From the NCBI GenBank assembly GCA_937138625.1, contig CAKZPF010000004.1:248001-312000 (forward strand): a stretch of DNA of 64,000 nt, written 5' to 3'. Below are positions 1 to 64,000 of the stretch, in pieces (the stretch's first letter is position 1; the number at the start of each line of letters is the position of its first letter). A model generated the notes under the pieces. That model was not told where the DNA came from. It saw nothing but the letters and a program-made list of their open reading frames with translations, and did not search any database. This DNA comes from an uncultured Caulobacteraceae bacterium (lineage in GTDB: Bacteria; Pseudomonadota; Alphaproteobacteria; Caulobacterales; Caulobacteraceae). Made by a program: the position numbers and the translations under genes.

Positions 1-984
1 CAACCACGGTAGGATAAACAGCAAACCAATCGAGCCAAACATCACCAACACCCCACCCAATTTGTCAGGGACCGCCCGCAACATGGCGTAGAACGGCAGG
101 AAGTACCACTCCGGCACGATGTGGGCCGGCGTCACTAGCGGATCGGCAGGGATGTAGTTATCGGCATGACCCAAGGCGTTCGGGTTGAAGAACACAAAAG
201 CCGCAAACAACATCAAGAAGATAACGATCGCGAAGCCATCCTTGACGGTATAATAGGGGTGAAAGGGCACGGTCTCCGACTTGGATTTCACTTCGATGCC
301 GGTGGGGTTGTTGTTCCCTGGCACGTGCAGCGCCCAAACGTGCAGCGCCACCACCGCGAAAATCACAAACGGCAACAAATAGTGCAGCGAGAAAAAGCGG
401 TTCAGCGTGGGATTGTCCACCGAGAACCCACCCCACAACCAGGTGGTGATCGACGTCCCCAGGCCTGGGATCAGTTGATCGAACGAGGAGAACAGATTGG
501 TGATCACCATCGCGCCCCAATAGGACATCTGCCCCCAGGGCAACACATACCCCATAAAGGCCGTCGCCATCATCAACAGGAAGATGATCACGCCCAAGAT
601 CCACAAGATCTCCCGCGGGGCCTTGTAAGATCCATAATAGAGCCCCCGGGCCATGTGCAGATACACCGCCAGGAAGAACATCGAGGCCCCGTTCGAATGC
701 ATATACCGCAACAGCCAACCGAAATTCACGTCTCGCATGATGCGCTCGACACTTTGGAAAGCCAGATCGGTATGGGCCACATAGTTCATGGCCAGCACAA
801 TGCCGGTGATGATTTGCAACACCAAGCACACGGCCAAAATCCCACCAAAGGTCCACCAATAGTTCAGGTTCTTTGGTGTGGGGAAGTCGATCATGGTGTC
901 ATTGGCGAAACGGATCAACGGCAGGCGCTGATCCAGCCAGGTCTCGAAACCCGGTTTGGGCTTATATGTAGACGGGCCACTCAT
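1..984 (-). CDS. petB: cytochrome b of the bc1 complex, C-terminus cut by window edge
   Basis: This is the membrane subunit of complex III, which oxidises ubiquinol and carries the low- and high-potential b hemes. The 328 codons visible from the ATG at 984 include [20 protein letters not shown], the heme-ligand region around [26 protein letters not shown], and the quinol-site motif [20 protein letters not shown] near the window edge. Hydrophobic helices alternate throughout. The reading frame is still open at base 1, so the last helices lie outside the window. The Rieske gene petA is immediately upstream with a 14-base gap, which is the usual petA-petB order. Cytochrome c1 would be expected next, beyond the window. 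Confidence 0.97.
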
Positions 985-998
985 GCGGATATTCCCCC

Positions 999-1613
999 TT
1001 AGCCGATTTTGATTTTGGTATCAGACAAAAAGACGTACTCAGGCACCGGCAAATTGGTGGGTGCGGGCCCTTTGCGAATGCGTCCCGAGCTATCATAGTG
1101 CGAGCCGTGACAGGGGCAGAACCAGCCGTTGTACTCGCCGGCACCATCCCCCAAAGGCACACAGCCCAAATGGGTGCAGTTGGCGCTCATGACCAGCCAT
1201 TCCGGACGATAGGTACCATCCGCAGCCGTGGCGCGGTCTTCGTCGGTTTGCGGGTCTTTCAATTGAGACAGAGACACGCTTTGGGCCTCTTCGATCTCGG
1301 CCTTGGTGCGATGGCGGACAAACATCGGCCGACCACGCCACATGACCTTGATTTGCGCCCCTTCAGGGATTTGCGACAAATCCACCTCGGTCGAGGCCAA
1401 GGCCAATGTGTCCCCTGATGGGTTCATTTGATCAACAAAAGGCCAGACCATCAGCGCCCCACCCACCGCAGCGGTTGAAGCCGCGGCGATATGGATAAAA
1501 TCACGACGACCTTCATTAACGGTTTCCGGCGCTGCGGATGTCGTTGACGGTGCCTTTTGTGATTTGGCTGTGGTTTTGGACCCAGATTTCGGCTTCGTTG
1601 TTGCTTTTGCCAC
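999..1613 (-). CDS. petA: ubiquinol-cytochrome c reductase, Rieske iron-sulfur subunit
   Basis: This 204-residue subunit passes electrons from ubiquinol to cytochrome c1 through a 2Fe-2S cluster in complex III. The cluster motifs are CTHLGC (C146, H148, C151) and CPCHGS (C166, C168, H169). A twin-arginine pair at residues 36-37, in the context [11 protein letters not shown] and followed by a hydrophobic anchor, indicates Tat export with an uncleaved membrane anchor. The first 35 residues are unusually long and rich in Lys, Ser, Thr and Ala. An alternative later start has no better support. The gene leads the petA-petB operon. Confidence 0.97.
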
Positions 1614-1754
1614 CGGTACTGCCCCTTAAGAAAACAGGTTCCTGAACTGAGCGGGACCCAGGTTTCCCCAAATCCTGCAGGCTTGTGTCACCGCACAGGT
1701 TTTGGCACACAGCCCCCTCCTGCACAAGGACACATTTAAACAAAGGGCTTTGGC

Positions 1755-2228
1755 ATGCGTCTTGGATTTTTTCAACCCGATATTCCACAAAATCTGGGTG
1801 CGGCACAACGTCTCTGTGCGGGGTTGGATGTGGACCTGGATGTGGTTTTGCCCTGTGCGTTTCCCTTATCCCACAAGGCCATGAAGCGCGCCGCCTTGGA
1901 TTATGGGCCCCGTGCACGCTTTGAAATCCATGATGACTGGGACATCTATCAACAAAAAATGTCCAACGATGGCCGCCGTCTTGTGCTGTTGACGACACAG
2001 GGGGCCACGCCCTTTCATCGATTCGCGTATCAGCCCACGGATGCCCTGTTGGTGGGCCGCGAGAGCGCCGGCGTACCGCCCGAGGTTCACAATCGCGCCG
2101 ACGCCCGCGTCATTGTACCCATGACCGCCAGCATTCGCTCTTTCAACGTGGTAACAGCCGCCGCAATGGTGCTGTCCGAGGCACGGCGGCAATTGGGCCT
2201 TTATGATGAGGATGAAGGCGAAGCCTGA
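1755..2228 (+). CDS. trmL: tRNA (cytidine(34)-2'-O)-methyltransferase
   Basis: TrmL methylates the ribose of wobble base 34 in tRNA-Leu isoacceptors, using S-adenosylmethionine. At 157 residues it matches the compact SPOUT family, which has no extra domain. The N-terminal PDIPQNLGAAQRLCAG, the ALLVGRESAGVP loop (about 97-108) and the IVPMTASIRSFNVVTAAAMV knot region (about 120-139) are family signatures. The usual RSLN is RSFN here. The start is the ATG at 1755. Its last 28 bases overlap convergently with the 3' end of cca. Confidence 0.93.
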   Translation: MRLGFFQPDIPQNLGAAQRLCAGLDVDLDVVLPCAFPLSHKAMKRAALDYGPRARFEIHDDWDIYQQKMSNDGRRLVLLTTQGATPFHRFAYQPTDALLVGRESAGVPPEVHNRADARVIVPMTASIRSFNVVTAAAMVLSEARRQLGLYDEDEGEA

Positions 2229-3433
2229 TCCCGCCACTGCTGGGCTAAGGCCAGCATGGTCTGCCGGTTGGGGAAATCGTGACTCACCCAATGGCTTTTC
2301 AGCCGTTTCAGCATCACGCCCATCTCGGGCCCCGGGGCATAGCCCAGCGCGGCCAGATCTTGACCACCCACGGGAAACACCGGCACGTCCCAAGACTTCA
2401 GGCGATGATAGAGATCGATGTCAAAACACCCAGACTTCTGAAGGCGGTACTGATCCAAAATGACATCGCGGGGCTCAGAGGTCATGCGGGCTTTCAGCTC
2501 GTGTTCGGAGACGTCTGATAAGGGAGCCGCGAGCGCCACCAGGCGGTGGCTGTCCGCCTTGGAGAGTTTCAGATGCGCGGCCACGGTTTGGGCCATATCA
2601 GGCGTTGGCAACAGGGCCGCCAAGCGCACGATCCCATCTGGCGGGATACGGTGAGCGTGTTCATCCGCCACCACTGCCGCAAGACGATCAAGGGCAACGG
2701 CCTGGTCCAACACCGATGACATCAAGACCAAAGCCAACAGGCCCATACTGTCCATCTGTCGCAGCACGGGGCGCGGATCCGGGGCCGCCAACAGCTTGAG
2801 CATTTCAGCCTGCACCCGCTCGGCCGATAAACCGTTCAGCAGGTCTTTGTGCTGATCACACGCCGCCAGACCTTTGGGGTCAAGATCCCCCTGGCCGTAC
2901 CAAGCATGGAAACGAAAAAAGCGCAAAATCCGCAAAGCGTCTTCTTGGATACGGATGGCGGCATCCCCGATGAAGCGCACCCGGCGATCGCGAATATCGA
3001 CCAGCCCTTTGGTGGTGGGGTCAAACACCTGCCCGCTGGCATCGGCATAAAGCGCGTTGATGGTGAAATCGCGGCGCTCGGCATCTTCGCGCCAATCGTC
3101 TGAAAAGGCCACCACCGCGCGGCGGCCATCGGTCTCGACGTCTCGGCGCAGGGTGGTGATTTCAAAGCCCTGCCCCTCGACCACCGCCGTGACCGTGCCG
3201 TGATCAAGGCCCGTGGGCACGGCCTTAAGGCCCGCATCCACCAAGGCGGTCATCACTTGCTGGGGGGGCAATTTGGTGGCCATGTCCACATCCGTGACCC
3301 CCGCCCCCATCAGCGCATTGCGCACACACCCCCCGACAAAGCGCACGCAATCGGGGCCGCCCACGGCTTCAAGGGCCGTGAAAACCTTTTGGTTCGTCGT
3401 AGCAGACAGCCAATCAGCCTGGAAGCGCATCAT
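2201..3433 (-). CDS. cca: CCA tRNA nucleotidyltransferase / poly(A) polymerase family
   Basis: The enzyme adds or repairs the 3' CCA of tRNAs (class II nucleotidyltransferase), or possibly polyadenylates RNA; sequence alone does not separate the two. The head domain has VGGCVRNALMGAGVTDVDMA with the DVD metal-binding pair, then RRDFTINALYAD and an RIQEDALRILRFFRFHAWYG motif typical of the RNA-binding neck. It has 410 residues and no obvious C-terminal HD domain. It is last in a DUF1285-DUF6111-cca operon with a 6-base gap to the gene before it, and it overlaps trmL tail to tail. Confidence 0.93.
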   Translation of the reverse strand: MMRFQADWLSATTNQKVFTALEAVGGPDCVRFVGGCVRNALMGAGVTDVDMATKLPPQQVMTALVDAGLKAVPTGLDHGTVTAVVEGQGFEITTLRRDVETDGRRAVVAFSDDWREDAERRDFTINALYADASGQVFDPTTKGLVDIRDRRVRFIGDAAIRIQEDALRILRFFRFHAWYGQGDLDPKGLAACDQHKDLLNGLSAERVQAEMLKLLAAPDPRPVLRQMDSMGLLALVLMSSVLDQAVALDRLAAVVADEHAHRIPPDGIVRLAALLPTPDMAQTVAAHLKLSKADSHRLVALAAPLSDVSEHELKARMTSEPRDVILDQYRLQKSGCFDIDLYHRLKSWDVPVFPVGGQDLAALGYAPGPEMGVMLKRLKSHWVSHDFPNRQTMLALAQQWRDQASPSSSS

Positions 3434-3439
3434 GTCACC

Positions 3440-3655
3440 CTATTGCACAAACGTGCCACCGGGCACCAACAGGCCAGGAATCAACACGCTCAGGACCACA
3501 AGCGCCACCCCCACCACAAACAGCCATAAGGTGGGCGTTTGCGCCCAGATGCGGCCGGTCTCGCCACGGCGGCGCAAATCCCACCAGCGCCAAGCCGCAT
3601 AGATCAAAAACGGCACCGCCAATAACACCAAACGCAATATCAACATTCTGATCAT
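3440..3655 (-). CDS. small membrane protein, DUF6111-like
   Basis: This 71-residue protein has two predicted membrane helices (MLILRLVLLAVPFLIYAAW and LFVVGVALVVLSVLIPGLL) joined by a basic WRWWDLRRRGETG loop. It resembles the DUF6111 proteins that sit between DUF1285 and cca in many Alphaproteobacteria. No function is known. A longer open frame extends upstream to 3706. The ATG at 3655 is preferred because it overlaps the DUF1285 stop in an ATGA junction, giving translational coupling. Confidence 0.8.
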   Translation of the reverse strand: MIRMLILRLVLLAVPFLIYAAWRWWDLRRRGETGRIWAQTPTLWLFVVGVALVVLSVLIPGLLVPGGTFVQ

Positions 3656-4185
3656 CCGTTGCTCACCGCCCCCAAAGACATCTCCTGCCCGCCTGATGAC
3701 AGCCATAGCTGGCCGTCCCGCATGTGGGCTTGATTGACAAGATCATAAAACACCGCGCGCTCGATGCACGCCATCAACCCGCGGCGAATGTGCAGCACGG
3801 GATGGGGCTCTTGGGTCTCGGGGTCAAGCCCCACAGTCAGCGCATGATCCGGCCCGGCCACCACCTGATCGCCAACGTCAGTGGTAAAGCGCCAGCCTTG
3901 ATCACACCGCTCGGCGGCGATGGCGCGAAAGGGGGTGTCCTCGACCTGGATGCGCAATTTTTCCACGGGCGTGACCAGCATATAGCCCTCCGGGTCCAGG
4001 CGCAGAATGGAGGCAAACAAGCGCACCAACGCCGGCCGACCGATGGGCGAGCCCTCGTGCATCCAAGTGCCGTCCCGCTGGATCACCAGGTCCATGTCCC
4101 CGCAAAAGGGCGGGTCCCATTTTTCAACGGGCGGCAAGGCCCGCCGATGGTGGTCGTCCGAAATGTCATCCAAACCTTTGAGCAT
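3652..4185 (-). CDS. DUF1285 domain protein
   Basis: This 177-residue soluble protein belongs to the DUF1285 family. Typical features are the N-terminal PPVEKWDPPFCGDMDLVI, WMHEGSPIGRPALVRLFASI, and a second half with the LHIRRGLMACIERAVFYDLV segment. The family has structures but no assigned biochemical role. It is the first gene of a three-gene operon with DUF6111 and cca and is coupled to DUF6111 by a 4-base overlap. The ATG at 4185 is the natural start; the divergent pirin gene begins 98 bases away. Confidence 0.88.
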   Translation of the reverse strand: MLKGLDDISDDHHRRALPPVEKWDPPFCGDMDLVIQRDGTWMHEGSPIGRPALVRLFASILRLDPEGYMLVTPVEKLRIQVEDTPFRAIAAERCDQGWRFTTDVGDQVVAGPDHALTVGLDPETQEPHPVLHIRRGLMACIERAVFYDLVNQAHMRDGQLWLSSGGQEMSLGAVSNG

Positions 4186-4283
4186 ACCGCCAATATGGGC
4201 CTGTTGCCGCGGACTTGCAAACCCCAGTGCGCATGCCCATTTGATCCTTATATCCCGACAATCTCAACACGAAGGAGGCTTCA

Positions 4284-5012
4284 ATGCTCGAGGTGCGCCC
4301 CCATGCTCAATTGGGCCGGTTTGCCAATGACTGGCTTCAGGCCCGGTATCATTTTTCATTTGCCAACTATCATGACCCCCAGCGTATGGGCTGGGGCAGC
4401 ATTCGCGTCTGGAACGATGACATCATCGCCCCGCACGCGGGCTTTCCTCTCCATCCCCATGACAATATGGAAATTATCACCTTTATGCGCGAAGGCGAGA
4501 TCCTGCACCGTGATGACCAAGGCCACGTCGGCACCACACGGGCGGGCGATGTGCAGGTGATGTCCGCCGGGCGTGGCATTCGCCATATGGAATGGAATGC
4601 CGGCGACACCCCCACACGTCTGTTTCAAATTTGGTTGTTACCAGAACACCGCGATACCCAACCCCGGTGGCAGACCCGCCCCTTTCCGCGCACGGACCGG
4701 ATCAATCAGTTTGTGACCTTGGCCTCGGGCCACCCCGAGGACACGGACGCCTTGCCCATTGGACAAAAGGCCCGCGTCTTAGGCGCCACCTTAACGGCGG
4801 GCACGACGACGCCCCTGGTGATGAGGCCTGACCATTATGGCTATGCCGTGATCTCGAAAGGGAAAGTGGACCTTGGCGATCACACCTTGACCACAGGCGA
4901 TGCGGTGGCCGTTCATGACCATCCCAGACTTAGCTTTACGGCCCTTGATGACACCGAAGTGATTTTGGTCGAGGCTCCGCCCATAGGCACGCCCTTGCCT
5001 ATGCCCGGATAA
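4284..5012 (+). CDS. pirin family protein (bicupin)
   Basis: A 242-residue bicupin of the pirin/YhhW type. The first cupin carries PHAGFPLHPHDNMEIITFMR and the later metal-ligand stretch GRGIRHMEWN, as in iron-binding pirins with quercetinase-like folds. The motif FHFSFANYHDP-like segment at residues 21-31 is also a family hallmark. Some members oxidise quercetin and others act as redox-sensing regulators; the substrate here is unknown. A strong ribosome-binding site, AAGGAGG, lies about 5 bases before the ATG. Confidence 0.93.
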   Translation: MLEVRPHAQLGRFANDWLQARYHFSFANYHDPQRMGWGSIRVWNDDIIAPHAGFPLHPHDNMEIITFMREGEILHRDDQGHVGTTRAGDVQVMSAGRGIRHMEWNAGDTPTRLFQIWLLPEHRDTQPRWQTRPFPRTDRINQFVTLASGHPEDTDALPIGQKARVLGATLTAGTTTPLVMRPDHYGYAVISKGKVDLGDHTLTTGDAVAVHDHPRLSFTALDDTEVILVEAPPIGTPLPMPG

Positions 5013-5110
5013 GATGATCAGCAGAAAGGGGCGATGTCGGCTTGGGTTTGGCGGCATTAACCCCTTTCTTACTCCTGGTGGTCATACTGAACGGACTTGG
5101 AGGTACCGCC

Positions 5111-5737
5111 ATGCGTATGACCATGCGCAGAAGCAATTTGCTGCAAAAGCTGTTTCACCGTGAGCCTGAACCCGAAATCGAGGTCGATAGCGACCCCAAA
5201 GTCGGCGTGGCCCGCGCCCTGAATCATGCTGCCCTCCAAGGCCAAGCCGCCCGCAGCGCCGAAGCGACCGCCATCAACACCGCCGTCAGCGCCCTTGAAG
5301 CTGCTGTGGTGGCGTTGGATGAAATGGCCGACATCTGCCGGGAAGCCATCAGCCTGTGCGAGCGATCCGAAGACAACGAAGACGAAGCCCTCGAGATGAT
5401 GATGGGTGCGCGTTATGCGGCCCTTGTGTCTCGGTATGATCGGATTTCCGATGCCGCCACCGTGGGCGAGATCAATCTGATCACCGGACTGGGCCATCAA
5501 CTGAATGTGCCGTTGGCTGGGCCTGGTGGCATTGATTATGCCGTGGCCCCGCAGACCTTGGCCTCTTGGGGGCGTTTGGGCCTGCCGGAACGCTTGCCCT
5601 CACCGCTTGATGGCTACAACACCCGCCGTCGGCCCCGCCCCGTGTTGGCCGACCATTTGACCAAACTGACCGAGGCCGCCGACAAACTGTGCGCGGACGC
5701 GCAAATGTTGGCCTGGCGTCTGAAGACCATTTCATAA
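5111..5737 (+). CDS. uncharacterised helical protein with flagellin-like heptad segment
   Basis: I do not recognise this 208-residue protein as a named family. The start at 5111 is chosen because TTGGAGG precedes it. The sequence begins MRMTMRRSNLLQKLFHREPE, then an acidic turn, then long helices (about residues 35-125) with heptad-like hydrophobic spacing. The stretch ALDEMADICREAISLCE and, further on, SRYDRISDAATVGEINLITG recall in layout the D1 helices of flagellin or FlgL. The C-terminus is again a helix (HLTKLTEAADKLCADAQMLA). No signal peptide or membrane helix is visible. A stand-alone response regulator and a lipoprotein follow on the same strand. Confidence 0.7.
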   Translation: MRMTMRRSNLLQKLFHREPEPEIEVDSDPKVGVARALNHAALQGQAARSAEATAINTAVSALEAAVVALDEMADICREAISLCERSEDNEDEALEMMMGARYAALVSRYDRISDAATVGEINLITGLGHQLNVPLAGPGGIDYAVAPQTLASWGRLGLPERLPSPLDGYNTRRRPRPVLADHLTKLTEAADKLCADAQMLAWRLKTIS

Positions 5738-5813
5738 AAATTCCCCTGTGAAATATAGGGCCTGTTTACCTCTGATCGGTAAGATCAAAGTCTATCAACC
5801 GGAGTGAGCCCCT

Positions 5814-6359
5814 ATGTCTGCGCGTTTTGATTATGTGCAAATCATGATTGTGGATGACAACAACCACATGCGCACACTGGTAGCGGAAATTCTGCGCGCC
5901 ATTGGGGTAAAAGATGTCTGCGAAGCCGTGGACGGGGCCGATGCCCTGCAGCTGATGCGGCACGCGCCCCCGGATATCATCATCACTGACTTTGCCATGG
6001 AGCCCATTGATGGCGTCGAGTTTGTGCGTATGGTGCGCACCTCGTCAGACAGTCCATGCCCCATCGTGCCCATCATCATGATGACAGGGCATTCCGAACG
6101 CTCACGCGTGTGCGAAGCGCGCGATTCTGGCGTGACTGAATTCCTGAGCAAGCCAATTTCTGCCCGTGGTGTTCTGGAACGCCTGGTGGAGGTTATTGAG
6201 CATCCACGACCCTTTGTGCGCACCAAAAGCTATTTTGGGCCCGATCGCCGCCGGAAGATGGACAAAAAATACAATGGCCCTATGCGCCGCAAAACCGACG
6301 AAGCCAATCAAGGCGCCGAAGCGGAAACCGAGGACAGCAAAAATGCCCAACAGAATTAA
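5814..6359 (+). CDS. single-domain response regulator with basic C-terminal tail
   Basis: This is a CheY-like receiver domain (residues 8-132) with the acid pair D14-D15, phospho-acceptor D59 in ITDFAM, T91 in MMTGHS and K113 in LSKPIS, so phosphorylation should work. It has no DNA-binding or enzymatic output domain. A 50-residue tail carries two related basic motifs, GPDRRRK (142-148) and GPMRRK (155-160), before an acidic end. Similar GPDRR tails occur in other alphaproteobacterial stand-alone receivers. The partner kinase is not nearby. A GGAGTGAG-like ribosome-binding site precedes the ATG. Confidence 0.88.
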   Translation: MSARFDYVQIMIVDDNNHMRTLVAEILRAIGVKDVCEAVDGADALQLMRHAPPDIIITDFAMEPIDGVEFVRMVRTSSDSPCPIVPIIMMTGHSERSRVCEARDSGVTEFLSKPISARGVLERLVEVIEHPRPFVRTKSYFGPDRRRKMDKKYNGPMRRKTDEANQGAEAETEDSKNAQQN

Positions 6360-6600
6360 ACCGCTGGGCATATTGATGGCCTTGGCCCTTTTGGCCCCGG
6401 CCCTGTCTGGGTGCATCGCGATCAGCGCCGGCGCCACCATTGTTGGGGCCACCGTGGGTTTGGCGGGTAAAGCCGTGACCACCACAGTGGGCGTTGTGGG
6501 CGATGGCGTGGGTGCCGCCGGAGGGGCTGTTTTTGGTGATGATGAAAACGCCAGCGTCGATCCCTACGCCGAAGATTACGAGCGTCAGCCGGAATATTAA
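6343..6600 (+). CDS. small glycine-rich putative lipoprotein
   Basis: An 85-residue protein beginning MPNRIKPLGI, with a hydrophobic signal and a lipobox LSGC that would make C24 the lipidated residue. The mature part is a Gly/Ala/Val-rich repeat-like stretch (GATIVGATVGLAGKAVTTTV, then GVVGDGVGAAGGAVFG) followed by an acidic, Tyr-containing tail. The start overlaps the response-regulator end by 17 bases in another frame, suggesting translational coupling. A longer in-frame extension upstream would lie inside the regulator gene and is not credible. Function is unknown. Confidence 0.75.
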   Translation: MPNRIKPLGILMALALLAPALSGCIAISAGATIVGATVGLAGKAVTTTVGVVGDGVGAAGGAVFGDDENASVDPYAEDYERQPEY

Positions 6601-6618
6601 GCGCGCGCGTTCATCGTC

Positions 6619-7254
6619 TTAGTCAATCCCAAGGTCTTTGTGGGTTTGCACGCTCAGCCGCCATTGCGGGTTGGTCAGACAATAGGCAATGGCCGCCTGG
6701 GTGTTGGTCGCGCGCTCTGGGCCATCCATGGGCTGCAGATAAAACAGCTGAAAGTCTAAAGTCGCCACAGCCTCGGGCATCAATTCCGCTTGGGGGTAGA
6801 CCAATTTCAACTCGTGACCGGTGGTTTGTTTCAGCGCGGCCCCCGCTTTGGGGCTGATGGTCAGCCAATCGATGCCCTCGGGGGCTTGGAGCGTGCCATT
6901 GCTTTCCACCGCGATCTCAAAACCCTGGGCCTTGATAGCGGCAATCAGGGGGGCATCCAACTGCAACAAGGGCTCTCCGCCCGTGCACACCACACAAGGC
7001 AACCCGGCTGCCCCTTTGGGCCACAGGGCCGCAATCGCTGCCGCCAGATCTTGGGGGGTTGCGAACTTGCCGCCATTAGGACCATCGGTGCCAACAAAAT
7101 CCGTATCACAGAACTGGCACTGGGCGGTGGCACGATCGGCCTCGCGCCCGGACCACAGATTGCAACCCGCAAACCGGCAAAACACCGCCGGGCGCCCGGT
7201 TTGTGCGCCTTCACCCTGCAAAGTCAGATACATTTCTTTGACGCTGTAGGTCAT
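6619..7254 (-). CDS. queE: 7-carboxy-7-deazaguanine synthase
   Basis: A radical SAM enzyme that contracts the ring of 6-carboxytetrahydropterin to 7-carboxy-7-deazaguanine in the queuosine pathway. The 211-residue protein begins [20 protein letters not shown]. Its cluster motif is the expanded C31-x14-C46-x2-C49 form found in one QueE subgroup, not the classic CxxxCxx[12 protein letters not shown] follows. The ATG at 7254 overlaps the queC stop (ATGA), which favours it over an upstream in-frame start at 7335. queC is directly upstream; queD and queF are not in the window. Confidence 0.95.
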
Positions 7255-7961
7255 GATGCCGCCTGCTTGGCAAACTGCTGCCAGCCCTTGGCCCGCAATT
7301 CGCACGCTGGACAGGTCCCGCAGCCATGCCCCCAAGCTTGCGGCGTTTCATCGCCCCGGTAGCATGTGCGGGTCTTTTGACGAATGATCTCGACCAATGC
7401 CGACCCGCCCAGCGTGGCCGCCAACTGCCAGGTTTCGGCTTTGTCGATGTGCATCAAAGGCGTTTCAATGCGCATCTCATGATCCAGACCCAAACTGAGC
7501 GCCTGTTGCATGGCCGTGATGGTCTGTTGTCGACAATCGGGATAACCAGAATAGTCGGTCTCGCACACGCCGGTGACCAAAACCCCTGCCCCACGCCGAT
7601 CCGCCAGGGCCGAGGCCACCGACAAAAACACCAAATTCCGCCCAGGCACAAAGGTGGTGGGCGAGCCCCGCTCCCCCCAAGCAATTTCTTGATCCCGCGT
7701 CAGGGCACTGTCCGCCAAGGCCCCATAGCCACGCAGGTCCACCAGATGGTCATCACCCAAGCGCCGTTGCCAGTCTGCGTTTAGGTCGGTAATGCCGTCC
7801 CGCACCGCTTCGCGGGCTTGTAACTCCACGGCATGCACCTGCCCATAATCAAAACCAATGGTTTCGACATGGGCATACCGATCCAACGCCCAGGCCAAAC
7901 AGGTGGCGCTGTCTTGGCCACCAGAAAACAACACAATGGCGCGCTCAAATCGGTTGGTCAT
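7251..7961 (-). CDS. queC: 7-cyano-7-deazaguanine synthase
   Basis: QueC uses ATP and ammonia to turn 7-carboxy-7-deazaguanine into preQ0 for tRNA queuosine. The 236-residue protein has the PP-loop [19 protein letters not shown] (SGGQDS at 13-18), [16 protein letters not shown], and [15 protein letters not shown]. The C-terminal zinc cluster contains TRTCYRGDE and [13 protein letters not shown]. It is the first gene of a queC-queE operon and is coupled to queE by a 4-base overlap. The divergent cutA starts 28 bases away. Confidence 0.96.
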
Positions 7962-7989
7962 CCCGCGTTCCGTTTGCTATCGTTCCCAT

Positions 7990-8304
7990 ATGGATACGCA
8001 TTTCGTTTACACCACTTGGCCCGATGCCGATACCGCCCAAGCCGTAGGTCAGGCCTGTGTGGAACAGGGCTTATGCGCCTGTGTCAACATTTTTCCCCCA
8101 CACCTCTGCCTCTATCGCTGGGAAGGCGGCGTGGAAAGCGGCCAGGAAGTGGTGATGATTTTGAAAACCACGGCCGCTGATGTCGCCAGCCTGCGCACGC
8201 ATGTGATTGAGGCCCATCCTTATGACGTGCCGGTGTTTGCCGTATTGGATGTAAACGGCCCGGCCTCCCATGCGCCCTTTATAAACTGGTTGCAGGGGGC
8301 GTAG
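7990..8304 (+). CDS. cutA: CutA1 divalent-cation tolerance protein
   Basis: A 104-residue trimeric protein of the CutA1 family, linked to divalent metal tolerance in E. coli; its molecular role elsewhere is unclear. Family marks are the YTTWPDADTAQAVGQACVEQ start, the ACVNIFPPHLCLYRWEGGVE segment, and EVVMILKTTAADVASL followed by HPYDVPVFAVLDVN. The ATG at 7990 gives the standard family length. The frame extends 5' into the divergent queC gene, but that extension is not credible. Confidence 0.93.
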   Translation: MDTHFVYTTWPDADTAQAVGQACVEQGLCACVNIFPPHLCLYRWEGGVESGQEVVMILKTTAADVASLRTHVIEAHPYDVPVFAVLDVNGPASHAPFINWLQGA

Positions 8305-8353
8305 GCGCGTTTTGATCAGTCCGCCAGAGGTCGCGGCCTCATGCCAATAGGCT

Positions 8354-9682
8354 TCAAGCCGCCGAATGGGTTTTGGATGGCCCGGATGATTTTCGTTTGC
8401 CCGAGGCCTTTTTGCGACCTGAGGTTTTCGCACGGGTGCGATCCTCGTTTGGCTGTCGACGGCGTGCGCCCGAACGGTTGGGCCGCTTGCGCCCTTTGGC
8501 ACCCTGCCCCACGGGGGTCTCGGCCTGGGGTTCATCGCCACTTGCCACCTTGATCCGAATGCCCATCAGCTTTTCGATATCGCGCAGGAAGCTGATTTCT
8601 GCCCCGCAACACAAACTGATGGCATGGCCCTTCCGCCCGGCGCGGGCGGTGCGGCCAATGCGGTGCACATAGTTCTCGGCGATATGGGGCAAATCGTAAT
8701 TATAGACATATTTGACACCGGGAATATCAATGCCCCGCGCCGCCACATCCGTTGCCACCAAGATTTTGACTTTGCTGTCTTTAAAGTCGCGGATCACGCG
8801 TGAGCGTTGCGCATGGCTTTTGTTGCCGTGGATGGAGGCCGCATCAAATCCTGCCGCCACCAATTTTTTCATCAAGGCCTCAGCGCCATGTTTGGTGCGG
8901 GCAAAGACCAAAGACAAATCCTCTGGATGCTCGAGCAAACTGACTTTCAAGACGTTGGCCTTGTCTTCCTGTTTCATAAAGTGAACCGATTGGCGGATTT
9001 TATCTGCGGCTTGGCCTGGTGGGGCCATTTCAACCCGCACCGCATCCGTCAAATATGCCCGTGACAATTCAGAAATTTGTTTGGGCATGGTGGCCGAAAA
9101 CAAAAGGGTCTGACGCGCCCCGCCAATCAATTGGGCAATGCGACGCAGATCATGAATAAATCCCAGGTCCAGCATCTGATCCGCTTCGTCCAGGACTAGA
9201 TATTGTGTCTTGTCCAGCACCACGGCTTTGCGCTTGATCAAATCCAGCAAACGTCCTGGTGTGGCGATCAAAACATCACTGCCACGGGCCAAAGCCTTGC
9301 ACTGATTTTGAATGGACGCCCCACCCACAACCATATTGACGGACAAGGGCGTGCCCTTCACAAAGTCCCGCATATTGTCCGCAATTTGGCACACCAGCTC
9401 CCGTGTTGGGGCCAGCACCAAGGCCCGCACGCACTTAGAGGCGGGTTTATGTTCAGCGTTCAAAAGCTGCTGGGTCAACGGCAAACCAAACGCTGCCGTC
9501 TTGCCCGTGCCAGTTTGCGCCAGGCCCATAACATCACGACCACTCAGAACCAAGGGGATGACCTTGGACTGTATCGGTGTGGGGGTGATGTAGCCTTGCT
9601 TGGCTATTGTTTTCAGAAGGGGGGCCTCTAAGCCCAAGTCAGCAAATGGCAATAAATTCAATTCCGGTGATGTCACGGTCAA
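8354..9682 (-). CDS. rhlE: DEAD-box ATP-dependent RNA helicase, RhlE-like
   Basis: An RNA-remodelling helicase acting in ribosome assembly or RNA decay. The 442-residue protein has the Q motif region ITPTPIQSKVIP, Walker A AQTGTGKT, PTRELVCQ, TPGRLLD, DEAD in VLDEADQMLDLGF, SAT in LLFSATMPKQ, and motif VI HRIGRTARAGRKG. After about residue 375 it ends in a low-complexity basic tail (GRKRPNRSGARRRQPNEDR) typical of RhlE-group helicases and likely to bind RNA. The start MTVTSPELNLLPFADLGLEA is the usual N-terminus. Nearest relatives could also be labelled DbpA or SrmB. Confidence 0.93.
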   Translation of the reverse strand: MTVTSPELNLLPFADLGLEAPLLKTIAKQGYITPTPIQSKVIPLVLSGRDVMGLAQTGTGKTAAFGLPLTQQLLNAEHKPASKCVRALVLAPTRELVCQIADNMRDFVKGTPLSVNMVVGGASIQNQCKALARGSDVLIATPGRLLDLIKRKAVVLDKTQYLVLDEADQMLDLGFIHDLRRIAQLIGGARQTLLFSATMPKQISELSRAYLTDAVRVEMAPPGQAADKIRQSVHFMKQEDKANVLKVSLLEHPEDLSLVFARTKHGAEALMKKLVAAGFDAASIHGNKSHAQRSRVIRDFKDSKVKILVATDVAARGIDIPGVKYVYNYDLPHIAENYVHRIGRTARAGRKGHAISLCCGAEISFLRDIEKLMGIRIKVASGDEPQAETPVGQGAKGRKRPNRSGARRRQPNEDRTRAKTSGRKKASGKRKSSGPSKTHSAA

Positions 9683-9844
9683 AACGTGGTCCCTTTACTT
9701 AAGGGCACCCGCAAACACTGCGATCAGTTTCAACCCTAAAATGTACGGCCCTTAGACACGAGACCGGGACAAAATGCAACAAAAAAGTAAAGTTGCCCCG
9801 TCCCGAGCCCCGTGTACGGCGATCGCCTTGGTCCCCACTGCCAC

Positions 9845-9867
9845 AAAAAACGCCCCTGACGGGGCGT
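9845..9867 (-). terminator. Rho-independent terminator after the tRNA gene
   Basis: Read on the minus strand, a 7-bp perfect stem ACGCCCC/GGGGCGT with a 4-base loop is followed by a run of six T. It lies 8 bases past the tRNA 3' end, so it most likely ends the tRNA transcript. Confidence 0.85.
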
Positions 9868-9874
9868 GGTTTAA

Positions 9875-9951
9875 TGGTGGTGAGAGGCGGAATCGAACCG
9901 CCGACCTGAGGGTTATGAATCCTCCGCTCTAACCGTCTGAGCTACCTCACC
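9875..9951 (-). tRNA. tRNA with CAU anticodon (elongator Met, or Ile2)
   Basis: A 77-base cloverleaf on the minus strand with the CCA encoded. The acceptor GGTGAGG pairs with TCTCACC (one G-U pair), the D arm contains GCTC/GAGC, the T arm is GGCGG TTCGATT CCGCC, and the discriminator base is A. The anticodon loop is TTCATAA, giving CAU. The anticodon stem GAGGA/CCCTC has an A31-C39 mismatch. The 1-72 pair is a G-C match, which argues against an initiator tRNA. Elongator Met and lysidine-modified Ile2 cannot be separated reliably by eye. Confidence 0.93.
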
Positions 9952-10012
9952 CATCCTAAACGGACACTCGCTTTAGCCAACACCAGGCCCAAAGGTCAAG
10001 TCGTAATTTCTT

Positions 10013-11542
10013 CTAGCCCGCGTTGCGCCACAACCGCACCTGGCCTTCTGGGCAGTTGGCTGTGCGTACGGGGCCAATGGTCAGTTGCGTGCCACGCGCA
10101 TCCAATTCGGTTTGCAATTTGGCACGTGCCTCCTCGGTCAAGGGCTCGCCGCACACGGTCAATTCCAGCTTGGCTTCCCCCCAACGTTTGTAGGCCCACA
10201 GGCTGCGCTCAAAGCCTTGGCTCAGGCCACCTTCGGCGGAAAACACCGGCACCCAATCCGTGGGCTGGCGAGCGGGCATGACCTGAATGTCATAATCGCC
10301 AAAGCGCCGCTGCAACGCGTCCTCGAGGGCCCATGCGCCTTCAAGATCAAGGCCCGAATTGGTCTCGAGCATCACAAGGCCAATTTTACGCCCCTCATCA
10401 AAGCCCAAAAACCGCGACTCAAACGGCACCGCTGCCGACAACTGCGTCCGACGCGCCACGGCCGGGTCAATGGGTTGTGGGCGCAAACTGTTGGCAAAGC
10501 GCTCAAGGTCAGGCTCGGACAAAGACACCTGATCCAGCTGGCCGGTGACCTTTTTGCCCAAGCGTACCTTCAGACGCGTGTCGAAATCTTCTTCAGCGCC
10601 ATCTTTGGTGTGCTTGGCAAAGACCAAAACCTTGACGAGGTATTTGCCATTTTTCTGTGGCAAGACATCAAGCGAGCCAATGCGCGGATCTTCGCCGGCA
10701 TACAAATCATTGACCATCTGGCGGGCTTCGCGGGTGATTTGGCCTTCGCGTGCAATGGTTTGCAGGGAAAACACCAAAGGCACCGACATCACCGCAAACA
10801 CAAACAACACCCCAAATCGCAGCGCCGCGGGGGTTTTGGTCATTTGTGGTCGGAAACCATAAAACAGCGCAATGCCCGTGGCCGACAGCGAGATCGCCAC
10901 CAAGTTGGTGATGAACAAAAAGAACGCCCCACCGGCAATGCGGAAATCAAGGGTCGAGACCCCAAAGCCAATGGCCGCAATTGGCGGCATCAAGGCCGTC
11001 GCAATCGCCACCCCAATGATGGTTTCATCCCGTTCCCGCACCACGGCATAGGCACCAGCCACGCCCGAAAAGACCGCGATCAGCAGGTCAAAGAAATTGG
11101 GCCGGGTCCGCGCCAAGATTTCGGCGGTGGGTTCTTTCAGCGGCGAGACCAACGACAAAAACCAGGTGGTCAGAAAGGCAATGGCAAAGCCCACAAGCAA
11201 TGTCATGGCGGATTTGCGCATGCGCCGCCAGCTCAGCAAACTTAGGGAAAAGCCAAACGAGGTGATCGGCCCCATCAAGGGCGACAATAACATGGCCCCG
11301 ATGACCACGGCCGGCGAGTTGAGCATCATGCCCAAAACCGCAATCGCCGCCGACAAGGCGGTCATGATCAAATAGCGATTGGACGAGCCCGCATTGTCAT
11401 CAACATGTTCGATGACCGCCACGTGGTCCACACCCCGGCGCGAGCGGGACAAAAAAACATCGAACAGGCGTTCAACCCGACGCAGCCAAAAGTTGGACGC
11501 CGCCGATGAGGGCGGTGAGGGTGGTTTCGAATCAGACATCAT
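10013..11542 (-). CDS. DUF389 multi-pass membrane protein
   Basis: A 509-residue inner-membrane protein of the DUF389 family. After a soluble N-terminus come about six hydrophobic helices between residues 55 and 270, with the family motifs VVIGAMLLSPLMGPITSFGF and DETIIGVAIATALMPPIAAI. A soluble C-terminal half of about 230 residues follows. Its role is unknown; transport has been suggested for relatives without proof. It stands alone, between the tRNA and a divergent glycosyltransferase gene 126 bases away. Confidence 0.9.
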   Translation of the reverse strand: MMSDSKPPSPPSSAASNFWLRRVERLFDVFLSRSRRGVDHVAVIEHVDDNAGSSNRYLIMTALSAAIAVLGMMLNSPAVVIGAMLLSPLMGPITSFGFSLSLLSWRRMRKSAMTLLVGFAIAFLTTWFLSLVSPLKEPTAEILARTRPNFFDLLIAVFSGVAGAYAVVRERDETIIGVAIATALMPPIAAIGFGVSTLDFRIAGGAFFLFITNLVAISLSATGIALFYGFRPQMTKTPAALRFGVLFVFAVMSVPLVFSLQTIAREGQITREARQMVNDLYAGEDPRIGSLDVLPQKNGKYLVKVLVFAKHTKDGAEEDFDTRLKVRLGKKVTGQLDQVSLSEPDLERFANSLRPQPIDPAVARRTQLSAAVPFESRFLGFDEGRKIGLVMLETNSGLDLEGAWALEDALQRRFGDYDIQVMPARQPTDWVPVFSAEGGLSQGFERSLWAYKRWGEAKLELTVCGEPLTEEARAKLQTELDARGTQLTIGPVRTANCPEGQVRLWRNAG

Positions 11543-11668
11543 CCCAAGCCTTATGATCTTTCAGACCTATAGGGCATCGGCCAAACTGACAATCTTTTTT
11601 GCAAACCGACCACCCCGTAGCCCTCAAACGCCTTTCCCGCGCGACGCAAACCGGCTAAGTCAGGGCGT

Positions 11669-12694
11669 ATGAGCATTCTGCACACCTTGGGCGGCCGCGG
11701 TGACGGCGGGGCCGAAACCTATTTTACCAAACTGGTGGCGGCCCTGCACCGCACCGAAAGCCAATACGCCGTGATCGGACGTCATGATGGCCGCCTGAAG
11801 GCCCTCGAGCAGCACAACATTCTGTGCCGCACCCTGCCCTTTGGTGGGCCCGTGGACATTTACAGCTCGACACGGTTGCGGATGCTGGGTCGAAGCTGGC
11901 AACCGCGGGCAATGGTGGCCTGGATGCGGCGCGCGGCGCAACATACGCCCAAAGGCCCTTGGGCGCGCATCGGCCGTTTGGGGGGCTATTACAAGCTGTC
12001 CTCGTTTCAAGGGTTTGACGGGCTGATTGCCAACACCCGCGACATTCAAGACTACCTGATCCAAGAGGGTGTGCCCGCCAACCGCACCCATTACATCCCC
12101 AATTTCGCCCACCTTGATGAATTGCCGCCTGAGCGCCGCAGCGCCCACAATACACCCGAAGACGCGCCCCTGCTGTTGGCGCCCGGCCGTCTGCATGACG
12201 CCAAGGCCCATGATGTGGCCATCATCGCTTTGAAGCAGATCCCCGATGCCCATTTGTGGATTGTCGGCACCGGCCCGCTAGAGGCCCAATTGAAAACCCT
12301 GGCCGAGACCAAAGGCGTGTCGGACCGAGTGCATTTTCTGGGCTGGCGATCGGACATGGGGGCACTGTATGGCGCGGCGGATGCGGTGGTCTTCCCCTCG
12401 CGTTACGAGCCCCTGGGCAATGTGGTGATCGAGGCCTGGATGGCGGGCAAGCCCATCATCGCCGCCAAAAGTGTCGGCCCCCGCAACCTGATTATGCATG
12501 GCGATGATGGTCTGTTGTTTCGCATTGATGATGCGGATGAACTCGCGGCCCTAACACGACAGCTGATCAAATCCAAAAACATGCAACAAACCCTGGCGGC
12601 CAGTGGTCGCGTGCGCGCCCAAGACCACACCGCCGCGCGCGTCACCCAGGAATGGTTCGCCCTGTTTGATCGCCTGACGAAAGCCGAGGTCTAG
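11669..12694 (+). CDS. GT4-type glycosyltransferase
   Basis: A 341-residue GT-B glycosyltransferase. The N-terminus TLGGRGDGGAETYFTKLVAA has the Gly-rich acceptor-side loop, ANTRDIQDYLIQEGVP closes the first domain, and the second domain has APGRLHDAKAHDVAI, LWIVGTGPLEAQL, VHFLGWRSDMGALYGAADAV, and the nucleotide-sugar site PSRYEPLGNVVIEAWMAGKP with the EX7E pattern. Sugar and acceptor are unknown; lipopolysaccharide or exopolysaccharide are the usual targets. One base separates it from asnB, so the two form an operon. Confidence 0.92.
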   Translation: MSILHTLGGRGDGGAETYFTKLVAALHRTESQYAVIGRHDGRLKALEQHNILCRTLPFGGPVDIYSSTRLRMLGRSWQPRAMVAWMRRAAQHTPKGPWARIGRLGGYYKLSSFQGFDGLIANTRDIQDYLIQEGVPANRTHYIPNFAHLDELPPERRSAHNTPEDAPLLLAPGRLHDAKAHDVAIIALKQIPDAHLWIVGTGPLEAQLKTLAETKGVSDRVHFLGWRSDMGALYGAADAVVFPSRYEPLGNVVIEAWMAGKPIIAAKSVGPRNLIMHGDDGLLFRIDDADELAALTRQLIKSKNMQQTLAASGRVRAQDHTAARVTQEWFALFDRLTKAEV

Positions 12695-12695
12695 G

Positions 12696-14429
12696 ATGTG
12701 CGGGATTGCCGGCTGGTCGGGACGCGCCCCCCTCGCCGCCGAGCGTCTGTGGGGCATGAAAGCATCCTTGGCCCATCGCGGCCCCGATGGCATGGGCGAC
12801 TGGATATCGGGAAACACGGCCCTGGGGCACACGCGTCTGGCGATCATTGACCCGGATCACGGCCAACAGCCCTTGGTGCGCGGGGATGTGGCGCTGGTGG
12901 GCAATGGGGAAATCTATAATGATCCCGACCTGCGCAAACTCCTGACGACCCCACCGCCCACGGGATCGGATTTTGAACCCTTGGCCATAACCTTTCAAGG
13001 GCCAGAGACCTTTGATCAGCAACGGGGTATGTACACCGCTGCCGTGACCCAAGATGGCAACCTGTGGCTCGCGCGCGACCCCTTTGGCATCAAGCCGCTC
13101 TATGTCAGCCAAACGGATGAAGGTCTGGCCTTTGCCTCGGAACCGCGGGCGCTGTTGGCCGGGGGCTTTGCCGAGGCGGACGTGAATCTGAACGCCGCGC
13201 ACCAAGCCTTGTGTGTGAATTATACCGTCGGCGAGACCACCCTGTGGTCGGGCATCACCCGCCTGCCCCCAGGCGCACGGTGGCATTTCCGAGATGGCGA
13301 AGTGATCCATCAAAGACAAATCCCGGCCTGGCCTGAACCCGAGCCCACCCCAAAATCCGAGGACGAAGCCCTTAAGCGCTTTGATGCGATTATGGCCGAC
13401 AGTGTGGCCGTGCATATGCGCAGCGATGTGCCCTATGGTTTGTTTTTGTCTGGCGGGGTGGATTCAAGCCTCATCGCCACCCTGAGTGCTCGTTTGGCCG
13501 GCGAGCCGATCACCACCTTCACCTGCGGGTTTGCCGCAGAAGGCGCCAAGGACGAGCGCGACAAAGCCCGCCGGGTGGCCGAGGCCCTGAACCTGAACCT
13601 GCATGAGGTCGAGTTCACCGAAGACGATTTCTGGACCTTGCTGCCCCAAGCCATGTGGGCGCTGGATGATCTGCTGTTGGACCCCGCCTGTTTGCCCACC
13701 TTCAAACTGGCCCAAGCCGCCAAGCGGGACATGACCGTAGTGCTGACCGGCGAAGGCGGTGACGAGCTGTTTGCGGGGTATGGTCGCTATCGTCGGGCGC
13801 TCAGGCCCTGGTGGTTGGGCGGGCGCATGGCCCAGCCCCAGGGGGCTTTCAAGACCTGTGGCTTTGTCTTGCGCCAGCCCACAGCCCAGGCCCAGCAGGC
13901 TTGGCGTCAGGTGGCAGACATGGCCCCGAGCTTTCGCGATCGTTTGCAACAGGCCCAGGCTCGCGATGTGGCCACCTGGCTGCCCAGTGACTTGCTGTTG
14001 AAACTCGATCGGATGCTGATGGCCCACAGCCTGGAGGGGCGCACGCCCTTCCTGGACCCCCACGTCGCGGCCTTTGCCCAAAGCCTGCCGCCCGAGATGA
14101 AAATCGAGGGCCGCCGGGGCAAGTGGCTGTTGCGGCAATGGCTGGCCAAACATTGCCCGGAAGCCGAGCCGTTCGCAAAAAAACAGGGGTTTACCGTGCC
14201 GCTCTATCCATGGCTCGCGGCGAAAAAAGAGATCCTGTCAGAACGCCTGAGCCAAAACCCCTTCATCGCCGAAGTGGCCAAACCCGATGCCGTCAAGGTG
14301 TTGATCGACAATATGGGCCGACCCCAAGCCCAAGCGGTTTACAATCTGCTGGGCTATGCCGTCTGGCGGCGCATTCATGAAACCGGCTTGATGCCTGCGG
14401 GCTCGGCTTTGGATCTTTTGGATCGCTAG
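12696..14429 (+). CDS. asnB: asparagine synthase (glutamine-hydrolysing), AsnB family
   Basis: A two-domain class II amidotransferase of 577 residues. Cys2 of MCGIAGWSGR is the glutaminase nucleophile, with HRGPDGMGDW, GNGEIYND and RDPFGIKPLY completing that domain. The synthetase domain has the PP-loop SGGVDSS at 252-258 and TGEGGDELFAGYGRYRRALR. All catalytic elements look intact. Members paired with glycosyltransferases often amidate sugars or peptides in surface polymers rather than making free asparagine, and the one-base gap to the upstream glycosyltransferase gene fits that reading. This is an inference; true asparagine synthase remains possible. Confidence 0.93.
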   Translation: MCGIAGWSGRAPLAAERLWGMKASLAHRGPDGMGDWISGNTALGHTRLAIIDPDHGQQPLVRGDVALVGNGEIYNDPDLRKLLTTPPPTGSDFEPLAITFQGPETFDQQRGMYTAAVTQDGNLWLARDPFGIKPLYVSQTDEGLAFASEPRALLAGGFAEADVNLNAAHQALCVNYTVGETTLWSGITRLPPGARWHFRDGEVIHQRQIPAWPEPEPTPKSEDEALKRFDAIMADSVAVHMRSDVPYGLFLSGGVDSSLIATLSARLAGEPITTFTCGFAAEGAKDERDKARRVAEALNLNLHEVEFTEDDFWTLLPQAMWALDDLLLDPACLPTFKLAQAAKRDMTVVLTGEGGDELFAGYGRYRRALRPWWLGGRMAQPQGAFKTCGFVLRQPTAQAQQAWRQVADMAPSFRDRLQQAQARDVATWLPSDLLLKLDRMLMAHSLEGRTPFLDPHVAAFAQSLPPEMKIEGRRGKWLLRQWLAKHCPEAEPFAKKQGFTVPLYPWLAAKKEILSERLSQNPFIAEVAKPDAVKVLIDNMGRPQAQAVYNLLGYAVWRRIHETGLMPAGSALDLLDR

Positions 14430-14470
14430 CCGAACCCTTTTTGCTCAACTCAGGCTTTCCTTTGCTCGGC

Positions 14471-17400
14471 TTAGGCTTTCCAGCGGGCCCAAAGGCTGTC
14501 CCACAGACCTTTGGCCTCATGCATCGAGGCCTCCTTGATGTGGCCATAACCACGGATTTGATCCGGCACCGAGGCGATCTCGACCGCCAGCTCGTGGTTA
14601 TCCGCACTCAAACCCGCCATCAGCTTTTCGACCATCTGACGATAATTGGCAATCAGCTGGCGTTCTTGCTTGCGCTCTTCGGTGTAGCCGAAAATATCCA
14701 GCGGTGTGCCCCGCAGGCCTTTCAGTTTCGAAAGCAACGCAAAGCTGTGCTTGGTCCACTCGCCCATTTTGATTTTGCGCGGCAAGCCCGTGTGTTTGTC
14801 TTTGGGCGCGAACAGCGGCGGGGCCAGGTGGAAATTCAGCGAGAAATCGCCCTCGAAGTTTTCCTGCAGATATTTCTGGAAACGACCATCGGAATACAAC
14901 CGGCCGACTTCATACTCATCTTTGTACGCCATCAGTTTGTAAAGATAGATGGCCACGGCCCGGGTCAGATCTTCGGTACCGGTCACGGCTTGCTCGCGTT
15001 CGCGAACCTGTTTCACCAGATCCAAATAGCGATTGGCATAGCCCTGGTTTTGATAGGCCACCAGGTCAGCACTGCGGTGGGTGATGATCTCATCAACCGT
15101 CATCTCGGACAAGGGCTTCAGGCCCGTTGGCGTTTCCGCCGTCACCGCCAGGCTTGCGGGATCATGGGCCATTTTGCGGCCGATCTCGAAAGCGTTCAGG
15201 TTTTGCTCGACGGCCACACCGTTTAGCGTAATGGCCTTGGCCATGGCCCGCGAGCTGACGGGCACCAAACCCCGCTGCCAAGCAAAGCCAAGCATGATCA
15301 TGTTCGAGAAAATGGTATCGCCCAACAGCACCTCTGCCAAGGTATCAGCTTCGACACCGGCATAGTCTTTGACGGCGCGCTCAAGGCGGCCCTCGAACAG
15401 TTCGAGGTCAAAGCGCTTGTCGCGATCCGTGACAAAATCGGCGGTGGGGGTGACGTCTTGGTTGCCGACGGCGCGGGTGACATCGCCATCCACCAGCTTC
15501 AGGGCGTCTTGGCCCGCGGCCACTATCAGGTCACAGCCAATCAGAACGTCCGCACCCGCCGGCGGCACGCGCCCACCGGTTTCATGGCCGGCATCAGGGG
15601 CGATTTTCACGTGACTAAAGACGGCCCCACCCTTTTGCGCCAGGCCGGTCATGTCGATGACGCTGGCGGACTTGCCATCCACATGGGCCGCCATGCCCAA
15701 AATCGAGGCCACCGTGGTCACGCCTGTGCCGCCCACACCGGTAAAGACGATGTTTTGGGTTTTGGTGTGGGTGTCACGGTCCGGCAAGGGGGTGCTGTCG
15801 GCCGTCAGGGCCAAGGTGCCTGTCGTCTTCTTGCGGATCTGGCCACCATCGACCGTGACGAACGAGGGGCAGAAGCCGTCAACACAGCTCATGTCCTGGT
15901 TACAGGTGGATTGGTTGATCTTGCGCTTGCGGCCCATTTCGGTCTCGATGGGTTCGACGGAAATACAATTCGACACCTTCGAGCAATCGCCGCAGCCCTC
16001 ACAAACGGCAGGGTTGATCAAGGCCCGCAGGCTGGAGCGCGCCATCAAGCCACGCTTGCGGCGACGGCGTTTTTCCGTTGCGCACACCTGGTCGTAAATG
16101 ATGACACTGACGCCTTTGGTCTCGCGCAGTTCGCGCTGAATGTGATCGAGATCGCGGCGGTGCTCGATGGGGATCCCGCTGGGGATGCCCTCCACACCTT
16201 TGTATTTTTCCGGCTCGTCGGTAACGATGCGGATGGTCTTCACGCCTTCGGCCCGCAGCTGGCTGGCGATCATCGGCACCGTAAAGCCACTTTCCGTAGG
16301 CTGACCGCCGGTCATGGCCACCGCATCATTATACAAGATCTTATAGGTGATATTGGTGCCCGCCGCCACGGACGCCCGAATGGCCAACGAGCCTGAGTGC
16401 GAATAGGTGCCATCCCCCAAATTGACAAAGACATGGGGCTCAGCGGTGAACGGCGCTTGGCCAATCCACGACACGCCCTCGCCGCCCATCTGGCTGGTCA
16501 TGTCGGTGCTGCGGTCCATGAAGTTGGCCATGTAATGGCAGCCAATGCCCGCCAAGGCCCGTGAGCCTTCTGGCACGACGGTCGAGGTGTTGTGCGGACA
16601 GCCCGAGCAATAAAACGGCCGCCGCAGCTGATCGGTGGCCAGCTCGCTCGAGGCCTTCAGGGATTTTTGCACGTCTTTCAAATAGTGTTGGGCGCGTTCG
16701 TCATGCGCCCCGCGCGGCAAGCGGTCAAACAGGGCCTGGGCAATTTCCGGCACCGTCAGCGCGGCGGTTTCTTTCAACAGCGGTTGGCCCTTTTCATCGG
16801 TTTTGCCGACAATGGTGGGGCGATCTTTGGCCGGCAGGTCATAAAGCGCAGCGCGCAATTGGTTTTCCACCAGGTTGCGTTTGTGCTCGATGACCAACAG
16901 GGCTTCATGGCCCTTGGCAAATTCACGCACGCCTTCGGGCTCCAGCGGCCACGGCATGGCGACCTTATAAATGCTCAGGCCCAGATCGGCGGCCTGCTCG
17001 CGGCTCAGGCCCATGGCGGCCAGGGCCTCCTGGACTTCGGTATAGGCTTGGCCCACCGTGACAATCCCCAGGCGACGTTTTTTTGCCGTCAGCACTTCGC
17101 GGTCCAAACGGTTGGCGCGGGCAAAGGCGATGGCCGCCGGTAATTTGAATTGACGGTGTCGGATTTCTTTCTCGAGCGGAATGTCATGGGCCCGGATGTG
17201 CAGCCCGCCCTCGGGCATGACAAAATCTGTGGGCGTCAAGATCTGCAAGCGATCATCGGCCACATTGATGGTCGAGCCACTGTCCATGGTATCGGCCAAG
17301 GCGATCAGCCCCACCCAGGCCCCTGAGAAGCGCGACATGGCATAGCCATAAAGGCCATAGTCCAAGACCTCTTGGATGTCTGTAGGGCTCAGGACCGGGA

Positions 17401-17902
17401 TTTCCGCATCCATATAGGTGAATTCCGATTGGGACGGCAGCGTTGACGACTTACAGCCATGGTCATCGCCGGCCACCGACAGCACGCCCCCGTGGGGCGA
17501 GGTGCCCGCCATATTGGCGTGCTTAAAGACGTCACCGGTGCGATCCACGCCAGGGGCCTTGCCGTACCACATGCCAAATACGCCATCGACCGTGGCCTCG
17601 GGGAAGACATTGGTTTGTTGCGACCCCCACACGGCGGTGGCACCCAAATCCTCGTTCAGGCCTTCTTTGAAGACAACGTCATGGCTTTTGAGGTGTTTGC
17701 CCGCTCGGCGCATTTGCTGATCCAGGCCACCCAAAGGTGAGCCCCGATAGCCAGAGACAAAACCAGCCGTATTCAACCCCGCCGCTTGGTCGCGGCGTTT
17801 CTGGTCCAACATCAGGCGTACGAGCGCCTGAATGCCCGTGATGAACACGCGCCCATCCGTGCGCAGATATTTATCTTCCAGGGTGATGTCTTGATGCTGC
17901 AT
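14471..17902 (-). CDS. fused indolepyruvate ferredoxin oxidoreductase
   Basis: A 1143-residue thiamine-diphosphate enzyme that oxidatively decarboxylates arylpyruvates or related 2-oxo acids to acyl-CoA, reducing ferredoxin. It joins the IorA-like alpha part (N-terminal two thirds, with GSRALAGIGCHYMANFMDRS and the TPP-region GLGDGTYSHSG-like FVNLGDGTYSHSGSLA) to an IorB-like gamma part that begins at VFTGVGGTGVTTVASILGMA. Between them is an iron-sulfur region with VCEGCGDCSKVSNC and CNQDMSCVDGFCPSF. The ATG at 17902 follows a GAGGAT ribosome-binding site and is preferred over an upstream frame extension. A divergent Lrp/AsnC regulator lies 100 bases away. Confidence 0.93.
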   Translation of the reverse strand: MQHQDITLEDKYLRTDGRVFITGIQALVRLMLDQKRRDQAAGLNTAGFVSGYRGSPLGGLDQQMRRAGKHLKSHDVVFKEGLNEDLGATAVWGSQQTNVFPEATVDGVFGMWYGKAPGVDRTGDVFKHANMAGTSPHGGVLSVAGDDHGCKSSTLPSQSEFTYMDAEIPVLSPTDIQEVLDYGLYGYAMSRFSGAWVGLIALADTMDSGSTINVADDRLQILTPTDFVMPEGGLHIRAHDIPLEKEIRHRQFKLPAAIAFARANRLDREVLTAKKRRLGIVTVGQAYTEVQEALAAMGLSREQAADLGLSIYKVAMPWPLEPEGVREFAKGHEALLVIEHKRNLVENQLRAALYDLPAKDRPTIVGKTDEKGQPLLKETAALTVPEIAQALFDRLPRGAHDERAQHYLKDVQKSLKASSELATDQLRRPFYCSGCPHNTSTVVPEGSRALAGIGCHYMANFMDRSTDMTSQMGGEGVSWIGQAPFTAEPHVFVNLGDGTYSHSGSLAIRASVAAGTNITYKILYNDAVAMTGGQPTESGFTVPMIASQLRAEGVKTIRIVTDEPEKYKGVEGIPSGIPIEHRRDLDHIQRELRETKGVSVIIYDQVCATEKRRRRKRGLMARSSLRALINPAVCEGCGDCSKVSNCISVEPIETEMGRKRKINQSTCNQDMSCVDGFCPSFVTVDGGQIRKKTTGTLALTADSTPLPDRDTHTKTQNIVFTGVGGTGVTTVASILGMAAHVDGKSASVIDMTGLAQKGGAVFSHVKIAPDAGHETGGRVPPAGADVLIGCDLIVAAGQDALKLVDGDVTRAVGNQDVTPTADFVTDRDKRFDLELFEGRLERAVKDYAGVEADTLAEVLLGDTIFSNMIMLGFAWQRGLVPVSSRAMAKAITLNGVAVEQNLNAFEIGRKMAHDPASLAVTAETPTGLKPLSEMTVDEIITHRSADLVAYQNQGYANRYLDLVKQVREREQAVTGTEDLTRAVAIYLYKLMAYKDEYEVGRLYSDGRFQKYLQENFEGDFSLNFHLAPPLFAPKDKHTGLPRKIKMGEWTKHSFALLSKLKGLRGTPLDIFGYTEERKQERQLIANYRQMVEKLMAGLSADNHELAVEIASVPDQIRGYGHIKEASMHEAKGLWDSLWARWKA

Positions 17903-18002
17903 GGGGGGATATCCTCGTTTCGCCGTTTCATTATAGGGATTGAGCCCAGAGGTCAAACATGGTCATGTCACAAAATCTTTCAGTCGAGACCAAGGACACA
18001 CC

Positions 18003-18491
18003 ATGTCAGAAAGCCTGGACGCCATTGATTTGAAAATCCTGGATTTGATACAGCAGGATGCTGGCATTTCTGTGGCAGAAATCGCCGACAAGGTCGGCTT
18101 GTCCACATCCCCCTGTTGGCGGCGGATCAAGCGTTTGGAAGAAAGCGGCATTATTCTCAGCCGCGTCACGCGTCTAGATCGGCACAAAATGGGCATGGGC
18201 TTTGAGGTCTATGCCACCGTCAAACTCTCCCAACCCAGCAAGGAAAACCTGGAAACTTTCGAAAAAGCGGTGCTGGATTGGCCCGAAATCATTGAATGCG
18301 CCGTGGTCTCGGGCGAGGAAGACTATTTCCTGCGCATCATCACCCGCGATATGCACAGCTTCGATAAATTCGTACGCGAAACGGTTTTGTCGTTGGGTCT
18401 GGTGTCCAATATTCAATCCCGCATCGTGTTCAGCTCGGTCAAGGATACCACCGCTCTGCCCCTACATGTGATTTCAGACCACGAGGACTAA
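18003..18491 (+). CDS. Lrp/AsnC family transcriptional regulator
   Basis: A 162-residue regulator with an N-terminal winged helix-turn-helix (DAIDLKILDLIQQDAGISVA through STSPCWRRIKRLEESGII) and a C-terminal RAM ligand-binding domain (about residues 70-155). Such proteins sense amino acids or related acids as dimers or octamers. It is divergent from the indolepyruvate oxidoreductase gene with a 100-base shared upstream region, so that gene is its likely target. The ATG at 18003 is chosen because AAGGACACACC precedes it; an upstream in-frame extension to 17940 would add non-family residues. Confidence 0.93.
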   Translation: MSESLDAIDLKILDLIQQDAGISVAEIADKVGLSTSPCWRRIKRLEESGIILSRVTRLDRHKMGMGFEVYATVKLSQPSKENLETFEKAVLDWPEIIECAVVSGEEDYFLRIITRDMHSFDKFVRETVLSLGLVSNIQSRIVFSSVKDTTALPLHVISDHED

Positions 18492-18548
18492 GCCTCTCGC
18501 CACCTGCGCGTTTACGCTCTGTTGACCGCAGGCTGCCAAGGTGCGGTC

Positions 18549-19739
18549 ATGGCTAAGATCTTATTGCTCGACCGGTTTTCCAATTATGGGTTTATGAACA
18601 TCCATATCAAAAACGCGCATGCGGCGTTTAAGCGGATGGGGCACGAGGCCAAAATCTTCAATATGTCCGATGACTATTTCGAGACCCTGCCGCAAAAATT
18701 GGCCGAGGGCTGGGATCTGGTGTTTTCCATCAGTTATTTTGGACATGTGCGCGTCAAGGGCCGCACCATCATGGACATGGGCCAGTGCCCCCATGTGGTC
18801 ATGCATCTGGATCACCCCTCGTTTTTTTATGATTGGGTCAACGAAACACCCGAAGGCACAATCGTCACCTGGCTGGACGCCAGCCACATTGATTATGTCG
18901 AACGCGAATGGGGCCCGAACCGCTTTGCGGCCCAGGCCTGCGTGCCGCCGGGCGGCAACATTGACACACCGCCCACGGATGAAACCCTGGAGCAATTTAT
19001 AGAACAACGCGACATCCCCATGCTGTTCACTGGCACCTTCCACGGCCCACCGGAACGGCGCTGGCGCACGGAATTCCCCGCCGAGGGTGTGGCCCTGATG
19101 GATACGGTGGCCGACATCGCCCTGAGCGCCGAGGAACTGCCCATCCACCAAGCCCTCGATATCGGTGCCCAGGCCTTGGGTTGGGATGCGGACCACCCCA
19201 TCGTCAAGGCCGTACATCATTATATCTATTTGTTATCGCTTTATATTCATGATCACCGCCGTTACGAGGCCCTGACGGCCCTCAGCCGCGCTGGCGTTCC
19301 CGTCCACATTTACGGCAAGGGCTTTGAAAGCCACATGCACCGCTTCCCGGGCTTTCAATATGGGGGCGTGGGCAATTTCTATGAAACCCTGGGGCTGATT
19401 CAGCGCAGCCAAATTGTGCTGAACTCCAACACCAATTTTTCCTGGGGCGCGCACGAACGCGTGTTTGCCGCTCAACGCGGCGGAGCCTTGGTGCTGAGCG
19501 ACACCAGCAAATGGTATCGCGAACATCTAAAGGATGGCGAAAACATCCAGCTTTATCAGTGGCTGGCGCTTGATGAGATGCCCAAAATCGCCCACGACCT
19601 GTTGGATGATCCCACGCGCCTGTTCCGCATGGCCCAGGCCGGACGGCGCGAAGCCGACGCCCATCACACCTGGGCTAACCGCCTGCAGGACATTTTGAAA
19701 CTGGCCGGGATCGCAAGCGCAAACGAACAAGCGGCTTAG
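18549..19739 (+). CDS. CgeB-like glycosyltransferase
   Basis: A 396-residue GT-B type protein. The first domain starts MAKILLLDRFSNYGFMNIHI and contains LVFSISYFGHVRVKG and VVMHLDHPSFFYDW. The C-terminal domain has the signature of the CgeB/glycosyltransferase group 1_2 family: VLNSNTNFSWGAHERVFAAQ, RGGALVLSDTSKWY, and an ending HHTWANRLQDILKLA. Members glycosylate spore, envelope or surface proteins; the acceptor here is unknown. The ATG at 18549 has AAGGTG upstream. It follows the Lrp gene on the same strand by 57 bases. Confidence 0.85.
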   Translation: MAKILLLDRFSNYGFMNIHIKNAHAAFKRMGHEAKIFNMSDDYFETLPQKLAEGWDLVFSISYFGHVRVKGRTIMDMGQCPHVVMHLDHPSFFYDWVNETPEGTIVTWLDASHIDYVEREWGPNRFAAQACVPPGGNIDTPPTDETLEQFIEQRDIPMLFTGTFHGPPERRWRTEFPAEGVALMDTVADIALSAEELPIHQALDIGAQALGWDADHPIVKAVHHYIYLLSLYIHDHRRYEALTALSRAGVPVHIYGKGFESHMHRFPGFQYGGVGNFYETLGLIQRSQIVLNSNTNFSWGAHERVFAAQRGGALVLSDTSKWYREHLKDGENIQLYQWLALDEMPKIAHDLLDDPTRLFRMAQAGRREADAHHTWANRLQDILKLAGIASANEQAA

Positions 19740-19807
19740 CGCGCTCTTGCTGACGGGGCCCTCGCTAGTTTTCCTATGGCAAAAGGGCATAGCCCTCGAG
19801 GTCAGAC

Positions 19808-20995
19808 CTACAGCACCTCTAGCGCCACGGCGGTGGCTTCCCCACCCCCGATGCACAGGCTGGCCACGCCACGTTTCAGGCCGTTGGCCTTCAGGGCATG
19901 GATCAAGGTGGTCATGATGCGCGCGCCCGAGGCCCCAATGGGATGCCCCAAGGCACAAGCGCCCCCGTGGATGTTCAGTTTGTCGTGGGGAATGTCGAGC
20001 TCTTTCATGGCGGCCATGGCCACCACGGCAAAGGCTTCGTTGACCTCCCACAGATCCACGTCCCCAACCGACCAACCGGCCTGATCCAACACCCGCTTCA
20101 TGGCCGGCACTGGCGCCGTGGTGAACAGCCCGGGCTTTTGCGCATAGGCGCCATGGGCCACAATCCGCGCCTGGGCGTTCAGGCCCATTTTTTCAGCGGT
20201 GCTGTGACGGGCCATGACAAAGGCCGAAGCCCCATCGGAAATGGAACTGGCGTTTGCCGCCGTGATGGTGCCATCCTTGGCAAAGGCGGGGCGCAGGTGG
20301 GGGATTTTGTCAGGCCGACCCTTTTGCGGTTGTTCATCGGTATCCACCACAATGGTTTCCTTGCGGCCCACCACCTCGACGGAGGTGATTTCCGCTTTGA
20401 AGTCCCCGTTTTCGATCGCTTTTTGGGCACGGGTCAGGCTTTCGATGGCAAAGGCGTCCTGGTCTTCGCGGCTGAAGCCATAGGCTTTGGCGGTATCTTC
20501 GGCAAACGCCCCCATCAGTTTACCGGGGCTGTAGGCATCCTCCAGCCCATCCATATACATATGATCCACGGTGATGCCGTGGCCAATGCGTTGACCGTTG
20601 CGGGCGGTGGGCAACAAATAGGGCGCACCCGTCATGCTTTCCATGCCGCCAGCCACGATCACCTCGGCCGAACCCGCTTTCAGGGTGTCATGGGCCAAAA
20701 TGGCCGCTTGCATGCCCGAGCCACACATTTTGTTGACCGTTGTAGCCTCGGTGGAAAGCGCAAGGCCCGCGTTCAAAGCCGCCTGGCGCGCAGGGGCCTG
20801 CCCCAGACCCGCCGGCAAAACACAGCCCATGAAAATGCGCTCGATTTGGTCAGGCTTGGCACCCGAACGCTCCACGGCGGCCTTCACGGCTTCGGTGCCC
20901 AAGGTGGTGGATTTCACCCCGGTGAACACCCCTTGAAAACCGCCCATGGGGGTACGGCTGGCTCCGCAAATGACAATATCGTCGCCTGACGTCAT
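19808..20995 (-). CDS. thiolase, acetyl-CoA C-acetyltransferase
   Basis: A 395-residue degradative/biosynthetic thiolase condensing two acetyl-CoA to acetoacetyl-CoA or cleaving it. The nucleophile is the Cys in VNKMCGSGMQAAILAHDTLK (near residue 89), the His lies in NIHGGACALGHPIGASGARI, and the second Cys is in GVASLCIGGGEATAVALEVL at the C-terminus. It could equally be called AtoB or PhaA; no phaB or phaC is nearby to decide. A clear AAGGAGA ribosome-binding site precedes the ATG. It starts 28 bases after mnmA on the same strand, so it may be co-transcribed with it. Confidence 0.94.
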   Translation of the reverse strand: MTSGDDIVICGASRTPMGGFQGVFTGVKSTTLGTEAVKAAVERSGAKPDQIERIFMGCVLPAGLGQAPARQAALNAGLALSTEATTVNKMCGSGMQAAILAHDTLKAGSAEVIVAGGMESMTGAPYLLPTARNGQRIGHGITVDHMYMDGLEDAYSPGKLMGAFAEDTAKAYGFSREDQDAFAIESLTRAQKAIENGDFKAEITSVEVVGRKETIVVDTDEQPQKGRPDKIPHLRPAFAKDGTITAANASSISDGASAFVMARHSTAEKMGLNAQARIVAHGAYAQKPGLFTTAPVPAMKRVLDQAGWSVGDVDLWEVNEAFAVVAMAAMKELDIPHDKLNIHGGACALGHPIGASGARIMTTLIHALKANGLKRGVASLCIGGGEATAVALEVL

Positions 20996-21023
20996 AACGC
21001 AATCTCCTTGGAAAACCTGTAGA

Positions 21024-22205
21024 TTAGCTCAGCAGAGCTTGGGTATCGGCAATAAACCCGCCGCCCAGCACCCGTGATTCGATTTCGGTATCATAGAGCA
21101 CGCAGGCCTGGCCGGGGGCAACCCCCTCCTCGGCGTCCGCGAAAACCACATGGGCGGCACCATCGCGCCATTCCAGGTGCGCGGGCTTGGGCTCGCGCGT
21201 TGAACGCACACGCGCCAGCACGGGCTTTTTGACCTCGGCGGCGGCTTGCAGGCTGTCCTCGTCGCCCAGCCAATTGCTTTCTTTCAGGCTCAGCGATTTG
21301 GTTAACAGGGCCTCGCGCGGGCCCACGGTCACCGTGTGGCTGTCCGCATCGATATCAATCACGAACACGGGCTCGCCCAAGGCGATGTTCAGCCCCCGGC
21401 GCTGGCCGATGGTAAAATTGCCGATGCCTTCATGGGTGCCCAACTCACGGCCATCCAGATGCTTGATGGGCCCTTTGGTGCCACGCACGCCCAATTTGTT
21501 GATCAGATTGGTATAATTGCCATCGGGCACAAAGCAAATGTCTTGGCTGTCGGGTTTGTCTGCGACCTCAAGGCCCAATTCGTGGGCCAAGGTGCGCACC
21601 ACAGTTTTTGGCATACCGCCCAGGGGAAAGCGCACCTCATCCAGTTGTTGGGGCGTGGTGGCGAACAAGAAGTAACTTTGATCCCGCGTGTCATCAACGG
21701 CGCGGTGCAATTCGGCGCGCTTGGCCCCTTGTTCGCGGCGCACATAATGACCCGTGGCCAAGGCCGCCGCCCCCAGCTCCTTAGCCAATTGGTTCAGGTC
21801 ACGGAACTTAACGGTCTGATTGCAGCGAATACAGGGAATGGGGGTTTCGCCAGCGGTGTAGGTCTTCACAAAATCCTGGATGACGTCATCGTGGAATTTG
21901 CTTTCAAAATCCAACACATAATGCGGAATGCCCAGTTTGTCGGCGGCCTGACGGGCATCGTAGATATCTTGGCCCGCACAACAGGCGCCTTTCTTTTTGG
22001 CGGCCCCACCATGATCATATAATTGCATGGTGACGCCCACGACATCAAAACCCGCCAATTTCAGCAGACCCGCCGTCACCGAGCTGTCCACACCCCCCGA
22101 CATGGCCGCCATCACCCGCGTGCCCGGCATTAGGCCCACGCAGGCGTGATGAACGGCCTCGAGGGCCATGGTCATCTCAGCCGAGCGTATGTTCGTCATA
22201 TCCAT
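21024..22205 (-). CDS. mnmA: tRNA-specific 2-thiouridylase
   Basis: MnmA thiolates U34 of tRNA-Lys, -Glu and -Gln. The 393-residue protein has the PP-loop [20 protein letters not shown], the first catalytic Cys in [33 protein letters not shown], and the persulfide-forming Cys in [13 protein letters not shown]. The C-terminal segment carries [20 protein letters not shown]. Several in-frame ATGs lie near the 5' end (22205, 22199), so the exact start is uncertain. It is the upstream member of a pair with the thiolase. Confidence 0.95.
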
Positions 22206-22279
22206 GGGGCTGGATATACAGAAATGCTAGGAAAAAGTCGAGATGTTCTGACGCCCCCGCGCGCCAGATCACAACACTG

Positions 22280-23203
22280 TTACAGGTAGTCCAGCAAACT
22301 GGTGCGCTGCAGCATGGAAAAGGCCTGGGCCGACGCCTGCATAGTGGTTTGGGCCAACTGCAAATTGGTGGCCGCCTCGGCCATATCGGCGTCCGTCATT
22401 TTGCCGATCAGCTCGTTCAAAGTGATCAGGCGATCTTCTTGGCGATTGATGGCGTTTTCCACCCGGTTTTGCACCGCCCCGTTTTTGGCCTCGACCGTGG
22501 TCAGGCCCGAGATAATGTCCGGCAAGTTTTGCAACTGGGTGCGCAGCTCGTTCATGTGGGCTTCGGTCAGATCACCGGTCAGATCCCCATTGGCCGTGGC
22601 ATAATCTTTCAGCGTTTTAAATGCGCTATAAAGATCCGAGGCAATGTCTTCTTTGGCGCGCAGACCATAGGACACCGTCACCCCGTCATCGATACGGGTG
22701 GCTTGGACCAGATTGTCGTTGACAAAGGCATCATCCGATGCGGTCAAGGCCGATAATTCTTCAAGGTTCTGTACAGATACCGGTGGTGTGTCTGTGCGCC
22801 CGCCCCCGAACAGATACTTACCGCCAAAATTGGTGTTCAAGACCGATGTGGCGCGCTGAAACGCGGATTCGGCTTGCTCCATCATGGCCGTGCCCTTGCC
22901 GCTTGCGACCGCTTCCATCATGGCTTGGCGCAGGTCTTGGGCCACCTGGGTGATCTCTTTCAAAGCCAGAGCCTGGGCATCCAGTTCAGATTTCAGTTTG
23001 GTGGCGGTGTTGGCATAGCTTTGGTAACGGTCACGGGTGGCCATGGTGGCCACCGCCACGTGCGCATCCCGGCCATGATCACCAAGGTTGGTGGCCTTCT
23101 TGCCCGATGACACCTGCATCTGGGCTTCGTTGAATTTCATTTGCGCATTCATAATCTGAAACATCAGATTCTGATTGGCATTAAATGATGAGATGCGTGT
23201 CAT
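22280..23203 (-). CDS. flgL: flagellar hook-filament junction protein FlgL (HAP3)
   Basis: The 307-residue protein joins hook to filament together with FlgK. It has the flagellin-like N-terminus MTRISSFNANQNLMFQIMNA with QMQVSSGKKATNLGD, a central FGGKYLFGGGRTDTPPV motif, and the C-terminal flagellin-like helix ATNLQLAQTTMQASAQAFSM ending LLDYL. It lies 34 bases after flgK and is probably expressed from the sigma-54 promoter at about 25.5 kb. Confidence 0.95.
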   Translation of the reverse strand: MTRISSFNANQNLMFQIMNAQMKFNEAQMQVSSGKKATNLGDHGRDAHVAVATMATRDRYQSYANTATKLKSELDAQALALKEITQVAQDLRQAMMEAVASGKGTAMMEQAESAFQRATSVLNTNFGGKYLFGGGRTDTPPVSVQNLEELSALTASDDAFVNDNLVQATRIDDGVTVSYGLRAKEDIASDLYSAFKTLKDYATANGDLTGDLTEAHMNELRTQLQNLPDIISGLTTVEAKNGAVQNRVENAINRQEDRLITLNELIGKMTDADMAEAATNLQLAQTTMQASAQAFSMLQRTSLLDYL

Positions 23204-23237
23204 AGCCTATTCTCTTTCCATAGCTTTCCCAGGTCCA

Positions 23238-25355
23238 CTACACAGATCGGATTAAGGTATCGTACATTTCACGAGCCGCTTGAATGACCCGGGCATTGGC
23301 CGAAAAGGCCTGCTGGTAAATGGTCATTTTGATCAGCTCTTCATCCATATTGACACCTTCGACCGCACTGCGGCGGGTGGCCACTTCGGTTTTCACGGCT
23401 TGGGCGGTGTCGCGGGTTTGGCCCTCGGCGGCGGCGCGACGGCCCAACTCACCGGCAAATGATGAGGCCCGTTCCGCCAAAGTGATGGTCTGGATGTTGC
23501 GCGCATTCAGAGCGTTTTGCAGCTCCAAGGCCCCACGCCCATCCCCAGGCGAAAGGATGCGGCCATTGGTTGTGGTGGTGCTGGTGATGTTGACCTTGGC
23601 AAGCGACAGCAAATTGGCATCCAGCGAAATGTCATCACGCAGGCTCAGGGCCCCGGCCCGCATGGCCTTGGGCGCGTCACCTATGCCGAACATTTGCGTG
23701 AAGGACAGCCCCGTACCCCCCCGGTCGGTTTCATCATATTGCACACCAAGGCGCGCATTGGGATAGGCCGCCGTGTTGGTCATAACCATTTGCCCATCGC
23801 TGTCGAGCGAGAAGGTCATAAAGGCCCCAAGCCCCGTGGTGACGTCATTGAGGTCAGACAAGATATCATTGATGGTGGTGCCGCTGACCGTATAGGTGAC
23901 ATCCCGCAGCAAACCGCTGCGTTCGTCATACACACTGAAGGCTATTTCATCACCAGCCGTCATGTTGTGATTTTCTGTGCCCGCCAAACCGGTCTCAAAA
24001 AACGTTGGCCGGTTCGATTGGATCAACTCATTCAGGCCAAAAAAGTGGGCGAACCCGCGCCCGGCTCGGTCGGCTGGGTCTGTGGCGTCTTGCATAAAGA
24101 CCGGACCACTGGTGCTGGCGGTGGCGGAAACGGTCAACTGACCACCAGAAAAGCTGGCGCTGCCGAAAGTGCCCAGCGCGGTGTTCAAGGCACTGACAAA
24201 ATCCGCAACGGTTGCGGACGTACCGAAACTGGTGGTGGTGGTGCTGTCCACAGTGACCGTACCGGCGTCAAAGTCGATATCCACACGGCGAGCCATCAGC
24301 CCGTCAGCATCGGAAATCGCCACCGTGGCATCGCCGGTAAAATTCAACAGGTCCGTGCCAACCAGTCCGGTATTCCGACCCGTCAGGGCTTGGGCCGGGG
24401 GCACAGCCGCGTTGTCCGCGTGTACAGCATTGATTTGATCAGCCAGCTGCGCGGCCAAATCCCCCATATCGCTGGCCAGTTCCGGCAAGTGGGCATCCCG
24501 CAAGTCCAACAGAGCGCGCAATTCGCCGTGCTGAATGTGACCGGCAAAATCAGCCGCCGCCCCATCCGAACCCCGTGTGATGGTGATGCTGTCAAACGAG
24601 GAGGCCGCCGTGACACGCCCCCGAGCGGTATAGGATAAGGTCGCCGCACTTTCGTTGGCCAGCAGCACCCCGTCGGTGGTGCGCACAATCACGCCAGAGT
24701 TTTCTGTATGTTCAACGCGAATATCAATGTATTGCGCCAATTCATCGAGCACCTGATCCAGCTGCCCCTCAGATCCAGACGAGTCCGCCCCGGCCACACT
24801 GGTGCGCAGGATTTCACCATTGAGGTTGGCGGTCTCTGTCAGCAGCTCGTTCACCCTGGCAACGGCGGTCACCAGTTGCTTGTCTGCATCCCCGCGCAGG
24901 GTTTGAATTTCTTCCGATAGCCTTGCAAACTCCACCAGCAGATCCTCGACATCACCCACAATCGAGCGCCGCATGGTGATCGAGGCAGCCTCGGTGGTGG
25001 CCGTACCAAAGGCCGAAAACACCGAGTTGATACGCCCGAACAGCGATGAGGGCTCGGAAGGGTCACCAAACCCCGCTTGCAAACGGTCAAGGGATTTGGC
25101 CACAATATCAGCAGCCTCGAATTTCGAAGCGGCGGTCAAGCTCGCCGCTTGCAAATACTGGTCGGCAGCACGGTGAATACGCGCCACACTGACGCCGGCG
25201 CTGCGCCCACCAATGGAGGTGTTTTGCAGCTCGACTTCTTTACGCACATATCCAGGCGTGTTCACATTCGAGATGTTGTCCGAGACATTGCGCAGAACCA
25301 CCTGGTTGGTGATCAATCCTGACAGACCGTTATTCAGAACCCCGGTAATGGACAT
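23238..25355 (-). CDS. flgK: flagellar hook-associated protein FlgK (HAP1)
   Basis: This 705-residue protein forms the first hook-filament junction ring. The N-terminus MSITGVLNNGLSGLITNQVV, followed by NVSDNISNVNTPGYVRKEVE, is the rod/hook/filament family signature. The C-terminus has VATRRSAVEGVNMDEELIKM and ends AREMYDTLIRSV. The middle is Thr/Ser/Asp-rich, as in most FlgK proteins. It starts the leftward flgK-flgL operon, and its upstream region carries a consensus sigma-54 promoter 164 bases away. Confidence 0.96.
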   Translation of the reverse strand: MSITGVLNNGLSGLITNQVVLRNVSDNISNVNTPGYVRKEVELQNTSIGGRSAGVSVARIHRAADQYLQAASLTAASKFEAADIVAKSLDRLQAGFGDPSEPSSLFGRINSVFSAFGTATTEAASITMRRSIVGDVEDLLVEFARLSEEIQTLRGDADKQLVTAVARVNELLTETANLNGEILRTSVAGADSSGSEGQLDQVLDELAQYIDIRVEHTENSGVIVRTTDGVLLANESAATLSYTARGRVTAASSFDSITITRGSDGAAADFAGHIQHGELRALLDLRDAHLPELASDMGDLAAQLADQINAVHADNAAVPPAQALTGRNTGLVGTDLLNFTGDATVAISDADGLMARRVDIDFDAGTVTVDSTTTTSFGTSATVADFVSALNTALGTFGSASFSGGQLTVSATASTSGPVFMQDATDPADRAGRGFAHFFGLNELIQSNRPTFFETGLAGTENHNMTAGDEIAFSVYDERSGLLRDVTYTVSGTTINDILSDLNDVTTGLGAFMTFSLDSDGQMVMTNTAAYPNARLGVQYDETDRGGTGLSFTQMFGIGDAPKAMRAGALSLRDDISLDANLLSLAKVNITSTTTTNGRILSPGDGRGALELQNALNARNIQTITLAERASSFAGELGRRAAAEGQTRDTAQAVKTEVATRRSAVEGVNMDEELIKMTIYQQAFSANARVIQAAREMYDTLIRSV

Positions 25356-25518
25356 CAGCGCACCTCGTGTTCAATGGCAGGCTTAGGTGGGCAAAGGCGA
25401 TCTGCTGGATCGGCAGCTGTTGCCGAGCATAGCCTTAATTTTGTATGACCTAATATATACAAGCCATTGTTTTTCATGTTCTTACCTTCATATCGCGATC
25501 AATCGCCCCTATAAGGTC

Positions 25519-25533
25519 GCAAGAAGAGTGCCA
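25519..25533 (-). promoter_or_regulatory. sigma-54 promoter for flgK-flgL
   Basis: On the minus strand the sequence reads TGGCAC-TCTTC-TTGC, an exact match to the -24/-12 consensus with the required GG-to-GC spacing. It lies 164 bases before the flgK start. The sigma-54 activator gene flbD is 9 kb away in the same cluster. Confidence 0.85.
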
Positions 25534-25864
25534 AAGGAATGAGAGCGCAAGTCTAAGCTGAATTCAGCAGGCAAACTGGAAAACGGTCTGTACCCAGTTT
25601 TGGCGCACGATACATATAATGGGCTGCACTCTACTCGCATTGGTCACCGGGCTTGGGTTGATGATGGCATCCGTGCGGGTAAAGGCGCGTGGTCGTTTGC
25701 GTCAGTCATGTGTGATGAGGGGCAACCGCACCTTCTTATCGGCAAAAAGGCTAGGCAAAAAGCGCGGGGACCTGGGCGAATTTGCCGACACCGAGCTGAA
25801 AAATGGTTAATCAGCGTACCCATATTTTATCTATATTTCTGCGCTTTAGGTGGTTAATTCAAAC

Positions 25865-25879
25865 TGGCACCTCTTTTGC
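25865..25879 (+). promoter_or_regulatory. sigma-54 promoter for fliK-flgD(-flgE)
   Basis: The sequence reads TGGCAC-CTCTT-TTGC with correct -24/-12 spacing. Transcription would begin about a dozen bases downstream, which places any fliK start before about 25890 outside the message and supports the GTG at 25937. Confidence 0.85.
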
Positions 25880-25936
25880 CATATCCATGCCAAGCCCACC
25901 GGGTATGGGGCAGACAAAAACGATAACGAGGACGCC

Positions 25937-27493
25937 GTGAACACATCATTGACAGACATCTTGGCCCCCAAAGCCAACCTGTCGGCCGAGCCGAGCCGCA
26001 CCAAATCTGTATCTTCGGATTTGCGCGCTGGCCAAGAATTTCATCATGATACGTTCCAAGATCATTTGCGCGCAGAGCATACCACCAAACCAGATCCCCG
26101 CCCGCATGACGACCACTATGATGATCACCATCGTGACGCCGCGTCGCATGATCATGATGAACCTCATGAGGATGAGGACGATCGAGATAAAGCGCGCGAT
26201 GGCGACGCCAAGGCCACACACACACCCTCAGAGACAACCGCGACTGGAAAAGGCCTGAACACGGCCTCGACGCCCGAGAGCAAATTGACAGGTGAGCCCT
26301 CCTTGGCTCCCATTGGACCACAGGCGGACACCACCGTCTCAACCCAAGCTCAACACGCAAACTCAGATGTTGCCCCAGGTCAGGCCAGCGCCCCTTCAGA
26401 CAAGAGTTCAAATGTGACCTCGGGTGCTGAGGCGGGCTCAAAAGCTTTGGGCGCGGGGGCTTCAGAAACACCAAAGACGTCTGCGCCAGAGGCCAAGACG
26501 GATGTCACCCAACTTGCGAATATGGTGGGGTCTTCATCACCTGAGGGTATAGGTGCAGTGACCAGCACAGCCCCAGGTGATGAAGCCTTGGCACAAGGTC
26601 AAATGGCAGGGGTCTTGGGCACGGGCACCGCAGCCGAAGGCGACGGGTTGATCGCCTCGAAATTGGCCAATCATGCAGCAAGCCTGAACGCCAAGGCCGC
26701 CGCGCAAGCCGCCCAAGGGGCATCTGCATCTGGGCAAAACGGGGGCCCGGCACAACCCCAAACGGGCGCGGAGACCACATCCACCACCAATGCCCAATCC
26801 GATGGCAACAGCGGCCAAAGTTCCAGCCAAGGCTCTGGTCAAGGTTCTGGTCAAAATCTGTTCGGGAGCTCTGCCCCTCAATCCACGGCCACACCTTCTG
26901 GACAGACCACACAGCTTCCCGATCCCAACAAGCCACAAGATGCCAACCAAAATGGCAAACCGGGACTGGAGATGGGCGCAACCGCCCATGGGGCCAAATC
27001 GGCCGAGGCCCAAGCCCGCGCCCAAGCCGCACGCCATGATCATCATGCGCGTCTGCGGGCCGAGACCTTAACGCAACTGGCGGTAAAAATTGCCAAGCGC
27101 TTTGAAGGCCAAAACACCACTTTCAACATTCGCCTTGACCCTGCCGAGCTTGGACGTGTGAACGTGCAACTGCGGGTGAACTCGGCCAAAAAAGTCGAAC
27201 TGAAAATGATGGCGGAAAAGCCAGAAACCCTGAGCGCTTTGAACGCCCGCGCCCAAGAACTTGAGGCAACGCTTAAGGAAATGGGCTTTGACTTTGAAGA
27301 CGGCGGGCTAACGTTCGAAGCCCCCAATCCAGAAACACAACGTGAATTCGCGCGCGAGCGCTTTAAGTCTATGAACATTTCCGTGCCCGTCCAGGAGCTT
27401 AATATGAATATATTAGAACCTGAGCAAACCGGGCTGATGCGCGTTTATGGCTTTGAGCTGACGGCGCGCCCCCCCAAAGAATTAAGAATATAA
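25937..27493 (+). CDS. fliK: flagellar hook-length control protein
   Basis: A 518-residue secreted ruler protein that sets hook length and switches export specificity at FlhB. The start is the GTG at 25937, with CGAGGA upstream and just after the sigma-54 promoter; an in-frame extension to 25850 would precede the transcript. Residues 57-82 form a His/Asp/Glu-rich patch. The middle is a long Ala/Gly/Ser/Gln-rich, probably unfolded rod (for example SSQGSGQGSGQ). The C-terminal Flg_hook domain is clear: TFNIRLDPAELGRVNVQLRV, then ELEATLKEMGFDFEDGGLTF. flgD follows after 12 bases. Confidence 0.9.
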   Translation: MNTSLTDILAPKANLSAEPSRTKSVSSDLRAGQEFHHDTFQDHLRAEHTTKPDPRPHDDHYDDHHRDAASHDHDEPHEDEDDRDKARDGDAKATHTPSETTATGKGLNTASTPESKLTGEPSLAPIGPQADTTVSTQAQHANSDVAPGQASAPSDKSSNVTSGAEAGSKALGAGASETPKTSAPEAKTDVTQLANMVGSSSPEGIGAVTSTAPGDEALAQGQMAGVLGTGTAAEGDGLIASKLANHAASLNAKAAAQAAQGASASGQNGGPAQPQTGAETTSTTNAQSDGNSGQSSSQGSGQGSGQNLFGSSAPQSTATPSGQTTQLPDPNKPQDANQNGKPGLEMGATAHGAKSAEAQARAQAARHDHHARLRAETLTQLAVKIAKRFEGQNTTFNIRLDPAELGRVNVQLRVNSAKKVELKMMAEKPETLSALNARAQELEATLKEMGFDFEDGGLTFEAPNPETQREFARERFKSMNISVPVQELNMNILEPEQTGLMRVYGFELTARPPKELRI

Positions 27494-27505
27494 GGGTCAC
27501 CTGAT

Positions 27506-28171
27506 ATGACAACCTCTGCCCTGGCCAGTGCCACCAGTTCTGACAACTCCACACGCCAAGCCACACAGCAAAAGCGGCTGACGGAAAACTTTGATACCTT
27601 CCTGACTCTGCTGACGGCGCAGTTGCAAAACCAAGACCCGCTCGAGCCTCTAAAGGCCAACGAGTTCACCCAGCAGTTGGTACAATTCTCAAGCGTGGAA
27701 CAAGCGCTTGAAACCAACAAGCTTCTGGGCCAATTGGTCGAGGCCTCTGGTGCCGACAGCTTGACGCCCTTGGTGGGCTATATTGGCAAAACCGTGGCCG
27801 CTGAGGGTGATGCCATGGCCCTGAAAGACAGCCAAGCGCAATGGCGCTATCAGCTTGAATACCCGGCGAAATCTGTCGAATTGCGCGTGTTGGATGACCT
27901 GGGCCGTACGGTATACAGCCAAGAGGGCCAGACCACGAACAATCTGCATGAATTTAAATGGGATGGAAAAACCACTGACGGTAACCAATTGGAAGATGGT
28001 GGTGTGTATCGTTTGCAAGTGATCGCCGCCGATAGCAGCGGCAAAAGCATTGATGCCAGCACACAGATTGTGGGCCCCGTGCGCGCGATCGAAAGTGGCC
28101 AAGACGGTGCTGAATTGGTGCTGGATGGCGCCAAGGCCAAACGCGAACAGTTGGTTGGCGTGATCGGATAA
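27506..28171 (+). CDS. flgD: flagellar hook assembly scaffold (hook cap)
   Basis: FlgD caps the growing hook and guides FlgE assembly. The 221-residue protein has the N-terminal secretion and conserved segment FDTFLTLLTAQLQNQDPLEP followed by NEFTQQLVQFSSVEQALETN, which is diagnostic. After about residue 85 come the FlgD Ig-like/tudor domains, with EFKWDGKTTDGNQLEDGGVY. It sits between fliK and flgE, the usual alphaproteobacterial order. Confidence 0.96.
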   Translation: MTTSALASATSSDNSTRQATQQKRLTENFDTFLTLLTAQLQNQDPLEPLKANEFTQQLVQFSSVEQALETNKLLGQLVEASGADSLTPLVGYIGKTVAAEGDAMALKDSQAQWRYQLEYPAKSVELRVLDDLGRTVYSQEGQTTNNLHEFKWDGKTTDGNQLEDGGVYRLQVIAADSSGKSIDASTQIVGPVRAIESGQDGAELVLDGAKAKREQLVGVIG

Positions 28172-28299
28172 AGGTTTGTGGCTGTCAGGGCCACACAAAA
28201 CAAACACTGGGACATTGGCAAAGCCGGATGTCCGCCGCCCGTCGGCAACAGTCTAGAGAAATGCTCTCCACAAACACATGATAATAACGGAGCGAAAGT

Positions 28300-29685
28300 A
28301 TGAGTATCAACGGATCGATGCTATCTGGGGTGTCAGGTTTGAAAGCCAACTCAACGGCGTTGGCAGTCATTTCGGACAACATTTCAAACGTCAACACCGT
28401 GGCCTATAAGCGCTCGCGTGCCAATTTCCAAACCTTGGTCACGACCGAAGCCCGCCAGGGCAGCTACAACTCGGGTGGTGTGCTGTCCACCAACCACGCC
28501 TTTGTCAGCGGGCAAGGTCTGTTGCAACGCACCGAAAGCTCCACGGACCTAGGGATCTCGGGCAATGGCTTTTTTGTGGTCTCGGAACAAGGCGGCACGC
28601 TAACCACTGCCGACGCCCGTTATTTCACACGTGCCGGTTCCTTTAATGTGGAAAAAGATGGCTACCTGCAAAACTCAGCAGGCTTTTATCTGCTGGGTTG
28701 GGAACTGGATGAAGATGGTGTGGTGGATATTGATCCGTCGTCCTTGACCGATTTGGTGCCCATTAACGTGGGCAATATTGGCGGGACTGCCGAGGCCACG
28801 ACCTCGGTGACCTTCAACGCCAACTTGCAATCCAGCCAAACCGTATCGGCCGAGGCCGCCACTTATGATGCCACAGACTCAACGGCCAACATGGCCTCGG
28901 GCAGTGTCACGCCGGACTTTGAACGCTCGATGGAAATCATCGACTCCATGGGGGGCAAGCGGACCATCTATTATTCGTTCCTGAAAACCAGCACGCCCAA
29001 CCAATGGAACGCCGAGGTCTATGTCTCGCCGTCCACTGATATCGAAACCGGCACTGGTCTTGTGAACGGCCAAATTGCCACCGGTACCGTGGCCTTTACC
29101 TCGGACGGGCGCCTGGACACCACCAACACCACACTGCCCTCGTCGGTGACCTTTTTGCCTTCATCGACCGCTGCTGTGACCGGCAGCCAAATCAAATGGG
29201 CCACTGCAGCCGGCCTTTCTGGTCAAACCCTGAGCATGAACATTGGCTCGGCGACCTCGACAAGCGGTCTGACACAGTTCGACAGTCCCTCGAACCTGCT
29301 CTCCACCAGCAGCAACGGGAGCACCTTTGGCAACTTGTCAAACGTAGAAATCGATGAAGAGGGTTACGTCACCGCCCTGTTTGATAACGGGGAGTCGCGA
29401 CGGCTTTATAAAGTGCCCGTGGCCACATTCCCCAGTGCGGACAACCTGACCCTGCAAAGTGGGAACGTTTATGGGGTATCGGCCCAATCCGGGACCTTTA
29501 CGCTGAAAGAAGCCGGCTCGGCCGGGGCCGGGGCCATTGCGCCCGCAACGCTTGAGGCCTCGACCGTGGACCTGTCTACCGAGTTCACCAACATGATCAC
29601 CGTGCAGCGGGCCTATTCAGCCGCCTCCAAGATCATCACGACTTCAGATGAAATGATGGAAGAGTTGATCCGCATGAAACGGTAA
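28300..29685 (+). CDS. flgE: flagellar hook protein
   Basis: The hook subunit, 461 residues. The N-terminus MSINGSMLSGVSGLKANSTA with DNISNVNTVAYKRSRANFQT, and STDLGISGNGFFVVSEQGGT, mark the family. The C-terminus VDLSTEFTNMITVQRAYSAA followed by MMEELIRMKR completes the coiled-coil D0 domain. A GGAGCGA ribosome-binding site precedes the ATG. The 128-base gap to flgD has no clear promoter, so co-transcription from the fliK promoter is possible. A strong terminator follows. Confidence 0.97.
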   Translation: MSINGSMLSGVSGLKANSTALAVISDNISNVNTVAYKRSRANFQTLVTTEARQGSYNSGGVLSTNHAFVSGQGLLQRTESSTDLGISGNGFFVVSEQGGTLTTADARYFTRAGSFNVEKDGYLQNSAGFYLLGWELDEDGVVDIDPSSLTDLVPINVGNIGGTAEATTSVTFNANLQSSQTVSAEAATYDATDSTANMASGSVTPDFERSMEIIDSMGGKRTIYYSFLKTSTPNQWNAEVYVSPSTDIETGTGLVNGQIATGTVAFTSDGRLDTTNTTLPSSVTFLPSSTAAVTGSQIKWATAAGLSGQTLSMNIGSATSTSGLTQFDSPSNLLSTSSNGSTFGNLSNVEIDEEGYVTALFDNGESRRLYKVPVATFPSADNLTLQSGNVYGVSAQSGTFTLKEAGSAGAGAIAPATLEASTVDLSTEFTNMITVQRAYSAASKIITTSDEMMEELIRMKR

Positions 29686-29715
29686 TCGGTAACTCCTGAT
29701 TTAATACAAAACCCC

Positions 29716-29761
29716 ATCCCGCCCTGGTTAACAAATCATGGGCGGGATATTTTTGTTTTTC
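29716..29761 (+). terminator. Rho-independent terminator after flgE
   Basis: A perfect 9-bp stem ATCCCGCCC/GGGCGGGAT is followed by a T-rich tract. It lies 31 bases past the flgE stop and closes the fliK-flgD-flgE transcript. Confidence 0.88.
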
Positions 29762-29858
29762 TTTTTTTTATTTACTTTATTTTTACCAGTTTGCTTAGCC
29801 GTTTTTTAAAGGCACGCTGTTATTGTGGATACCGTAGACGCAACGAGGAAACGGTTCC

Positions 29859-30140
29859 ATGACAGCAACCCAAACCCAAACGAGAGAAAATCTCCCGATT
29901 GGGCCCGATGGCACCCCCCTACGGCTCGAGGATCTGCCTCCGGCCGATACGGTTCGCTGGGTGGTGCGACGCAAGGCCCAAGTTGTCGCGGCGGTTCGCG
30001 GCGGGCTTTTGACCTTGGAAGAGGCCTGCAACCGCTATCGACTAACGGTCGAAGAATTCCTGACATGGCAACGGTCGCTGGATAATCATGGCATTGCGGG
30101 GTTGCGCACCACAAAATGCCAGAGTTATCGGAACCGATAA
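29859..30140 (+). CDS. sciP: SciP, small inhibitor of CtrA-dependent transcription (DUF1153)
   Basis: A 93-residue helix-turn-helix protein of the DUF1153 family. Caulobacter SciP binds CtrA and blocks its activation of target promoters in early S phase. Hallmark segments are IGPDGTPLRLEDLPPADTVR, WVVRRKAQVVAAVRGGLLTL and EEACNRYRLTVEEFLTWQRS, ending in GIAGLRTTKCQSYR. The ATG at 29859 has GAGGAAACGG upstream. It is a single-gene unit bounded by terminators, between flgE and fliF, a position I recall for the Caulobacter gene too. Its target CtrA is encoded 12 kb downstream. Confidence 0.95.
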   Translation: MTATQTQTRENLPIGPDGTPLRLEDLPPADTVRWVVRRKAQVVAAVRGGLLTLEEACNRYRLTVEEFLTWQRSLDNHGIAGLRTTKCQSYRNR

Positions 30141-30162
30141 ACGTCACAACACGGTTCGCACG

Positions 30163-30195
30163 AACGTCGGCTTCCTCGGGCCGACGTTTTTCTTT
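30163..30195 (+). terminator. Rho-independent terminator after sciP
   Basis: A perfect 9-bp stem AACGTCGGC/GCCGACGTT is followed by TTTTCTTTT. It begins 22 bases after the sciP stop and separates sciP from the fliF operon. Confidence 0.87.
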
Positions 30196-30291
30196 TGCTA
30201 AATGCTATGATTTTTTAGCGCCCTAGACCCATCACCTCAGAACGCCACCGAAGCCCACCACCAGGCCAAACCGGCAAAAATTACCCCCATC

Positions 30292-30307
30292 TTAAGACCT
30301 TGTTTAC
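30292..30307 (+). promoter_or_regulatory. CtrA-box-like site upstream of fliF
   Basis: TTAA-N7-TTTAC matches the CtrA consensus TTAA-N7-TTAAC at all but one position. It lies about 50 bases before the fliF start, a promoter-proximal place. Flagellar operons heading with fliF are classic CtrA targets in Caulobacter. Short motifs like this arise by chance, so this remains a candidate. Confidence 0.5.
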
Positions 30308-30357
30308 GAGCTGTTGGGTAATTTCTGCCCAGTGGTAGTGAAATCAGCAGGGTCATA

Positions 30358-32058
30358 GTGGCAAGCGTAACCGAGTTTATCCGGCATTTTGGCATCCTGC
30401 GCCTGGTGGCCATTTTGGGCGTCACCGCAGGCGTAGCCGCCATGCTGTTTGGTATTCTGGTGGGCTTTGGCACCCCGGGGATGTCGCTGCTGTATGCCAA
30501 TTTGGATATGCGTGAAGCGGGTGCCGTCACCGAGCGCCTGGATCAAGCCGGCATCCAATATGAACTGAAGGGCGATGGCTCAACCATCATGGTCGAGCGC
30601 GACAAGGTTTTGTCCGCCCGTGTGATGCTGTCGGCCGAAGGCCTGCCCACCTCCGGTTCTGTTGGCTATGAACTGTTTGATAAAACAGACAGTTTTGGTC
30701 AGACCGAGATGGTGCAAAACCTGAACCGTGTACGCGCCCTCGAGGGTGAACTCGCCCGCACCATTCGCTCCATTCGCGGGGTCACCGGTGCGCGGGTGCA
30801 CTTGGTATTGCCGCAACGGCGTTTGTTCGATAGCCAATCTGAGGCAGCCACGGCCTCAATTGTTGTGGGTCTGGCAGGCCAAGGCCTGACCACGCAGCAA
30901 GTCAGTGCCATGCGCAATTTGGTCTCGGGCGCGACCCCCGGCCTTAGCCCCAGCAAAGTGGTGATCTTGGACGAAAAGGGCCGCATGCTGTCATCAGGCC
31001 TGGATGACGGCCAAGACGGTGCCCTTGCCGGCATGGTCGATGACCGCGAAGCTGCCATGCAAGATCGCATTCGCGCCCAAGTTCTGGACATTGTTGAAAA
31101 CATCACCGGCCCTGGCAAAGCCAAGGTCCAGGTCGCCGTGGACATGGACTTCAACAGAATTTCGCAAACCTCTGAAATCTATGACCCTGACGGGCAAGTG
31201 GTGCGTTCACAACAAAGCATCACTGCCGAGGATCAAGATAGCGAAGGCGGCAATGGTGGCCCCGTGACCGCAGGTGCCAATATCCCCGAAGGGGCGCTGG
31301 GGGCCAATGGCGGCCAAGCGGCACTGTCCAATTCGGCCCGCACCGAAGAAACCATCAATTACGAAATTTCAAAAACCACCAAAACCGAACTGAAAGAAAG
31401 CGGCACCATTCAGCGGCTGTCGATCGCGGTGGCTGTGGATGGGGCCACCAGTGGAACCGGAGAAAATGCCGAATACACCCCGCGCTCGGCCGAAGAAATG
31501 CAGCAAATCGAGAACTTGGTGCGCACGGCCGTTGGCTTTGACGAAGATCGTGGCGACCAAATCAGTGTGGTCAATGTCCGCTTCGCCAGCTTGGATGTGG
31601 AGCCCGTCTCCGAAGAAGAGCCGGGCCTCCTGGATGGTTTCAACAAAAACGACATCATGCGCGCCGTGGAGCTGGGCATTCTCAGCTTGATGGCCATCAT
31701 TTTGATCTTCACCGTCCTGCGACCCTTGCTGAAGGGCTTGGCCAATCCTGTCATTGGCGTCTCAGGCGGAGACGGCACCGCTGCCTTGGCAGCCCCGGGT
31801 GGCGGCAATCTGCAAGCCATTGCCGGACCACAAGGGGGTGGCACCACTCCGCAAGCCTCGGCCGAACAAGCCCCACCAACACCTGCTGAACCCCTGCCCC
31901 CGCCACCACCGTCCGCCCTCGAGAAAGACATTGAGGTTGCCAAGGTGGAAGGCCTGGTGAAAGCGGCCTCGGTCAATAAGGTGGCTGAATACGTAAAAGA
32001 AAACCCACAAAAGAGCGTCGCCATTATGCGCAGCTGGCTCCATAAGGATGACTTCTAA
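30358..32058 (+). CDS. fliF: flagellar MS-ring protein
   Basis: FliF builds the MS ring in the inner membrane on which the rotor and export gate assemble. The 566-residue protein has an N-terminal helix ([20 protein letters not shown]), the ring-building motifs [20 protein letters not shown] and [20 protein letters not shown], and a second helix near residue 440 ([20 protein letters not shown]). The C-terminal tail [19 protein letters not shown] binds FliG. The start is the GTG at 30358, because the next ATG would remove part of the first helix. Its stop overlaps the fliG start by one base (TAATG). Confidence 0.96.
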
Positions 32059-33095
32059 TGTCAGCACTCCGTGGACGAGGAAAAAAACAGGTCAGTGACA
32101 TCAAGGACATGTCCGGGCCCGACAAAGCGGCCGTGATCTTGTTGACACTTGGTAACACCGAGCATGAGCTGTGGAACCACTTGGATGAAGAGGAGATCAA
32201 GGAGATCTCGCTCTCGATGTCCAATCTGGGCACAGTGGCCAACCATGTGGTCGAAGAGCTGCTGAAAGAGTTTGTTACCGGCGTGGCCTCAGGCGGGACC
32301 ATTATGGGGACCTATGAAGACACCCAGCGCCTGTTGATGTCCTTCCTGCCCGAAGACCAAGTCGAAGGCGTGATGGAAGAAATTCGCGGTCCCGCCGGCC
32401 GCACCATGTGGGACAAGCTGGGCAATGTTTCCGAAGGCGTTTTGGCCAGCTATTTGAAAAACGAGTACCCGCAGACGGTCGCTGTGGTGTTGTCCAAGGT
32501 CAAAACCGATCACGCCGCCCGTGTGCTGTCGGCTCTGCCTGAAGAATTCGCCATCGAGTGTGTTTTGCGCATGTTGCGCATGGAGCCCGTGCAGCGCGAT
32601 ATCTTGGATAAAATCGAACAGACCTTGCGCAACGAGTTCATGTCCAACCTGGCGCGCACTTCCAAACGCGACAGCCACGAACACATGGCTGAAATTTTCA
32701 ACAACTTCGACCGTCAAACCGAAGGGCGCTTCCTCACCTCGCTCGAGGAACGCAACCGCGATGCCGCCGAGCGCATTCGCGGCCTGATGTTCGTCTTCGA
32801 AGATTTGGGCAAACTGGATCCGGCGTCGGTGCAAACCCTTTTGCGGGCCGTCGACAAAAGTCAGATGGCGTTGGCGCTCAAGGGGGCCTCCGACGGCCTC
32901 AAGGATTTGTTTTTCTCAAACATGTCCGAACGCGCCGCCAAGATCTTGCGCGAAGATATGGAGGGCATGGGCCCCGTGCGCCTGAAGGATGTGGATGCGG
33001 CTCAGTCCAACATGGTCAATTTGGCCAAGGATTTGGCGGCTAAGGGTGAAATTATGCTGGCTGGCTCCGGCGGTGATGACGAGTTGGTGTACTGA
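32058..33095 (+). CDS. fliG: flagellar motor switch protein FliG
   Basis: FliG is the rotor subunit that meets the stator and sets torque and direction. The 345 residues show the N-terminal domain that binds FliF ([20 protein letters not shown]), the middle EHPQ-like region ([20 protein letters not shown]), and the C-terminal charged torque helix with [20 protein letters not shown]. It is coupled to fliF by a one-base overlap, and its stop overlaps the fliH start by one base (TGATG). Confidence 0.96.
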
Positions 33096-33733
33096 TGACG
33101 ACCTCAACGCCCCGCAAATTTATGTTCGAGACCGAATTTGACAAAAAAGGTCAAATCATTCGGGCGCACAACTATCGCAGCACCTTCACCAAAGACGAGG
33201 TAGAGGCCGAAAAGGCAGCGGCCTATCAAGAAGGGGCCCAAGACACCGTCGCCCAAGCCGAAGCTGAATTGTTGAAGGCGCTGAGCCGTACCGCCAAGGC
33301 CCTAGAAAACAGCCTGGCACAAGAGGCGCAACGCTTGCGGGAAAATGTATGCACCATGGCGCTGATCATTGGCAAACAGCTGTCCGCCAATGCCCTGGAA
33401 AAGTTCCCCGAACATGTTGTTGAAAAACTGATCAGCACCACCGTCCAAGAGCTGCGCACCGCCCCCCATGTGGTCGTGACGGTACCCAGCGCAGACGAAG
33501 ACAAAATCCGTCCACGTGTCGAGATGTTGGCCAGCCAGCATGGTTTTGAGGGAAATGTCTTGGTCAAGGGTCTGCCCAATATGCGCACCGCGCAATGCAC
33601 CATCGACTGGGGCCAAGGCAGTGCGCATTTCGACCCGCATGACATTGAAAGCCAGGTCATCGCACTGGTCAAATCTCATCTTCAATATCAGGCCGAAAAT
33701 GGTCCCGACACCGAGCAGGAGCCCCCACAATGA
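33095..33733 (+). CDS. fliH: flagellar export regulator FliH-like
   Basis: A 212-residue protein in the fliH position. FliH docks and restrains the FliI ATPase at the export gate. The first third is helical and Ala/Glu/Gln-rich (AEKAAAYQEGAQDTVAQAEA, EAQRLRENVCTMALIIGKQL), as in FliH/YscL/AtpF-like stalks. The second half (from about residue 100) holds the globular region VVVTVPSADEDKIRPRVEML. FliH is poorly conserved, so the call leans on position between fliG and fliN. Its stop overlaps fliN by 4 bases. Confidence 0.85.
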   Translation: MTTSTPRKFMFETEFDKKGQIIRAHNYRSTFTKDEVEAEKAAAYQEGAQDTVAQAEAELLKALSRTAKALENSLAQEAQRLRENVCTMALIIGKQLSANALEKFPEHVVEKLISTTVQELRTAPHVVVTVPSADEDKIRPRVEMLASQHGFEGNVLVKGLPNMRTAQCTIDWGQGSAHFDPHDIESQVIALVKSHLQYQAENGPDTEQEPPQ

Positions 33734-34152
33734 CATCCGACGAAACCCCTCCAGAAAACGCTGACCAAGGCGGCGAGGACATTGTCGCCGGAGGCAACGA
33801 AGGCGCCCCTCCGCCACCCAAGGCGGATGTGCCGCTTGAAGAATTTGAAAAAACAGATGACGCGGATCTATCCGAAGATGGCGACGAAGAACAAACCAAA
33901 AGCGCCACGGATCTGGCCCCTGTTTATGACGTGCCGGTGCACATCTCGGCGGTCCTGGGCAAGACCGAAGTGAATGTGGCCTCTTTGATGAAGCTCTCGA
34001 AGGGATCGGTCCTCGAGCTTGATCGTAAGGTCGGCGAAGCCATCGATATCTATGTGAACAACCGCCTGGTCGCCCGTGGCGAGGTGGTCATCGTTGAAGA
34101 TCGGCTTGGAGTGACCATGACCGAAATTATTAAAGATGGCGGCGCCGTCTAA
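33730..34152 (+). CDS. fliN: flagellar motor switch protein FliN
   Basis: FliN forms the lower C-ring with FliM and binds CheY-P and FliH. The 140-residue protein has an acidic, Pro-rich N-terminal extension (residues 1-65) and a SpoA domain with the family core VPVHISAVLGKTEVNVASLM, KGSVLELDRKVGEAIDIYVN and LVARGEVVIVEDRLGVTMTE. The ATG at 33730 overlaps the fliH stop (ATGA). fliM is not in the window. Confidence 0.96.
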   Translation: MTSDETPPENADQGGEDIVAGGNEGAPPPPKADVPLEEFEKTDDADLSEDGDEEQTKSATDLAPVYDVPVHISAVLGKTEVNVASLMKLSKGSVLELDRKVGEAIDIYVNNRLVARGEVVIVEDRLGVTMTEIIKDGGAV

Positions 34153-34172
34153 AGGAATGAGCAAGGAGTAAT

Positions 34173-35570
34173 ATGATGCGCTTAATGATTGTCGGACCGC
34201 TGAGTGGCCAAATGACCCAGGCGGTGAAAATTGCCATCGATAACGGGGCCAAGGTGGCCCATGTGGACACCATCTCTAAGGCCACATCGGCCTTGCGCTC
34301 AGGCCAAGGGGCCGACCTGTTGATGGTGGATGCGAGCCTGGATATTCACGAGCTGATCCGCGCCAATGAATCCGAGCGTATACTGGTGCCGGTGGTGGCC
34401 TGTGGTGTGGACACTGATGCCAAGAGTGCCGCGGCCGCCATTCGCGCCGGGGCCAAAGAGTTCATTCCCCTGCCCCCGGATGCCGAGTTGATCGCCGCCG
34501 TCTTGGCAGCCGTTTCCGACGACGAACGGCCCATGGTGGCCCGTGATCCGGCCATGCAATCGGTGCTGAAACTGGCCGACCAGATTGCGCCCTCCGAAGC
34601 CTCGATCCTGATCACCGGGGAAAGCGGTGTCGGTAAAGAGGTGATGGCGCGCTATGTGCACAAGCACTCTAAGCGCAAGGACAAACCGTTCATTTCCGTC
34701 AACTGTGCGGCCATCCCGGACAACCTATTGGAATCTGAACTGTTCGGTCATGAAAAAGGCGCCTTTACCGGTGCCGTGGCCCGCCGCGTCGGTAAGTTTG
34801 AAGAGGCCAACGGCGGCACCCTGCTGCTGGACGAGATCTCGGAAATGGATGCCCGCCTGCAGGCCAAACTGCTGCGCGCCATCCAAGAGCGTGAAATTGA
34901 CCGCGTGGGTGGGGCAGCGCCCGTGAAGGTGGACATCCGCATTCTCGCCACCTCAAACCGCGATCTGGCCAAAGCTGTACAGGATGGCGAGTTCCGCGAA
35001 GACTTGCTCTATCGCTTAAACGTCGTGAACCTGCGCCTGCCAAGCTTGCGTGAACGCCCCCAAGACATCCTGGCGCTGGCCGATTTCTTTGTGAAAAAAT
35101 ATGCCGAGGTCAACGGCACCCAAGCCAAGGCCCTGTCGGAAACGGCCCGCCAGCGGGTTCTGGATTACGCTTGGCCCGGCAACGTTCGTGAGCTTGAAAA
35201 CGCCATGCACCGCGCGGTTCTGTTGGCTACGGACGCCGAAATCGACGAAGCCGCTATCCGCCTGCCGGATGGCACCGCCATCGCTGACAGTGGCCAGGTG
35301 GGCATCACAGGTGCCCCGTCCGTGGCTAGCCAAGCCGCAGAGGCCGCCGAGCACGCCGTGCGCAATTTTGTAGGCCGCACGGTTTCGGATGTCGAACAAG
35401 ATCTGATCTTGAAAACCCTGGAACACTGCTTGGGCAACCGTACCCATGCGGCCAACATTTTGGGCATTTCCATTCGCACACTGCGCAACAAGCTGAAGGA
35501 ATACAACGAAAAAGGCGTCGATGTGCCGGCCCCTATGGGCTCGTCGTCTTCGTCCTCCAGCGCGGCGTGA
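34173..35570 (+). CDS. flbD: FlbD-type sigma-54 activator
   Basis: A 465-residue activator of sigma-54 flagellar promoters. The N-terminal receiver-like domain (1-115) is degenerate: the usual acid pair is replaced by VGPLSG, although D53 remains at the phospho-acceptor place. The AAA+ domain has Walker A GESGVGKE (149-156), the sigma-54 contact loop GAFTGA (196-201) and Walker B LLLDE (217-221). A Fis-type helix-turn-helix (THAANILGISIRTLRNKLKE) follows. Caulobacter FlbD is likewise atypical and is controlled by FliX, which was not found here. Its likely targets are the two sigma-54 promoters at 25.5-25.9 kb. Confidence 0.94.
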   Translation: MMRLMIVGPLSGQMTQAVKIAIDNGAKVAHVDTISKATSALRSGQGADLLMVDASLDIHELIRANESERILVPVVACGVDTDAKSAAAAIRAGAKEFIPLPPDAELIAAVLAAVSDDERPMVARDPAMQSVLKLADQIAPSEASILITGESGVGKEVMARYVHKHSKRKDKPFISVNCAAIPDNLLESELFGHEKGAFTGAVARRVGKFEEANGGTLLLDEISEMDARLQAKLLRAIQEREIDRVGGAAPVKVDIRILATSNRDLAKAVQDGEFREDLLYRLNVVNLRLPSLRERPQDILALADFFVKKYAEVNGTQAKALSETARQRVLDYAWPGNVRELENAMHRAVLLATDAEIDEAAIRLPDGTAIADSGQVGITGAPSVASQAAEAAEHAVRNFVGRTVSDVEQDLILKTLEHCLGNRTHAANILGISIRTLRNKLKEYNEKGVDVPAPMGSSSSSSSAA

Positions 35571-35596
35571 TCATCACGAGAAGGGTGTAACCATCC

Positions 35597-37708
35597 ATGG
35601 CGGACACAGCCACCAGCACGCCTGATCCCCCACCCGGGATGACGTTCGCCAAATTCTGGCGCGCGGCGCGCCGTGGCGATGTGGCCATGGCCGTTGGTCT
35701 GGCGTGCATTGTGGTCATGTTGATTCTGCCGCTGCCGCCATTTTTGCTGGACTTCTTGCTGGCCATTTCCATCACCGGCAGTGTGCTGATTTTGATGACG
35801 TCCTTGTTCTTGAAAAAGACCGTCGACTTTTCGGCCTTCCCGGCCATCCTGTTGATCGCCACCCTGTTTCGTCTGGGCCTGAACATCGCCACCACCCGGT
35901 TGATTTTGTCCGAAGGCCACAATGGCGGCGAGGCCGCGGGGAAAGTGATTTCCACCTTCGGCAGCCTGATGATGCAGGGCAACTATGTCATCGGGATCAT
36001 TGTTTTTATCATCCTGGTGATCATCAATTTTGTGGTCATCACCAAAGGCTCAACCCGGATCGCCGAGGTGGCGGCCCGCTTCACCCTTGACAGTTTGCCC
36101 GGTAAACAAATGGCCATTGACGCCGACCTATCGTCAGGGCTCCTGACCGAAGAGGAAGCCAAAGCGAAGCGTAAAGAGCTTGAGGCCGAGTCCAACTTTT
36201 TCGGGGCCATGGATGGGGCCTCGAAATTTGTGCGGGGGGATGCGGTTGCGGGCATCATCATCACCTCGGTCAACATCATTGGCGGCATCATCATTGGTGT
36301 CGCCCAGATGGAACTGACACTCGGACAAGCCGCTCAAAGCTATACCATTCTGACCGTGGGTGATGGCTTGGTCAGTCAAATCCCGGCTCTGATCATCTCC
36401 ATCGGCGCGGGTTTGTTGGTCTCGAAAGCGGGCCTTGATGAGAGCCCGGACAAGGCCATCGTCAGACAGCTAGGTAAAAATCCCATGGTGTTGGGTGTGG
36501 TTTCAGGGGCGGCGGCCATCATGGGCATTTTGCCCGGTATGCCGATGATCCCCTTTGGCCTGTTGGCGGTGGGCGCGGGCATGCTGGCCCTGCGAGAAGC
36601 CAAAGTTAAGGAGATCGAAGAGACCGAAAGCGCACTGCCAGATACTGAAGATGAGAGCACCGAGCCCCCCGAAGAAACCATCCAAGACATGTTGGCCATC
36701 GATGATATCCGCATCGAGGTGGGCTATAATTTGATGCCGTTGCTGAACGATGTGGATGGTAGAAAACTCACGGATCAGATCAAGGCTTTGCGCAAACAAA
36801 TGGCCTCAGACATGGGTGTGATCATGCCGACCGTGCGGGTGCTGGACAACCTGCGCAACGAAGCCGATGAGTACATCCTGCGCATCAAAGAAATCGAAGC
36901 CGGCAAGGGCCGCATCAAATATGGGTATCTGCTGGCCATGTCCGATGTGGGTGCCGGCGAAATTGACCTGCCCGGCGAACGCACCAAGGAACCTGCCTTT
37001 GGCCTGCCGGCGGTTTGGATCGAACACGCCCTGAAAGAAGAGGCCATGTTCCGGGGCTATACGGTGGTCGACAGTGTCACCGTCCTGGTCACCCACCTGA
37101 CGGAAATTCTGAAAGATTATATGCCCGAGCTTTTGGATTATTCCGAGTTGCAAAAGCTGCTGCGGGATTTGCCGGATGATCACAAAAAGCTGGTGGAAGA
37201 CATGGTGCCCAACCAAATCTCGGCCACCGGCATTCAGCGCGTTTTGCAAAACCTGCTGAAAGAGCGGGTATCGATCCGGGATCTGCCCAGTATCCTTGAA
37301 GGCATTTCCGAGGCCGTCGGCCACACCCACAACATCACCTTCATCACCGAACATGTGCGTGGCAAGCTGGCCCGTCAGCTGTGCAGCAGCAATCTGAACG
37401 CCGATGGTATGTTGCCCATCCTGACCCTGTCGCCAGAGTGGGAACAGATCTTTGCTGAAAGCCTGGTGGGGGATGGTGAAGAAAAACAGCTGGCCATGCC
37501 GCCAAGCGATCTACAGCGCTTTATCAATTCCGTACGTGACAGCTTCGCCGAAGCGGCCCAAATGATGGAAACGCCGGTGCTGCTGACCAGCCCCATGGTG
37601 CGGCCCTATGTGCGCTCGTTGGTCGAACGCTTCCGTTCGCAAACCGTGGTGATGTCGCAAAACGAAGTGCACCCCAAGGTGCGTCTGAAAACGCTTGGGC
37701 AGATCTGA
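35597..37708 (+). CDS. flhA: flagellar export gate protein FlhA
   Basis: FlhA is the large ring of the flagellar type III export gate. The 703-residue protein has about eight membrane helices in the first 340 residues. The FHIPEP-type signature region LLIATLFRLGLNIATTRLIL and the later STRIAEVAARFTLDSLPGKQ match, as does MAIDADLSSGLLTEEEAKAK. The cytoplasmic C-terminal ring follows, with VTVLVTHLTEILKDYMPELL. It starts 26 bases after flbD with AGAAGGGTG upstream. flhB is not nearby. Confidence 0.97.
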   Translation: MADTATSTPDPPPGMTFAKFWRAARRGDVAMAVGLACIVVMLILPLPPFLLDFLLAISITGSVLILMTSLFLKKTVDFSAFPAILLIATLFRLGLNIATTRLILSEGHNGGEAAGKVISTFGSLMMQGNYVIGIIVFIILVIINFVVITKGSTRIAEVAARFTLDSLPGKQMAIDADLSSGLLTEEEAKAKRKELEAESNFFGAMDGASKFVRGDAVAGIIITSVNIIGGIIIGVAQMELTLGQAAQSYTILTVGDGLVSQIPALIISIGAGLLVSKAGLDESPDKAIVRQLGKNPMVLGVVSGAAAIMGILPGMPMIPFGLLAVGAGMLALREAKVKEIEETESALPDTEDESTEPPEETIQDMLAIDDIRIEVGYNLMPLLNDVDGRKLTDQIKALRKQMASDMGVIMPTVRVLDNLRNEADEYILRIKEIEAGKGRIKYGYLLAMSDVGAGEIDLPGERTKEPAFGLPAVWIEHALKEEAMFRGYTVVDSVTVLVTHLTEILKDYMPELLDYSELQKLLRDLPDDHKKLVEDMVPNQISATGIQRVLQNLLKERVSIRDLPSILEGISEAVGHTHNITFITEHVRGKLARQLCSSNLNADGMLPILTLSPEWEQIFAESLVGDGEEKQLAMPPSDLQRFINSVRDSFAEAAQMMETPVLLTSPMVRPYVRSLVERFRSQTVVMSQNEVHPKVRLKTLGQI

Positions 37709-37739
37709 TTGGGACATAGATAAGGGATAACTAAATTTT

Positions 37740-39047
37740 ATGCGCGTCAAAGCCTTCACCGCCAAAACAATGACCGCCGCCTTGCGGGCCGTGAAGCGCG
37801 AGATGGGCGAAGACGCCATCATTCTGTCCACTTGGCAACGCAAGCATGGTGTTGAAGTGCGCGCCGCCATCGAGCCCGAGCGCATGACCTCGGCCGAGAC
37901 CCGCGAGCATATGGCCGCGCAACAGGTCTTTAATGACACCCTGCTAAGCCAACAGGCCTACGCGGCCCCGACGCCGTCCATACCCCCCGAGGCCACTCCC
38001 GAGCCAAGCGGCCTGTTCACGAGCCGTCTGCGCGACAAAGCTTTTCCCATCGAACTGGTGCGCACCCTGTGCGCCGGCGACATCAGCGATTACCAAACCG
38101 CTGTCGAGGCCGTGGAACAGCACTTTGCCTTTTGCCCGTTGACGCGGCCTTATCCGCCGCTGGTGCTGTTGGGCACATCCGGTGTGGGCAAGACCACGGT
38201 GTTGGCCAAGCTGGCCGCCCGTCATGTTATGCGCCGCGAACAGCCCCATTTGGTGTTGGCGGATGCGGGCCGCGCAGGCGCCAGCGCTCAAATCCATAAT
38301 CACGCCGAGGTTATGGATGCGCGCTTGTCGCTGTGTGATGACCTGCTGTCTGCCCGCGAGGCGTTGTTTTCACAACCTGGCCCCAGCCTGATCGAAGCGC
38401 CCAGCATTGACCCCTTGTCGATGGCCCCCTTTGGGGATGTCAAAACCCTGACCGAACAAAATTTGATCCGCCCAGTTCTGGTCTTGCCGGCCGCAGGCCA
38501 ACCCGATGACCTCGACGAGATTTGCGCCCACGCCGTTGCCAATGGCGTGCACCACACCATCATCACCCGCTGCGATCAAAGCCAACGTTTGGGCGCAACC
38601 CTGGCCCAGGTGGCCAAGCACAAACTGCACATCATGGCCTTTTGCCACAGCCCTTATATCGCGCGTGGGTTGGTCAGTGCAGACGCGGGCAGTCTGGTGC
38701 GCTTGATCCTGGCCGAGGAGGCACCAGGTCAGGCCCTGGTGCCCGCCGAGAAGCCGGATAAAAAACCGGTTAGAAAACCAACCGCTCAGCCTAGCGGGCC
38801 CGCGCCAACAGCCCTGCACGCGACCATGTCTAGCGAAGACTTGGCTACACCCCCTACGGGGCCGCAGCCCGCGCCCCACACGCCTGAGTTTATGGACGCC
38901 GAGGACATTCCCCTGCCCCAGAGTAGCCACCAGAGCAGCCACCGCCCCAGCCGCATTGAAATTCCCACCTCGCCTCGCGAAGCCACACATCAGCATGAGC
39001 CCGAGGACGAAGCCATGATCATCGATTTGTTCGGAGACGCCGCATGA
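37740..39047 (+). CDS. flhF: FlhF-like protein with degenerate GTPase motifs
   Basis: This is the third member of an flhA-flhF-flhG run; FlhF normally helps place polar flagella as an SRP-type GTPase. The 435-residue protein begins MRVKAFTAKTMTAALRAVKR, the standard FlhF B-domain start, and has a P-loop GTSGVGKTT (145-153). Other GTPase motifs are eroded: the DTYRIGA-like motif is LADAGRAGASAQ (173-184), the DTAGR motif appears as LIEAPSIDP (218-226), and the TKLD motif is TRCD (276-279). A Pro/Ser-rich tail of about 100 residues follows the G domain and ends with MIIDLFGDAA. The stop overlaps flhG by 4 bases. Confidence 0.8.
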   Translation: MRVKAFTAKTMTAALRAVKREMGEDAIILSTWQRKHGVEVRAAIEPERMTSAETREHMAAQQVFNDTLLSQQAYAAPTPSIPPEATPEPSGLFTSRLRDKAFPIELVRTLCAGDISDYQTAVEAVEQHFAFCPLTRPYPPLVLLGTSGVGKTTVLAKLAARHVMRREQPHLVLADAGRAGASAQIHNHAEVMDARLSLCDDLLSAREALFSQPGPSLIEAPSIDPLSMAPFGDVKTLTEQNLIRPVLVLPAAGQPDDLDEICAHAVANGVHHTIITRCDQSQRLGATLAQVAKHKLHIMAFCHSPYIARGLVSADAGSLVRLILAEEAPGQALVPAEKPDKKPVRKPTAQPSGPAPTALHATMSSEDLATPPTGPQPAPHTPEFMDAEDIPLPQSSHQSSHRPSRIEIPTSPREATHQHEPEDEAMIIDLFGDAA

Positions 39048-39826
39048 CCAGTCAGCCTCATAAACCCCGTGTGGTGTCCGTGGCATCGGGCAAGGGCGGC
39101 GTGGGCAAAACCTGGTTCGCGGCCACCCTCGCCGCCGCAATGGGCGCGCGCGGGCATCATGCTTTGTTGGTTGATGGCGATCTGGGTTTGGCCAATATTG
39201 ACGTGCAACTGGGCATGGCCCCCAGCTGCGATTTGGTGGATGTGATCACAGGCGAAAGCGCGCTTGAACACGCCGTCACCGCCCAGTTGGGTGGCCCCCA
39301 CCGCGGTGGCTTTGATGTGGTCTCCGGCCGGTCGGGCTCGGGCGCGCTCAGCGCCTTGACGGCGGATGAGCTCAGTCAGTTGTGCTCGGGCATTATCGCC
39401 ATCAGTTTGAAATATGATGTCACGGTGGTGGATGTGGCCGCCGGTCTTGATCGATCGACCTTGCGCTTGGCCGGGTTGGCTGATGACAGTCTGGTCTTGG
39501 TCACCGACGAACCCACCTCGCTGACTGATGCCTATGCCTTTATCAAAATGATCCGCATGGCCAAACCCGGCGTCAATCCCCAGGTGGTGGTCAACCAGGC
39601 CAATACCGATGCCGCGGGCAAACGCACCTATGAGGCCTTGGCACGGTCTTGCCATAACTTTTTGTCCTACACACCGCCGCTTGCCGGGGTGGTGCTGAAA
39701 GATAAATTTGTGCCCGGGGCCATTCGCAAACAAATGCCCATCGCCAAACACGCGCCACAATCGGTGGCCTGGGGACAGGTCAAGGCTTTGGCCAACACAT
39801 TGTTTGCCACGCGGCTGGCGGCCTAA
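39044..39826 (+). CDS. flhG: MinD-like ATPase FlhG (FleN/YlxH)
   Basis: FlhG counts flagella and regulates FlhF in other bacteria. The 260-residue protein has the deviant Walker A ASGKGGVGKTWFAATLAAAM (GKGGVGKT at 16-23), LLVDGDLGLANIDVQLGMAP, and a switch region VTVVDVAAGLDRSTLRLAGL that replaces the canonical D-x-P-A-G with DVAAG. PTSLTDAYAFIKMIRMAKPG is also typical. The usual C-terminal membrane-targeting helix is not obvious. It is coupled to flhF by a 4-base overlap and converges on fliJ. Confidence 0.9.
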   Translation: MTSQPHKPRVVSVASGKGGVGKTWFAATLAAAMGARGHHALLVDGDLGLANIDVQLGMAPSCDLVDVITGESALEHAVTAQLGGPHRGGFDVVSGRSGSGALSALTADELSQLCSGIIAISLKYDVTVVDVAAGLDRSTLRLAGLADDSLVLVTDEPTSLTDAYAFIKMIRMAKPGVNPQVVVNQANTDAAGKRTYEALARSCHNFLSYTPPLAGVVLKDKFVPGAIRKQMPIAKHAPQSVAWGQVKALANTLFATRLAA

Positions 39827-39841
39827 GTCCACACTTTGGCG

Positions 39842-40261
39842 TTATGAGGAGTGCCGGCGGAAGGCATCCAGACCCAGACTGTCGAGCTCGGCCTGCTCGC
39901 GTTTCAGCGCCTCTTTGTCTTGCTCACGCTCGAACTGCTCTTGCAGTTTTTCATAGCGCTTCAACTCTTCATAGGCGCGGCGAATGACCGCGCGACAATC
40001 CTCGATTCGACTTTCAATCTCGCGGCGCTCTTGGGCCAAGGCCTCGCGCTTTTGGATCACGGCTTGGGCATAAGCACCATAGTTGATCATGGCTTGGCCC
40101 ATCAGCCTGGCGGCTTCGGCCTGTTGTTTGGGCACGCCGGCATTCAGCGCCCGGGTGCGCGCCTCCACATCATTCAATGCGGCGTTCAAACTGCCCATTT
40201 GTTTTTGCAGTTCGTCAACGCGATGCTTGGCGACACGGATCAGGGTTTTGCCGGATTTCAT
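39842..40261 (-). CDS. fliJ: flagellar export chaperone FliJ-like
   Basis: A 139-residue, almost wholly helical protein rich in Lys, Glu, Gln and Ala (RVAKHRVDELQKQMGSLNAA and EELKRYEKLQEQFEREQDKE). Such a coiled coil directly after fliI is the standard fliJ position; FliJ acts as the central stalk of the FliI ATPase ring. The primary sequence is poorly conserved in this family, so position carries much of the call. The gap to fliI is 7 bases. Confidence 0.85.
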   Translation of the reverse strand: MKSGKTLIRVAKHRVDELQKQMGSLNAALNDVEARTRALNAGVPKQQAEAARLMGQAMINYGAYAQAVIQKREALAQERREIESRIEDCRAVIRRAYEELKRYEKLQEQFEREQDKEALKREQAELDSLGLDAFRRHSS

Positions 40262-40268
40262 GCCCTAT

Positions 40269-41594
40269 CTATCCCGACAGAATTTCAGACAACTTGCCAA
40301 AGGCCCCTTCGCGGGTATCAAGCTCGCCGATGTTTTGCGCCAAAAAGGCCTCCAGCGGTTCATGCAACTGGATCGCGCGATCGACATTGGGATCCGAGCC
40401 TTTGCGATAGGCGCCCAGGCGTATGAGCTCTTCCATATCCATATAGGCCGACATGGCGCGCCGGGCCTCCTTGACCAGGGCATATTCATCGGGCTCCTGG
40501 CAATCGGGCATGGTCCGGGAAATGGATTTCAGGACATTGATGGCCGGATAGCGCCCGCGCTCGGCGATGGCTCGCTCCATCACAATGTGCCCATCCAAGA
40601 TCCCGCGCACGGCGTCGGCCACGGGTTCGTTGTGGTCATCCCCATCCACCAGCACGGTAAACAGGGCGGTGATGTTGCCGCGACGCCCCGCTGCGGTCAT
40701 TGGACCCGGCCCCGCCCGTTCCAGCAGTTTGGGCAATTCAGCAAAGACCGTGGGCGTATAGCCTTTGGTGGTCGGAGGCTCGCCTGCTGCCAAACCGATT
40801 TCACGTTGGGCCATGGCAAAGCGCGTGACACTGTCCATCAGGCACAAGACCTCGAGGCCCTGATCGCGAAAGTATTCAGCCACCGTCAAGGTCAGATACG
40901 CGGCTTGGCGGCGCGCCAAGGCAGGCTCGTCCGAAGTGGCCACCACCACCACCGAGCGCGCCAAGCCATCCGGGCCCAAAGTCTCTTCCAGGAATTCATT
41001 GACCTCGCGGCCCCGTTCCCCAATCAGACCGACGACCACAACATCACAATCGGCCCCACTGGCCAGCATAGAGAGCAGCACCGATTTCCCGACACCCGAG
41101 CCCGCAAACACCCCCAAGCGCTGCCCTTGGCAACAGGTGGTAAAGACATCGATGGCCCGCACCCCCATATCCAAACGGCCACCCAAGCGCCCGCGCGCAT
41201 GTGCAGGCGGGGGCGGTGACAACAACACGCGGGCCTCGTGTCCAAAGGGCAAGCGCCCGGCCCCATCAATAGGCTCGCCAAAGGCATTGACCACACGACC
41301 CAACCACTGCTGGCAGGGAAAGATAGCGTTTTGTGCCGATAAGGTTTCGATCATGGCCCCTGGGCGCACCCCATCCACACCGCCATAGGGCAACAACAAG
41401 GCTGCACGATCGCGAAAGCCAACGACCTCGCACATCAAATCGTCTTGATATAATCGTTCGATCTTCACTCGGGATCCCACGGCCCAAACGCTGGTGGGGC
41501 CCGAGGCCTCGATCAGCATCCCGCTGACAGACAAAACCCGTCCTGTTAAGGTTAAGGGCTCGAGGCGTTTGATGTCATCGATAAGCGCGCGCAT
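40269..41594 (-). CDS. fliI: flagellum-specific export ATPase
   Basis: FliI is the hexameric ATPase that unfolds and feeds flagellar substrates to the export gate. The 441-residue protein starts [20 protein letters not shown]. It has Walker [41 protein letters not shown], Walker [21 protein letters not shown], and [20 protein letters not shown]. The ATG at 41594 gives the usual length; an in-frame extension to 41663 would run into the ctrA upstream region. The fliI-fliJ pair converges on flhG and is divergent from ctrA with a 260-base shared region. Confidence 0.95.
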
Positions 41595-41668
41595 GGTTAA
41601 CGTTTCGCTCAGAATGGTTAAAAAGGTGTGGACAAGTTTTTCCGCTCTGGACTGGGTTTGCAAATCAG

Positions 41669-41716
41669 CACACGATTCGTGTGTATGGGGGAACTTGATG
41701 CGAAGCCTTGGGATTC
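41669..41716 (+). promoter_or_regulatory. ctrA upstream region: GANTC palindrome and second GANTC
   Basis: A perfect 15-base palindrome CACACGATTCGTGTG (7-base arms, one central base, 41669-41683) has the CcrM methylation target GATTC at 41674-41678 at its centre. A second GATTC is at 41712-41716. Both lie 140-180 bases before the ctrA start. In Caulobacter a GANTC site in a ctrA promoter makes transcription sensitive to hemi-methylation. A role here is inferred, and the region could also serve the divergent fliI. Confidence 0.5.
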
Positions 41717-41854
41717 AGGGCCTTAGCGAAAAAGTTTCTGTGTTAAGGTTTCCGAAGGAATTTGCTGTGCAGATTGGGAGCCTGAGGACGAAACGCCCGC
41801 TTCAGGGGGGGGTGACAGTCTGTTTGTTAGGGTTAACGCTGTTCGGAGGGCTCA

Positions 41855-42568
41855 ATGCGGGTCTTATTGATTGAAGACGATAGCGCCACAGCACAAAGCA
41901 TCGACCTGATGCTGAAGTCTGAGGGGTTCAATGTGTATGTCACCGACCTGGGGGAGGAAGGTGTCGATCTCGGGAAACTGTACGACTACGACATCATTCT
42001 GCTGGATCTGAATTTGCCAGACATGAGCGGCTATGACGTGCTGAAAACATTGCGTGTCGCCAAGGTGGAAACCCCCATCATGATCCTGTCGGGCTCGGCT
42101 GAAATTGACAGCAAAGTGCGCGGCCTGGGATATGGGGCCGATGATTATATGACCAAGCCGTTCCACAAAGACGAAATGGTCGCCCGCATTCATGCGGTGG
42201 TGCGTCGTTCCAAAGGACACGCACAGTCGGTCATCAAAACTGGTGACATCTCGGTCAACTTGGATGCCAAAACCGTCGAGGCCAATGGCCAGCGCGTGCA
42301 TCTGACCGGCAAAGAATATCAGATGCTGGAACTGCTGAGCTTGCGCAAAGGCACTACGCTCACCAAAGAAATGTTCCTCAACCATCTGTATGGCGGCATG
42401 GACGAGCCCGAGCTGAAAATCATCGATGTGTTCATCTGCAAGCTGCGCAAAAAATTGGCGGCAGCGACCCGTGGGCAACATTACATCGAAACCGTTTGGG
42501 GCCGTGGCTATGTGCTGCGCAACCCAGACGAAGACAGCCATACAACTGATACAAGCCAAGCGGCCTAA
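41855..42568 (+). CDS. ctrA: cell-cycle master response regulator CtrA
   Basis: An OmpR-family regulator of 237 residues that controls motility and cell-cycle genes and, in Caulobacter, represses replication. The receiver has D8-D9, phospho-acceptor D51 and K101; D51 is the position known for Caulobacter CtrA. The winged helix has [20 protein letters not shown], the DNA-facing helix [16 protein letters not shown], and [12 protein letters not shown]. The C-terminus ends in Ala-Ala, the residues required for ClpXP recognition in Caulobacter. A CGGAGG ribosome-binding site precedes the ATG. Its phosphorelay donor ChpT and antagonist SciP are also in the window. Confidence 0.97.
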
Positions 42569-42599
42569 GCCGTATATACAAGCAGAAGACGTTCAAAAT

Positions 42600-42625
42600 C
42601 GCCCCGCGTTGCGGGGCGTTTTTCT
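42600..42625 (+). terminator. Rho-independent terminator after ctrA
   Basis: A perfect 8-bp stem CGCCCCGC/GCGGGGCG with a 3-base loop is followed by a T tract. It starts 31 bases after the ctrA stop. Confidence 0.9.
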
Positions 42626-42646
42626 TTGTTTACCCGGTTGCATCGT

Positions 42647-42674
42647 AAAAAAAGAGAGGGCCACTGCCCTCTCT
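42647..42674 (-). terminator. Rho-independent terminator for the PLP enzyme gene
   Basis: On the minus strand a 9-bp stem AGAGAGGGC/GCCCTCTCT is followed by a run of T. It lies 24 bases past the stop of the Cys/Met-metabolism gene. Confidence 0.88.
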
Positions 42675-42698
42675 GTTCACCATTGAATGGGGTTGGCC

Positions 42699-43988
42699 CT
42701 AGACGTGGTCGAGCGCTTGCTCGAGGTCAGCGATCAGATCCTCGACGTCCTCGATGCCGATCGAGACCCGCACGAGATTATCCGAGACCCCATACTTTAC
42801 CTTGGCCTCGTCGGAATAATCGGCGTGCGTCATGCTGGCGGGATGCGAGGCCAAGGACTCAGTTCCACCGAGACTGACAGCCAATTTGACCACTTTCAGA
42901 GCGTTTAAGAAGCGATAGGCTTCCGCTTCGCCCCCCTTCAGCAAGAACGAAAACGTCGAGCCCGCACCCGTGCACTGCTTGGCATAAATGCGCCCCTGTT
43001 CGGAATTCGGATCCAGGTTCGAAAGCGACAAGACCTTTTCAACTTTGGAATGATCGTTCAGCATTTTGGTGATTGCCAATGCGTTTTCCGCCGAACGGCG
43101 CATACGGATGTCCAAAGTCTCGAGCGAGCGACACATCATCCACGACGTATGCGGATCCATGATGGTGCCCATAATGGTGCGCAGTCCTGCCACCTTAGCG
43201 ATGGCCTCGGCCGAGCCCAAACAGGCCCCACCCACCACATCGGAATGGCCGCCAACATATTTGGTCAAAGAGTAAAGCACATAGTCCGCACCATGGTTCA
43301 GCGGATGCTGAAACACAGGACCAAGAAAGGTGTTGTCCACGCTGACCGCTGGGCGGTGCTCACCACGTTGCAGGCTGTGGGCAATTTTGGCAATGCCCTC
43401 GATATCCATCATGGTGTTGGTGGGGTTGCTGGGCGTTTCCAAATGCACCACCGACAAACGCCCACCACGCCCCTGGGCCTCTTCGTCGGCTTGGCGCAAG
43501 ACAGTCTCAACTTCCTCAAGCGTCATGGTCGGCAATATGGCTTTGGCGGTGATGCCATATTCCGGCAACAGCTTGTGCAGCAAATATTCTGTGCCGCCAT
43601 ACACGGGCGCGGAGTGCACAATAATATCGCCAGGGCGCGACAGGGCCATCATGGTGTTGGAGATAGCCGCCATACCAGACGAGAACACCAAGCCCTTTTC
43701 TGCGGCATCCCAAACTGACAAGCGATCTTCCAGGATCTCGCAATTGGGGTTGTTGATGCGGCTGTAAATCAACCCACGGGGATTGTCAGGATCCTGTTCT
43801 TTCAAGCCATAGGTGACGGCAAAAAACTCTTTGCCATCCTCGGCCTTATCAAACACAAATGTCGAGGTCTGGAAGATCGGCGCCTTGATCGCGCCTTCCG
43901 ACAAGGCCGTATCATAGCCATAGCCCATCATCAGGGTCTGGGGTTGCAATTGGCGGGTGTTGAGCGTGCGTTTGTGATAACTGTCCAT
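42699..43988 (-). CDS. Cys/Met-metabolism PLP-dependent enzyme (cystathionine/methionine gamma-lyase family)
   Basis: A 429-residue fold-type I PLP enzyme. It shows AIKAPIFQTSTFVFDKAEDG, YSRINNPNCEILEDRLSVWD, the Gly-rich FSSGMAAISNTMMALSRPGD, and the PLP lysine in YSLTKYVGGHSDVVGGACLG. Relatives include methionine gamma-lyase, cystathionine gamma-lyase and O-acetylhomoserine sulfhydrylase; substrate cannot be set by eye. The ATG at 43988 has an AAGGAA ribosome-binding site, and a 67-residue upstream extension would run into the cheR terminator. Confidence 0.92.
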   Translation of the reverse strand: MDSYHKRTLNTRQLQPQTLMMGYGYDTALSEGAIKAPIFQTSTFVFDKAEDGKEFFAVTYGLKEQDPDNPRGLIYSRINNPNCEILEDRLSVWDAAEKGLVFSSGMAAISNTMMALSRPGDIIVHSAPVYGGTEYLLHKLLPEYGITAKAILPTMTLEEVETVLRQADEEAQGRGGRLSVVHLETPSNPTNTMMDIEGIAKIAHSLQRGEHRPAVSVDNTFLGPVFQHPLNHGADYVLYSLTKYVGGHSDVVGGACLGSAEAIAKVAGLRTIMGTIMDPHTSWMMCRSLETLDIRMRRSAENALAITKMLNDHSKVEKVLSLSNLDPNSEQGRIYAKQCTGAGSTFSFLLKGGEAEAYRFLNALKVVKLAVSLGGTESLASHPASMTHADYSDEAKVKYGVSDNLVRVSIGIEDVEDLIADLEQALDHV

Positions 43989-44058
43989 GGCATGTTCCTT
44001 CTGCTGTACGGGGTTTTGCCAAATTTCGCCCCCATCGCCAAGCCAAAAGCAATCCGGC

Positions 44059-44087
44059 AAAAGAAAACCCCCTGCCGGGCAGGGGGT
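44059..44087 (-). terminator. Rho-independent terminator of the che operon
   Basis: On the minus strand ACCCCCTGCC/GGCAGGGGGT forms a 10-bp stem with a one-base loop centre (in practice a somewhat larger loop), followed by TTTTCTTTT. It lies 26 bases past the cheR stop and separates the chemotaxis operon from the next gene. Confidence 0.88.
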
Positions 44088-44112
44088 GATCCTGATTGTG
44101 TTGTGCCTTGGC

Positions 44113-44946
44113 CTAGGCCGCTTTGGCCCGTGTCCAACCGGCCTGACGTGTGTAAACCCCGCGCACTTCGCGACTGCTGTTGAACGCATCCGTCAAGCCC
44201 ATAACCGTCTCGGCAGCCCCCAGGAACAGATAGCCATTGTCTGGCATCATGGTGGCCATACGCTCGAGAATTTTGGCCTTGGTGGGTTGGTCAAAATAGA
44301 TCAGCACATTGCGGCAAAAGATGATGTCAAACTTGCCCAAGCTGGTGAAATCGTCTTGCAGATTGCCTTGCTTAAAGGTCACCTGCGAGCGAATGTTGGG
44401 CTTCAATTGCCACATATCATCGACCTTGTCGAAGTACTTGACCAATGACGTCACGGGCAAGCCCCGCTGCACTTCGAATTGGCTATACAAGCCTGATTTG
44501 GCCTTCTCGACCACGCGGTTCGAAATATCCGTGCCGGTGATCTCAAAACTCAGGCCTGGGTATTTGCTGGCTTCTTCGTTCAGCAACATAGCGATCGAAT
44601 AGGGCTCTTGTCCTGTCGAAGACGCCGCACACCAAATGCGCACCTTGCCTGCGCTTTTGCGGGCTTTCAGCTCTGGCAGAACATGGTTTTTCAGATTGTC
44701 GAAAGGCGTTTTGTCGCGAAAGAAAAAGGTCTCGTTGGTGGTCATGGCATCGGTGATTTGCCAGGCCATTTTTTCGTCCGCACGGCCACGTAGGGTGCTG
44801 ACCAGATCGTCTATGGAATTGAACCCCTCTTTGCGCGCAATCGGTGCCAGACGGCTTTCCAGCAGGTAAGCCTTCTCTTGGGTCAACACAATGCCCGAGC
44901 GGTCATAGACAATTTTTGCCAAGTATTCGATGTCGTCTTTATTCAT
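44113..44946 (-). CDS. cheR: chemotaxis protein methyltransferase CheR
   Basis: CheR methylates glutamates on chemoreceptors with S-adenosylmethionine, for adaptation. The 277-residue protein has the N-terminal helical domain (DIEYLAKIVYDRSGIVLTQE) and the Rossmann domain with TNETFFFRDKTPFDNLKNHV, VRIWCAASSTGQEPYSIAML, and FDIIFCRNVLIYFDQPTKAK. No C-terminal receptor-docking peptide domain is present. It is last in the che operon, with an ATGA overlap with cheB. Confidence 0.97.
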   Translation of the reverse strand: MNKDDIEYLAKIVYDRSGIVLTQEKAYLLESRLAPIARKEGFNSIDDLVSTLRGRADEKMAWQITDAMTTNETFFFRDKTPFDNLKNHVLPELKARKSAGKVRIWCAASSTGQEPYSIAMLLNEEASKYPGLSFEITGTDISNRVVEKAKSGLYSQFEVQRGLPVTSLVKYFDKVDDMWQLKPNIRSQVTFKQGNLQDDFTSLGKFDIIFCRNVLIYFDQPTKAKILERMATMMPDNGYLFLGAAETVMGLTDAFNSSREVRGVYTRQAGWTRAKAA

Positions 44947-46055
44947 GGTTTTTCCCCACGCAGGATTGTGTTTATGGATTTTGCGATTTCGTCAGCGGGT
45001 TTGATGGCCCCGCTCAGCCCGGCCTCGGCCACCGCGCGGGGCATACCCCACACCACGCTGGTTTGCTCGTCTTGGGATAAAATTTGCCCGCCCGCTTGGG
45101 TCACAATGCGCGCGCCTTCAAGCCCGTCATGTCCCATGCCTGTTAAGATGACGCCCAAGGTTCTTTTACCAAAGACCTCGGCCACACTTTCAAACAAGGG
45201 ATCAACAGCCGGGCGACAAAAATTCACAGGCGGCGATTGATCCAGCTTGATGATCACGCCGGCACCGGCCTTTTTGACCCGCATGTGATAATCACCTGGT
45301 GCCAAATAAATCTTGCCAGACAACACCGGCATGCCGTCCTGAGCTTCGACACAGGGGTTGGGCCCCAGCTTGCCCAAATGCTCGGCCAAAATGGTGGTGA
45401 AAGTTTTCGGCATATGCTGAGTAATCAACATGGGCACCGGCAAGGTGGTGCGCAGATCTTCGACCACTTTGCGCAAAACCTGGGGACCACCCGTTGACGA
45501 CCCCACGGCAATCACAGCGGGTCTCATGGGGGTCCAGGGGCGCAGCTGATGTCGGGTAACCGTTTGTACGCCTTTGCTGCGCAAATTGTCTTGGCCCCGG
45601 CGGCGCTGAACCGCTTGACCCAGTGTACTGATCTTGTTCAGCAGGGCGATTTGATAGTCATTGCCAGCCAAGCTGGTGGTGGCTTCGGGCTTGGTGACAT
45701 AATCGGTGGCACCAAGCTCAAGGGCTTTGATGGTCTCGGAGGCATTGCGCCGCGTCAAGGTCGAAGCCATGACCACCTTAGAAAGTGGCGAGGCCTTTAA
45801 CAGCTGCGGCAAAGCTGTCAGCCCGTCCATCACCGGCATTTCGATGTCCAGTACAATGACATCGGGGTCGATATCTTTAACGCGATCAACGGCAACCTTG
45901 CCGTTGGGGCACACGGCCGCCACATCAAAGCCAGGGGCGGCTTCCAACCAGCGTGTCATCAGACCGCGCACAACCGCGCTGTCGTCTACCACCATCACGC
46001 GGACAGGGGTTTTCGGCGACGGATTGCCGGCAAATATGGCAGGGGTAAAGACCAC
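44943..46055 (-). CDS. cheB: protein-glutamate methylesterase CheB
   Basis: CheB removes receptor methyl groups and deamidates glutamines. The 370-residue protein has a receiver domain (D70 in VIVLDIEMPVMDG) and a C-terminal esterase with Ser187 in AVGSSTGGPQ, His214 in ITQHMPKTF and Asp in GMGHDGLEGA (around residue 307). The start is the GTG at 46055, because a perfectly spaced GAAGGAG lies 6 bases upstream. It overlaps cheR by 4 bases at its 3' end. Adaptation genes cheB and cheR are thus translationally coupled. Confidence 0.97.
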   Translation of the reverse strand: MVFTPAIFAGNPSPKTPVRVMVVDDSAVVRGLMTRWLEAAPGFDVAAVCPNGKVAVDRVKDIDPDVIVLDIEMPVMDGLTALPQLLKASPLSKVVMASTLTRRNASETIKALELGATDYVTKPEATTSLAGNDYQIALLNKISTLGQAVQRRRGQDNLRSKGVQTVTRHQLRPWTPMRPAVIAVGSSTGGPQVLRKVVEDLRTTLPVPMLITQHMPKTFTTILAEHLGKLGPNPCVEAQDGMPVLSGKIYLAPGDYHMRVKKAGAGVIIKLDQSPPVNFCRPAVDPLFESVAEVFGKRTLGVILTGMGHDGLEGARIVTQAGGQILSQDEQTSVVWGMPRAVAEAGLSGAIKPADEIAKSINTILRGEKP

Positions 46056-46088
46056 GGGGGGCTCCTTCAGAACGGCTTAGCCAGAGGC

Positions 46089-46454
46089 TTAAACCAGACC
46101 CACTTCTGCCAATTTGGCTTCGATGATATCCCCATCAAACGGCTTCATGATGTACTCGTTGGCACCATTTTCTAGCGCTTGGGTGATATGATCGAGATCA
46201 TTTTCTGTGGTGCAGAAAATGACCACAGGCTTGTCGCCTCCGGGCTCTTGACGCAGAGCTTTCAGGAAATCAAGACCGTTCATCACGGGCATGTTCCAGT
46301 CCAGAAGGACCATATCCGGCATCTGCCCACGGCAGGCGGTCAGGGCCTCCATGCCATCAGCGGCCTCTTCGATTTTGAATTCAAGGTCTTCTAATATACG
46401 ACGCGCGACTTTGCGAATAACGCGGCTATCGTCAACCACCAGACAGCTTCTCAT
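46089..46454 (-). CDS. cheY: chemotaxis response regulator CheY
   Basis: A 121-residue single-domain receiver. The acid pair is D8-D9 in VVDDSRVIRK, the phospho-acceptor is D52 in VLLDWNMPVMNG, and the Lys is in YIMKPFD. Position between cheW and cheB supports a role as motor-binding CheY. A second, more divergent receiver protein is encoded at 5.8 kb and could share or modulate signal flow. The ribosome-binding site is AAGGTGG. Confidence 0.95.
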   Translation of the reverse strand: MRSCLVVDDSRVIRKVARRILEDLEFKIEEAADGMEALTACRGQMPDMVLLDWNMPVMNGLDFLKALRQEPGGDKPVVIFCTTENDLDHITQALENGANEYIMKPFDGDIIEAKLAEVGLV

Positions 46455-46519
46455 GACATCCCACCTTATCGTTTATTGTGTGTCACTTTAGATTTTACTG
46501 AACAGGTCTTACGACCGGA

Positions 46520-46987
46520 TTAAGCGGCCTCGGATTTTTCACCAAAGCGCAGCATACGTCCCAGATCCAAGACCACCAACAATTGGTCTTCCAGGCGATA
46601 AACGCCTTGCGAAACCTCTTGCCAACGCGGGTCCAGATTGACGGGATTGGCCTCATAGGCCGAGTCCGGCAGGCGCATAACTTCGTTGACCGAGTCGACA
46701 ATCAAGCCATAAGACTCCCCGTTGCAATCCACACCCACGGCCATGGGTTGATCGCTTTGCTCGTCCACCTGCAAGCCCAAACGCACCCGCGCATCAACAG
46801 CCGTAACCACACGACCACGCAGGTTCAAAACGCCGCAAATCTCGGGCGGGGCCAACGGCACCGGCGTGATGCGGTCGGGTTGAAAGACATCATGAATGTC
46901 TTTGACCTCGACACCAAATACCTGCCCAGCAATCATCAGGGTCACAAATTCGCGGGTGGCTTCATTCTTTTTGGAATCAGTAATCAT
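46520..46987 (-). CDS. cheW: chemotaxis coupling protein CheW
   Basis: CheW links chemoreceptors to CheA. The 155-residue protein has FVTLMIAGQVFGVEVKDIHD, PPEICGVLNLRGRVVTAVDA and YGLIVDSVNEVMRLPDSAYE, all family marks. The ATG overlaps the cheA stop by 4 bases (ATGA). One cheW accompanies a CheA that itself holds two CheW-like domains. Confidence 0.96.
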   Translation of the reverse strand: MITDSKKNEATREFVTLMIAGQVFGVEVKDIHDVFQPDRITPVPLAPPEICGVLNLRGRVVTAVDARVRLGLQVDEQSDQPMAVGVDCNGESYGLIVDSVNEVMRLPDSAYEANPVNLDPRWQEVSQGVYRLEDQLLVVLDLGRMLRFGEKSEAA

Positions 46988-49650
46988 GCGGCTTGGCTCC
47001 GGTCGATTTTCAAAGTGTGATCCAAAACAGACACCAAAGACAGGCGATCCGACTTGCGAACAAACTCGGCAAACGCGCCATCAGGGGCCCGCTCGGCAAA
47101 GATTTCAGGTGGCAGGGATGACAAGGCCACACGTGGCGTTCCGCCCCATCGTTTGTCTTGTGAAAGCGCTTTGGCGAACTCGATGCCATTTTGGCCCGGC
47201 ATTTCTATATCCGAGACAATGATGTCGAACTCGGCGCCACTTTCATGCAGCTCCCAAGCCTCTTCCGGGCTATCCACCGCTGTGACCTCATAACCCGCCG
47301 CCGCGATCATCGGCGTGATCATGTTACGGAAGAACGAGCTGTCATCCACAACTAGCACCTTGCGCTGGCGAGTCCATTGCTCTTCGTCAAAGCGGGCAAA
47401 CCAATCCTCGTAGGCCTGCACCAAGAAATGCGAAACATCGATCACTTCCGTGGCATGCCCTTTCAGGACAGCGGTGCCGACAATGCCAGGGTGGTCCGCT
47501 TTCAGTTCAATGTCCACGCGCTCGGAGATGATGTCGACGATCTCGTCAACCGCCAAGCCCATCACACGATCCCGATCCGTAAAGACCAGAACCTGTTGGA
47601 TGCCTTCGGTTTTAAAGGCATGCTGACCCGCGGCATGGATCAATGGCATCAGGCGGCCACGGTATTGCACCACATGGCGACCATCGGCCACCTCGATGTC
47701 TTCGGTTTTGATTTCCTCAAGGCGCGTAACCAGCGCAAGCGGCGCGGCCTTAGGCTCGCCGCCACCGGCGCGGAAGACCAGCATGTCGGTGCGCTCGGCG
47801 TTGAAATGTCCCATCTCGACGACTTCGCCGTCTTTTTGGTCATCCTGACTTTGGACTTCGCCCAGCCCCTCGGCCAAGCCATTGGGGTCCATAATCATGA
47901 TCACCGACCCATCGCCTAAAATCGTGTTGCCCGAGAACAGAGATACAGACTTCAGCGGGATCGATACCGGCTTGACGACAATTTCTTCGGTGTCAAAGAC
48001 ATCGTCAACGATCACACCAAAGGTCCGACCACCCACCTGCAGCACCACGACAAAGCGAGCGTTGTGTTGGTTCTGCTCGCTTTTGCTCTCCAGTCCCAAT
48101 TGCCCACACATGTCCACCAGTGGCAACAAACGGTCGCGCAGGCGCAGCACCTGACAGCCTTTGATGGTTTCGATTTTGTGTTCGGAATTGCCGCCCGCGC
48201 GCACCAACTCCAGAACCGACAGCTGCGGGATGGCAAAGCGCTCGCCGCCCGCGGCCACGATCAGGGCCGAAACAATGGCCAAGGTCAGCGGAATTTTGAT
48301 GGTAAAGGTCGAGCCCTGACCCTCGGTTGATTTCAAATCGATGGTACCACCGATTTGTTCAATGTTGGTGCGCACCACATCCATACCGACGCCACGCCCA
48401 GACAGATTGGTGACCTTATCCGCCGTCGAGAACCCTGCGGCGAAAATAAAGCGATGGATCTGTGCGTCCGTCAGGGTTTCGGCCTCTTCGGCAGTGACCA
48501 CGCCATTTTGAATGGCTTTTTCTTTGATGCGTTTTGTGTTCAGGCCTTTGCCGTCATCCTGGATTTGGATGATGATGTGCCCACCCTCGTGATAAGCGCG
48601 CAGCCAAATGGTGCCCGTCTCAGGCTTGCCAGCCTTCACGCGATCTTCGGGCATCTCGAGGCCATGGTCGGCCGAGTTGCGCACCATATGAGTCAGCGGA
48701 TCTTTGATCAGTTCCGAGATCTGGCGGTCAAGCTCGGTGCTTTCGCCTTCCATCTGCAGATTGATTTTTTTGCCCACATCACGGGAAATGTCGCGAATGA
48801 TCCGCGGCAGCTTTTTCCAGGCGTTGCCCACGGGCTGCATACGGGTTTTCATCACGCCTTCTTGCAACTCGCCTGTGATGTTCGAAAGACGCTGCAGGGG
48901 CACCTTGAATTCGTTTTCTTCATTGTTGCGCGCCAGCTGCATCAACTGGTTGCGGGTCAACACCAACTCCGAGACCATGGTCATCAGGTTTTCGAGCACA
49001 TCCAATGACACCCGCACCGTTTGGCTGCTGGCGGCGGACTGGGCCTCAGCCTTCGCGGCCTCAGGCTTCTTGGCTTCAACAGGCACCGCCTTTTGCGCTT
49101 CTGTTTTCACCGCTTCAGTCTGGGGGGCCTCGGCCGATTGAAACGCCGCCTCAAGCTCAGCCATGCTGACCTCACCAGGGCGTAACTCACGACTCAACTC
49201 AGGATCGAAATCACCCTCGGCCAGGGGGGTATCAGGTTCTGGCTCGGGCTCAACCGGGGCCGCCACTGCTGCCCCGCTCGAAAACGCCTCGAGCTGAGAA
49301 ATCAAATCTTGGTCATTGCCTTCGGGCTCGACGCCACCGGCATCCTCGAGCTCTTGAACAAGCTCTTTAATGCGATCGATCGACTCGAGGATCACCGTCA
49401 CACTGTCTTCGGTGGGCTTCAGCACCCCATCGCGAAATTTCCCCAGCAGGGTTTCACCGGCGTGGGCAATGCCTTCAAGGCGCGGCAAGCCCAAAAAGCC
49501 ACAGGTTCCTTTGACGGTGTGCACCAGCCGAAAAATATTATCCAATGTGGCGCGATCTTCGGGATCTTGCTCGAATTTCACAAGCTCCGCGTCAATTATT
49601 TCCAAGCTTTCGTTGGTTTCCGTCAGAAACTCGCTCAGCAGGTCATCCAT
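46984..49650 (-). CDS. cheA: hybrid chemotaxis histidine kinase CheA with C-terminal receiver
   Basis: An 888-residue signalling kinase. In order: HPt domain with phospho-His44 in FRLVHTVKGTCGFLGL; an Ala/Glu/Lys/Pro-rich linker (about 105-215); dimer helices (VRVSLDVLENLMTMVSELVL); ATPase domain with N box HMVRNSADHGLEMPED; a CheW-like domain (about 455-590); a second CheW-like domain (about 620-750); and a receiver (about 765-885) with SDIEMPGQNG. A separate P2 CheY-binding domain is not evident. The C-terminal receiver may act as a phosphate sink. It is coupled to cheW by a 4-base overlap, with GAGGGCACC before its ATG. Confidence 0.96.
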   Translation of the reverse strand: MDDLLSEFLTETNESLEIIDAELVKFEQDPEDRATLDNIFRLVHTVKGTCGFLGLPRLEGIAHAGETLLGKFRDGVLKPTEDSVTVILESIDRIKELVQELEDAGGVEPEGNDQDLISQLEAFSSGAAVAAPVEPEPEPDTPLAEGDFDPELSRELRPGEVSMAELEAAFQSAEAPQTEAVKTEAQKAVPVEAKKPEAAKAEAQSAASSQTVRVSLDVLENLMTMVSELVLTRNQLMQLARNNEENEFKVPLQRLSNITGELQEGVMKTRMQPVGNAWKKLPRIIRDISRDVGKKINLQMEGESTELDRQISELIKDPLTHMVRNSADHGLEMPEDRVKAGKPETGTIWLRAYHEGGHIIIQIQDDGKGLNTKRIKEKAIQNGVVTAEEAETLTDAQIHRFIFAAGFSTADKVTNLSGRGVGMDVVRTNIEQIGGTIDLKSTEGQGSTFTIKIPLTLAIVSALIVAAGGERFAIPQLSVLELVRAGGNSEHKIETIKGCQVLRLRDRLLPLVDMCGQLGLESKSEQNQHNARFVVVLQVGGRTFGVIVDDVFDTEEIVVKPVSIPLKSVSLFSGNTILGDGSVIMIMDPNGLAEGLGEVQSQDDQKDGEVVEMGHFNAERTDMLVFRAGGGEPKAAPLALVTRLEEIKTEDIEVADGRHVVQYRGRLMPLIHAAGQHAFKTEGIQQVLVFTDRDRVMGLAVDEIVDIISERVDIELKADHPGIVGTAVLKGHATEVIDVSHFLVQAYEDWFARFDEEQWTRQRKVLVVDDSSFFRNMITPMIAAAGYEVTAVDSPEEAWELHESGAEFDIIVSDIEMPGQNGIEFAKALSQDKRWGGTPRVALSSLPPEIFAERAPDGAFAEFVRKSDRLSLVSVLDHTLKIDRSQAA

Positions 49651-49750
49651 GGTGCCCTCATACCCTTATCTTGTGTGGGGTTATCCCCATGCGACAAGGA
49701 CTGTGCACCTAAGATCTTAAAAACCGGCTAAATCTGGCGGAACCAAATCA

Positions 49751-49766
49751 GTAAAAATTCCGTTAA
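49751..49766 (-). promoter_or_regulatory. CtrA-box-like site upstream of cheA
   Basis: On the minus strand TTAA-N7-TTTAC matches the CtrA consensus at all but one position, the same variant seen before fliF. It overlaps the chpT stop codon and lies about 100 bases before cheA. It may let cheA onward be transcribed separately from chpT. By motif alone it could be chance. Confidence 0.4.
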
Positions 49767-50488
49767 CCACCCAGAGTTGTTTCTTCTTCTTTTGGTAGGA
49801 AGGCCTTCAGGGTTACGACTTCATCTTCCGACGCGGCTTCGACGGTTCCACCAATAGATGCAATCAGGGCGTGTGTATAATAGGGCTGCACCCACAACCC
49901 CACCAAACCCGTGGGCGCTTCTTCAGACCGCAGGCCCGATCCGGTCTCCTTGCGCAGCTTGGCACGACGCCCGGTGGCGGTGATGTGCACGCGATAACCG
50001 TCGTCTTCTTCGGTGGCCACAAAGGTGGCTTCCCCGCCGCGCGGCAGGCACTCGGCGGCGATAATGGCCAGATTGATCATGGCCCGACCGGCGGGCTTGG
50101 AGAATTGTAAATTCTCCATTTGCCATTTTACCTCGGCTTTGGATTTAGCAAAGGCGGTTTCCACCAAGGGCTTCAGGTCATCGGCAGGAAAATTGTGCGA
50201 GGTGCTGGCCGCCCCAAACGCCACGCGCGCAAACGACAATTTGCTACTGAGTTGCTCGACCGAAGACTTGATCAACGCCAGCGCATCATCGCGCATATCT
50301 TCGGCATCGGGATCTTCCAAAAGATCAAGCGCCGAGGTCAAGGCGCTGGTGGGGCTGATCAGATCATGGCACAGGCGCGAGTTCAAAAACGCGGCCAAAT
50401 CCACGGCACTGAGTTCGACGATTTTTGCTGGCCCGGCCTCAACCTCGGGATCTTCAAACGGATTTTGTGTTGGCAGTGCGCTGTTCAT
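49763..50488 (-). CDS. chpT: ChpT, histidine phosphotransferase
   Basis: ChpT relays phosphate from the CckA hybrid kinase to CtrA and CpdR. The 241-residue protein has the phospho-His41 in NSRLCHDLISPTSALTSALD, a dimerising helix pair, and a pseudo-ATPase C-terminal domain (residues about 100-235) with ARVAFGAAS and PTGLVGLWVQPYYTHALIAS. The ATG at 50488 has a GAGGGGG ribosome-binding site and is preferred over an upstream frame at 50572. It is first of the minus-strand chpT-cheA-cheW-cheY-cheB-cheR run, 112 bases before cheA. cckA and cpdR are not in the window. Confidence 0.9.
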   Translation of the reverse strand: MNSALPTQNPFEDPEVEAGPAKIVELSAVDLAAFLNSRLCHDLISPTSALTSALDLLEDPDAEDMRDDALALIKSSVEQLSSKLSFARVAFGAASTSHNFPADDLKPLVETAFAKSKAEVKWQMENLQFSKPAGRAMINLAIIAAECLPRGGEATFVATEEDDGYRVHITATGRRAKLRKETGSGLRSEEAPTGLVGLWVQPYYTHALIASIGGTVEAASEDEVVTLKAFLPKEEETTLGG

Positions 50489-50591
50489 AATGCCCCCTCG
50501 ACCGTTACGGCCTGCAAATGAAAACCGAGTGTGATTTACGAATAAGATTTCCGTGTTTTCGTTTTGATGCAAGAGGGTCTAAGAGAAGGAC

Positions 50592-51395
50592 ATGTCAGAT
50601 CCTATATCCTCCGCCGCTCTCGCTCCTGATGCCCTGGCTCAGGTGTTGCGCGCCGCCGCCCAAGAGGCCGGTGATGCGATTCTGCGTCACGTCGCCGCAG
50701 AGGCCCCACGCCATGCCAAAGCCGACGGCAGCTTTGCCACAGATGCTGACCTTGAGGCCGAACAGATTATCATTCGTCACCTGGGCGCAGCCTTTGCTGA
50801 AATTCCGATCATTGCCGAAGAAAGCGCCAGTACACCCCACGAGCACGAGCTGAGACGTTATTTTCTGATCGATCCCTTAGACGGCACTCGTGGGTTTGCC
50901 AAAGGCGGGGCAGAATACACAGTTAACATTGCCTTGATTGAGAACGGTCGCCCCGTGGCGGGTGTGATCCATGCCCCGGCCCTGCGGCTGATGTCATGGG
51001 CCGTGGGGGGGCAAACCTTTTTGCAACACCCCGAGGCCGAACAGCCAACACGCCTGCCGCCAACTCCCGCCAGCACACCCGGAACGCGTACGGCTTTGGT
51101 TTCGACACACACACCGAACCGAGAGCGTTTGCAGCGCCACTTTGGCGCGAGCTTTGCGCGCACGGTGAAATCGTCGTTGAAGTTTGTGCACCTGGCCGAG
51201 GGCAAAGGCCAGGTGTACCCCCGAGCCAACAGCATCATGTCATGGGATATCGCCGCAGGTCACGCCTTGGTGCTGGGGGTCGGTGGCGAGGTGTTTTCCG
51301 CCTCAGGCGAGCCGATGACTTACTCGGCGCGGGATTTACGGGTGCCCCCCTTTGTGGCCTGGTCGCGTTTGTCGGACTCAAAGGTGATCACCTGA
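50592..51395 (+). CDS. cysQ: CysQ-like 3'(2'),5'-bisphosphate nucleotidase, inositol monophosphatase family
   Basis: A 267-residue lithium-sensitive phosphatase family protein. The metal site is EES in PIIAEESAS and DPLDGTRGFAKGGAEYTVNI, and the second motif is WDIAAGHALVLGVGGEVF. The RGFAKGGAEYTVNIALI form is closer to CysQ (PAP phosphatase) than to SuhB or histidinol-phosphatase. It would clear PAP made in sulfate assimilation. It is divergent from chpT, with an AGAAGGACATG start. Confidence 0.9.
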   Translation: MSDPISSAALAPDALAQVLRAAAQEAGDAILRHVAAEAPRHAKADGSFATDADLEAEQIIIRHLGAAFAEIPIIAEESASTPHEHELRRYFLIDPLDGTRGFAKGGAEYTVNIALIENGRPVAGVIHAPALRLMSWAVGGQTFLQHPEAEQPTRLPPTPASTPGTRTALVSTHTPNRERLQRHFGASFARTVKSSLKFVHLAEGKGQVYPRANSIMSWDIAAGHALVLGVGGEVFSASGEPMTYSARDLRVPPFVAWSRLSDSKVIT

Positions 51396-51610
51396 TCATC
51401 ATAGCCTCGTCTCGCTGAGAAAAACACCAAGGCCATCAAACCCACGCCCAAAGCCATGGTCAAACCCGCCCCCAAGCCCAGGGCCAGCCAACCATGCCAG
51501 GTCAGCAGGGCCATATCATCCCATAGCCCCACAAGCGACAGGCCCACCCATACCCCCAAGGGAACGGACAGGCCTGCCAAAATCCAAATCAATGTGCGAG
51601 GATTTCGCAT
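51320..51610 (-). CDS. small two-helix membrane protein
   Basis: A 96-residue protein, not recognised as a named family. It has two membrane helices (LIWILAGLSVPLGVWVGLSL and LALGLGAGLTMALGVGLMAL) and a charged C-terminal tail ending KGGTRKSRAE. The ATG at 51610 overlaps the ydbL stop by one base (TGATG), which supports it as a coupled last gene of the ydbH-ynbE-ydbL group. Its last 76 bases run antisense to the 3' end of cysQ. Confidence 0.65.
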   Translation of the reverse strand: MRNPRTLIWILAGLSVPLGVWVGLSLVGLWDDMALLTWHGWLALGLGAGLTMALGVGLMALVFFSARRGYDDQVITFESDKRDQATKGGTRKSRAE

Positions 51611-51957
51611 CACTTCTGGGTCCAGCCCTCCCCTTTCGGCAGATAATAATAGCCATCAGGCAAGCCCGTGATGATGTTCTCCGCAAAGACCACACCGGCT
51701 TGTTCCAAAGTGGCGTTGGTCTTTTTGGCAGCTTTTTCGTAAATATCCTTGCGGCGCAGGTTCATGGTATCGATGGCCTGCTGCAAATTGGCGGACACAG
51801 GTGGATTGACGGGAGCAACATACCCATCCCAGCGCTCGCCCACGGTGCCAGATGCCTTGGCGGCATCAATGGCATCTTTGACGGCATCGGCATGGGCAGC
51901 GCCCATCATAAAAGCTGTGGTCACCAAGGCCAAAATCAGAGTTTTCAAAGCGTTCAT
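51610..51957 (-). CDS. ydbL: YdbL-like periplasmic protein (DUF1318)
   Basis: A 115-residue exported protein with a signal peptide MNALKTLILALVTTAFMMGA cleaved near AHA. The mature chain shows AVKDAIDAAKASGTVGERWD, GYVAP and ENIITGLPDGYYYLPKGEGW, as in YdbL. In E. coli YdbL modulates the YdbH-YnbE envelope bridge. It follows the ynbE-like gene by 10 bases. Confidence 0.88.
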   Translation of the reverse strand: MNALKTLILALVTTAFMMGAAHADAVKDAIDAAKASGTVGERWDGYVAPVNPPVSANLQQAIDTMNLRRKDIYEKAAKKTNATLEQAGVVFAENIITGLPDGYYYLPKGEGWTQK

Positions 51958-51967
51958 AAGAACCTCC

Positions 51968-52177
51968 TTAGAAGGCGTTCGGGTTGTTACGGATCAGGTC
52001 TTCGGCTTCTTTATCCAGTTTGATGCGCACTTCCTGATCGATTTTCACATTCAAATTGATCTCGATGGGTTTGTCTGGGGCTTGCACCTTAATGGTCGGG
52101 GTACAAGCCACCACCATCAGCGCCGCAACAGCGGTGCCAACCAAGGCCTGAGCAGTCCGAGGGGTCTGAGACGTCAT
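51968..52177 (-). CDS. ynbE: YnbE-like lipoprotein
   Basis: A 69-residue lipoprotein with a signal and lipobox ending VVAC (Cys about residue 25), followed by TPTIKVQAPDKPIEINLNVK and DQEVRIKLDKEAEDLIRNNP. YnbE of E. coli extends the YdbH beta-sheet at the outer membrane. The ATG at 52177 has GGAGGAC directly upstream and is chosen over an in-frame start at 52189. Confidence 0.88.
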   Translation of the reverse strand: MTSQTPRTAQALVGTAVAALMVVACTPTIKVQAPDKPIEINLNVKIDQEVRIKLDKEAEDLIRNNPNAF

Positions 52178-52278
52178 GCGGTCCTCCAAAAAATTCCGTC
52201 AGGGACGCACCGCGCATCGGCGAATCCACTGCCCTTCTGTCATACCCTGTCACAGATCAGCTGAACAGAGGATGACCA

Positions 52279-55095
52279 TCAATTTTCGGATTGGTTTTTC
52301 GCGGCTTGGCCCTCTTCCACACGCTTTTGGAACTCACCGGTGGCGTTGCCAGCGGCCGCCGCCCCTTCCAACAGTCGCGCCAGGTTCAAGCTGGTGGTCA
52401 AATTGAACTTAAACGGCGCCCCCGCAATGGCTGCTGTCCGTCCCCCGGGCAAGGCGTTTTCCAAATTGACCGTTTCATTGGCTTTGCCCACAAACGTCAG
52501 CTTAAAGGTCATCTCCCCGCCCGGATCGCCACTGACATCACCGGTTAAAACCTCATAGGAAAAATTCTTCAGGGCCTGCATCGCCAGGTCCGCCGTGCCC
52601 CCCGTGCTGGGGCCATCAAAGCGAATGACCCCTGGTGCCAAGGCGGCAAAGGCCCCATTGTCAATGCGGGCTCCCTCGGGTCCTAAAATAAACGGCAGGC
52701 GCCCATCAAATGTGCCTGTTGCACTAAGATCTTTGGCCTCGAGAAGGGCAATGACCGCCTGGGCCGTCACCCCTTTCAAATTGACTTCACCACGGGTTTC
52801 CGAACCGTCAAATGGCACCCGCATAGGCTCGAGGCTCAAGGTCCCACCGGCAAAGGGGGCCGTGGCCGATTGCAACGCTAAGGCCTCGGTCTCGATTTGA
52901 TAGGTCAGTCTGACATCGTTTAGGGGCACCCCAGCCTGCAAGGCCTCCACCGTGGCCGTCTGTTGAGGCTTGGAGGTCAAAGTGAACAGATCCACAAATT
53001 CAATATCGCCCGACACGCCTGTGGCGGCGATGCCATCGGCCACAATGGCATTGAGGCCCGTGGTGCTAAACTGGGCCGGAGCCGTGATCGTCTCGGGCGT
53101 CCAGTTCACCGTAATCTCGCCATCCACACTGCCCTCTGTGTTCTGCACGACATCGACCAGGCTCGGCACCACGGCGGCCACGGTGCGGGCCTCGGGCGCA
53201 AAATTCACATCTGGCAGCCGCAAAGTCGCCTGCCCAGCCCCCGTGTCCTTGTGGGTAAACTCGACTGGCCCCAAATCGCCATACCCATCATAAAGGGTCA
53301 TCTTGCCGGTCCAGGCTTGGCCATCATACTGGGCCCGGCCTCGCAATTTCATTGCTCCAAAGCGTTTAGCCGCCATCTGATCGGTGACCGTTACACGGCT
53401 GATGGGAACGGTCATGGAGATGGCGCCGTCATCCCTGCCCGTGACCCGCACGGCACTATCCAAACCCGTGGCGCGGATCTCTTGGGTGGGCAGACCAAGC
53501 CCGCCATTGCGCACAGACACATTCGCCGACCAAGATGTATCCGCCAGTTGAAACAGTGCCCCCTGTCTCTGCGGACATACCAAGCCCGACACGTCAGTCA
53601 CAGGCAGATCCCCCAGCGTCACGCGATTGGCCGCAACCTTTTGGCACTGGCGAACCTGAAGATTGACACCGGAGGTCAGGTCGAGGGTGGCACGATCCCC
53701 CGTCACCGTTAAGCCATCAAAGACCATGGTATCGAACTGCCCACTGTAGCGCAGCCTGTAATCCGTCAGCGCGTAGGTCTGCTGGGCCCAGTCAGCTGTC
53801 AGCCCACCCAGTGTGGCCGTGAGCTGGGGCAAACCGCCCCCTTGCAAGGTCACCGATAACGGACTGATCAATCGCTTTTTTGACAGCTCCAGCCGCGCGG
53901 GCGAAGACGCTGTTACCACTACGCGTCCACCGGATTTGCCGCGCACCCGCAGGGGCTCATCAATGCGCACCTGCCAGCGTTCATCCGCCAGCCGTGCCAA
54001 GCTAAGGGCACCGTCTATGTGGGCAGCATCTATCAGACGCCGAATGGCCGCGCCATAGGGTTGCGCCAAACTGGGCGGCACCGCAGCGATCACTTTGTTT
54101 TGGGCCTCGGCACTCAGTCGCATCTCACCAACTGCGTTCATATGGCCACCGCCTAAAATTTCGGGGTCAGTCTCGTTGCTCTTCTCCTCAGTTTGGGCCC
54201 ATGTGCCATTGCGCGCATCATATTGGCCTTGCGCCATCAGCCCCCGCACCTGCGAACCATTATAGCTGACATGATCCGCCTGAACGCTGCCCAGCCACGA
54301 CACCGGTAAGCGCAGAAGCTGCATGGCATCGTCTTGTGCGGTCTCCATCAAATCCTGAAACCCGACTACCCCTTTGACGCGGCCGACAAATTCAAACCCC
54401 TGAGCACCTAAGCCCGTCTGCGGCAATTGGGCCTCGGGCAGACGCACCCGGCTGTTGAGGTGCAATTGGCTTTCATCGGCATAGGCTTTGATATGGGCCC
54501 AAGCCAAATTCAACTTGGCCTGATCCGCTTCAAACGCCGCGGGGTCTGCCTGCAGGTTTAACCAATAGCGCCCATCGTGATGCCCAGCTGCCCCCTTCAA
54601 TTTCACAGGTCCGGCCTCAGTGATCACATGCAAAACCAAAGTCTCGATCAGAAAGGCGGGCGCGGGCCCATCTCCACCCCCCACGGGCAGGCTGGCCAGC
54701 ACATCGTCTATAGCCCCCAGACGCACCCCTTGGGCGTCGATACGCATCGGCAACTCGACACGACCAATGCGGGCGGACTCAATGTGAACACCACCAAGCC
54801 CTAGGCGCCAATTGACCATGACATCTCGTAGCACCAAGCGGCTATCCAGACCCGTTTGCCCATCCAAAGACAACACCAAACGACGGCGGTCCAGAGTGTC
54901 AACGGAAACCTCGCTGACCATAGCGTAGCGCGCCAGGGCGCTTTCCAACACAAACGCCAAGACAGACTTGCGCGCCACACCCAATGTGATAGCGACGACC
55001 ATCAAAGCGGCAACAAGCCCCAAAGTGATTCGCAATAGGATTTTCCCCTTATGGGTGTTTTTTTCTGATACAGGGCTCTGGTCGGCTGACGTCAT
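52279..55095 (-). CDS. ydbH: YdbH family AsmA-like envelope protein
   Basis: A 938-residue protein with one N-terminal membrane anchor (GKILLRITLGLVAALMVVAI) and a very long beta-rich periplasmic body. YdbH-family proteins (with TamB and YhdP) carry phospholipids from the inner to the outer membrane in E. coli. The C-terminal portion shows the YdbH-type segment with IVADGIAATGVSGDIEF, ALAPGVIRFDGPSTGGTADL and FEYEVL-like NFSYEVLTGDVSG. The ATG at 55095 is the likely start, with GGAGAA upstream; a 57-residue extension would be hydrophilic and unlike the family. It heads ydbH-ynbE-ydbL. Confidence 0.88.
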   Translation of the reverse strand: MTSADQSPVSEKNTHKGKILLRITLGLVAALMVVAITLGVARKSVLAFVLESALARYAMVSEVSVDTLDRRRLVLSLDGQTGLDSRLVLRDVMVNWRLGLGGVHIESARIGRVELPMRIDAQGVRLGAIDDVLASLPVGGGDGPAPAFLIETLVLHVITEAGPVKLKGAAGHHDGRYWLNLQADPAAFEADQAKLNLAWAHIKAYADESQLHLNSRVRLPEAQLPQTGLGAQGFEFVGRVKGVVGFQDLMETAQDDAMQLLRLPVSWLGSVQADHVSYNGSQVRGLMAQGQYDARNGTWAQTEEKSNETDPEILGGGHMNAVGEMRLSAEAQNKVIAAVPPSLAQPYGAAIRRLIDAAHIDGALSLARLADERWQVRIDEPLRVRGKSGGRVVVTASSPARLELSKKRLISPLSVTLQGGGLPQLTATLGGLTADWAQQTYALTDYRLRYSGQFDTMVFDGLTVTGDRATLDLTSGVNLQVRQCQKVAANRVTLGDLPVTDVSGLVCPQRQGALFQLADTSWSANVSVRNGGLGLPTQEIRATGLDSAVRVTGRDDGAISMTVPISRVTVTDQMAAKRFGAMKLRGRAQYDGQAWTGKMTLYDGYGDLGPVEFTHKDTGAGQATLRLPDVNFAPEARTVAAVVPSLVDVVQNTEGSVDGEITVNWTPETITAPAQFSTTGLNAIVADGIAATGVSGDIEFVDLFTLTSKPQQTATVEALQAGVPLNDVRLTYQIETEALALQSATAPFAGGTLSLEPMRVPFDGSETRGEVNLKGVTAQAVIALLEAKDLSATGTFDGRLPFILGPEGARIDNGAFAALAPGVIRFDGPSTGGTADLAMQALKNFSYEVLTGDVSGDPGGEMTFKLTFVGKANETVNLENALPGGRTAAIAGAPFKFNLTTSLNLARLLEGAAAAGNATGEFQKRVEEGQAAKNQSEN

Positions 55096-55419
55096 GACAA
55101 GTGTTCTCCACCTATTGTTTAAGCATTTCAAGACCTCATTCGCCTGAGGGGTGAAAATGGCAATTGGGGGCTTGTCATATGGGAAAAAATTGGCGACAAG
55201 ATATGGATGGGAGGTCAGGAAAATTCCTGATAAACAACGGTTGCAAATGGCGTGTGTCCTCGGCATACGCTTTGCAGGATACGTATTGAGCTGACAAAAG
55301 GAGCACCCTTCCGTTCACTGATAGGCAGTTGGCGTCAAATACGGGAAATTTTCTTTTCCAAACTGACGCTTATGGCACAGTAAATGAACGTTAAGGCTAT
55401 TGCGGCTTAATAGAGTGGC

Positions 55420-57045
55420 ATGGAGTACACAAGCGACATGAAACAGTTGGGCGATTTCGGCAAAGGATTTGACCCACGCGAGCCAAAAGGCGCCTGGTGG
55501 CGTCGTCAACTTTTGGCCAGTGCTGTGATTGCGCCGTTGGCCATGTCTCAAATGCCTTTAGACGCCATTTCCCCTGAACAGAAACTGAACACTGCAGATG
55601 CCGGCATGCCTGCCCCTGTGCAGGTGGCCATGTTGGATGCCACTGCGCCGATCGGGGTTTCCGCCCCACAGCCCGAGCCAACAGCCGTGACCGTGACCGA
55701 GCCTTCGGTTCTGCAAAAAACGTTTTCGAAATTGGGACGGACGGCTCAGGGCTATTTGGCCAGTGTGTTTGCCGCGGGTTCGGCGCACGCGGCTGTGAAA
55801 AGCCCCAGCGCTATGGAACATATGGCCTTTGCGGCAGCTAATCATGTGCGTGCCTCGGAAGGCCCCTTGAGTCTGAGCATGCGCCTGGGTCATGGTGAAA
55901 CCGTTTCCGAGCTGTTGGAAATCGTTGGCCTGAGCACAGATGAATCTAATCTGGCCATCCGGGCACTGAAGCAAGTGGTCAACCTGCGCACCCTGCGCCC
56001 CGGCCAAGAGGTCACCCTTAGCTTTGACCCCGATGCCGAAGATCGTGTCTTCAGTGGCCTGAGCCTGAAAGTGGATGTGGACCGTGCCATCGCCATCGAG
56101 CGCGATGCCGAAGGTCAGTTCACAGGCAAAGAAGTGGTGATCCCGCTGGAGCGCCGGGTTGTCCGCGTGGATGGCCGTGTGCGCACAAGCTTGTACAAGT
56201 CCATGCGTGAATTGGGCGCAAGCCCCAAAGCCATTGGCAATTTCACCAAGGCTTTTGCCTACAGCGTGGACATGCAGCGCGATGTGGTCGGCAGTGACGA
56301 GTTCACCATGCTATACGAAGTTTTCCTGGATGAAGACGGTGAGGCCGTGCGCACCGGCCAAGTTTTGTACGCGGCTTTGTCTGCTCGGGGTAAGCCGTAT
56401 GAATTTTACCGCTACGATGGTCAAGGCCGCGAGGGTTTCTTTAGCGCCGACGGGAAAAGTGGTCGTCACTTCCTGATGCGCACCCCTGTGGATGGGGCCC
56501 GTCTCAGCTCTGGCTATGGATACCGCAAGCATCCCGTGCTGGGCTATTCTCGCCTGCACAAGGGCACCGACTTTGCCGCCCCCACGGGCACGCCCATCAT
56601 GGCTTCGGGTGACGGTGTGGTCACCAAGGTGCAGTGGGGCCGAGGCTACGGTAAGTACGTCAAGATTCGTCACGGTCAGGGCTACACAACACTGTACGGA
56701 CACATGAGCCGATACGCCAAAGGCTTGAAAGTCGGCCAACGTGTGCGTCAGGGCGAAACCATTGGTTATGTGGGCTCAACAGGTATGTCCACGGGTCCAC
56801 ACCTGCACTATGAAGTCATTTACAAAGGTCGCCACGTCAACCCCATGAGCGCCAAGGTGCCATCGGGCATTGAACTGGCCGGCGCGGATCTGCGGCGCTT
56901 TAACGCCAAGAAAGCCGAGCTGGAACGCCAGCTGGCCATGGCCCCCACCGCAGATCGCATCACGGAAATTTACCTCGCGGAGCTGGAGCAAAAAGGAGCG
57001 CAAGAGGCCAAGCCTGACAACGCCTTCGCCCAAGCTTCAAAATAA
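55420..57045 (+). CDS. M23 family (LytM-type) peptidoglycan endopeptidase
   Basis: A 541-residue envelope hydrolase related to MepM/YebA and NlpD-type LytM proteins. A hydrophobic stretch near residues 31-45 (LLASAVIAPLAMSQMPLDAI) is a likely anchor or signal. Residues about 145-250 look like the OapA/LysM-like region seen in such proteins. The peptidase domain has SSGYGYRKHPVLGYSRLHKG, TDFAAPTGTPIMASGDGVVT and GPHLHYEVIYKGRHVNPM, with all zinc and catalytic residues present. The start could be 55420 or the ATG six codons later. A terminator follows. Confidence 0.92.
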   Translation: MEYTSDMKQLGDFGKGFDPREPKGAWWRRQLLASAVIAPLAMSQMPLDAISPEQKLNTADAGMPAPVQVAMLDATAPIGVSAPQPEPTAVTVTEPSVLQKTFSKLGRTAQGYLASVFAAGSAHAAVKSPSAMEHMAFAAANHVRASEGPLSLSMRLGHGETVSELLEIVGLSTDESNLAIRALKQVVNLRTLRPGQEVTLSFDPDAEDRVFSGLSLKVDVDRAIAIERDAEGQFTGKEVVIPLERRVVRVDGRVRTSLYKSMRELGASPKAIGNFTKAFAYSVDMQRDVVGSDEFTMLYEVFLDEDGEAVRTGQVLYAALSARGKPYEFYRYDGQGREGFFSADGKSGRHFLMRTPVDGARLSSGYGYRKHPVLGYSRLHKGTDFAAPTGTPIMASGDGVVTKVQWGRGYGKYVKIRHGQGYTTLYGHMSRYAKGLKVGQRVRQGETIGYVGSTGMSTGPHLHYEVIYKGRHVNPMSAKVPSGIELAGADLRRFNAKKAELERQLAMAPTADRITEIYLAELEQKGAQEAKPDNAFAQASK

Positions 57046-57063
57046 GAGCCAGCTCAAGGCATC

Positions 57064-57095
57064 AAAAAAAGCCCCCAATCGGGGGCTTTTTTTTT
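57064..57095. terminator. bidirectional Rho-independent terminator between mepM-like gene and clpB
   Basis: A 7-bp stem AGCCCCC/GGGGGCT has a T run on one side and an A run on the other, so it can end transcription from both converging genes. Confidence 0.92.
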
Positions 57096-57133
57096 ATAGA
57101 CGATACACGTCGATCAACTTGGTTATGTTCCCA

Positions 57134-59704
57134 TCAGGTCTCGAGCGTCAAAGCATCATCCTGCACATCCACCGTGATGGCCGCACCGTCCGCAAGCTCG
57201 CCAGCCAAAATGGCGCGGGCAATGCGGTCTTGCAGTTCTTTTTGGATGACGCGCTTAAGGGGGCGTGCGCCATAAATTGGATCATAGCCTTTGTCGGCGA
57301 TCCAACCGATGGCCGCATCGGACAGCTGGATGGTCATTTGGCGATCAGCCAACAGGCGCTCAAGGTGACCAATTTGAATGCGCACAATGTCGTCCATTTG
57401 TGCGCGCCCCAATCGGCTGAACAAGATGATCTCGTCTATGCGATTCAAAAATTCCGGCCGGAAATGATGCCGCACGGCTTCCATCACGGGCGCGCGCGCG
57501 TCTTCGGCGCTGGCCCCTTCCGGCAGACTGGCCAAGTGTTCGGCACCCAAGTTTGACGTCATCACAATCAGGGTGTTGCGGAAATCGATGGTGCGACCCT
57601 GCCCATCCGTTAGGCGGCCGTCATCTAAGACCTGCAGCAGCACATTGAACACATCGGTGTGGGCCTTTTCGACCTCGTCAAACAACACAACCTGATAGGG
57701 GCGACGGCGCACGGCCTCGGTCAAAGCGCCCCCTTGATCATACCCCACATACCCCGGAGGCGCACCAATCATGCGGCTGACAGAGTGCTTTTCCATATAC
57801 TCCGACATATCCAGCCGCGTCACCGCCGCCTCGTCATCAAACAAAAAGGCCGCCAGCGTTTTCACCAGTTCGGTTTTCCCCACGCCGGTGGGGCCCAAGA
57901 ACAGGAACGAGCCAATGGGCCGACCGGGATCTTTCAGACCCGCCCGCGCCCGCCGCACAGCGTCAGAAACCGCCACAAGTGCAGGGTCTTGGCCCACCAC
58001 GCGCTGGCGCAAATGGTCTTCCATCTGCAGCAGCTTTTCACGCTCGCCCTCCAGCATTTTTTCAACGGGCACACCGGTCCAGCGGCTGACCACGCGGGCA
58101 ATTTCCTCTTCGTCCACCACCTCTTGGGCCAGGTTGGCGGGGGCATCCTCTTCGGTGCTATCGGCCAACTGCTCCTCGAGCTTGGGGATACGGCCGTATT
58201 TGATCTCGGATGCCCGACCCCAGTCGCCCACACGCTCAGCTTCGGCCAGTTCAATGCGCAGAGCATCCAACTCCTCGCGGGCCGTGGCGGCCGTTTCCAG
58301 TTTGTCTTTTTCCGCCCGCCATTGTCGGGTCAAGGTTTCTGACTGATTTTCCAGATCGCGGATCTCTTCATCCAGTTTTTCTACGCGACCTTGGGCGGCT
58401 TGGTCGGTTTCTTTTTTCAGGGCTTCGCGTTCGATCTTCAGCTGCACCAAGCGCCGGTCAATTTCGTCCAATTCCTCAGGCTTGCTGTCGACGGCCATGC
58501 GCACACGACTGGCGGCTTCGTCCATCAGGTCGATGGCTTTGTCGGGCAGAAAGCGGTCGGTGATATAGCGATGCGACAGGCTGGCCGCCGCCACCAGCGC
58601 GTTATCGGCAATGCGCACGCCATGGTGCAGTTCGTATTTTTCCTTCAGCCCGCGCAAGATCGAGACCGTGTCCTCGACGGTGGGTTCATCCACATACACC
58701 GACTGGAAACGACGCGCCAAAGCCGCATCCTTTTCGACATGCTTTTGATATTCATCCAGCGTGGTGGCCCCCACGCAATGCAGCTCACCGCGGGCCAGGG
58801 CGGGCTTCAGCAGATTTGAGGCATCCATCGCCCCATCGGTTTTGCCCGCGCCCACCAAGGTGTGCATTTCATCAATGAACAGAATGATGGCACCGGCGGC
58901 ACCCTCGACTTCTTTCAACACCGCTTTCAGGCGTTCTTCGAACTCGCCACGGAACTTGGCACCCGCAATCAGCGCCCCCATATCTAGGGACAGCACGCGC
59001 TTGTCTTTCAGGCTTTCCGGCACATCGCCATTGATGATGCGCAGGGCCAAGCCTTCGACGATGGCGGTCTTCCCCACCCCTGGCTCGCCGATCAGCACCG
59101 GATTGTTTTTGGTGCGGCGGGACAGCACCTGGATGGTGCGGCGAATTTCTTCGTCGCGGCCGATGACGGGATCAAGCTTGCCTTCGCGCGCGGCCTCGGT
59201 CAGGTCGCGGGCATATTTTTTCAAAGCCTCGAAGCCCTCTTCGGCGTTGGCGCTTTCGGCGGTGCGGCCCTGGCGCATGTTGGCAATGGCCTCACCCAGC
59301 TTGTCCGCGGTCAGGTTCGCGGCCTGAAAGGCTTTGCCCATATCCCCGCCCAGACTGGCCAGGGCCTGCAGCAAGCGCTCGACCGTGACATACTGATCGC
59401 CGGCGGCCTTGGCGGCATCCTCGGCGGTGGTCAGCAGTTTGGCCAAATCTTGGCTCATGTAAAGCTGCCCCGAGCCCCCTTGGATAACCGGCAGCTTTTT
59501 CAGCAAATCGCTGGCTTCCAACAACAGGCGTTTCACGTCACCGCCCGCCGACTTCACCACCGATTGCAAATGCCCATCATCGCCATCGAACAAGCTGGCC
59601 AAAATGTGGGCGGGCACGAATTGTTGGTGCCCCCGCGATAACGCCAGGGTCTGCGCGCCTTGCATCACCTGCTTGGCGCGTTCTGTCAATTTTTCTGTGT
59701 TCAT
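57134..59704 (-). CDS. clpB: ClpB ATP-dependent disaggregase
   Basis: An Hsp100 AAA+ chaperone that dissolves protein aggregates with DnaK. The 856-residue length is standard. N-terminal repeat domains ([20 protein letters not shown]) precede the first AAA module with Walker [21 protein letters not shown], a long coiled-coil M domain (about 400-525, [20 protein letters not shown]), and the second AAA module with [39 protein letters not shown] is the second Walker B. A TAGGAGACC site precedes the ATG. No CIRCE or sigma-32 promoter was identified by eye. Confidence 0.97.
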
Positions 59705-59826
59705 GTGGTCGGTCTCCTAAATCTTGCTCTTTGAGACAGATTTGGGATGACTTGGGTCGATATGCAAGGGCACGGCGCACGCTGCGACCAAATGGCCGGG
59801 CATAACCGTCTGGTGTGTATTCTGGT

Positions 59827-60498
59827 TTAGGACGCAGGCTTCGCGTCAGCGGCAGCGGTCTCGGCCTCAGGGGCGGCTTTGGCTTTGGGTGTATATTTGC
59901 GCCGCGGGCGTTTAGCAGGCTGATCCTCGTCAGTGGCATCCGCCTTTGTACCCTCAGCGGCGTCATCTGCCTTTTTACGAGGCCGCTTGGGCCGTGCCGT
60001 ATCAGCAGAGCTCGTGACCGGCTTTTGCAAAAAGGCCGGCAGGTCCGCCTCAGGCTGCGGCCCCGATCCGTCCACCATATTGGGGGCAGAAATATCCGAG
60101 CCATTTTCCGAAGGCGTCACCACCTCCATGCCATTGGTCTCGGCGTTTGAGGTTTCAGCATTTTGGCTGTTGTCCTGCCCCTTGCCATTGGATTTGGAGC
60201 CAGATTTCGACGCCCCGTTGGATTGGGCATGGGCTTGGGGCTGATCAGACACCGACGGCTGGCGGGTGGCCTGAATGGATTTGACCACACGCAAATAATG
60301 CTCGGCATGCTGCTGATAGCTTTCCGCCAAAATGCGATCCCCAGAAGCCGACGCATCCCGAGCCAAGTTTTGATATTTGTCACAGACCTGCTGGGCTGTG
60401 CCTCGGATCTTAACGTCAGGCCCGTTCGAGTCGTAACTGCGGTTCGGGTTGTTGTTCTGCCCGCCACCGTGACGGCGGCGCCCACGAGAGCGTTTCAT
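59827..60498 (-). CDS. DUF4167 domain protein
   Basis: A 223-residue, strongly hydrophilic protein. The N-terminal MKRSRGRRRHGGGQNNNPNR, followed by TAQQVCDKYQNLARDASASG and LAESYQQHAEHYLRVVKSIQ, is the DUF4167 core, widespread in Alphaproteobacteria, often next to prmC-prfA as here. The second half is low complexity and ends with basic KRPRKKADDAAE, KRPRRKYTPKAKA segments. Basic ends suggest RNA or DNA binding; function is unknown. GAGGTACTT precedes the ATG. Confidence 0.9.
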   Translation of the reverse strand: MKRSRGRRRHGGGQNNNPNRSYDSNGPDVKIRGTAQQVCDKYQNLARDASASGDRILAESYQQHAEHYLRVVKSIQATRQPSVSDQPQAHAQSNGASKSGSKSNGKGQDNSQNAETSNAETNGMEVVTPSENGSDISAPNMVDGSGPQPEADLPAFLQKPVTSSADTARPKRPRKKADDAAEGTKADATDEDQPAKRPRRKYTPKAKAAPEAETAAADAKPAS

Positions 60499-60693
60499 AA
60501 GTACCTCTTAATGCAAACGGGAGTGTTCCGTGTTAAACCCCAAAGCTATGTCACTAAAGCTTCGCGCCCCATAGCCATCGAAACCAAACAAACTGAAATG
60601 GATTTCGACAAGCACCCCAAAACGCGTACACTGCGTTTACTGGCGAAGTCTACACCACCCTATCTGTTTTTTTTCCACTTTCCAAGTCTTTTT

Positions 60694-61551
60694 TCAGATT
60701 TTTGAAAACCCTAGGGCACGGATGTGACCGGCCAAATCCTGGTGTTGGCGCAAAAATTTCCAGCCCGCACCTTGGAAAATATCCTTTATATCCGCATCTT
60801 GCCCCGCACCAATTTCAAGACACACCACACCCCCGGGTGCCAAGGCGTGATGCAGCGTCCTCGCGAACTCGTGATAGACATCCAGGCCACCTTCCCCGCC
60901 CACAAGTGCCAAATGGGGTTCATGATCCCGCACATCCGGCATCAAATCCGCAACATCTGGGGCCGGTATATAGGGCGGGTTGGAAACAATCAGATCAAAT
61001 TGCCCGGTCACAGGATCAAGCCAGCGGCCCTCAAGGACAAGCGCGCGATCTTCAAGCCCCAGAGCCGACACATTTTTGCGGGCATAGTCAACGGCCACCG
61101 GTGATAGGTCCACACCCACCCCGTGGGCTTTGGGCTGTTCGTGCAGCAGGGCACACAACACCGTGCCCGGGCCCGTGCCCAAATCCAGAACGCGCTGTGC
61201 ATCCGATTTCAGCCCCAAGGCGAGCTCGACCAAAGCCTCAGTATCCGGACGCGGAATCAGCCCCCCCGGCCCCACGGCAAAGGACAAGGACCAAAATTCT
61301 TGCTGGCCCAGAATATAGGCCATGGGTTCGTGAGCTAAACGTCGCGCCAGTATGGCCTCGAGGGTTTTAATTTCATCGGAAGTTAACGCACGATCTGGGT
61401 TGACCATCATCGCCGTGCGATCCAGCCCTGTGACCGATTGCAGGATCAACCGCGCATCTAAAGGCGCCGTTTCAATCCCAGCCGAGCCCAATTGTTGCTG
61501 AACAAAAGCCCGCCAGGTCACGAGCCCCGCCGTTGCTTCAGGCCTCTTCAT
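60694..61551 (-). CDS. prmC: release factor glutamine methyltransferase
   Basis: PrmC methylates the Gln of the GGQ motif in release factors. The 285-residue protein has an N-terminal helical domain, [15 protein letters not shown], the SAM motif [20 protein letters not shown], and the catalytic NPPY in [16 protein letters not shown]. Its 5' end overlaps prfA by 14 bases, consistent with the substrate-enzyme pair being co-translated. Confidence 0.97.
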
Positions 61552-62614
61552 TCATCTGGGCCAACTGGGCGGCTTGATCTTCGGTGACCAAGGCATCGAT
61601 AACGGGATCCAACGCCCCTTGCATGATCTGATCCAAACTATACAGCGTCAGATTGATGCGGTGGTCGGTCAGGCGTCCCTGGGGAAAGTTATAGGTGCGG
61701 ATGCGTTCTGAGCGATCGCCACTGCCCACTTGGCCTTTGCGATCTGCCGCCCGTGCCGCGGCTTGTTTGGCACGCTCATAATCAAACAGGCGTGCGCGCA
61801 AAACCTTCAGGGCTTTGGCTTTGTTTTTGTGCTGAGACTTTTCGTCTTGTTGGCTAACCACCAAACCCGAGGGGATGTGCGTGATGCGCACGGCGCTGTC
61901 GGTGGTGTTCACCGACTGCCCACCAGGCCCGGACGCGCGGAAGACATCGATGCGCAAATCGGCCTCGTTGATTTCAACGTCCACATCCTCGGGCTCGGGC
62001 AGCACCGCCACAGTGGCCGCCGAGGTATGCACGCGCCCTTGGGTTTCCGTCTCAGGCACACGCTGCACCCGGTGCACACCACTTTCGAATTTCAGACGCC
62101 CATAGACCTGGTCACCGTCAATATTGACGACGGCTTCCTTGACGCCGCCGCGATCGGATTCAGAACTCGAGACCACTTCGAAGCGCCAGCCTTGGGTCGC
62201 CGCATAGCGCTGGTACATACGCAACAAATCACCGGCAAACAGAGCAGCCTCATCACCGCCCGTCCCGGCCCGAACCTCCAGGATCACGGGGAACTCATCG
62301 GCCTTGTCCTTGGGCAGCAACTGCAGCTCTACGTCGTGCTCAAGCTCAGGCAGTTTGTCTTTTAATTCTTCCAGCTCGGCCTCAGCCAAGCCCCGCATTT
62401 CTTTGTCGGTTTCCTCAGCGATCAGGCTTTTCAGCGATGCCACTTCATCACGCGCCGCCCGATAGGCTTCGATGGCACGCACAGTGGGCTCGAGACGCGC
62501 GCGGTCTTTGGACAGTTCGACAATTTTGCTGCCGTCCGTTGTCTCGGACATGGCGGATTCCAGATCCTGGAAACGTTTTAGCATTGCATCAAGTTTGTCT
62601 TCGGGCAGAGCCAT
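61538..62614 (-). CDS. prfA: peptide chain release factor 1
   Basis: RF1 reads UAA and UAG stop codons. The 358-residue length is standard. The GGQ motif lies in [20 protein letters not shown]. The N-terminal coiled coil begins [20 protein letters not shown]; the RF1-type PET tripeptide region is REPETETQ-like [20 protein letters not shown], which separates it from RF2. AAAGGACC precedes the ATG. Confidence 0.97.
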
Positions 62615-62644
62615 TATCAGGTCCTTTGGCGTTTCAAAAATCTG

Positions 62645-63781
62645 CTAAGCGGGTTCTGAGGTTTTATCAGAGGCGGCTTCAATTTCGGCGGCACGCGCCT
62701 CCACCAGCTCAACAATATGATCAATCATCTCGTCATGGGCGCATTTGTGATCCGGCTTGCCCGCGACATAGACCATGCCCGATCCCGCACCGCCACCGGT
62801 GAACCCCAGGTCTGTCAGTGCGGCCTCGCCCGGACCATTGACCACACAGCCAATGATCGACAGCGTTATGGGTGTGGCAATATGGGCCAAACGTTCATCA
62901 AGGGTTTCGACGGTTTTGATCACCTCAAAGCCCTGGCGGGCGCAGCTGGGGCACGCGATGATGTTCACCCCACGATGACGCAGGTTCAAGGCCTTGAGGA
63001 GGTCAAAGCCAACCTTGACCTCTTCCACAGGATCAGCAGCCAAACTGACGCGAATGGTGTCACCAATGCCAGACCATAACAACATGCCCATCCCAATCGA
63101 GGACTTCACCGTGCCCATGCGCAAGGCGCCCGCTTCGGTGATGCCCAGGTGCAAGGGGGCGTCGGTGGCGTGGGCCAGGCCCTGATAGGCGGCCACCGCC
63201 AAAAACACATCTGAGGCTTTGACGCTGATTTTGTAGTTCAGAAAATCATGGTCATCCAAAATGCGGGCGTGGTCGAGCGCACTTTCCACCATGGCTTCGG
63301 GACAGGGCTCGCCATATTTCTCCAGCAAGTGGTGTTCCAGTGACCCTGCGTTCACGCCAATGCGAATGGCACAGCCGTGATCTTTGGCGGCCTGGATGAC
63401 CTCTTTCACACGGGCGGCCGAGCCAATGTTGCCGGGGTTGATGCGCAGGCACGCGGCCCCGGCCTTGGCGGCTTCGAGCGCGCGCTTATAATGAAAGTGA
63501 ATATCGGCAACGATGGGCACTTGTGCGGCCTTGACGATGGACTTCAACGCTTCGGTCGAAGCCTCGTCCGGGCACGAGACCCGCACCAGATCCGCCCCGG
63601 CGTCTTCCAATGCCTTCACCTGGGCGATGGTGGCCTGGGCGTCTGCCGTCAGGGTGTTGGTCATGGATTGCACAGAAATGGGCGCGTCGCCGCCAACGGC
63701 CACAGACCCCACCTGGATCTTGCGGCTGGGACGGCGGGTGATGGTGCGCCATGGGCGAATATGGTCGGCTGACGATGACAT
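62645..63781 (-). CDS. ispG: 4-hydroxy-3-methylbut-2-en-1-yl diphosphate synthase
   Basis: IspG (GcpE) reduces MEcPP to HMBPP in the MEP isoprenoid pathway. The 378-residue protein has [32 protein letters not shown]-like [20 protein letters not shown], and cluster Cys in [15 protein letters not shown] and [20 protein letters not shown]. Several in-frame starts exist (63802, 63796, 63781). The ATG at 63781 has AGGA at proper spacing and gives a family-like N-terminus. It sits 30 bases before prfA and may be co-transcribed with it. Confidence 0.95.
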
Positions 63782-63905
63782 ATCAGTCCTGTACATCACC
63801 ACGAAATTCTTGACCAGAGGGCTTATGCCCCCATCCCGTCCCGCGAACTAAGGTCGGGTTAGGCGTTTTACGGCGCTGAGTATGCCGTTGCGGCAAGCAA
63901 AGCCA

Positions 63906-64000
63906 CTACTCCTCACCCGAAGGGATGGGCTCCATGGCCACGCGCGGTCTGGGCGCGCTGGCGGCATCCACCGTGGCCGGTGCCTCAGCGGCAGGGGTGT
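63906..64000 (-). CDS. 3' end of a protein gene, possibly rodZ
   Basis: The last 31 codons of a minus-strand frame enter from the window edge and stop at 63906. The fragment (EAPATVDAASAPRPRVAMEP then IPSGEE) is Pro/Ala-rich and disordered. In many Alphaproteobacteria the gene before ispG is rodZ-like (helix-turn-helix plus DUF4115), whose C-terminus can look like this. The identity rests on position alone; too little is visible to be sure. Confidence 0.4.
   Translation of the reverse strand, partial: TPAAEAPATVDAASAPRPRVAMEPIPSGEE

Follow-up and report, generated by a model that had tools for sequence, protein, structure and literature searches.

A perfect palindrome around a GANTC site upstream of ctrA in an uncultured Caulobacteraceae bacterium: probably an ordinary P1 methylation site with a palindromic extension by chance

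The window analysed here, a stretch of 64 kb from the 2.02-Mb assembly (98.8% complete) of an uncultured Caulobacteraceae bacterium, carries on its plus strand a gene for a protein of 237 aa (41855-42568). The initial annotation had named this gene ctrA, and the name is borne out by a match of 421.5 bits to the NCBIfam CtrA equivalog NF045991, which exceeds the cut-off of 350. The region in front of the gene is thus upstream of a true ctrA, one of the features of a ctrA P1 promoter controlled by CcrM and GcrA. The divergent neighbour on the minus strand is fliI (40269-41594), encoding the flagellar export ATPase (TIGR03498, 618.5 bits; cut-off 587), and the start codons of the two genes (ATG at 41594 for fliI and at 41855 for ctrA) enclose a gap of 260 bp that corresponds exactly to 41595-41854. 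This divergent arrangement is common: an opposite-strand fliI was found upstream, within a flank of at most 3 kb, at 31 of 80 named ctrA loci.

The gap contains the palindrome CACACGATTCGTGTG (41669-41683), with perfect 7-base arms around one base, which by homology would span approximately -15 to -1 of ctrA P1. At its centre lies a predicted CcrM site, GATTC at 41674-41678, in the context C-GATTC-G that fits YGAKTCK/YGAKTCG, a motif proposed for GcrA, and 38 bases downstream follows a second GATTC (41712-41716), in the context G-GATTC-A and not aligned to any conserved site. Both the perfect seven-base arms on a GANTC site and the second GATTC had been pointed out in the initial annotation and were confirmed. 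A description of CACACGATTCGTGTG was not found in the open-licence literature, which is a weak negative.

The probability of 7-base arms is about 0.001-0.0015 for one given GANTC, and only about 0.2-0.3% considering that there are two GANTC sites in the gap. When the 260 bp were shuffled 20,000 times, an odd-centred perfect palindrome with arms of at least 7 bases turned up in 1.4% of cases. The window as a whole has seven such palindromes, against a mean of 5.6 in 30 shuffles. In a 464-kb sample of the genome, composed of the window and twenty further 20-kb stretches, one of 418 GANTC sites had arms of at least 7 bases where 0.45 was expected, so that about two such GANTC palindromes are to be expected in the complete 2.02 Mb. 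A palindrome with seven-base arms is therefore uncommon locally and not surprising over a whole-genome scan. Within the window alone, arms of at least 6 bases around GANTC are in excess (2 versus 0.21 expected), but the 400-kb sample shows no such excess (1 versus 1.56 expected), and we take that of the window to be due to chance. A general palindromic tendency of GANTC was also considered, as arms of at least 5 bases occur 13 times in the 464 kb against 6.95 expected; it was rejected since other cores vary too, with such arms at 1.1 to 2.7% of the sites of seven similarly built 5-base cores versus 3.1% for GANTC.

A probable relation to a known promoter emerged from the comparison with ctrA-upstream regions of other members of the family. 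The stretch GCAAATCAGCACACGATTCG (41660-41679, plus strand) is homologous to a conserved block upstream of ctrA, agreeing at 18 of 20 positions with two relatives (G002 and G023) and at 17 of 20 with three others (G003, G009 and G024), and it is the sole match in the window to the block of the relatives at up to 3 mismatches, with 0.01 expected by chance. The family block, GANTCGCAAATCA-NNNTA-(A)C-GATTCG, recurs in whole or in part some 120 to 150 bases before ctrA. More specifically, GATTCGCAAATCAGATTAA in one relative (G034) and in two named Caulobacter loci (L032 and L050, from the 15 of 80 named loci that were read) has just the spacing published for P1 of C. crescentus, which is reported to combine a GANTC at -29/-28 with a TTAA half site for CtrA at -14 (PMC4287350; PMC3667746), and the conserved block is therefore identified as the P1 core. 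Judged from the C. crescentus spacing, transcription would start near 41684 and the GATTC would begin at -10.

A P1 profile built from 23 non-redundant relatives, with the sequence under study excluded, placed a P1-like core promoter at 41644-41680 on the plus strand (13.1 bits), with a -35-like CTGGAC at 41647-41652. This site ranked third over both strands of the 64 kb and had no close competitor within the gap, and its score falls below most of the leave-one-out scores of the profile. Hence the GANTC site lies within a core promoter block that is homologous to P1 (18/20 positions; 0.01 matches expected). The idea that the GATTC sits in a ctrA promoter timed by methylation thus holds up as far as the homology with the methylation-controlled P1 is concerned; the part assigned to the palindrome does not.

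The placement of GANTC in this block varies within the family. Of the 36 genomes considered (family f1), three (G017, G027 and G031) were excluded, for want of a close ctrA or because a contig end cut the gene short; of the remaining 33, another three (G015, G029 and G032) do not have the AAATC anchor and stand outside the counts, which thus refer to 30 anchor-bearing members and include one (G019) whose anchor is probably spurious, its context score being 0 like that of the window itself. A GANTC in the spacer is present in 18 of the 30 and lacking in 12, whereas a GANTC at -10 is present in 14, our genome included. Both occur in 12 members and neither in 10, and only the window and one relative (G018) have the -10 site alone. 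The window does not have GANTC at -29 as in C. crescentus but reads GGTTT there; this spacer site at -29 characterises the promoter as found in C. crescentus. It has been reported that GANTC lies within 200 bases of ctrA in five out of five Caulobacteraceae species (PMC3973325, Table 1). The ctrA methylation site is thus conserved in the family as a promoter feature, at two places, namely the spacer and the -10, and judging by the alignment, the GANTC that overlaps the P1 -10 in part of the Caulobacteraceae is very probably represented here by the GATTC at 41674.

The upstream regions of 24 genomes from four other families were inspected visually. In one of these (f4) another block recurs in three genomes (L027, L120 and L015), in which TTAAC, TTAAG or TTTAC is followed by GGGATTC and then by TAGCG or TACCG, with the GATTC some 74-89 bases before ctrA. 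In this block a GANTC possibly separates a CtrA site from a -10.

In the window the P1 block is degenerate. It shows none of the three context features (spacer GANTC, NNNTA at -10 and a downstream TTAAC), and where the relatives have CCTACG at -10 it reads CACACG, the TA being gone, so that P1 may be weak or dead in this genome. The distance from the GATTC at 41674 to the ATG of ctrA is 181 bases; in the relatives some 120-140 bases separate this site from the ATG. No sigma-70 consensus promoter was found, and no pair of -35 and -10 elements passed the scan anywhere in 41500-41900. Moreover, the canonical P2 CtrA box TTAAC-N5-TTAA(A/G), present by strict pattern in 23 of the 32 other family members, was not found in 41595-41854, neither by that pattern nor by a profile of 18 distinct boxes of relatives: no plus-strand position of the gap scored above 6.0 bits, whereas every box entering the profile reached at least 20.8. 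The TTAA half sites left in the gap are at 41597, 41618, 41743 and 41833. Given the missing P2 box, the autoregulation of ctrA may differ here.

On the fliI side, the best CtrA-like site of the gap is TTAACCATTCTGAGC (41607-41621, minus strand), which matches well in its first half only and scores 9.1 bits versus at least 20.8 for the P2 boxes of the relatives in the profile; it could be a CtrA half site in front of the divergent flagellar gene. Upstream of the P1 block, TTGTCCACA (41627-41635, minus strand) resembles a DnaA box; of 33 family members just two, our genome among them, have this pattern close to P1.

The state of the block makes it conceivable that P1 has died in this lineage, that the GATTC is a relic and that ctrA is driven from elsewhere, perhaps from near the second GATTC (41712) and GGCCTTAGCG. 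The -10 TA, the spacer GANTC and the canonical P2 box are all missing, and the CTTAGCG that follows the second GATTC resembles, by eye and unscored, the P2 -10-like CCTAGCG of the relatives. Nevertheless, we regard this as rather unlikely: the 20-base block retains 18 of its positions including CGATTCG, which would not be expected of a long-dead promoter, and the failure to find a -35/-10 pair in 41500-41900 also counts against another consensus promoter.

For the palindrome itself the initial annotation had proposed a dimeric regulator whose binding could depend on methylation. More explicitly, a dimeric repressor covering the P1 -10 might use the whole of CACACGATTCGTGTG as its operator, the methylation at the centre gating its binding. 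In line with this are the perfect arms, which a given GANTC has with a chance of about 0.1%, and the position over the -10, assigned by homology. In C. crescentus and some relatives a CtrA half site lies over the P1 -10, and its loss here would make room for another repressor. The distribution of the sequence speaks against such an operator: among 390 family genomes searched, in which our genome is the sole member of its genus, only that genome itself has CACACGATTCGTGTG. Within its 2.02 Mb there is the one exact copy, none with one mismatch and two with two mismatches, and the 49 places within three mismatches are fewer than the 84 found for the reversed control. Moreover, at the 13 orthologous -10 GANTC sites the arms measure 2 to 4 bases, and the outer arms are missing throughout. 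Thus the motif neither recurs in the genome nor is conserved at orthologous promoters, one or the other of which would be expected of an operator, and the reading was rejected as very improbable.

What is shared is the inner CGATTCG (three pairs), common to 8 of the 13 other -10 GANTC sites. As this heptamer also fits the proposed GcrA motif YGAKTCK, only four outer pairs are left to explain, which would arise by chance about once in 256 cases. The palindromic extension outside CGATTCG (CACA/TGTG) is backed by nothing except its own symmetry, and is most likely due to chance and without a function of its own. The locus would thus illustrate that a striking palindrome can arise by chance around a methylation site.

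An inverted repeat might also act at the level of RNA, as a hairpin or terminator. The sequence does fold as a hairpin, with a z-score of -1.83 and 11 of 200 shuffles equally good, but a scan of the region found no terminator-like site, there was no Rfam match and the repeat would lie upstream of the P1 start deduced above. With no support from the terminator scan, Rfam or the folding, this reading was rejected as well, and its probability is close to negligible.

Concerning the machinery, the genome encodes a CcrM-like methylase of 370 aa (L144:346-1458), with Pfam domains PF01555 and PF18755 (N6_N4_Mtase and RAMA) above cut-off, and a GcrA-like protein (L145:890-1441) with PF07750 above cut-off. 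The best NCBIfam match of the methylase is CcrM, at 634.5 bits below the equivalog cut-off of 830, and the GcrA-like protein reaches 216.4 bits with NCBIfam GcrA, below the cut-off of 280, although both equivalogs are matched over nearly their full length. The combination of NCBIfam matches below and clear Pfam matches above cut-off would be a sign of divergence of the CcrM-like and GcrA-like proteins in a small genome. By the Pfam criteria CcrM and GcrA are thus both represented, and the absence of ccrM, which would have spoken against a methylation site, does not apply. In addition, the window has 49 GANTC sites where shuffles give 212, so that the sequence is about four-fold rarer than chance, and such under-representation is the bias reported for CcrM-bearing Alphaproteobacteria (PMC3973325).

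A far-reaching scenario for this small-genome lineage would be that the ctrA switch has moved from -29 to -10, that the P1 half site and the P2 box were lost and that the palindrome binds a new repressor gated by hemimethylation. The access of that repressor to the -10 GANTC palindrome would then be set by the hemimethylation that follows passage of the fork. We consider this scenario extremely unlikely.

Altogether, the observations are probably best explained by an ordinary ctrA P1 site of the CcrM/GcrA type (GATTC at 41674) that acquired its palindromic extension by chance. The ctrA P1 methylation site is an already known kind of element. By analogy with the published C. crescentus model, replication would turn the fully methylated GATTC hemimethylated, and this methylation state would be read by GcrA together with the sigma-70 RNA polymerase, thereby timing the transcription of ctrA. 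GcrA is a methylation-dependent regulator that is reported to be dimeric and is known to bind ctrA P1 (PMC3667746). In a study of 23 species, control of CtrA by GcrA was rated highly probable in almost all of them, and the expression of ctrA is reported to be lower in a gcrA strain of Brevundimonas subvibrioides (PMC7987155). Strong claims for the control of ctrA by methylation are tempered by the reported finding that a C. crescentus strain with an un-methylatable ctrA promoter does not have an abnormal phenotype (PMC3973325). For C. crescentus it was suggested that the position of GANTC in a promoter decides between activation and repression (PMC4287350); if the -10 placement is functional, it would provide a test of that suggestion.

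Compared with P1 of C. crescentus, the window has a homologous block before the orthologous gene, GANTC in the core promoter and genes for the methylase and GcrA; the two differ in that the single GANTC of C. crescentus P1 (at -29/-28) and its CtrA half site (at -14) are both gone in the window, where GANTC lies at about -10. The P1-like blocks of G002 and G023, from another genus (g3) of the same family, share 18 of 20 bases and the identical -10 GATTCG, yet there, unlike in the window, the spacer GATTC, the P2 CtrA box and the -10 CCTACG are still in place, and the palindrome is absent. The motif YGAKTCK/YGAKTCG proposed for GcrA, for which a preference was reportedly not found in Brevundimonas subvibrioides, leaves the outer CACA/TGTG of the window aside, whereas the CGATTCG at its centre fits (PMC7987155).
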